From the NCBI GenBank assembly GCA_024224155.1, contig JAAENP010000124.1:1-32487 (forward strand): a DNA stretch of 32,487 nucleotides, in the 5' to 3' direction. How positions within the stretch are numbered: position 1 is the stretch's first letter; each line of letters starts with the position of its first letter. The notes below the pieces were generated by a model. That model ran no database searches, was not told where the DNA came from, and saw only the letters and a list, made by a program, of their open reading frames with translations. This document shows positions 1 through 32,487 of this stretch, piece after piece. The translations under genes were made by a program, and so were the position numbers. Source of the DNA: a bacterium (GTDB lineage: Bacteria; Acidobacteriota; Thermoanaerobaculia; Multivoradales; JAHEKO01).

Positions 1-610
1 CGGCTCCCGTCTCCCCCGTCTCCCCCGTCTCCCCCGTCTCCAATACCGCCGGCGCCGACGCCACCGCCGTCGGCTCGTCATCGGCTTGGGCGAGGAGCCG
101 CTCCTCGGCAGTCTCCGCCCATCGCAAGGTCAAATCCGGAGCGCCCTCGCCGGTGAGGCCGTCGGACCGTAGCAGCGCCCACCCGCCGCACGCGAGCAGG
201 ATGGTCGCGACCATCGTCGCACGCCGAAGTCCGTCAGAGAGGTCACGGGTGGCCACCGCCCATGCGACGAAAGCGAGGCTCAGGACCCCAGGGGCGTAGA
301 TGAAGAACTGCATCCCCAAGTTCCCGGTCCGGATCGACTCGTGGAGGATGTAGGGGGTCGCGGCCAGCGCGGCGATCATCAGGAGGATCGCGCCCGCGCG
401 CTCGGACCACGGCGCCCTGCTGAAGAACACCCACCAGACGATCACGGCCAACCCGCCGATGGGTCCGCTCAGCACGGCGAAGGACGCGAGGTCGGGCGCG
501 ACGACGGGGAGAGCGAACCTGGTAAGCCACTGCAGCAGCACGATGACCACGCCGGGCCACAGCCGGAGCGGAGTTCGAAGGATGGGTTCGTCGATCTGGG
601 CGATTGTCAT
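1..610 (-). CDS. Membrane protein N-terminal part (possibly PQQ-like beta-propeller family), cut by window edge
   Basis: An open frame runs from an ATG at 610 off the left edge, giving 203 codons. A GGGAGAG ribosome site lies about 7 nt upstream. The protein starts MTIAQIDEPILRTPLRLWPG and has about four or five hydrophobic segments (near residues 19-38, 47-62, 73-87, 98-118 and 130-146). A polar, Ala/Glu-rich stretch follows and ends in an ETG tripeptide repeat. From memory, this membrane module with the PLRLWPG opening is found in front of secreted PQQ-binding-like beta-propeller domains in several environmental phyla. The propeller itself would lie outside the window, so that assignment is inference. 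The gene is separated by 229 bp from the SBBP gene, which is on the same strand. Confidence 0.6.
   Translation of the reverse strand, partial: MTIAQIDEPILRTPLRLWPGVVIVLLQWLTRFALPVVAPDLASFAVLSGPIGGLAVIVWWVFFSRAPWSERAGAILLMIAALAATPYILHESIRTGNLGMQFFIYAPGVLSLAFVAWAVATRDLSDGLRRATMVATILLACGGWALLRSDGLTGEGAPDLTLRWAETAEERLLAQADDEPTAVASAPAVLETGETGETGETGA
6..41. repeat. 9-nt tandem repeat, four copies (CCCGTCTCC)
   Basis: Four exact copies of CCCGTCTCC lie head to tail. On the minus strand they encode Glu-Thr-Gly repeats inside the partial membrane protein, so copy-number change would keep the frame. The minus strand also has three GGGGG runs and one GGG run separated by AGAC, which fits the simple G-quadruplex pattern. 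Confidence 0.85.
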
Positions 611-839
611 ATCAGACTCTCCCATTCGTCAGTCATTCTCTGCGGCCGGCTCTAAGCGTGACGCTCATCCCTACGCCCCGAAGACTTCGGATGTTTCGTT
701 TCCATACCCCCTATTACGCACTTCGACTATCGACACGCCGACAGCAAGCCACATGATGTCGGCGTTGGCTCTATGTTGCCGGGGGCCGCGCCATGGCCGG
801 CCTTCCCCTTAGTGGCGACTCGCTGCGTCGGCCGCGCGA

Positions 840-2315
840 CTATTCGTACGGACGCAGCTCGGTGACGAAAGCCGAGTATTTCCTGCCGCCGCCGGCCTTC
901 TCGATTTGCACCGGTGAAGCCAAGGGGTAGTCTCTTGACAGAGTCGCGCCGGTCAGAAAGATCCGCTCGCCCGAGGCCGATATCGCGAGCCCTCCGGACA
1001 CGCCTCCGGCTGGATGGCCGACGGACTCGTAGCGGCGGCCTCCAAGATAGGTCCCGAAGAGCGGTCGCACGGCGCCCTTTGCCAGCACGGCGACGTACAG
1101 GTCTCCTGCGCCGTACTCCCGGTCATGGGGCGTCGCCTGCACCGGATCGGAGAGCGGCACCCCGAGCCGGCTTCCGCCCGCGATAATGACTCGCCCCCGG
1201 CGATCGACGGCGAGGTCGGTGACGTTCCAAATCGGAGGACATTGCGCGTTTTGTAGCTGGCGGCCACTGGCTTGAATGCGGAGGTATTGGCTGTATTCGC
1301 AGCCGCCGACCAGGTCCTCCCAACCATCTATTTCGAGGTCGTCGAAAACAAATGTGACGTGTGGCCGTCCCCTGCGATCAACGGCAAGGGCCTGCAAGGC
1401 CCCCGGGAAAACAGAAGAGCTCTTGAGCTGAAGGGAGCCGTCGCCTGCTTGGAACCGCGACAGGAATCCGGCCGGACCGCTGTCCTCTCCGACCACGAGC
1501 CCGGAGGTTTGACGGAGCGGTCGAAGGGTGGGGAAATCCGCGGAGTCCGTGGCTCCCGCCGCCCACAGGGTCCGGCGTTTGCTGTCCCAGACGAGGTGGG
1601 TAACTTGCTGAAATCCGCTCTTGCCCAGCAGAGCAAAGGTCCCGAGCCGTGCTTCTCGCGTGTCGATAGATGCGATGAAGGCGGTATAGAGGGCGTAGGG
1701 ATCGGATGGGTTCGTCGGCAGGCCGAAAAATTCGGTCGAGAAGCTACCCCCGGCGACGAAGACCCGTCCGTTTCGTTCGTAGGCGAGCGCCGAGGGAGAC
1801 ACTCCGAGAAGAGTCGAGAAAAGGACCGTCTGGCCGTCGGGCGAGACTTTGGTCAGGAAGCCGCGTTCTTGAGCAGGCGAAACGTCCAACCCCTCGACGG
1901 TCGGGAAGTCGTCCGAGTCGGTTGTACCGGCCACGTAGATGTTCCCACCTGGATCGACCGCTACGGCGGTCGCGGTATCTCCGGCCGATCCCCCGAGATA
2001 GGTGGCGAACTCGATCCGGGTGCCGCTGGCATCGAGCTTGACGACGAAGGCGTCGCGAATCTTGTTCGGGCGCTTGCCGGGGGACTCGCTCTGCAAGGCG
2101 CGAAACGTGGGGAAATCCGGCGAATCCGTCGTTCCGACGATCACGACTCCGCCGTCGGGTGTCTGAGCGATCGCGTGCCCGAAATCGTGCTTGGAGCCGC
2201 CCAGGTAGGTGCTGAACGCGATTTCGGAAGCCCCCGCGGGTGCGAGCGGCAGCCATGCCAAGGTGAGAAAGACAACGAGGCATTTGCGGGCCGCGCTCAT
2301 TGACAATCCGTTCAT
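840..2315 (-). CDS. Secreted SBBP-repeat (beta-propeller-like) protein
   Basis: This 491-aa protein begins with a signal peptide (basic start, hydrophobic core, cleavage likely near PAGAS-E at residue 30). It then carries repeated units of the form STYLGG...A.A.DP.G...V.G.T.S.DFPT, seen at about residues 35-70 and 96-135. More diverged copies sit near 165-195, 230-265 and 375-400, and a final one near 425-465. These match the SBBP family, which builds a beta-propeller-like fold in exported proteins of Acidobacteriota, Bacteroidota and others. No enzymatic motif is seen, so a binding or surface role is inferred. The ATG at 2315 has GAAGAG about 9 nt upstream. An alternative ATG at 2300 would also keep the signal peptide. 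It stands alone, with 229 bp to the next gene downstream. Confidence 0.8.
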   Translation of the reverse strand: MNGLSMSAARKCLVVFLTLAWLPLAPAGASEIAFSTYLGGSKHDFGHAIAQTPDGGVVIVGTTDSPDFPTFRALQSESPGKRPNKIRDAFVVKLDASGTRIEFATYLGGSAGDTATAVAVDPGGNIYVAGTTDSDDFPTVEGLDVSPAQERGFLTKVSPDGQTVLFSTLLGVSPSALAYERNGRVFVAGGSFSTEFFGLPTNPSDPYALYTAFIASIDTREARLGTFALLGKSGFQQVTHLVWDSKRRTLWAAGATDSADFPTLRPLRQTSGLVVGEDSGPAGFLSRFQAGDGSLQLKSSSVFPGALQALAVDRRGRPHVTFVFDDLEIDGWEDLVGGCEYSQYLRIQASGRQLQNAQCPPIWNVTDLAVDRRGRVIIAGGSRLGVPLSDPVQATPHDREYGAGDLYVAVLAKGAVRPLFGTYLGGRRYESVGHPAGGVSGGLAISASGERIFLTGATLSRDYPLASPVQIEKAGGGRKYSAFVTELRPYE

Positions 2316-3142
2316 CTGGAAGCTCTTCGCCTACTCAGTCTACCGAACCCGCCCTTGCGGTGATGCAGGTGACCGCGACGACCCTGGCGACGACTGTCTG
2401 GGCTTGCATCCCAGCTCTCGAGGTTAGGCGGAGGCCCCAGTCTGCAATGCGCTCAGCGCCCGGGTCCGGAGCCTCCTGCGCCTGGGCGACCGGGAGCAGG
2501 AAGTCACCTTTCGTGCGCAGTAGCTCCGCTGCGGCAGCAGCCCGCCGGCGAAGCCCTGGTCTCAGCCCGAAGCGAGTGCCCACGGGCTCCGGGTTCGAAT
2601 CCCATACGGGCTACCATCCTTAAACCCAATCTATTCAACACCTTGTGACCGATTGCCTTTGGCTCTGTCGGAGTCGATAGGTGCTGCTTGGTCGACTGAT
2701 GGTCAAATCCGGTCTTCCGAGAAAGATTCTTCCTGGTTGATTCGCTTGCTTCAAGCAAGGGTGTTTTGGCAGACGGACGAGGGGATTTCCGAAGAGACAA
2801 GAACGATCCCGAAGGCACGCTGGCTGTCAACGGGGGCAGGTCCTCTGGGGGAGTTGTCATCTCCCTTGGAGTCCGGCTAACGATCTAGCGGCCCCGTTCT
2901 CGGAGCCGTCGCATCTTCAGGGTCTTAGCGGTGTAACCATTCCCTTCTGCCCGAGTAGCTTGCCCATGATCGGGAGCGAGAGGCCCGCACCCATCCCGCC
3001 CCTCCGGGTGGCGCTCTCTTCGTCACCTTGGGCGTAATGTGTAGATTGCCTCGATAAAGGCACGGCTGACCGATTCAACTACTCGGTAGGTCACTGTTTT
3101 GGGATCGTGAGAGTGCGCGCCACACAGCGATTGAGGTGCGGA
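2316..3142. other. Long intergenic region between divergent genes
   Basis: This gap of about 830 bp must hold the promoters for the SBBP gene (leftward) and the barrel gene (rightward). Open frames inside it do not look coding. The only recognisable items are the tRNA-3'-end-like fragment at 2591-2616 and a 6-bp hairpin at 2745-2759 (CTTGCT/AGCAAG, loop TCA). A weak TTGGGC...GATAAA pair near 3028-3058 has a poor 19-nt spacer, so I do not call it a promoter. Confidence 0.6.
2591..2616 (+). other. tRNA 3'-end-like fragment (T-arm, acceptor, CCA)
   Basis: The sequence reads like a tRNA T-loop (TTCGAAT) preceded by GGG and followed by CCC, then ACGGGCT, A and CCA at the end. Only three T-stem pairs form (positions 49-50 are mispaired). 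A matching 5' acceptor exists in part: AGCCCG at 2539 gives a 78-nt span with six of seven pairs. No T8, D-arm or anticodon arm can be recognised. I therefore read it as the remnant of a tRNA gene, such as is left at integration sites, and not as a working tRNA. Confidence 0.4.
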
Positions 3143-5869
3143 ATGAGAAGAGCTATCCTTCGCCTGTTCCTAGTCATCCTCTTGATCCTGGTGAGCTCGG
3201 TCCCGTCGCGCGGCGAGGAGGGCCTGCTTCCGAGGTGGGTCGACGAGAGCCAGGCTTCGTCGCTCTGGATCGAGATACCGTTCCCCGGCCGGGACGAGTC
3301 TGCGCTCGAGCTCACCGCCGCGAACCGTTTCCTCATCGTCAAGCTGACGCTGACCGACGTGCACGACTGGGGCGACATCGCCTTCGATCTCAAGAACATG
3401 GTGGTCGAAGCTCGCGCCCAATCGCCCGAGGCCAGGGTTGCTCTCGACGGTTCGCGGGGGACGATAGAGCAACTGCTGCAACACGATCTGGCACGATATG
3501 TTGACGCCTATGTCTACCGCCAGAATCCGATACTGCCGACGGGGGATCCCACCGCTCGCCTGTGGTGGCGTACGCCGGCCACCGAAGAGGAAGTGCTCGA
3601 CAAGCTCCTGCGGGCTGGCCGCCTCGGTGCTGAGCTCGTGGTGCTCGAAGGCGTAACCGTCGATCCGGCCCAGCGAGAGCTCTTGGACAGTATCCAGGCG
3701 ACGGGGCCGACAGATCTCGTGCCGCAGCCGGTCGTCTCCGGAATCGCCCAGAGCCGGGTGCATTTCTTCCTCGATCCCGAAAGCGGAGATCACTACCTCG
3801 CCATCCTCGCTCCGGCCGGGGAGACCCGGCACCTCGGGTTCAGCCTGGAGGAGGGGCTGGAGGTCCACGAGCTCTACCCAGAGCCCGCCGATTACGAGTT
3901 CTCGGGCCTGGGCTCGCGCAGCGAGCTCACCACCTTCGGCGGCCACCGCTTCTACCTCTTCGAGCTCCGTTCTGCGCTTCCGCAGAGGCCGCAAGATAGC
4001 GTCGTGGTCGATGCCACCCGGATCATGGACCCCTACGAGATCGTGGTGATGAACCAGGCCTTCCAGAAACGGGAGGCACAGAAGGTGGAGTCGCTTGACG
4101 TCATCGAAGTGCACGACTACCTGGCGCAATTCCCGAGAGCGCGCCCCGGCCGTCAGGAATACAGGGTCATCGAGCGTCGCGATCAGGCCACGGACTACAT
4201 CTGGATCGGCAGTGAAAGAAACGGCGTCAGGGTTCCCGAGGACAAGCTCTGGAAGGGCTACATCTACGACGACAAGGTCCTGCTCGACCCGCTGGAGATC
4301 GAGCTCGACCGCACCTACGAGTACACCTACCTGGGCGAGGAGAGCCTCGACGGGCACCTGACCTGGAAGGTCGGCTTCGAGCCCGTCGAGTCGGGAGCCT
4401 ATCTGGCAGGGACGGTGTGGATCGACCAGCAGAGTCACGCCCAGCGCCGGCTCCGGGCCAGGTTCGTGCAACCGCAGCCGCCTCTTGCTTCCAACAGAAT
4501 TGACGTCCACTACCAGTGGGTCGAGGACGGCGGCCAGCAGTACTGGACGTGGACACGTCTCGAGGGCGCCCACATCTGGACCTATCTCGGCGCCCATTAC
4601 GCGGTCAAGACCGAGGTCGTTCGCCGTGGGCACAGCTTCAACCGGGCCGACCTCGAGGAGGATCTCGAGCCCATCTACCTATCCGACACCAGGATCATCC
4701 GCGAAACGCTCGATGGCGATCTTTTCTGGCTTGAGCGCACGGGGCTGAGTGATTACTTCTGGAAGATCCGCAAGGAAAAGAAAGCTCGCGCGGCCGAGTT
4801 GGCCCCTGCGGAGCGCCGTCGCGAACGCGAGCGCCGTCGCGAGGCAGACGCCGACGTTCAGACCGAATCGTACGGCCGCAGTCTCGGCAATCCCAAGAAG
4901 TACTCCGGCGTTCATCGGGCCGGCCTGCTCGTGGCCTTTGACGAAGATCAGGAAGAGGATATCTACCTGTTCCCGTACTACAGCTACTTCAATCTCAGGC
5001 TGAAGGGAACCAAGTATCAGTTCTTCTTCAACTCGTCGGACGCCGGGGTGATCAGCTTCGCGCGCCCAGGCACCATCCGCAAGAACTGGACTCTCAGCGT
5101 CAGCATGGATCCCCACTCCTGGGACGACCGCGAGATCGGTTCGAGCAGGGAGGAAAAGGTCAACATCAACGCCAACCGTTGGACTTTCTCTCTGGCTATG
5201 CCGGTCAACGCCAATTGGTCCTTCTATACACGCTTCATCCGTCTCCCGGTAAGCTACGAACGCGCCGACCACACCGACCCGGACTTCGTGCTGCCCGAGG
5301 ATCACAACGAAACCGGCTATCGGGTGGAGGCCAAGTACGATCGGCGCGGTTTCTCCTCGCAGTTGGCGATCGAGCACACCAATCGCAACAGCTGGAAGCC
5401 TTGGGGCTACCTCGACGAGAGCCTGGAGGAGAACGCGGTCGATGTGTTTCTCGACGCTGGCTACTACACCCAGCTGACGCGTAACCAGGGACTGACGATT
5501 GTCGCGTCGCACGCGCGTGGCTCGGGGCACGACCGCTTCTCGCGCATCCGCTTGAACAGGTCTCCCATCCGGGCTGGCGGCTACAGCAGCCAAATTCGCT
5601 TCGACGAGGGTCTAGGCCTCGGCCTCGACTACAGCGGCCACTTCCGCAAGCTCTTCCCGATCAGGCTGGGTCTCGACTTCGCGCTCGTCCGTCCCGACAG
5701 CGACCTCGACGAGCAGGAGCACCTGGTCGGGCTGCGCCTATCCAGCTTCTTCCATGGCCCCTGGAAGACAGATGTGTCGGTCAGCGCCAGCCGGGGTCTG
5801 GACACCAGCATAGAGGAAGCCAAGGAGCAGGACACGAGGTTCTTCCTGGTCTGGGCCCGAAGGTTCTAG
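3143..5869 (+). CDS. Predicted outer-membrane barrel protein with large periplasmic N-terminal region
   Basis: The 908-aa protein has a clear signal peptide (MRRAILRLFLVILLILVSSV, then SRGEEG). I chose the ATG at 3143, with GAGG about 7 nt upstream, over the GTG at 3107 because it places the signal peptide at the start. Residues about 30-290 form an alpha/beta region of no family I recognise. Residues about 330-540 are beta-rich (many Tyr/Trp/Glu), like lipoprotein-sorting or DUF1329-type folds. A highly charged Arg/Glu stretch sits at about 543-573. From about 592 to the end the sequence alternates polar and aromatic residues as in beta-barrel strands, and it ends in ...WARRF, the terminal Phe typical of outer-membrane barrels. 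The stop is 11 bp before the VWA gene, so the two are surely co-transcribed. The function is unknown; a surface assembly or transport role is a guess. Confidence 0.7.
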   Translation: MRRAILRLFLVILLILVSSVPSRGEEGLLPRWVDESQASSLWIEIPFPGRDESALELTAANRFLIVKLTLTDVHDWGDIAFDLKNMVVEARAQSPEARVALDGSRGTIEQLLQHDLARYVDAYVYRQNPILPTGDPTARLWWRTPATEEEVLDKLLRAGRLGAELVVLEGVTVDPAQRELLDSIQATGPTDLVPQPVVSGIAQSRVHFFLDPESGDHYLAILAPAGETRHLGFSLEEGLEVHELYPEPADYEFSGLGSRSELTTFGGHRFYLFELRSALPQRPQDSVVVDATRIMDPYEIVVMNQAFQKREAQKVESLDVIEVHDYLAQFPRARPGRQEYRVIERRDQATDYIWIGSERNGVRVPEDKLWKGYIYDDKVLLDPLEIELDRTYEYTYLGEESLDGHLTWKVGFEPVESGAYLAGTVWIDQQSHAQRRLRARFVQPQPPLASNRIDVHYQWVEDGGQQYWTWTRLEGAHIWTYLGAHYAVKTEVVRRGHSFNRADLEEDLEPIYLSDTRIIRETLDGDLFWLERTGLSDYFWKIRKEKKARAAELAPAERRRERERRREADADVQTESYGRSLGNPKKYSGVHRAGLLVAFDEDQEEDIYLFPYYSYFNLRLKGTKYQFFFNSSDAGVISFARPGTIRKNWTLSVSMDPHSWDDREIGSSREEKVNINANRWTFSLAMPVNANWSFYTRFIRLPVSYERADHTDPDFVLPEDHNETGYRVEAKYDRRGFSSQLAIEHTNRNSWKPWGYLDESLEENAVDVFLDAGYYTQLTRNQGLTIVASHARGSGHDRFSRIRLNRSPIRAGGYSSQIRFDEGLGLGLDYSGHFRKLFPIRLGLDFALVRPDSDLDEQEHLVGLRLSSFFHGPWKTDVSVSASRGLDTSIEEAKEQDTRFFLVWARRF

Positions 5870-5880
5870 AGGCCGGGGGT

Positions 5881-8433
5881 GTGGCTCGTCTTGGCCATCG
5901 CGGCGCACGCTGTCTCGCTGTGTCGCTGATCCTCCTGGGCACTACCGCCCTGGGCGCCCGGCCCCCACCGTCGTCTGCCGTCGGCGACGAGTACTACGCC
6001 TCCTGGCTCGCCAGCGTCGAGCACTTGATGAGCGACGCCGAGTACGAGGTGTTCGTCGCTCTCGACGACGGTCGAGAGCTCTTCATCCGCTGGTTCTGGG
6101 AAGTCCGCGCACCAAACACCGGCTGGCACAACCCCGTTCGCGAGCGCTGGCGGAGCAACTTCGAGGAGGTCAACCGTCAGTTCGGCACCCTCCACAGCGA
6201 TCGCGCCCGGGCCATGCTGGTCGCCGGCAAACCCGACAGGGTGATGGTTCTCGCGGGCTGCCGCGGACCGCTACGCGATCTCGAGATTTGGGCGTTCAGC
6301 CCGCGGCAGATCGACGCCCAGGCCGGGCACGGGGACGCCGGCGACGTCACGCTGGTCTTCTACCTCACCGGAGACGGCGAGGCCGAGTACTACCGGCACT
6401 GGTCTCACGATGAGGGCTTCGCCGCCCTGGTACGTGAGCCTGCCGGCAGAAAGCCCTGGACGCGCGAGCGGTTGCTCGAGTTCGCCGGCGCTAAGAACTG
6501 CTTCGACTTCCTTCCGGGAGAGGCCGAGAACTTCGCCGCGGCCCTGAGTGACGCCCTCGACGAGACCGAGTTGCTGGAACGCATCCATCCGTCGATCCCC
6601 GGGCCGGGCTGGCTCGCCCTTTTCGCTACCGAGCTGGCGAGCCGGTCGCGCACCGCAGGGCCAAAGAGGGTCGCGCCGCCTGCCGAGATCTCCTTTCCGG
6701 GCAGCTACGAGGGCGCCACCCTGGTGCGGGGACGGATCGCGGTTCCGGTCGCCGAGGTGGGGCGCAGTGAGGGCGGCCAGCTGTTCGATGACCTGGTCGT
6801 CGAAGGTGATGTCTGGGCTGACGGCCGCATGATCGACGTGTTTCGTCACGTCAGCCATGTGCGGGGCGGCGAACCCGGTACCGCCGTCCTCCTCGACTTC
6901 TACCGCTTGCTCGAGCCCGGCACCTACACCCTCAGCCTCTGGTTGCAGGACGGCGGAGGACGTGGGCTGCTGCAGGAGGTCCGCGGGGTGGTGGTGCCCC
7001 TAGTGGAGAAGAAAGTCGGGTCGCCGCCCGGAGGGCAAGCCCTGGCCGAGCTCACCGGCGACCGGGTCGAGGTGATGACCGCTTATCCTAGCGTCAAACT
7101 GCTGGCACCGGGCCCGGATCTCGTGGTGGGCGAGGTCGAGATCACGGCGGTGACGACCGGTGACTCGATCGCCCGGGTCGACTTCTTCCTGGACGACGAG
7201 GCTGCAGCCAGCGACACCGAGCCACCCTTCTCCGCCGAGCTCGATCTCGGCCGTACCCCGCGGCGTCACACCGTCACGGCGGTGGCTGTCGATCCGAAAG
7301 GAAGCCAGCTGGCGCGCGACGAGATCGTGCTCAACGGCGGGCCGCACCGCTTTGCCATCCGGCTGGTCGAGCCGGCGCCGGGCTCCGGGGGACAGCGTGC
7401 GCAGGCCGTTGTCGAAGTACCGGAGCAAGAGAGCCTCGACCGCGTCGAGCTCTATCTCGACGACACCCCGCTGGCGACTCTCTACCAGCCCCCCTTCATG
7501 CATACCCTGCCACGCGCCGAGACGGGCCGCGCGGTATTCGTACGCGCCGTGGCCCATCTCGGGAGCGGCCTGGCGATCGAGGACACGGTCCTCCTCCACT
7601 CCGCGGACTTCAGCGAGGAGATAGACGTCCGGCTTGTGGAGCTGTTCACCTCGGTCGTCGATCCCCAGGGTCGGTTCGTCGGCGGCCTCACCGCGGAGCG
7701 GTTTCGGGTGCTAGAGGACGGCGTCGAGCAGACGCTAACGCGCTTCGACACCCTGGACCAGCTACCGATCCGCGTGGCGCTGCTGATGGACATCTCCGTG
7801 TCGATGGTGCGGCTGCAGGAGATGGCCACCCTGAGCGCACTGCGTTTCTTCGAAACGGTGCTCAGACCGAAAGACCGCGCCGCTCTACTGACCTTCCATC
7901 ACGAGATCCGGCTGCTGGTGCCGTTCACCAACGACCTCGAACGGTTGCGCCATGGCCTCTCCAGTCTGACCCTCGAGCTCTGGACCCGTCTCTGGGACGG
8001 CGTGATCTTCACTGGCCACTACTTCGGTGGTCTCGAGGGAAAGCGTGCCCTGGTGGTGCTTTCCGACAGCAGGGAGGTGGGCAGCCGGTTCGGCTTCAAG
8101 CAGGTGCTCGAGCATGTCCTGCGCTCCGGGGTGGCGGTGTACCCGATCATCATCGCCGGTCAGGAGGACCCGCTGGAACGTGCCCGTCTCAAGCGATTGG
8201 CCGCAGAGAGCGGCGGCACGTTCTTTTCTATCGAGCGGGGCGAGGAGCTCGACGCGGTCTACAGCCAGCTCGAGAGCGAGCTGCGTTCCCAGTACCTGTT
8301 GGTATACCAGGCACCCGACACCAGCGCACGCGACAAGTTCCGGACCGTAGAGGTGGAAGTGCTGCCGCCCAGTGATCCAGAACCTCCGGGGCAGATCCTG
8401 CGGGCCAGGACGATTCACGGCTACTATCCATAG
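5881..8433 (+). CDS. Exported GWxTD-like / Ig-like / VWA-domain protein (acidobacterial type)
   Basis: This 850-aa protein starts at a GTG directly after the barrel gene and has a signal peptide ending near residue 26. Residues about 35-150 resemble the GWxTD domain: an RELFIRWFWEVR..P segment, then FGTLHSDRARAML..GKPD, although the GWxTD words themselves are diverged. Residues about 390-560 contain two Ig-like modules, each with a .VDFFLDD or .VELYLDD core. From about residue 575 comes the module known as the VWFA-related acidobacterial domain. Its metal-ion-dependent adhesion site is D637-I-S-V-S641, and it ends with a SQYLLVYQ strand near 800. Such proteins are exported and bind partners, often extracellular or periplasmic. 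The tight pairing with the barrel protein suggests the two act as one envelope complex; this is inference. Confidence 0.75.
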   Translation: MARLGHRGARCLAVSLILLGTTALGARPPPSSAVGDEYYASWLASVEHLMSDAEYEVFVALDDGRELFIRWFWEVRAPNTGWHNPVRERWRSNFEEVNRQFGTLHSDRARAMLVAGKPDRVMVLAGCRGPLRDLEIWAFSPRQIDAQAGHGDAGDVTLVFYLTGDGEAEYYRHWSHDEGFAALVREPAGRKPWTRERLLEFAGAKNCFDFLPGEAENFAAALSDALDETELLERIHPSIPGPGWLALFATELASRSRTAGPKRVAPPAEISFPGSYEGATLVRGRIAVPVAEVGRSEGGQLFDDLVVEGDVWADGRMIDVFRHVSHVRGGEPGTAVLLDFYRLLEPGTYTLSLWLQDGGGRGLLQEVRGVVVPLVEKKVGSPPGGQALAELTGDRVEVMTAYPSVKLLAPGPDLVVGEVEITAVTTGDSIARVDFFLDDEAAASDTEPPFSAELDLGRTPRRHTVTAVAVDPKGSQLARDEIVLNGGPHRFAIRLVEPAPGSGGQRAQAVVEVPEQESLDRVELYLDDTPLATLYQPPFMHTLPRAETGRAVFVRAVAHLGSGLAIEDTVLLHSADFSEEIDVRLVELFTSVVDPQGRFVGGLTAERFRVLEDGVEQTLTRFDTLDQLPIRVALLMDISVSMVRLQEMATLSALRFFETVLRPKDRAALLTFHHEIRLLVPFTNDLERLRHGLSSLTLELWTRLWDGVIFTGHYFGGLEGKRALVVLSDSREVGSRFGFKQVLEHVLRSGVAVYPIIIAGQEDPLERARLKRLAAESGGTFFSIERGEELDAVYSQLESELRSQYLLVYQAPDTSARDKFRTVEVEVLPPSDPEPPGQILRARTIHGYYP

Positions 8434-8475
8434 GAGGGCAGACGACGACACGGACCAATCGGCGGCGTTGCCATC

Positions 8476-8670
8476 ACTCCACTTCCAGAGCTGGCAGATC
8501 GGGCATCCTGGAGATCCGCAGGCCCGCCACCGGGAGAGAATCCAGCTTTCCTCTCCGGAGTCATCTGTGATCCTCCGGTAGATGAGACGAGTTCCGCACT
8601 TCCTCATGTCGGAGGCTTGCCTCTGGAGAGTCCGGACTCCAGACCGAGCGAACTTCTGAGCTACGAACTC
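8476..8670 (-). pseudogene. Rep-like protein fragment (degraded)
   Basis: The minus strand reads EFVAQKFARSGVRTLQRQAS, then DMRKCGTRLIYRRITDD, then a Cys-rich end ACGSPGCPICQLWKWSD. This follows the layout of chromosomal and plasmid Rep-type proteins: a helix region, a 'C...L.f....' strand, and a C...CPICQWRRSLKW zinc-like motif. The usual Arg-rich tail after CQ is partly lost, and nothing recognisable follows before the end of the VWA gene. About 25 residues upstream (HWIGFRRATEF) could belong too. I infer a decayed remnant of a plasmid- or mobile-element-type replication gene. The assignment rests on pattern memory, not on a search. Confidence 0.4.
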
Positions 8671-8972
8671 TGTTGCTCTCCGGAAGCCGATCCAGTGGTC
8701 GAGGTTTGGTGGACTTCCGATGTGGGGTCTTGGTTCTAATCCACCATCCCACCGTGGCCGAGGGCGTGAGTCCTGAGATTCGAGGGGCATGTCGAACTAC
8801 GCGGATGCAGCAGCGATATTGCCCTGCTGAAGGGTAGTCAACTCCCGTAACCATTGACTGATCTGGTTCCAAGTAGGAACGGAGTGGGCTACCAGACCTT
8901 ACTTTCAGTCGAGGCCCCGCCGTGTATTCGATCCTCGGTCGTCCGACTCCGGACAGAGTCCAGATTCCCCGT

Positions 8973-8996
8973 GTCCCGCAGACGAATCTGCGGGGT
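8973..8996 (+). promoter_or_regulatory. Perfect hairpin upstream of the serine hydrolase gene
   Basis: CCCGCAGA (8975-8982) and TCTGCGGG (8987-8994) pair perfectly around a CGAA tetraloop, with two G-T wobbles extending the stem. It ends 43 nt before the ATG at 9040. No T-run follows, so it is not a classic terminator. It could be an mRNA 5' stabiliser or a protein binding site. Confidence 0.45.
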
Positions 8997-9039
8997 CTCA
9001 CGCCGCAGGACGCGTTCTTCATTGAAGGGGGAGTCCGCC

Positions 9040-10500
9040 ATGAGGAGACGTGCCAGGAGATCGCTCGAGAGCCGGATATCTCTCCTTGCCGCTTGCTTGC
9101 TCTTCGCGGCCACACCGCCGCCGCCGGCCCAAGCCAAGCCGGCGACCGGGGACTGGCCGCGCTGGGAGAGCCCTGAGGATGCGGGTTTCTCCTCCGAGCA
9201 GGTGGCCGAGGCCGAACGGCTGTGGTGGGCCATCGATGACGCCCCGATTGCGGCGTTCTTCTTGGTCTACAAGGGGCGGGTCCTGACGGCCTTCGGCGAC
9301 GTCACCGCCGACCACGAGTGCCACTCGGTCCGCAAGAGCTTTTTGAGCGCCCTCTACGGGATCCAGGTCGCCAACGGCACCATCGACCTGGAGGCGACCC
9401 TTGCGGAGCTGGGGATCGACGACCGCTCGCCGCTGACCGAGGTCGAGAAGCAGGCGAGGGTCCGCGATCTGCTCATGGCGCGCTCGGGCGTCTACCACGA
9501 AGCGGCCTGTGAGTCTCAGGAAATGAAGGATGCGCGGCCTCCGCGCGGCTCCCACCCACCTGGGACCTTCTGGTACTACAACAACTGGGACTTCAACGCC
9601 CTGGGGACGATTTTTCGCCAGGAGACCGGCCGCGACATCTTCGAGGAGTTCAGGCGCAAGATCGCGCGCCGCCTCGGCATGGAGGACTTCGAGACGTCGC
9701 GCTGCTCTTACTATTACGAGACCGAGTACTCGGACCACCCGTGCTACGTGTTTCGGATGTCGGCGCGCGACCGGGCGCGCTTCGGCCAGCTCTTCCTCCA
9801 GCGGGGGCGCTGGGGCCGGCGGCAAATCATTCCCGAAGACTGGGTCGACGAGAGCACCCGCGGCTACTCGGACATAGAGGGGCTCGTCGGGATGCCGGGC
9901 GCATCCTATGGCTACATGTGGGTGAATCTCTCAAAGGAGTTCTTCGCGGAACAGACTGCGGATCGCCGCCTCCATCACCTGTCGGGATTCCAGGCCAGCG
10001 GCTACGGCGGGCAAACGATCTACGTCCTTCCGGATGCGGAGATGGTAATCGTCACGGCCTGTGACGTGCCAGCCGGCGCCTTGCTCGAAGGTCACGAGTT
10101 CGGACCGGTCATCGAGACGATCCTCACGGCGCGCGAGATCGTCGACCTCGAGGCTCGTCGCCCCAAGGCCCGGGAGCAAGCCGCAAGTGCCGACGACATC
10201 CTCCACCTGAAAGTCAAGATCAAGAACCGGGGTGCGGCGACAACCCTGGCGACGACCGTGGAGTTCTACCTGGCGCCCGTCGACCGCCCCGGCGAGGAGA
10301 TTCACCGGCTCGGCATCGTCGACCTCGCAGCCATGGCGGCCGGAAGAAGAAAGAACGTCCGGCTGGTGGCTCTGGTTCCTGGGGGTCTTGAGCCCGGGCG
10401 CTATCGCCTGATCGCCTCGGTCGACGGCGACAAGACGAACTACGACCTGCGCCGCGATAACAACCTGAAGACCGCTCGGCGGACGCTCAAAATCCACTGA
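9040..10500 (+). CDS. Exported serine hydrolase (beta-lactamase/class C fold) with C-terminal CARDB-like domain
   Basis: The 486-aa protein starts at the ATG at 9040, behind GAAGGGGGAG. It has a signal peptide (Arg-rich start, then SLLAACLLFAATPPPPAQA). The serine beta-lactamase-like fold shows the catalytic S96-V-R-K99 (SxxK) and the second motif around YYNN at 179-182 in a FWYYNNWDFNALG context. A GYGGQ stretch near 320 stands where KTG/HTG usually lies. Residues about 389-486 form a CARDB-like beta domain (HLKVKIKNRG... to ...RYRLIASVDGD). This family includes esterases, D-aminopeptidases and cell-wall-related hydrolases; the substrate cannot be read from sequence. It acts outside the cytoplasm. 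It converges with the kinase gene, with 53 bp between, and has no visible link to the purine genes. Confidence 0.85.
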   Translation: MRRRARRSLESRISLLAACLLFAATPPPPAQAKPATGDWPRWESPEDAGFSSEQVAEAERLWWAIDDAPIAAFFLVYKGRVLTAFGDVTADHECHSVRKSFLSALYGIQVANGTIDLEATLAELGIDDRSPLTEVEKQARVRDLLMARSGVYHEAACESQEMKDARPPRGSHPPGTFWYYNNWDFNALGTIFRQETGRDIFEEFRRKIARRLGMEDFETSRCSYYYETEYSDHPCYVFRMSARDRARFGQLFLQRGRWGRRQIIPEDWVDESTRGYSDIEGLVGMPGASYGYMWVNLSKEFFAEQTADRRLHHLSGFQASGYGGQTIYVLPDAEMVIVTACDVPAGALLEGHEFGPVIETILTAREIVDLEARRPKAREQAASADDILHLKVKIKNRGAATTLATTVEFYLAPVDRPGEEIHRLGIVDLAAMAAGRRKNVRLVALVPGGLEPGRYRLIASVDGDKTNYDLRRDNNLKTARRTLKIH

Positions 10501-10553
10501 CCGGACGAGCCCGGCAGAGACCATGCGCGAATGGCTGCACCTCCGAGCTGGTC

Positions 10554-11576
10554 TTAGCTCGACGCCAGGAGCTTGTTCACCCGTGGTTGAATGTCGTGGG
10601 ACAGCTTGACGCCCAGGTGACCTACGGTGTCGGCAGCGAGCAGGGTGGCGAGCTCGGCGCAGGTACGGAGGGGCTGTTCGCGAATCAGCCCGGCGAGAAA
10701 TCCCGCAGCGAAGCAATCACCGGCTCCGGTCGTGTCGACGACCGAGACGTTGTGAGCCTCTACGTGAATCAGGGTGTCCTGGTGACCGACGAAAGCGCCC
10801 TCCACGCCGGCCGTGACCACTGCAACATCTACCGTAAGGGCCATCTCTCGGCACGCCTCCTCAGAGGCCAGGCCCGTGAGAATGCGAGCTTCCTCGGCAT
10901 TGGAGAATAGAACGTCGAGCCCCTCCTCCAGATGGCGGTGCAGGATCTCTCGGGAGCGGTTGACCGCGAAGGGGTCGGCCAGATCCATGGCCACCTTGCA
11001 GCCCGCCTCACGAGCCGCTTCGAGGGCCAGCTCGATGGCTTCGATCTGATTGGGTGTATCCCACATGTAGCCGGTGGTGAAGAAGATCTTGCTGCGGCGG
11101 ATATCGTCGAGCGGCACGTGCTCCGGCAAGTACTTGCGACAGACCCCCAGGTGGGTGTTCATCGTCCGCTCGCCGTCCGGCGTCACCAGGATCACGCTGG
11201 TTCCGGTCTCGCCCTTGACGTGGGCGAGCTTGGTCTCGACGTCGACCTTCTCGAGCTCCTTTTGGAAGAGAGCTCCATTGAGATCGAGGCCCACAGCGGA
11301 GCTGTAGCAGCCGCGGCTACCGAACCGGGAGGCGACCCGCAAGACATTGGCGCAGGAGCCACCGGCTTCGATCTCGGGCTCGAGGCCGTCGACATGCTCG
11401 AGAATGGCCGCCTGCTCCTCGGTGTCGACGAGCTTCATGATGCCCTTGTCCAGACCGAGATCCTGGAGGTCCGAGTCCTTGCCCTGGATCAGGAAGTCGA
11501 GGATGGCGTTCTCGACGCCGGTGATGTCGAGCGGGCGCTGTTTCTGAGCCGGCGAAAAGAAATCGAATTGGGTCAT
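10554..11576 (-). CDS. PfkB-family nucleoside kinase, adenosine-kinase-like
   Basis: This 340-aa protein has the N-terminal pattern of bacterial adenosine kinases (ITGVENAILDFLIQ, then LGLDKGIMKLVD). It carries PfkB signature 1, GGSCAN at residues 72-77, and signature 2, DTTGAGDCFAAGF at 281-293, with D287 as catalytic base. The length is usual for the family. It would phosphorylate adenosine or a related purine nucleoside with ATP; a sugar substrate cannot be excluded. The ATG at 11576 has GAGGA about 7 nt upstream. It is divergent from the NCS2 permease gene and shares a 362-bp control region with it, which supports a role in purine salvage next to uptake. Confidence 0.85.
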   Translation of the reverse strand: MTQFDFFSPAQKQRPLDITGVENAILDFLIQGKDSDLQDLGLDKGIMKLVDTEEQAAILEHVDGLEPEIEAGGSCANVLRVASRFGSRGCYSSAVGLDLNGALFQKELEKVDVETKLAHVKGETGTSVILVTPDGERTMNTHLGVCRKYLPEHVPLDDIRRSKIFFTTGYMWDTPNQIEAIELALEAAREAGCKVAMDLADPFAVNRSREILHRHLEEGLDVLFSNAEEARILTGLASEEACREMALTVDVAVVTAGVEGAFVGHQDTLIHVEAHNVSVVDTTGAGDCFAAGFLAGLIREQPLRTCAELATLLAADTVGHLGVKLSHDIQPRVNKLLASS

Positions 11577-11597
11577 GTCATGTCCTCGAAGCTTTCT

Positions 11598-11624
11598 CGG
11601 GAACCGGGGGAACCGGGGGAACCG
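11598..11624. repeat. Triple 9-nt tandem repeat upstream of the kinase gene
   Basis: Three head-to-tail copies of (G/C)GGGAACCG end about 22 nt before the kinase start codon. A further inverted version, CGGGTTCCCG, lies at 11641-11650. Even 9-bp spacing of GGAACC words so close to a start suggests either a regulator binding array or slippage-prone leader sequence. Confidence 0.6.
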
Positions 11625-11750
11625 TCGGCGGTGTGGCTGACGGGTTCCCGTCGAGAAGATGCGTGTGTGGTTGGTTGTCCAGCTCTGGCTCGGGATCAGC
11701 GCACTCTTGCGCTGCCGTCTTGCGGGACGAGGATATCGCAGCTTGCACCC

Positions 11751-11759
11751 TGCTATAGT
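11751..11759 (+). promoter_or_regulatory. Extended -10-like element for the NCS2 permease
   Basis: TGCTATAGT fits the extended -10 form (TGn followed by TATAGT, one mismatch from TATAAT). No -35 hexamer is present at 16-18 nt. If used, transcription would start near 11766 and leave a leader of about 173 nt before the ATG at 11939. Confidence 0.35.
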
Positions 11760-11795
11760 CCGGCCAGTCCAGGTTTCTCTCGAACTTCGTTACTC

Positions 11796-11815
11796 ACGCG
11801 CTGCAGGTAGCGCGT
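11796..11815 (+). promoter_or_regulatory. Leader hairpin with short T-run ahead of the permease
   Basis: ACGCGCT and AGCGCGT pair perfectly (7 bp) around GCAGGT, and the T ending the stem is followed by TTGCT. A second CGCGC/GCGCG pair lies about 20 nt downstream and could compete for the same arms. This could be a weak attenuator in the leader, though the T-run is too short for strong termination. Confidence 0.35.
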
Positions 11816-11938
11816 TTGCTCTTCACACATTCTCGCGCGCCCGGAAAGCGCGGTAGGGGGACGAGCGATGCCGCCTCGCGCGGAGCGAGACGGTCAGGTC
11901 GTCGTGTTTTTCAACCAACCAGAGAAGGAGGCCAAAGG

Positions 11939-13510
11939 ATGAGTGCAGCAGCCGGCACCAAGGAGTTTCATTACCCGATCTTCGCCAGGAGCGACCTCAG
12001 TGCGTTCTGGGCTCTGTTCACCGACAACTTCACCAATCTGTTGGTGATCAGCGGCGTCTGCAAGTTCGTCTTCCAGATGCCGGACGAGCTCGTCTTCGGC
12101 CGCATCATTCCCGGAGCGGCCTTGGCGATTCTGGTCGGTGTCTGCTTCTACAGCTGGCTGGCCCATCGGCTGGCGGAGCGAGAGCAACGCACCGATGTGA
12201 CCGCCCTGCCGTACGGCATCTCGACGCCGGTCATGTTCGTCTACCTGTTCGGCGTCATCGGCCCGATCTACTTCTCGACCAACGACGCCTATCTGGCCTG
12301 GCAGGTCGGCCTCGGCGCCGGCTTCATCGGCGGCATCGTTGCAGGCCTCGGAGCCCTGGTCGGACCCTTCATCAAGCGGGTGACCCCGCGCGCCGGCATG
12401 CTGGGCACGCTCTGCGGCATTGCGCTGGTCTTCATCGGCGTCACCGCCATGGCGCTGGTGTTCGAATCTCCGATCATTGGCTTCATCTCGCTGACGATCA
12501 TCCTCTGGGGCCTGGTGGGCCGCTACCGGCTTCCGTTCAACATCCCGGCCGGGCTGCTGGCGTTGTTTCTGGGAACCGTGGTCGCCCTGATTCTCGGGAA
12601 GTCGACCATCAGCGCCGAGGGTGTCGCCTTCAACTTTCCGCTGCCTTATATCGGCGACATGATCGCCGGCATCAAGCACCTGTTCGCCAATCCAGCGCTC
12701 TTTCTGGTGCTGATCCCGGTCCAGGTCTATAACTTCATCGAGACCATGAACAACGTCGAGTCGGCGGAGGCCAAGGGCGACAAGTACCCGGTCGGCGTGG
12801 CCATGGCCTTCGACGGCGCGGGCACCATGCTCTCGGCCGTCTTCGGCTCGCCGTTCCCCACGACGGTGTACATCGGCCACCCGGGCTACAAGCGGATCCA
12901 TGCGCGCGCGGGCTACACCCTCGGCGTCGGGATCGTGCTGTTGCTGGCCTCGACCTTCGGTCTTATGGCCTTTCTGGCGAACCTGGTTCCGCTGGCAGCG
13001 ACCGCACCGATTCTGATCTACATCGCCATGACGCTGATCTCGGAGAGCGCGGCGGCTGTGCCGCGAGTGCACGCCATGGCGATCGCGGTGGCAATGATGC
13101 CGCACGTTTCGGCGCTCCTGAACGTCAAGTGGAGCTCGATGTTGCAGGCGCTCAGAGCCTTCGGAGCCGACAAGCTCCCCGCGGCCGTGAACGATCCGGG
13201 CTTCGTCGCCGAGATGTCTCAGCAGGGCGCGCGGGTCATAGGGCACGAAACGTTGGCCAACGGCTCGATCATCACGGGGATGATCTGGGGGGGCTTCACG
13301 GCGCTGGTTATCGACGGCAAGCTCAAGAACGCCGGCTACTTCTGTCTCGCGGCGGCGGCGATGAGCAGCGTCGGAATCTTGCATGCCTCCGCCCTGCAGG
13401 CACCGGCACTCTCGCCGGTGGTAATCGGTTACCTGATCATGGGCGCGTTCATGATCCTCTATCCGATGTTCGGCGAGGTGAAATCGTTGCACCCGGAGGA
13501 CACCGACTGA
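11939..13510 (+). CDS. NCS2-family nucleobase permease
   Basis: The 523-aa integral membrane protein has about 13-14 hydrophobic segments spread over its whole length. It belongs to the xanthine/uracil (NCS2) class. The supporting motifs are ETMNNVESAEAKGD near residue 262, then GSPFPTTVYIGHPGYK near 300, and a second family-typical region with ALPYGISTPV near 89. These proteins import purine or pyrimidine bases by cation symport; the exact base is not readable. The ATG at 11939 has an excellent ribosome site, AAGGAGG at 11925-11931. It is transcribed away from the kinase gene and converges with guanine deaminase (45 bp apart). Its setting among guanine deaminase and xanthine dehydrogenase suggests a purine substrate. 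Confidence 0.85.
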   Translation: MSAAAGTKEFHYPIFARSDLSAFWALFTDNFTNLLVISGVCKFVFQMPDELVFGRIIPGAALAILVGVCFYSWLAHRLAEREQRTDVTALPYGISTPVMFVYLFGVIGPIYFSTNDAYLAWQVGLGAGFIGGIVAGLGALVGPFIKRVTPRAGMLGTLCGIALVFIGVTAMALVFESPIIGFISLTIILWGLVGRYRLPFNIPAGLLALFLGTVVALILGKSTISAEGVAFNFPLPYIGDMIAGIKHLFANPALFLVLIPVQVYNFIETMNNVESAEAKGDKYPVGVAMAFDGAGTMLSAVFGSPFPTTVYIGHPGYKRIHARAGYTLGVGIVLLLASTFGLMAFLANLVPLAATAPILIYIAMTLISESAAAVPRVHAMAIAVAMMPHVSALLNVKWSSMLQALRAFGADKLPAAVNDPGFVAEMSQQGARVIGHETLANGSIITGMIWGGFTALVIDGKLKNAGYFCLAAAAMSSVGILHASALQAPALSPVVIGYLIMGAFMILYPMFGEVKSLHPEDTD

Positions 13511-13555
13511 GTGACGAGCTAGATCACAAAGAGCATGCACCCCGCGTTCGCCGGC

Positions 13556-14956
13556 TCAGTCGTTGAGCTGGCAACCGCGCACGTAGGTCTTGGTGAGTGC
13601 CACCTGGTTGGCCGCCATGAGAACGGTGAAGAGTCTGCCGTGTTTTCGCTTGCGGGGGTCGTCGCCGCGCAGTCCCCACTCGAGGCTGTTGCCGAGCGGC
13701 TCCCAGGCCGAGGGGTCGATGACGACCATGTCGGCCTCACGGCCGGGGTCGAAGTTGCCGATCCTGTCTTCGAGATCGAGAGCCCGAGCGCCGGCCACGG
13801 TGGCGAGGTGGAGAAGAGCCGTCGGATGCAGCGCGACCGCGTCTTCGACCTCGCTGATGTGGACCTTGAAAGCGGCGTTGAGCACGTCGGGGATGAACCA
13901 GGTATCGCCCGCCGCGAGGTCGGTGCCGGCGGCTACGTTGACGCCCGAGTCAATGGTCCTGCGCCAGGGCATGGTGCCGCTGCCCAGAAAGAGCTGGCTG
14001 GTGGGGCAGTGGGCCACCGAGGTTTGAGTCTCGGCCATGCGGGCGAGCTCCGAGTCCTGGCAGTGCACGCAGTGGGCCATCACGCTGCGTCGGCCGAGCA
14101 GGCTCGCGCCGCCTTTCCTGCTGCCGGGCAGGAAGCGGCCGTCGTAGGTGTCGAGGTAGGTCTCCACCTGGTAGTCGCCCAGGACCGCGGCGATCTCGCC
14201 GTCGCCCGGACGGTTGTTCTCATTGAGGTGTGAGGTGAAGTAGACCCCCCGATCGCGGAAATGGTCGTAGAGCTCACCCAGAGCGGCAAGCGTCTCGGTC
14301 GTCACCGAAAGCGAGAAGCGCGGCACCACGGCGGCATATATCAGTGCGTTGCGGCTCTCTTCCTCGGATTTCGGATGCCACTTCTCGATCTCGTCGCGCG
14401 TGAGCCTGATGGCGTCCTTCTCGCTCGTGATCAGGGGCTTGGCGGCCTCCGGCCCGACGGTCTGGATGCCGCGCCCGATGACTCCACGCAGTCCGCGGCG
14501 CCGGTACTCGCTGAACAGAGCGTCCTGCGCGGCCGGAAAGGCGGATCCGAAGACCAGGGAGGTAGTGGTTCCGGCCGAGATCAGGCGGTGGCAAAACTCC
14601 CTCGCCGCGCCGGTCGCGAAGTGCTCGTTCTCGAACCTCGCCTCGGCCGGAAAGATGCACTCGTTGAGCCACTCGAGCAGCTGCCCCCCGCCGTAGGCGT
14701 CGATCGAGTTGACCTGGGGAAAGTGCATATGGGTATCGACGAATCCGGGAAGCAGAAAGGCATCGCCGTGATCGACGAGCTCGACCGCGGCGCCGTCGAT
14801 CTGCGGCCGGTCGACGTACGCTCCGCACCACTCGATAACGCCGCCATCATTGACCAGCAACGCCCCGTCGGGGATCTCGACCAGCGCCTCGGCCGCCTCC
14901 TGCACGGTGGGCGTGCCGGTCAGGTGAAAAATGTGTCCCCGGTGCAAGGTACTCAT
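13556..14956 (-). CDS. guaD: Guanine deaminase
   Basis: This 466-aa amidohydrolase converts guanine to xanthine plus ammonia. The zinc ligands are visible: H76 and H78 in PGFVDTHMHFPQ, H242 with catalytic E245 in SHLNEN, H294 in AHCVH, and D345 in GTDLAAGD. The PGFVDTHMHFPQ and LEWLNECIFPAE segments are characteristic of guanine deaminase rather than other deaminases, and the length fits. The ATG at 14956 lies 12 bp after the small membrane protein, so it is the last gene of the xdhA-xdhB-membrane protein-guaD operon. Its product xanthine is the substrate of the dehydrogenase encoded upstream. Confidence 0.93.
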   Translation of the reverse strand: MSTLHRGHIFHLTGTPTVQEAAEALVEIPDGALLVNDGGVIEWCGAYVDRPQIDGAAVELVDHGDAFLLPGFVDTHMHFPQVNSIDAYGGGQLLEWLNECIFPAEARFENEHFATGAAREFCHRLISAGTTTSLVFGSAFPAAQDALFSEYRRRGLRGVIGRGIQTVGPEAAKPLITSEKDAIRLTRDEIEKWHPKSEEESRNALIYAAVVPRFSLSVTTETLAALGELYDHFRDRGVYFTSHLNENNRPGDGEIAAVLGDYQVETYLDTYDGRFLPGSRKGGASLLGRRSVMAHCVHCQDSELARMAETQTSVAHCPTSQLFLGSGTMPWRRTIDSGVNVAAGTDLAAGDTWFIPDVLNAAFKVHISEVEDAVALHPTALLHLATVAGARALDLEDRIGNFDPGREADMVVIDPSAWEPLGNSLEWGLRGDDPRKRKHGRLFTVLMAANQVALTKTYVRGCQLND

Positions 14957-14968
14957 GGCCCGATACCG

Positions 14969-15448
14969 CTAGACCTGGAATAGGTAGCCGATCACGCTGC
15001 CGACGTACCCGGTGAGGCCGGCGATCAAGAAGACCGAGGCCAGGTGGTATTTCCTGGTTCTCTCGTTGCGCCGAATGATGAGGTGAACCAAGGAGTCGCG
15101 GATCGTGTCCTTGCACCGGCGAGTTCCCCAGCGCAGCTGCAGTGGACCCATCAGCATCAAGACCGCCGAGACCAGAATGAAGGCCAGTCCGTAGGCGATA
15201 CTGACTTTGGAGAAAGTGCTCGAGGCGGCGATCTTCGGGCCCGAGAATCCGGTGATCGTCAGCGTGATCGTCACCAGGCCGAGAAGCAGTTGGGCGCGGC
15301 TCTGCAGAACGTCGAACTGCTTGACCAGGACGTCGAACACCTTGGAGTAGTTCTCCTTGCCGTGAATCTCGAGCAGATAGGTGAGCTCTTGCTCGGGTGT
15401 CTGGGTGTGCGTTCCCCCGGGGCGAGGCTTCTTGTTGCGTTTTGACAT
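14969..15448 (-). CDS. Small three-helix membrane protein in the xanthine dehydrogenase operon
   Basis: This 159-aa protein matches no family I can name. A basic start (MSKRNKKPRPGG) is followed by an amphipathic segment of about 40 residues. Three hydrophobic helices follow, at about 53-70, 83-102 and 139-157. The loop between helices 2 and 3 is very basic (RWGTRRCKD and IIRRNERTRKYH). It sits 15 bp after xdhB and 12 bp before guaD, on the same strand, so co-expression is near certain. It could anchor or regulate the enzymes at the membrane; nothing in the sequence proves that. It resembles generic 2-3-helix proteins of the Pycsar or SLATT type only in size and topology. Confidence 0.75.
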   Translation of the reverse strand: MSKRNKKPRPGGTHTQTPEQELTYLLEIHGKENYSKVFDVLVKQFDVLQSRAQLLLGLVTITLTITGFSGPKIAASSTFSKVSIAYGLAFILVSAVLMLMGPLQLRWGTRRCKDTIRDSLVHLIIRRNERTRKYHLASVFLIAGLTGYVGSVIGYLFQV

Positions 15449-15463
15449 GCTCTCGGGTCGGTC

Positions 15464-17809
15464 CTAGGCCGCGCCCTCTTGCTCTCGCCCGTTCCCGGTA
15501 CCGAGCCGGCGCTTCAGGTCCTCGATCGCCATGAGGACCTCCTCAGGCGTCGCGGGGCCGCTGATGTGCGGGCTCAAACGGTGCCGGCCGACGCTGGCCA
15601 CGGCGTCTTTGATGGCATGAAAAACCGATATCGCGAGCATCAGCGGGGGCTCACCAACGGCCTTCGAGCGATGGATGGTCGGCTCGTTGTTGCGCCCGCC
15701 TTTCAGCAAGTGAACGTTGAAGACCTCGGGCATATCGCTGGCGACCGGAATCTTGTAGGTCGAAGGGGCGTGTGTCTGGAGCTCGCCCCTGGCGTCCCAC
15801 CAGAGCTCTTCGGTCGTAAGCCAGCCCATGCCCTGGATGAAGCCGCCTTCGATCTGGCCCATATCGATCGCCGGGTTCAACGACTCCCCGACATCGTGCA
15901 GTATGTCGACTCGGGTGACCTTGTACTCACCGGTCAGGACGTCGATCACGACCTCGGAGACGGCGGCTCCATAGGCAAAGTAGTAGAAGGGTCGCCCGGT
16001 GAGCGTCGAACGATCGTAGTGGATCTTGGGAGTCCGGTAAAAGCCGGTCGCCGAGAGCGACACCCGGCCCAGCCAGGCGAGATTCGTGAGCTCGGCGAAG
16101 GGCACACGCTCGTCGCCGACGTTCACGTGATCGTCCCGGAACTCGACTTGCTCCGGTGCCACGTCGTAGTGCTCGGCGGCGAACCGGGTCAGTCGCTCTT
16201 TCAGCGTCCGGGCCGCGGCCTGGGCCGCCATCCCGTTCAAATCCGATCCCGACGACGCCGCGGTGGCCGAGGCGTTGGGCACCCTGGCGGTGTCCGAGGG
16301 GGTGCAGCGAATTCTGCCGATATCGATCTGGAGCTCCTCGGCCACGACCTGAGCGACCTTGGTGAAGAGCCCCTGGCCCATCTCGGTGCCGCCGTGGTTC
16401 AGCTGCACGGTGCCGTCCGAGTAGATCAGGATGAGGGCCCCGGCCTGGTTGTAGTGCGTGGCCGTGAACGAGATGCCGAACTTGACCGGCGTCAGGGCGA
16501 TTCCCTTCTTGAGCAGCTCGCTCGAGGCGTTGAACTCGTCGATGTCTCGCCGACGCTGCCGGTAGTCCGAGGTCTCCTCGAGCTCGGGGACCAGGTCCAT
16601 GAGGCGGTTGTCTTCGACCTTCATGCGGTAGGGAGTGACGTCGCGCTCACCGATGCCGTAGAAGTTCTTGGTGCGCACATCGAGAGGATCGACCCTCAAG
16701 GACCGGGCGATCTCGTCCATGACCCACTCGATCGCCATCATGCCCTGCGGGCCGCCGAAGCCGCGAAACGCGGTGTTGGAGACCGTGTTGGTCTTGCAGC
16801 GATGAGAGGTAATGGCCACATTTTCGAGGAAGTAGGCGTTGTCGGCGTGAAACATCGTCCGATCGTTGACCGGGCCGGAGAGGTCCGTGGACATTCCGCA
16901 GCGGGAGGCGAACATGAACTCGATGCCCTTGATCTGGCCTTCTGCGTCGAAACCGACGTCGTAGTCGACCCGGTAGCCATGGCGCTTGCCGGTCATCACC
17001 ATGTCGGTGTCGCGATCGGGCCGGACCTTCACGGCCCGGCCGGTTCGGCTGGCCAGCAAGGCGGCGATACTCGCGAAGAGCGCCGGCTGGGTCTCCTTGC
17101 CGCCGAATCCGCCGCCCATCCTCCGGCATTCCACAACGACGTCCTTGGCGGTCTTGCCCAGGGCGTGGGCGACTACGTGCTGGACCTCGGACGGGTGCTG
17201 GGACGAGCTGTAGACCAGCAGGTCACCGTCTTCCTTTGGCAGAGCGAAGGCGATGTGCCCCTCCAGGTAGAACTGGTCCTGGCCGCCGAACCGGAACGTT
17301 CCCCGGAGGCGATGGGCGGCGGCGGCGATCGCCTTCTTGGCGTCGCCTCGCGCCATGGTCATGGTCGGAAGGACGTAGGACCTCTTCTCGAGCGCGGTAT
17401 CGATGTCCAGAATCGGCTCCAGGTCTTGGTATTCGATCTCCGCCAGGCGGGCCGCGCGGCGGGCGTGCTCGACGCCGGTGGCGGCGACCGCGAACACCGA
17501 TTGCCCGATGTACTGTACGAGCCCGTCCGCGAAAATAGGATCGTCCTTGACCGGACCTCCGATGTCGTTGGCTCCGGGAATGTCGCCGGCGGTGATCACG
17601 TCGACCACGCCGGGCGCGTTCCAGACCGGATCCAGGTCGATCGACTTGATTCGGGCGTGGGCCCGCTCACTCATGCCGATTGCCGCGTGCAGAGTTCCTA
17701 TGGGCTCCGGAATGTCGTCGGTGTAGCGAGCCTCGCCGCTGACATGGAGATGGGCGCTCTCATGGGGTAGGGGAGTACCGACGCGTCCCCTGATCGTGGT
17801 CTCAGACAT
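15464..17809 (-). CDS. xdhB: Xanthine dehydrogenase, molybdopterin-binding subunit
   Basis: The 781-aa protein starts at the ATG at 17809, two bases after xdhA, with GGGAGG upstream. An earlier in-frame codon at 17860 would overlap xdhA and lacks family sequence. It has the full Mo-hydroxylase layout. MGGGFGGKE at 231-239 ends in the substrate-binding Glu (bovine E802). AFRGFGGPQG near 347-356 contains the purine-binding Arg (bovine R880). EMGQGLFTK lies in the middle. Near residue 720 comes VGEPPL with the catalytic Glu (bovine E1261). With these residues the enzyme should oxidise hypoxanthine and xanthine at the Mo-cofactor, passing electrons to XdhA. The length matches Rhodobacter-type XdhB. 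No xdhC (cofactor insertion) is in the window. Confidence 0.95.
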   Translation of the reverse strand: MSETTIRGRVGTPLPHESAHLHVSGEARYTDDIPEPIGTLHAAIGMSERAHARIKSIDLDPVWNAPGVVDVITAGDIPGANDIGGPVKDDPIFADGLVQYIGQSVFAVAATGVEHARRAARLAEIEYQDLEPILDIDTALEKRSYVLPTMTMARGDAKKAIAAAAHRLRGTFRFGGQDQFYLEGHIAFALPKEDGDLLVYSSSQHPSEVQHVVAHALGKTAKDVVVECRRMGGGFGGKETQPALFASIAALLASRTGRAVKVRPDRDTDMVMTGKRHGYRVDYDVGFDAEGQIKGIEFMFASRCGMSTDLSGPVNDRTMFHADNAYFLENVAITSHRCKTNTVSNTAFRGFGGPQGMMAIEWVMDEIARSLRVDPLDVRTKNFYGIGERDVTPYRMKVEDNRLMDLVPELEETSDYRQRRRDIDEFNASSELLKKGIALTPVKFGISFTATHYNQAGALILIYSDGTVQLNHGGTEMGQGLFTKVAQVVAEELQIDIGRIRCTPSDTARVPNASATAASSGSDLNGMAAQAAARTLKERLTRFAAEHYDVAPEQVEFRDDHVNVGDERVPFAELTNLAWLGRVSLSATGFYRTPKIHYDRSTLTGRPFYYFAYGAAVSEVVIDVLTGEYKVTRVDILHDVGESLNPAIDMGQIEGGFIQGMGWLTTEELWWDARGELQTHAPSTYKIPVASDMPEVFNVHLLKGGRNNEPTIHRSKAVGEPPLMLAISVFHAIKDAVASVGRHRLSPHISGPATPEEVLMAIEDLKRRLGTGNGREQEGAA

Positions 17810-17811
17810 CT

Positions 17812-19368
17812 CTACCTCCCGTGCTCGCCGTGCTCGAGTACGCGTGTGTCTCCCTGCCATCCCGACGTCTCCAGGAACAGCTTCTTGAGCAGGTTGCGAG
17901 TGACCATTTGCCGGTACTCGAGACTCGCCCTCATGTCGCTGATCGGGGTGTAGTCGCGATCCAATGCGGCCATGCCTTCCGCGAGCGTTGATTCATTCCA
18001 CCGTCTGCCCTCCAGCGCCCGCTCACACTCGGTGGCGCGCTTGGGTATCGCCGCCATGCCGCCGTAGCAGATCCTGACGTCTCGAACCCGGTCGTCGTTC
18101 AACCGGAAGGCGTAGGCCCCGCAGACGGCCGAGATGTCCTGATCGAATCGTTTGCTGATCTTGTACATTCTGAGCTGGCGATCGGCGGGCTCGAGCGGGA
18201 TTCGCACTCGCTCCACGAATTCGCCCGGGTCCAGGGCCGTCTGCTGGTAGGCGATGTAGAACTCGTCCAGGGGCAGCTCGCGGGTCTGCTTTCCGCGCCG
18301 CAGCACGAGCGACGCGCCGAGTGCGATCAACCCGGGCATCGAGTCGCCGATCGGAGAACCGTTGGCGACATTGCCGCCGATCGTCGCCGCGTTCCGGATC
18401 GGTGGCGAGGCGAAGCGCCGGTACATCTCGCCCATGTCCGGGAAGTGCTCTCCGATCAAGCCCTGGGCGTCGCTGACCGAGACCGCCGCGCCGACCTCGA
18501 TGTGGGCCCCGGTCGCCTCGAGAGCCTTGAGCTCTTCGACGTCTCCCAGGTAGATCACGGTATCGAGATCCATTTGATTCTTGGTGACCCAAAGCCCGAT
18601 GTCTGTCCCGCCGGCCAGGATGTAGGCGTCCGGATGGCGTTCGACCAGTTCGGCGAAGTCCTCGATCTTGGTCGGGGCGTAGTACCTGCGGGTTTCGCCG
18701 GCGAGGTTGGGGCCGGTTACGGCGAGTGTGCCGCTGCGCTGAATGGAGCGCAGCCGCTCGACCATCTCGAGCTCGCCCGGGGAAGGCCGATCTCCATGTT
18801 CGGCCGAATAGGGGCTGTGGGTCCAGGTGCCGTTGCCGTTGCCGGACAACGCATACATCTTCTCAGCGGCCTCTAGGATCGGGCGGTAACCGGTGCAACG
18901 GCACAGGTTGCCCGCAAGCATGTCGTTGATGCGCGCTCTGCTGGGCTTGGGCTCCGACTTGTACAGTGCGAACATCGACATCACGAACCCCGGTGTGCAG
19001 AAACCGCACTGCGAGCCGTGGCACTCGATCATGGCCCTTTGCGCCGGATGCAAGGTGCCGTCCGGGGCACGCAAGCTCTCGACGGTGAACAGCGCCTTGC
19101 CGTCGAGGGTTGGCACGAACTGGATGCAGGAGTTGAGTGCGCGGAATCGAACCCGGTCTCCGTCGAGTGTTCCGAGAACCACGGTACAGGCACCGCAGTC
19201 GCCCTCCGCGCATCCCTCCTTGGTGCCGGTGCGGCGGAGGGTCTCGCGCAGGTAGTTGAGCACCGTGGTGTTGGGATCGATATCTCGAATCGTCCTGACC
19301 TCGCCGTCGAGGATGAAGCGGATCGGATCGCCAGGGACCTCGGAGCCGGGCTGTTTGGTCGCCGTCAT
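17812..19368 (-). CDS. xdhA: Xanthine dehydrogenase, iron-sulfur/FAD subunit
   Basis: The 518-aa protein pairs with XdhB. The plant-type [2Fe-2S] domain has C53, C58 and C61 (GCAEGDCGAC), with C81 as fourth ligand. The second cluster domain has C121 and C124 (QCGFCTPG) and C156 and C158 (NLCRCTGYRPI). After a linker of about 80 residues the FAD domain shows ILAGGTDIGLW at 250-260 and NAATIGGNVANGSPIGDS at 326-343. Electrons flow from the Mo site through both clusters to FAD and on to NAD+ or another acceptor. I chose the ATG at 19368 because GGAGAG lies 8 nt upstream; the ATG at 19428 lacks a ribosome site and adds 20 residues without family similarity. It is the first gene of the operon. Confidence 0.95.
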   Translation of the reverse strand: MTATKQPGSEVPGDPIRFILDGEVRTIRDIDPNTTVLNYLRETLRRTGTKEGCAEGDCGACTVVLGTLDGDRVRFRALNSCIQFVPTLDGKALFTVESLRAPDGTLHPAQRAMIECHGSQCGFCTPGFVMSMFALYKSEPKPSRARINDMLAGNLCRCTGYRPILEAAEKMYALSGNGNGTWTHSPYSAEHGDRPSPGELEMVERLRSIQRSGTLAVTGPNLAGETRRYYAPTKIEDFAELVERHPDAYILAGGTDIGLWVTKNQMDLDTVIYLGDVEELKALEATGAHIEVGAAVSVSDAQGLIGEHFPDMGEMYRRFASPPIRNAATIGGNVANGSPIGDSMPGLIALGASLVLRRGKQTRELPLDEFYIAYQQTALDPGEFVERVRIPLEPADRQLRMYKISKRFDQDISAVCGAYAFRLNDDRVRDVRICYGGMAAIPKRATECERALEGRRWNESTLAEGMAALDRDYTPISDMRASLEYRQMVTRNLLKKLFLETSGWQGDTRVLEHGEHGR

Positions 19369-19547
19369 GGTCGTGCTCTCCGGGGAAGAATCTGTCCTAA
19401 GTAAAGTGCTCCCGGCTGATAGCCCCATCGGTCCGCCGAGTTCGAAGACCCGGTCGAAACCGGAGATTCAACCATGCTGCTGTGCGGCCGCCAAGGAACC
19501 CGCTGGAGTGTCTCTGAATCAGTATAGCTCAGCGGATCGCGACCGCC

Positions 19548-19702
19548 GCTCGAGGGTAGTGGTACGTTTTGAGCATCTTGGCCCATGCTAGGATCTCATC
19601 CATGCCTAGTAAGGGCGACGTGGCCTGGTGGGTGATTCTTGGCGTGATGGCCGTGCTGCTCATCATCTTGCTAGCCTGACTCGTACCACTACCCGCTCGA
19701 GC
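19548..19702. repeat. Inverted repeat with arms 19548-19566 and 19682-19702
   Basis: GGGTAGTGGTACG (19554-19566) and CGTACCACTACCC (19682-19694) are perfect reverse complements over 13 bp. After a 2-nt bulge the match continues with GCTCGA against TCGAGC. The 115-nt interior contains the whole small ORF with its ribosome site; the right arm starts 2 nt after its stop codon. Confidence 0.75.
19602..19679 (+). CDS. Possible 25-residue single-helix membrane peptide
   Basis: The ORF starts ATG at 19602, with AGGA 8 nt upstream, and ends at TGA 19679. It encodes a short charged start (MPSKGD), then VAWW and an uninterrupted hydrophobic stretch of about 17 residues ending in ILLA. That is a textbook single membrane helix. 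It is divergent from xdhA and is enclosed by the inverted repeat. Small membrane peptides of this size often modulate transporters or enzymes, but no homolog is known to me. A chance ORF is possible, although the combined ribosome site, start and helix argue for a real gene. Confidence 0.45.
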   Translation: MPSKGDVAWWVILGVMAVLLIILLA

Positions 19703-19744
19703 GCAAGCGGAGGTCGACCGCCGCCATACAGTGAGACTCCGCGC

Positions 19745-22087
19745 CTACGGCGTCAGCGGCCAGACCAGCGGCAGCATCAGAAGCGTTACCACCAGGCAGA
19801 CCAGGGTCAGAGGTAGGCCGACCTTGATGTAGTCGATGAAGCGATAGCCGCCCGGTCCCATGATCAGGACGTTAGCGGGATGCGCCACCGGGCTCATGAA
19901 GCTGGCGGAGGCCGACAGCGACACGGTCATCATGAGGGCGTACGGAGACATTCCCAGGTCGGCGGCGGTGTTGACGGCGAGCGGTGCGACCAGGATGGCC
20001 ACCGCGGCCGTGGGCATGACCTGGGCGGCAAAGGCGGTGAGCAGGTAGAGGCCGGCGACAACGGCCAACGGTCCCAGACCGCCGACCCAGTCCACCACGA
20101 GCCGGGTGACCAGCTCGGCGGCTCCGGTCTGCTGAATCGCCAGGCCCAGAGGCAGCATTCCCGCGATCAGGAAAACAGCCCGCCATTCGATCGAGCGATA
20201 GGCTTCGTCCATGGTCAGGCAGCCGCTCAAGACCATGAGGACGGCGCCCGTGACCGCGGCGATATAGATCGGCATCCACCCCAGGATCACCGAGCCGACG
20301 ACGGCGGCCATCAGCAGGGCCGAGAGCGGTGCCTTTTCGATCAGCGGCGGTTCCTGGGCCTCTTCCGTGAGCACCAGAAAGTCGCGGTCGGTGCCGAGCA
20401 GCTTGAGCTTCTCTCGCGGGCCGTGCAGCAGCAGGGCGTCGCCGAACTGGAGTGGAAAGTAGCGCAGATTGCGATAGGGCTTGCCCTCGCGCATCACGGC
20501 CATGACGTTAAAACCGTACTTCTCGCGGAAATGCAGCTGCGGCAGGGTCTTGCCCGCCGCGGCCGAGCGCGGCGCCAGGACGGCCTCGGCCAGGCCGACC
20601 CGCTCCGACTGGAGCTCGCTGAGCTCCGGAGCGATTTCGGTGTCGACCGGCAGCTCGTGCAGGCCTTCCAGGGTCTTGAGCTCCTCTCGCCGGCCCTTGA
20701 CCAGCAGCGTGTCGCCGGCGAGCAACTGCTCGTCGGCCGGAGGGATGAGCTGTTTCTGGCCGTCGCGGATGATGGCCATAACGCCCAGGCTGAAGACGTC
20801 CCCGAGCCGGCTCTCCGCCAGGGTCTTGCCGGCGACGGGAGATTGAGCCGGCACGCTCACCGACATCAGCCGATCTTCGAGACGGTACTTCGCGACGTCT
20901 GCGACATCCGAGACCAGGAACTGAGAATCGTCGCGCAGCTTGTCGAGATTCTCTCGCTTGCCGTGGACCAGCAGCACGTCGCCCGGCGCCAGTCGGGTCT
21001 CGGCCAGGTGGGTACGAAGAGGTCCCCGCTCTCGCCAGGCCGCCAGCACCAGGACCTGGAAACGGCTGCGAAAGTCGGTCTCGCGCAGGCTGTGACCGAG
21101 CAGGTGGGACCGACGCGTGAGCACGACCTCGGCAAATCCCACATCATCGGACACGAGCTCGCCGGGCGTTACGGTCACCGGCTCCAAGGTGAGGTACTCG
21201 GAGACTCCGACCTCGCCGAGAACATCCCGGGGGCCCTGGACCACGATCCGGTCGCCGGGCTCGAAGCGCACGGCCGGGTCGGGAGCGAGGTCGAGGCGCC
21301 CCTTGCGCAGAATTCCCATGACGTTGAGGCCGAGAGCGGAGCCGACGCGGCTCTCCGCCAGGCTCTGTCCCGCCAGGTGCGAGTCCTTTGGCACGTCGAG
21401 CACGAAGATCCGACCCTGCAGACTGTAGACCTCATCGAGGTCCTCCTCGTCGCCGGTCATCTCCCGCGCCGGATTACGCGACGGCAAAATGCGACGGCCG
21501 ATCAGAGCCATATAGGCAATCCCGGCCACCACCACCAGGGCTCCGACGGGAGTGAAGTCGAACATGCTGAAGGGCTCGAGGCCGTGCTCGCCGAGTGCCG
21601 CGCTGACCAGAATGTTCGGGGGCGTGCCGATCAGGGTCATCAGGCCGCCGAGCAGCGAGCTGAAGGCGAGCGGGATGAGCAGCTTCGAAGGCGGACGGTG
21701 TGTCTGTCGCGAGATGTCCATGACCACCGGCAGCAAGAGCGCCGCCACGCCGACGTTGTTCATGAACGCCGAGAGGGTAGCCGAGGTCAGCATGATGACC
21801 ATGATCAGGCGTGCTTCGCTGTTGCCCGCGAGGCGGAGCACCTGGCGACCGAGAATCCCGGCGACACCGGTCCGCGACAGCCCTCCGCTCAGAATGAACA
21901 CGGCCCAGACGGTGATCACCGCCGGATTGCTGAAGCCGGAGACCGCCTCCTTGGGCGAGATGAGCCCGGTCAGGGCGAGGGCGATGAGAACCAGGAGAGC
22001 CACCAGATCGACGCGTATCAGCTCGCTGACGAACAGGATGATCGCGGCGGCGAGAATCCCGAAGACGATGGCAATCTCGAGGGTCAG
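19745..22087 (-). CDS. SLC13/DASS-type transporter with four TrkA-C domains
   Basis: The protein has about 780 residues. N-terminal helices carry FMNNVGVAALLLPVV and GTPPNILV, and C-terminal helices carry SFMSPVAHPANVLIMGPGGY; these are the two pseudo-symmetric SLC13-type transport motifs. Between them lie four TrkA-C (RCK_C) domains at about 225-293, 317-383, 405-473 and 497-563, each with a GDxLLV.G.RE.L-like core. The usual number is two. The family moves sulfate, dicarboxylates or other anions; the substrate here is unknown. The start is unclear. A GTG at 22174 would overlap the amidohydrolase by 91 nt. A CTG at 22087 gives the family-like start (M)TLEIAIVFG and a CTGA overlap with the upstream stop, so I prefer it. 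It is the third gene of its operon. Confidence 0.85.
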   Translation of the reverse strand: MTLEIAIVFGILAAAIILFVSELIRVDLVALLVLIALALTGLISPKEAVSGFSNPAVITVWAVFILSGGLSRTGVAGILGRQVLRLAGNSEARLIMVIMLTSATLSAFMNNVGVAALLLPVVMDISRQTHRPPSKLLIPLAFSSLLGGLMTLIGTPPNILVSAALGEHGLEPFSMFDFTPVGALVVVAGIAYMALIGRRILPSRNPAREMTGDEEDLDEVYSLQGRIFVLDVPKDSHLAGQSLAESRVGSALGLNVMGILRKGRLDLAPDPAVRFEPGDRIVVQGPRDVLGEVGVSEYLTLEPVTVTPGELVSDDVGFAEVVLTRRSHLLGHSLRETDFRSRFQVLVLAAWRERGPLRTHLAETRLAPGDVLLVHGKRENLDKLRDDSQFLVSDVADVAKYRLEDRLMSVSVPAQSPVAGKTLAESRLGDVFSLGVMAIIRDGQKQLIPPADEQLLAGDTLLVKGRREELKTLEGLHELPVDTEIAPELSELQSERVGLAEAVLAPRSAAAGKTLPQLHFREKYGFNVMAVMREGKPYRNLRYFPLQFGDALLLHGPREKLKLLGTDRDFLVLTEEAQEPPLIEKAPLSALLMAAVVGSVILGWMPIYIAAVTGAVLMVLSGCLTMDEAYRSIEWRAVFLIAGMLPLGLAIQQTGAAELVTRLVVDWVGGLGPLAVVAGLYLLTAFAAQVMPTAAVAILVAPLAVNTAADLGMSPYALMMTVSLSASASFMSPVAHPANVLIMGPGGYRFIDYIKVGLPLTLVCLVVTLLMLPLVWPLTP

Positions 22088-23316
22088 TGTGTTCTGCTTC
22101 CCTGGCCTGGAAGGGCGGCTGGGTCGATCAGCCGGCCATGGCTGATCACGTACCTTGGTTGTTCGTGGTGCCACAGGGCTTCGTAGACAGAGCCCGCGTT
22201 CAACACCACGCAGTGGGCCGGCGCACCGGTCTCGAGCACGAAGCTCTCGACGTTCATCGCTCGCGCCGCGTCGACGGTGATCATGTCGTAGATCTTCTCC
22301 ATCTGCGGAAAGGTCGTCATCCAGAGCATGTGAACAGCGAGGAATCCCACCTCGAGCATGTTATTGCGACCGAACGGATAGTAGGCGTCGGCGATATCGT
22401 CCTGCCCCAGGGCTACGAGCACATTCTGGGCGATGAGCTCCTTGGCACGCGCGTGAAGTGGCCCGGTATGGGGATCGGTGACCACTCCCATGCCGGCCTT
22501 GTTCAGCAATGCGCTGATCTTCCTGAAGTAGGGCTCGGGGTACATGCTCATGGCCCGCGCATGGTGCGCCAGGCAACGTCCCGTCCAGCCGTCCTGGATA
22601 GCTCTCACCGCCATCTTCTCTAGAGTCCTCAAACCCGGGTCTCCGGCATCGTCGACTAACATCGAAACGTCGGCGTCGTAGGTCCTGGCGATCTCGAACA
22701 TCTCGTCGATGTGTTTCTGCTCGTCCTCGGCGGTGTACTCGATCCATGGGATCCCGCCAACGACGTCGGCGCCCAGATCCATGGCCTCGCGCACCAGATC
22801 CGCGGTCCCCGGCTCGCGCACGACGCCGTCCTGCGGAAACGCCACCACCTGAACGTCCACGACCCCCTTGAACTCCTCCCGGGCCTTCAAAAGGGCCTTG
22901 ACGCCGATCAGCCGGGCCTTCGAGTCGATGTCGGCGAAAGCCCGGATGTGGGTGTTGCCGAATCGGGCGGCCAGCCGTAAGGCCTTGCGAACGTTGCCCA
23001 GGATCCAACGCTGATCGTACTTCTCCTTGACTCGAGCCGCTTGCTCGATGGCGGTCATCGCGGCACCCATTTCACCGCCGTGATAGGACTCGATCGAGCG
23101 CGAGTCGAGCATCCCCAGGGTGTAGACCTTGTCGAGATGAAGATGGGGATTGGCGAACGACTCCGTGACCAGGTTGCCGTCTGCGCGAATCACCTTGCGG
23201 CCGCGAGTGGTGATCTTCCCGGCAATCTTCTTGACCACGCCGTCGGCGATGCCGATGTCTACGGCCGCCTCGCGCCGGCGAAGGCGGGCATTGCGGATGA
23301 TCAGGTCGTAGGTCAA
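22084..23316 (-). CDS. Cytosine-deaminase-like amidohydrolase with altered metal site
   Basis: This protein of about 410 residues belongs to the bacterial cytosine deaminase (CodA-like) amidohydrolases. From a TTG at 23316 it begins (M)TYDLIIRNARL, which fits the family; an ATG at 23409 would overlap the permease gene by 53 nt and lacks a ribosome site. The ligands H58 and H60 (NPHLHLDK), the later His at about 252 (AHHARAMSM) and D306 (GQDDIADAYYPFG) are present. The CodA motif H-C-D-E reads L220-V-D-D223, so the third metal His and the catalytic Glu are both changed. It lies 40 bp after the AzgA-type permease and overlaps the transporter. A role in deaminating or opening an imported base is plausible; the exact substrate is unknown. 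Confidence 0.75.
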   Translation of the reverse strand: MTYDLIIRNARLRRREAAVDIGIADGVVKKIAGKITTRGRKVIRADGNLVTESFANPHLHLDKVYTLGMLDSRSIESYHGGEMGAAMTAIEQAARVKEKYDQRWILGNVRKALRLAARFGNTHIRAFADIDSKARLIGVKALLKAREEFKGVVDVQVVAFPQDGVVREPGTADLVREAMDLGADVVGGIPWIEYTAEDEQKHIDEMFEIARTYDADVSMLVDDAGDPGLRTLEKMAVRAIQDGWTGRCLAHHARAMSMYPEPYFRKISALLNKAGMGVVTDPHTGPLHARAKELIAQNVLVALGQDDIADAYYPFGRNNMLEVGFLAVHMLWMTTFPQMEKIYDMITVDAARAMNVESFVLETGAPAHCVVLNAGSVYEALWHHEQPRYVISHGRLIDPAALPGQGSRTH

Positions 23317-23356
23317 CTTGCCTGGGCTGAGTTCCGCAAGGAAAGGTGCGGTTTCC

Positions 23357-24664
23357 TTAGCCGCCCGTTCGAACCGCGTAGAAGCCGGCCAGGAGTGCCG
23401 CCAGCACATACAGGATCGGGTGAACTTCCTTGAAGCGACCCCGCAGCACTTTGATCAGGACGTACGAGACGATGCCCAGGCTGATGCCGTTGGCGATCGA
23501 ATAGGTAAACGGCATGGTCGCCGCGGTGAGGAAGGCCGGCACGGCTTCGTCGATCCTGGACCAGTCGAGGTCGCGGGCGCCCTGCATCATGAGCGCCCCG
23601 ACCACGATCAGGGCCGGCGCCGTGGCGATGGCGGGCACCGCCGTGAAGAGCGGCGTCAGAAACAGCGAGAGCAGAAAGAGGCCGCCCACGACGACGGAGG
23701 TCAGACCCGTTCTGCCCCCTTCTTCGACGCCGGTGGCCGATTCGACGTAGCTGGTCACGGTGCTGGTTCCCACGGCGGCTCCGACCGCGGTGCCAATGGC
23801 GTCCGCAGCGAAGGCCCGGTTGGCTCGAGGCAATTCGCCGTCTTCGTCCACGAAGCCGGCCAGCCTGCCGACACCGATCAAGGTGCCGGCCGTGTCGAAG
23901 ATATCCACGAACAGAAAGGCGAGAACGACCAGAATGAGCTTGCCGGTCAGCAGGCCGCTGAAGTCGAGCGCTAGGAAAGTCTCCTCCGGAAGGTGGGGCA
24001 GGCTAAACAGCTGTTCGGGCCGTGGACTGAGACCCGAGAACCAGCACACCACGGTCACTCCGAGGATGCCGATGAGGATCGCCCCTTTGACTCGGCCGGC
24101 GAGCAGAACGGTCATCACGACCAGTCCGGCCAGCGCGAGCAGGACGGTCGGACTGCGAACGTCGCCCAGGGTCACCAACGTCGCCGGATGATCGACCACC
24201 AGACCGGCGTTTTCGAAGCCGATGATCGCCAGGAAGAGCCCAATGCCGCTCATCGTGGCGATCTTGATCGACGTGGGAATCGCCCGCAGCAGGGCCGTCC
24301 GCACGCCGGTGGCGGCGAGCGCCAGAAAGAGGAGCCCCTCCACGAAGACGGCCGCCAGGGCCACCGGCCAGGGAACGCCCAGGGTACCCACGACGCCGAA
24401 GGTGAAGTACGCGTTCAAGCCCATCCCGGGCGCCAGGGCGAAGGGATAGTTGGCATAAAGGCCCATGACCAGCGTGGCGACCGCTGCCGCCAGCGCCGTC
24501 GCGACGGCGACGTCGCTTGCCGGGAGCCCGGCCTGCGAGAGGATCTGAGGATTGACGAAGAGGATGTACGACATGGTGAGAAAAGTCACCACGCCGGCGC
24601 GCACCTCGGTGCCAATTGTCGTGCCCTGAGATCGGAGCCCGAAGAACCGCTCGATAGTGCTCAC
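23357..24664 (-). CDS. AzgA-type purine (adenine/guanine/hypoxanthine) permease
   Basis: The 435-aa protein has about 12-13 membrane segments and clear AzgA/GhxP/PbuG family motifs. These are MSYILFVNPQIL near residue 31, then GLYANYPFALAPGMGLNAYF near 68, FVDIFDTAGTLIGV near 252, and GTSTVTSYVESATGVEEGGRTG near 298. Family members import adenine, guanine or hypoxanthine by proton symport. The start is a GTG at 24664 with no obvious ribosome site, and a TATAAT box lies only 10 nt upstream. It heads an operon with the amidohydrolase and the SLC13 transporter and diverges from the ssnA-like gene. Confidence 0.92.
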   Translation of the reverse strand: MSTIERFFGLRSQGTTIGTEVRAGVVTFLTMSYILFVNPQILSQAGLPASDVAVATALAAAVATLVMGLYANYPFALAPGMGLNAYFTFGVVGTLGVPWPVALAAVFVEGLLFLALAATGVRTALLRAIPTSIKIATMSGIGLFLAIIGFENAGLVVDHPATLVTLGDVRSPTVLLALAGLVVMTVLLAGRVKGAILIGILGVTVVCWFSGLSPRPEQLFSLPHLPEETFLALDFSGLLTGKLILVVLAFLFVDIFDTAGTLIGVGRLAGFVDEDGELPRANRAFAADAIGTAVGAAVGTSTVTSYVESATGVEEGGRTGLTSVVVGGLFLLSLFLTPLFTAVPAIATAPALIVVGALMMQGARDLDWSRIDEAVPAFLTAATMPFTYSIANGISLGIVSYVLIKVLRGRFKEVHPILYVLAALLAGFYAVRTGG

Positions 24665-24674
24665 GTGCCCGGAG

Positions 24675-24680
24675 ATTATA
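24675..24680 (-). promoter_or_regulatory. Consensus -10 box close to the AzgA-type permease start
   Basis: The minus strand has a perfect TATAAT ending 10 nt before the GTG start, which stands out in GC-rich DNA. Transcription would start about 3-5 nt before the start codon, giving a leaderless or nearly leaderless mRNA, which fits the missing ribosome site. No good -35 hexamer is seen (TAGCTT at 16 nt). Confidence 0.35.
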
Positions 24681-24776
24681 GCTTCATCCGCCTGCTAAGC
24701 TACTTGGCGTTGACGCAGGAAGCCAATACGTTTGCTGCGCTCGCGGTCGCGAGCGACAGCCCGACGGAGGTCGAGC

Positions 24777-25799
24777 ATGGATAACACGACTCCGGGCCTC
24801 GTCTGTGCCCACCATCACCTGTACTCGTCTCTGGCGCGCGGCATGCCGGCACCTCCGAAGACGCCAACGAGCTTCCAGGAGATCCTTGAGCAGATCTGGT
24901 GGCGGCTGGACGCGGCGCTGGATCCGGAGATGATCCGCTGGTCGGCGATGCTCGGCGCGCTCGAAGCGCTCGAGGCGGGCACCACGGCAATCGTGGACCA
25001 CCACGAGTCGCCGAACGCCATCGAGGGGTCGCTGTCGACGATCGCCGAAGCCTGCGCCGAGGTCGGTGTGCGAGTCGTCTGTGCCTACGGCGTGACCGAC
25101 CGCCACGGGCCCGACGGAGCTCGGCGCGGCCTGGAGGAGAACGAGCGCTTTCTGCGAGGCGGGGGTAAGGGGCTGGTCGGCATCCATGCGGCGTTCACGT
25201 GCAGCGATGAGACGCTTGCGTCGGCGGCCGCGCTGGCTTCCGATCTGGGCGTCGGCGCCCACATTCACGTCGCCGAGGGTCTGGGCGACGTCAGCGCGCC
25301 CGAGCGCCTGGCCGGCTTGACCGATGACGACTGGCTTCTCGCCCACTGCATCCACATTCCGGACGACCACGGCCTCAAGGGTACGATTCAGCACAACACC
25401 AGATCCAACATGAACAACGCCGTCGGCTACGCTCGGCCCTTTCGATTCGACAACCCGGTGGTGCTGGGCTCCGACGGCATTGGTGGCAATATGATCGAGG
25501 AGTTCCGGCTCGCCTACGTCAAGCACCGTGAGGTCGACGTTCTGGCCACGCCCGAGACGGCCTGGGGCTGGCTCGAGAACGGCTGGGAGCTGGTGCCCGA
25601 GGCCCGAGAGGACGTCGTGACCTGGTCCTACGATCCCATGGATGCCTGGCACCTGGCTTTCACCCCGGGGGTGAGACCACTCGAGATCGTCATGGACGGA
25701 GAAGTGGTTTTCGCCGAGGGCAAGCCGACGCGCGTTGACGCGGGAGAGGTAAGGGCCAAGGCTGCGGAGCAGGCCAAGCGCCTGCACGCGCGACTATGA
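24777..25799 (+). CDS. ssnA: SsnA-like amidohydrolase, lacking the N-terminal subdomain
   Basis: This 340-aa protein aligns with E. coli SsnA, an aminohydrolase of the purine locus (about 440 aa). It shows GLVCAHHHLYSSLARG (metal H12 and H14), WWRLDAALDPE, VDHHESP, H164 and E167 in AHIHVAEG, H190 in LLAHCIH, HNTRSNMNNAVGYAR, and D233 in GSDGIGG. The metal site is complete. The usual first 50-55 residues (strands of the composite beta-sandwich) are absent. Upstream bases in any frame do not encode them, and GGAGG sits 6 nt before the ATG, so this is the natural start. The C-terminal part is also compact. It lies 93 bp before the ygfK-like gene, the same neighbour as in E. coli, so it should act on a purine ring-opening intermediate. 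Confidence 0.85.
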   Translation: MDNTTPGLVCAHHHLYSSLARGMPAPPKTPTSFQEILEQIWWRLDAALDPEMIRWSAMLGALEALEAGTTAIVDHHESPNAIEGSLSTIAEACAEVGVRVVCAYGVTDRHGPDGARRGLEENERFLRGGGKGLVGIHAAFTCSDETLASAAALASDLGVGAHIHVAEGLGDVSAPERLAGLTDDDWLLAHCIHIPDDHGLKGTIQHNTRSNMNNAVGYARPFRFDNPVVLGSDGIGGNMIEEFRLAYVKHREVDVLATPETAWGWLENGWELVPEAREDVVTWSYDPMDAWHLAFTPGVRPLEIVMDGEVVFAEGKPTRVDAGEVRAKAAEQAKRLHARL

Positions 25800-25892
25800 G
25801 CTGGAGGCAGGTGCCAGGCGGAAAGGCCGACGGGGTTGAAGCCGTGGGACGCCTCGTTCGCCGTCTCCAATGCGCAGAAGGGAGTTCTAGAC

Positions 25893-29504
<3,612 letters not shown>

Positions 29505-29514
29505 GTCCGGAGCG

Positions 29515-30714
29515 CTACGGACGCTCGCAGTACTCGACGGCGAAGCTCATGTAGAAGGCGGCGGCGCGCACGAGATGCTCGATCTCGACTCTCTCGTTGG
29601 GCGCGTGGGCCCACTTCTCATGGCCGGGGCCGAAGCCGACCGTCGGAATATCGGCGAGGCCGGCGGTGGCGACGCCGTTCGTGCTGAACACCCAATAGCC
29701 GAGATGCGCGTCGCTGCCGAAGGCGCTTCGGTGCCCTCGAATCGCCGCCTCCATGGCCGGGTGAGTCAGCTCCGTTTGCCAGGAGGGAAAGTACTTCTTG
29801 GTTGGGTAGGAGAGGCCGGTGTAGCTCGGTGTGTCGTACTCGAGAACCGTGACCTTGGCTTGCTTCTTCTGCACCGACGGCAGGGAGTTGAGCTCCTCGA
29901 TCACGGTTTCCTCTGTTTCACCGGTCGTCAGGCGCCGATCCAGGTGGATCGTGCAGCCGTCGGCTACCGCGCACAGGCTGGGTGAGGTCGAGCGGATCTG
30001 GCTGATGGTGACCGAGCCCTTGCCGAGCGGCTCGTGCGGCTTGAGCATCCCGTCGAGCCGTTCGATGTCCTCGATGATGTCGGCCATCTTGTAGACGGCG
30101 TTGATACCGCGAGCCGGCGCCGAGCCGTGACAAGAGATGCCCTCTGTCGAAATCTCGATCTCCATTCGACCGCGCTGGCCGCGGTAGATGGCGAGACTGG
30201 TCGGTTCGGTGATGACAACAACGTCGGGCCGGAGTTGGTCTTCGTTGACCAGATATTGCCAGCAGAGGCCGTCACAATCTTCTTCCTGGACTGTGGCAGT
30301 CACGTAGAGCGACAGATCGGCGGGTATCAGCCCGTTCTTCTTTAGCAGAGCAGCCGCGTAGACGGATGAAGCGACACCGCCTTTCATGTCGGTGGTGCCT
30401 TTGCCGAAGATCGCGCCGTCCTTCACCACCGGGTCGAACGGGTCTGTCTCCCAGAGAGCCGGCTGGCTGACGTCGACGGTGTCGACGTGGCCGTCGAGAG
30501 CGATCGAGCGCGGCCCCGAGCCGACGCGTCCAATGAGGTTACCCATCGGGTCGCCCCGGACCTCGTCGAACTCGAGCTGGTTCATCTCGCGCTCGATGCG
30601 GTGGACAACCCGCTCTTCGTCACTGCTGAGCGATGGGATAGCGACGATGTCACGCAGGAACTCGACCAGGTCGTCCTCGGACGCCTTGGCGATCTCGTGG
30701 AAGTTGTTGTTCAT
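29515..30714 (-). CDS. ygeY: YgeY-type M20 hydrolase
   Basis: This 399-aa M20-family metallohydrolase is linked to the selenium/purine locus in other bacteria. The dizinc site is complete: H76 and D78 (DGHVDTV), bridging D109 (GKGTTDMKGG), E144-E145 with the context VQEEDCDGLCWQY, E170 (ITEPT), and the late His in WAHAPNE near 376. The DCDGLCWQY stretch and GISCHGSAP mark the YgeY subgroup rather than general peptidases. In the purine pathway YgeY is assigned to hydrolysing ureido-amino-acid intermediates. It converges with ygfK (10 bp apart) and follows the PLP enzyme by 13 bp, so it is the third gene visible in the arcC operon. Confidence 0.9.
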   Translation of the reverse strand: MNNNFHEIAKASEDDLVEFLRDIVAIPSLSSDEERVVHRIEREMNQLEFDEVRGDPMGNLIGRVGSGPRSIALDGHVDTVDVSQPALWETDPFDPVVKDGAIFGKGTTDMKGGVASSVYAAALLKKNGLIPADLSLYVTATVQEEDCDGLCWQYLVNEDQLRPDVVVITEPTSLAIYRGQRGRMEIEISTEGISCHGSAPARGINAVYKMADIIEDIERLDGMLKPHEPLGKGSVTISQIRSTSPSLCAVADGCTIHLDRRLTTGETEETVIEELNSLPSVQKKQAKVTVLEYDTPSYTGLSYPTKKYFPSWQTELTHPAMEAAIRGHRSAFGSDAHLGYWVFSTNGVATAGLADIPTVGFGPGHEKWAHAPNERVEIEHLVRAAAFYMSFAVEYCERP

Positions 30715-30727
30715 TTCGACACTCTCC

Positions 30728-31987
30728 TTATAGACCGAGAGCTGCTTCGGCGGATTCTACAGTTGGCTCGATCACTTCGGGTTCGCCGGCGACGCGGCGC
30801 GCCGAGGCAATGTCCTTCAAGCCACTGCCGGTGAGAAGACAGACGACCCGCTCACTGCTGCCGAGGTCGGCGGTGGCCGCCATCTTTTTGAGAGCCGCCC
30901 AGACCGTCGCGCACGAGGGCTCGACGAAGACGCCGGCCAGTCGCGCGATCTCGGTGACCGCGGCGAGGATCTCGTCGTCGGGAACCGTCACCGCTTCGCC
31001 ACCGGATTCGATGACCGCTCGGGCGGCCGCGAGGCCGTCGCGCGGTAGATCCACCGAGATCGAGTCGGCGACCGTGGTGGCCTCCACCGCCTCGACCTCG
31101 ACCCGGCTCCAGTCGATCGAGCCGGATTCGGTGGGCTCCGCTTGGAGGGTGTGGACGGTGTTGCTGATGGCGGCGCTGCCCTCCGACTGCGCACAGACGA
31201 GTCGGGGCAGACGATCGATCAGGCCGACAGCCCGCAGATCTCTGAAACCCTTCCAGACTCCGCTGATGATGTTGCCGTCGCCGACCGGCACGACCACCGT
31301 GTCGGGAGCCGTCCAGCCAAGCTGTTCACAGAGCTCGAAGGAGCAGGTCTTCTTGCCCTCGCGCGTGTAGGGGTTGTAGCCGGTGTTGCGGTTGAACCAG
31401 CCACGCTGATTGCACACCTCGAAGCACAGGTCGAAGGCGTCGTCGTAGGTGCCTCGGACGGCCAGCACTCGAGCCCCGAAAACGAGCAGTTGGGCGATCT
31501 TTGCGGCCGGCGCTTGCTCGGGAACGAAAACCACACACGGCACGCCGACGCTCGCCGCCATGCAGGCCATCGAGCTGCCGGCGTTGCCGGTGCTCGCCCC
31601 GGCGACCACCGCCGCTCCTAGCTCGCGGGCGCGGGTGATCGCAACGGCACTGGCGCGATCCTTGAACGAAGCGCTCGGGTTGAGACCCTCGTCTTTGAGA
31701 AAGAGATGCTCGAGCCCCACCCGACGCCCCAGGCGCTGCGCTTGGTACAGCGGGGTGGCGCCGACGCGCAGGGCAGGTGCGAGCGAGAGATCGCCCAGCG
31801 GCAGGAGCGGTGCGTATTTGAAGATGTCGTGTCGGACTCCACTGAACGGCAGTCTCGGGTCAAGGGTGGCCTGGAGTCTGCTGTAGTCGTAGGTCACGTC
31901 GAGATTGCCACCGCAGGTGGGACAGACGTAACCGCCAAAGTTGGCGGGTTGGCTACCGCCGCAGGCAAAGCACTCGAATCCGCTCAT
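30728..31987 (-). CDS. Threonine-synthase-like PLP enzyme in the purine operon
   Basis: The protein has about 419 residues. A zinc ribbon at the front (two Cys pairs, FECFACGG and YVCPTCGG) precedes a fold-type II PLP domain with SFKDRAS (Schiff-base Lys near 109), ASTGNAGSS (phosphate loop) and VPVGDGNIISG. This layout is typical of bacterial threonine synthases. The expected gene at this place is ygeX (diaminopropionate ammonia-lyase), also fold-type II but without the zinc ribbon. I read the protein as possibly a functional substitute that deaminates the amino-acid product of YgeY, but an ordinary threonine synthase is an equal alternative. The ATG at 31987 is used here; a second ATG lies at 31993. 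It is 16-22 bp after carbamate kinase. Confidence 0.88.
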   Translation of the reverse strand: MSGFECFACGGSQPANFGGYVCPTCGGNLDVTYDYSRLQATLDPRLPFSGVRHDIFKYAPLLPLGDLSLAPALRVGATPLYQAQRLGRRVGLEHLFLKDEGLNPSASFKDRASAVAITRARELGAAVVAGASTGNAGSSMACMAASVGVPCVVFVPEQAPAAKIAQLLVFGARVLAVRGTYDDAFDLCFEVCNQRGWFNRNTGYNPYTREGKKTCSFELCEQLGWTAPDTVVVPVGDGNIISGVWKGFRDLRAVGLIDRLPRLVCAQSEGSAAISNTVHTLQAEPTESGSIDWSRVEVEAVEATTVADSISVDLPRDGLAAARAVIESGGEAVTVPDDEILAAVTEIARLAGVFVEPSCATVWAALKKMAATADLGSSERVVCLLTGSGLKDIASARRVAGEPEVIEPTVESAEAALGL

Positions 31988-32009
31988 GAACATGTGATCG
32001 GCCCTGCTT

Positions 32010-32487
32010 TCAGCCCACGATGTGGGTGCCGGTTTTTCCTTGGATGGCCTCTTCGAGGAGCTCGGGTCTGGTGATGATCACTCTCTTGCCCCCGTGTTCG
32101 AGAAAGTCAATCGCCGCCTCGATCTTGGGCTTCATGCTGCCCGGCGCGAAGTGCCCCTCGTCCAGGTACCGCTTGGCGTCGTCGATCGTGATCTCGTCCA
32201 GATCCTGCTGATCCGGCTTGCCGAAGTTGATCGCGACCTTCGCGACAGCGGTCGACAGAAGAAACAGTTCGGCGCCGAGGTTCTTGGCCAGCAGACAGGA
32301 GGCGAGGTCTTTGTCGATGACCGCGGCGACTCCCTTTAGGTCTCCATTCGGCTCTCGAACCACCGGAATCCCGCCGCCGCCGACAGTGACGACCGGAATG
32401 TCCGCGTCCACGAGAACGCGGATCGCCTCCTCCTCGGCTATCTCGAGCTGTCTTGGTGACGGCTCCACACGTCTCCAGCCTCGGTTC
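32010..32487 (-). CDS. arcC: Carbamate kinase, C-terminal half (cut by window edge)
   Basis: About 159 codons are visible and the 5' half lies beyond the right edge. The sequence opens NRGWRRVEPSPRQ (family: RGWRRVVPSPKP). It continues with VVTVGGGGIPVV, GVAAVIDKDLAS, KVAINFGKPDQQ, GHFAPGSMKPKIEAA and ends GKTGTHIVG; all are carbamate kinase signatures. The enzyme makes ATP from carbamoyl phosphate and ADP, and in E. coli its homolog YqeA is part of the purine/selenium locus. Here it is followed 16 bp downstream by the PLP enzyme and then ygeY on the same strand, which points to energy gain from purine breakdown. Confidence 0.93.
   Translation of the reverse strand, partial: NRGWRRVEPSPRQLEIAEEEAIRVLVDADIPVVTVGGGGIPVVREPNGDLKGVAAVIDKDLASCLLAKNLGAELFLLSTAVAKVAINFGKPDQQDLDEITIDDAKRYLDEGHFAPGSMKPKIEAAIDFLEHGGKRVIITRPELLEEAIQGKTGTHIVG

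Follow-up and report, generated by a model that had tools for sequence, protein, structure and literature searches.

Mobile insertion cassettes (MICs) consist of inverted repeats around a passenger ORF and lack a transposase, and the MIC passengers known to us are full genes. Bacterial MITEs, among them Chunjie, QMITE, RUP and NEMIS, are described as intergenic sequences of 50 to 500 bp with terminal inverted repeats, direct repeats and no transposase, and the available portion of PMC10969869 states that ORFs of unknown function have often been reported inside them. The same portion describes the Rickettsia palindromic elements, which are about 150 bp long, occur in many copies, each hold an ORF and in nearly half of the cases lie in frame within genes. 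IS elements are known to target REPs, and ISRm22, a member of the IS4 family that has its own transposase, is associated in Sinorhizobium meliloti with 6-bp direct repeats at the axis of REP palindromy (PMC1525189, in the portion available).

The inverted repeat examined here lies in a stretch of 32,487 nucleotides, the whole of which is referred to as the window. A sequence-only reading had described it as flanking a small membrane-peptide ORF and had proposed a miniature mobile cassette, a structured mRNA controlling translation of the peptide or paired operators for xdhA.

The inverted repeat and the empty site in a congener

The repeat is situated between genes of the minus strand. On one side is a permease gene (CitMHS/TrkA-C, 19745-22174), and on the other are the molybdenum hydroxylase (xdh-like) genes at 17812-19428 and 15464-17860, which had been named as neighbors and are present on that strand; genes for an amidohydrolase and a xanthine/uracil permease lie farther along. 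By eye, the xdh start kept by relatives is at about 19368 (minus strand). No tRNA genes were found in the window. The features of the locus are as follows.

19521-19526, minus strand: TATACT, by eye a possible -10 box for the xdh genes within a block conserved in genomes G001 and G002
19531-19553, unstranded: left, more diverged part of the REP-like target (fold and consensus comparison)
19548-19553, unstranded: left copy of the probable target-site duplication GCTCGA, 6 bp, identical to 19695-19700 and single in the G001 empty site
19554-19694, unstranded: probable inserted element, MITE-like, 141 bp, with perfect 13-bp terminal inverted repeats, missing at the syntenic G001 site
19554-19566, plus strand: left terminal inverted repeat GGGTAGTGGTACG (arm comparison and recurrence elsewhere in the own genome)
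19590-19593, plus strand: AGGA, 8 nt upstream of the ATG and by eye a possible ribosome site, unchanged in the copy at C312 of the own genome
19602-19679, plus strand: 25-codon hydrophobic ORF MPSKGDVAWWVILGVMAVLLIILLA and stop, ATG at 19602, TGA at 19677-19679
19682-19694, minus strand: right terminal inverted repeat CGTACCACTACCC, 13/13 complementary to the left arm
19695-19700, unstranded: right copy of the probable target-site duplication GCTCGA, 6 bp, identical to 19548-19553 and single in the G001 empty site
19695-19721, unstranded: right half of the interrupted REP-like palindrome GCTCGAGCGCAAGCGGAGGTCGACCGC, which contains the right GCTCGA and was aligned with 15 other copies

The perfect 13-bp inverted repeat had been placed at near-exact coordinates, and its arms (19554-19566 and 19682-19694) paired at 13 of 13 positions. 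A single ORF of 25 codons lies between them, the proposed ribosome site of its own is a possible one, recognized by eye, and the right arm begins 2 nt past the stop codon (which ends at 19679), as the sequence-only reading had it. Six further pairs after a bulge had been counted as an extension of the arms. The pairing itself was confirmed as possible between CGCTCGA (19547-19553) and TCGAGCG (19697-19703) across a 2-nt bulge (19695-19696), but these bases were placed outside the arms because the target is a palindrome, and its division by the element, with two GCTCGA copies, adds complementary bases.

Together with one copy of GCTCGA, the element amounts to 147 bp. The longest ORF inside the 141 bp is 25 codons from ATG, or 36 codons when GTG and TTG starts are included, and there is no transposase. 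Terminal inverted repeats, a target-site duplication, a size between 50 and 500 bp and the lack of a transposase are among the features by which MITEs are recognized, and these four were found. The fold of 19540-19710 had a z value of -5.4, as expected from such an inverted repeat, and the interior of the element folded alone had a z value of -2.4, with 7 of 200 shuffles equally good. In the predicted folds the arms paired with each other and neither paired with itself, and hence the arrangement of a GTAG-tagged REP dimer or REPIN, in which each arm is its own stem-loop, was not observed.

The syntenic intergenic region between xdhA and the permease gene in G001, which belongs to the same genus, has the sequence GCTCGAGCGCAAGC, in which GCTCGA occurs once and the element is missing. 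This region aligns with the left flank of the window as far as GCTCGA and then goes on as the right flank GCGCAAGC; in BLAST searches, the two flanks met on shared G001 bases (L077 854-860), where the left one ends and the right one starts. The 14-mer GCTCGAGCGCAAGC was present in 11 of 135 loci, every one of which covered either the window site or the G001 site. When a query of 1,601 bases across the site was compared with 18 genomes of the family, the interior was matched, besides by itself, only by C312 of the own genome. Both genes are still adjacent in G005 and G012, where the intergenic regions are short and unlike that of the window, and in G002 the homology does not reach the insertion site.

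Neither arms nor an ORF of this kind were rare by chance. Of 30 shuffled versions of the 32-kb window, 8 contained one or more 13-bp inverted repeats within 200 nt, and 32% of 3,000 shuffles of the element contained an ORF of 25 or more codons starting with ATG. Direct repeats of at least 5 bp abutting the arms were scored for inverted repeats with a 10-bp seed and arms up to 300 nt apart, and were present in 1 of 29 such repeats in the window, namely, this element. A control on the own genome (11 readable stretches) detected 1 case in 133 inverted repeats, with a direct repeat of 5 bp. Overall, the arms or the ORF taken singly are unremarkable, and the direct repeat adjoining the arms, combined with the empty site in the congener, is beyond chance.

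Because GCTCGA is duplicated at the arms and is single in the G001 empty site, the inverted repeat is very probably a non-autonomous, MITE-like insertion of 141 bp with a 6-bp target-site duplication in a REP-like palindrome. Exact loss of the unit in G001 would look alike and is less likely than insertion; the flanks are repeat-derived and could in principle yield a direct repeat unaided. The duplication and the empty site thus bear out the mobility of the proposed miniature mobile cassette. The peptide as its purpose fared worse, as there were no clear relatives outside the genome and the second copy showed no sign of purifying selection. It had also been said that the proposal would fall if neither arm nor peptide were conserved in the closest relatives. 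At this locus neither is kept, because the unit is most probably an insertion; elsewhere in G001, at C14, an arm-like palindrome does occur.

The REP-like target and the proposed mechanism

With the element and one GCTCGA removed, the site folds as a hairpin that has CTCGAG at its apex. The target family is dispersed in the own genome. Of 43 matches, 16 right-half copies besides that of the window were laid out and 15 were used for the consensus; L025 was excluded by eye, its left half being unlike the others. The exact GTAG tag was present in 7 of the 15 aligned copies, and in the consensus GTAGCGGTCGACCTCCGCTTGCCCTCGAGCGAAGCGAAGGGTGTCGACCG the hairpin starts right after GTAG (z = -2.6, with 4 of 200 shuffles equally good). 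The family therefore consists of short dispersed stem-loops with GTAG at one end, which defines GTAG-tagged REPs, and fits those described in the available portion of PMC3733652. The window copy is a diverged member in which the tag is lost and the left half fits the consensus poorly.

Further REP-like palindromes were observed by eye past the empty site in the G001 intergenic region (L077:867-1080). Palindromes of the form GGGGACACC...GGTGTCCCC were present near REP copies in L010 and L017 and resembled GGGGWSAS inverted repeats, which are reported beside tyrosine transposases in the portion of PMC3733652 available.

The observed features are the arms, the duplication, the empty site of the congener and a target that is itself a repeat, and from these a mechanism can be proposed. 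A transposase acting in trans would have inserted the 141-bp element between the permease gene and the xdh genes, at the apex of the GTAG-tagged REP-like palindrome, and would thereby have made the 6-bp duplication GCTCGA. Because a duplication of 6 bp was made, the enzyme would be of the DDE type and would act by cutting and insertion. Its source would be an IS that shares the ends of the element, GGGTAGTGGTACGTTTTGAG, of which none was seen in the assembly. The insertion is probably recent because both the arms and the duplication have remained perfect. As for the 25-codon ORF, it most likely belongs to the interior with no established role and may be a mere passenger or a chance frame.

Other copies of the ends and the search for a transposase

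The 20 nt of the left end (19554-19573) recur in the own genome at C572 (20/20), C482 (19/20) and C312 (18/20), and no match was obtained with a reversed control pattern of this 20-mer. The C312 copy has the left end and the interior, with an unclear right arm, and C572 and C482 have the left end only, followed at C482 by a tandem copy of part of itself; one complete copy is thus known in the own genome. The 13-nt arm, with 1 mismatch allowed, had 4 matches in the own genome (G000) versus 14 for the reversed control, which indicated no enrichment. A search of the own genome for other paired ends, with up to 1 mismatch to the 13-mer, found none, and no transposase with matching ends was found among the own-genome matches (up to 3 mismatches to the 20-mer or up to 1 to the 13-mer). 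These absences hold for the readable part of an assembly of 576 contigs, as 9 of 20 sampled contigs (all short) read wholly as N (L116-L118, L123-L125, L127, L128 and L135) and IS copies may be missing. Among nine chosen ORFs near C572, C482 and C312 there were no transposase Pfam families, eight matching other families and one being unmatched.

The surroundings of these copies were also inspected. At C572, a frame that by eye resembles a membrane protein (L034:3742-4176) lies some 100 nt downstream of the isolated left end, with a stop soon after the start and no Pfam match for the listed part. Empty sites for C572 and C312 were sought in the genus, where C572 had no counterpart. The left flank of the C312 copy turned out to be the end of a different dispersed repeat, about 10 nt or less from the start of the copy, and the arm motif followed none of the 6 other copies of this repeat that were examined. 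A dispersed repeat ending CTACTGCACCACCAGTGCACCACG was observed in three genomes of the genus (L036:1252-1496; L088, L090-L094). Some of its copies adjoin tRNA-like sequence by eye, and ARAGORN detected no tRNA gene in 6 loci; this repeat is perhaps the attachment end of integrative elements.

The arm was considered as the end of a widespread IS, and this was rejected. Matches were present in 3 of 72 genomes of the order, and the one in G012, which falls within an open frame, is consistent with chance (an estimated 1 or so expected for all 72). A GTDB scan detected 11 stretches versus about 30 expected by chance (an estimate), one of them being L053, the contig of G001:C14. The arm sequence was found neither in viral contigs (pattern search) nor in plasmids or phages (blastn). 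The 13-mer matches at C29, C53 and C168 of G001 and C200 of G002 were at or below the level of the reversed control (14, 8 and 10 in G000, G001 and G002, respectively) and had no inverted partner within 2 mismatches in loci of 3 kb. At C53 of G001 (L104:1344-1472), the 1-mismatch arm match, itself at chance level, is directly preceded by a 42-codon hydrophobic ORF (36 codons when counted from an inner TTG), accompanied by an AAGGAGG-like ribosome site and, by eye, a terminator-like hairpin.

At C14 of G001, the palindrome GTAGTGGTACGTTGGTCAAAACGTACCACTAC (L086 760-791) is located between 7-nt direct repeats, GTATCTA (747-753 and 794-800), one of which abuts an arm end while the other is 4 nt away. 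This arrangement is suggestive of a second insertion, and the palindrome is possibly a much shorter relation of the element in the window. In G000 the counterpart has the neighboring gene in common and a different intergenic region.

The palindrome at C14 also bears on an explanation that we regard as quite unlikely, in which the arms of the window element form a REP-type inverted pair moved as a single strand by a tyrosine transposase. GTAG is present in the arms, and these are similar to another family of tagged palindromes, of which that at C14 is predicted to form a tight hairpin (z = -4.7), with a similar short hairpin by eye at C482. Acidobacterial tyrosine transposases with flanking inverted repeats have furthermore been described (PMC3733652, in the portion available). 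The arms in the window, however, pair mutually and not individually in the predicted folds. To our knowledge, Y1 (IS200/IS605-like) transposition would not be expected to leave a 6-bp duplication.

The 25-codon ORF, a possible xdh promoter and known systems

The element lies upstream of TATACT, from which it is separated by 27 nt. A scan for consensus sigma-70 promoters found none, and judging by eye the element may now stand in place of what lay upstream of the xdh promoter. A cis-regulatory device, in which a structured mRNA or paired operators act on the peptide or on xdhA, would agree with the strong predicted fold and with a position just upstream of the conserved TATACT (by eye) and is nevertheless highly improbable. 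The unit is absent at the syntenic G001 place, and for this reason the paired xdhA operators proposed earlier are unlikely. Control of translation by a structured mRNA is physically possible and gained no support, the C312 copy having no clear right arm and a different predicted fold, and no Rfam match at gathering scores was found in the window.

The insertion could also have a purpose, if it were a MIC in which a membrane-peptide gene replaces the transposase. This refinement, whose odds overlap those of a MITE-like insertion, is rather doubtful. The peptide is hydrophobic (best 19-residue Kyte-Doolittle mean, 2.86), and its ORF remains open and hydrophobic in both the window and the C312 copy, which speaks for a cassette. 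So does the recurrence at C312 of a block of ribosome site and ORF with 5 changes in 96 nt versus 10 in 33 (gaps counted) just before it; the Fisher P value of 0.0004 is flattering, as the block was picked post hoc. Within the ORF itself, all 5 differences (in 78 nt) were classified, and 4 were nonsynonymous and 1 was synonymous. Random change would give 69% nonsynonymous, 24% synonymous and 7% nonsense or start-loss changes, and the differences between these two sequences are as predicted without selection, which argues against a cassette, as does the frequency of such ORFs in shuffled elements given above.

Relatives of the peptide were likewise scarce. A conserved small protein was sought in the genus (3 genomes), the family (18 genomes) and a drawn sample of the phylum (396 genomes), counts that include the own genome and hence leave 17 others in the family and 395 in the phylum. 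Only the two own copies and three weak phylum matches were obtained. The latter (E values of 0.002 to 0.05, with 47 to 55% identity over 19 to 22 residues, in open frames of 84 to 527 amino acids) were taken as transmembrane likeness, and the candidate was rejected. No family matched above its curated cutoff, the best NCBIfam match having an E value of 0.003 and 17 bits versus a cutoff of 65, and Pfam yielded a weak match to Blr (E value, 0.54) for one of the two peptide copies.

We would give little credence to the element being the smallest known MIC, without a transposase, with a translated 25-amino-acid membrane peptide and its ribosome site as the conserved core and dispersed by a transposase that targets REPs. 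Should the peptide be produced, a mobile element would here have founded a new small membrane protein. Otherwise, the locus is ordinary and cautionary, in that a hairpin and an ORF need not amount to a regulated peptide.

Compared with MICs as we know them, the window element likewise has inverted repeats that enclose an ORF and no transposase, and it differs in holding 25 codons without a sign of selection instead of a full gene. It resembles the Rickettsia palindromic elements, as characterized in the available portion of PMC10969869, in its length of about 150 bp, its palindromic nature and its ORF but, unlike them, is intergenic and single. The likeness to bacterial MITEs (same portion) extends to size, terminal inverted repeats, direct repeats, the lack of a transposase and an intergenic position. 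In contrast to MITEs, there is one complete copy here and no parent IS was found in the readable assembly, and the 13-bp arms are slightly below the 15 to 30 bp quoted in the portion of PMC3733652 consulted. With ISRm22 and other REP-targeting IS elements, compared by their description in PMC1525189 (in part), the element shares 6-bp direct repeats and insertion at the axis of REP palindromy, whereas the transposase that ISRm22 has of its own is lacking. The window element is thus a mini-transposon of an already known type whose insertion is well shown. It offers a clean example of one insertion into a REP-like repeat of an acidobacterial genome, together with the empty site, and so extends the rule of REPs as targets, which that portion of PMC1525189 gives for IS elements in Pseudomonas, Sinorhizobium and Neisseria.
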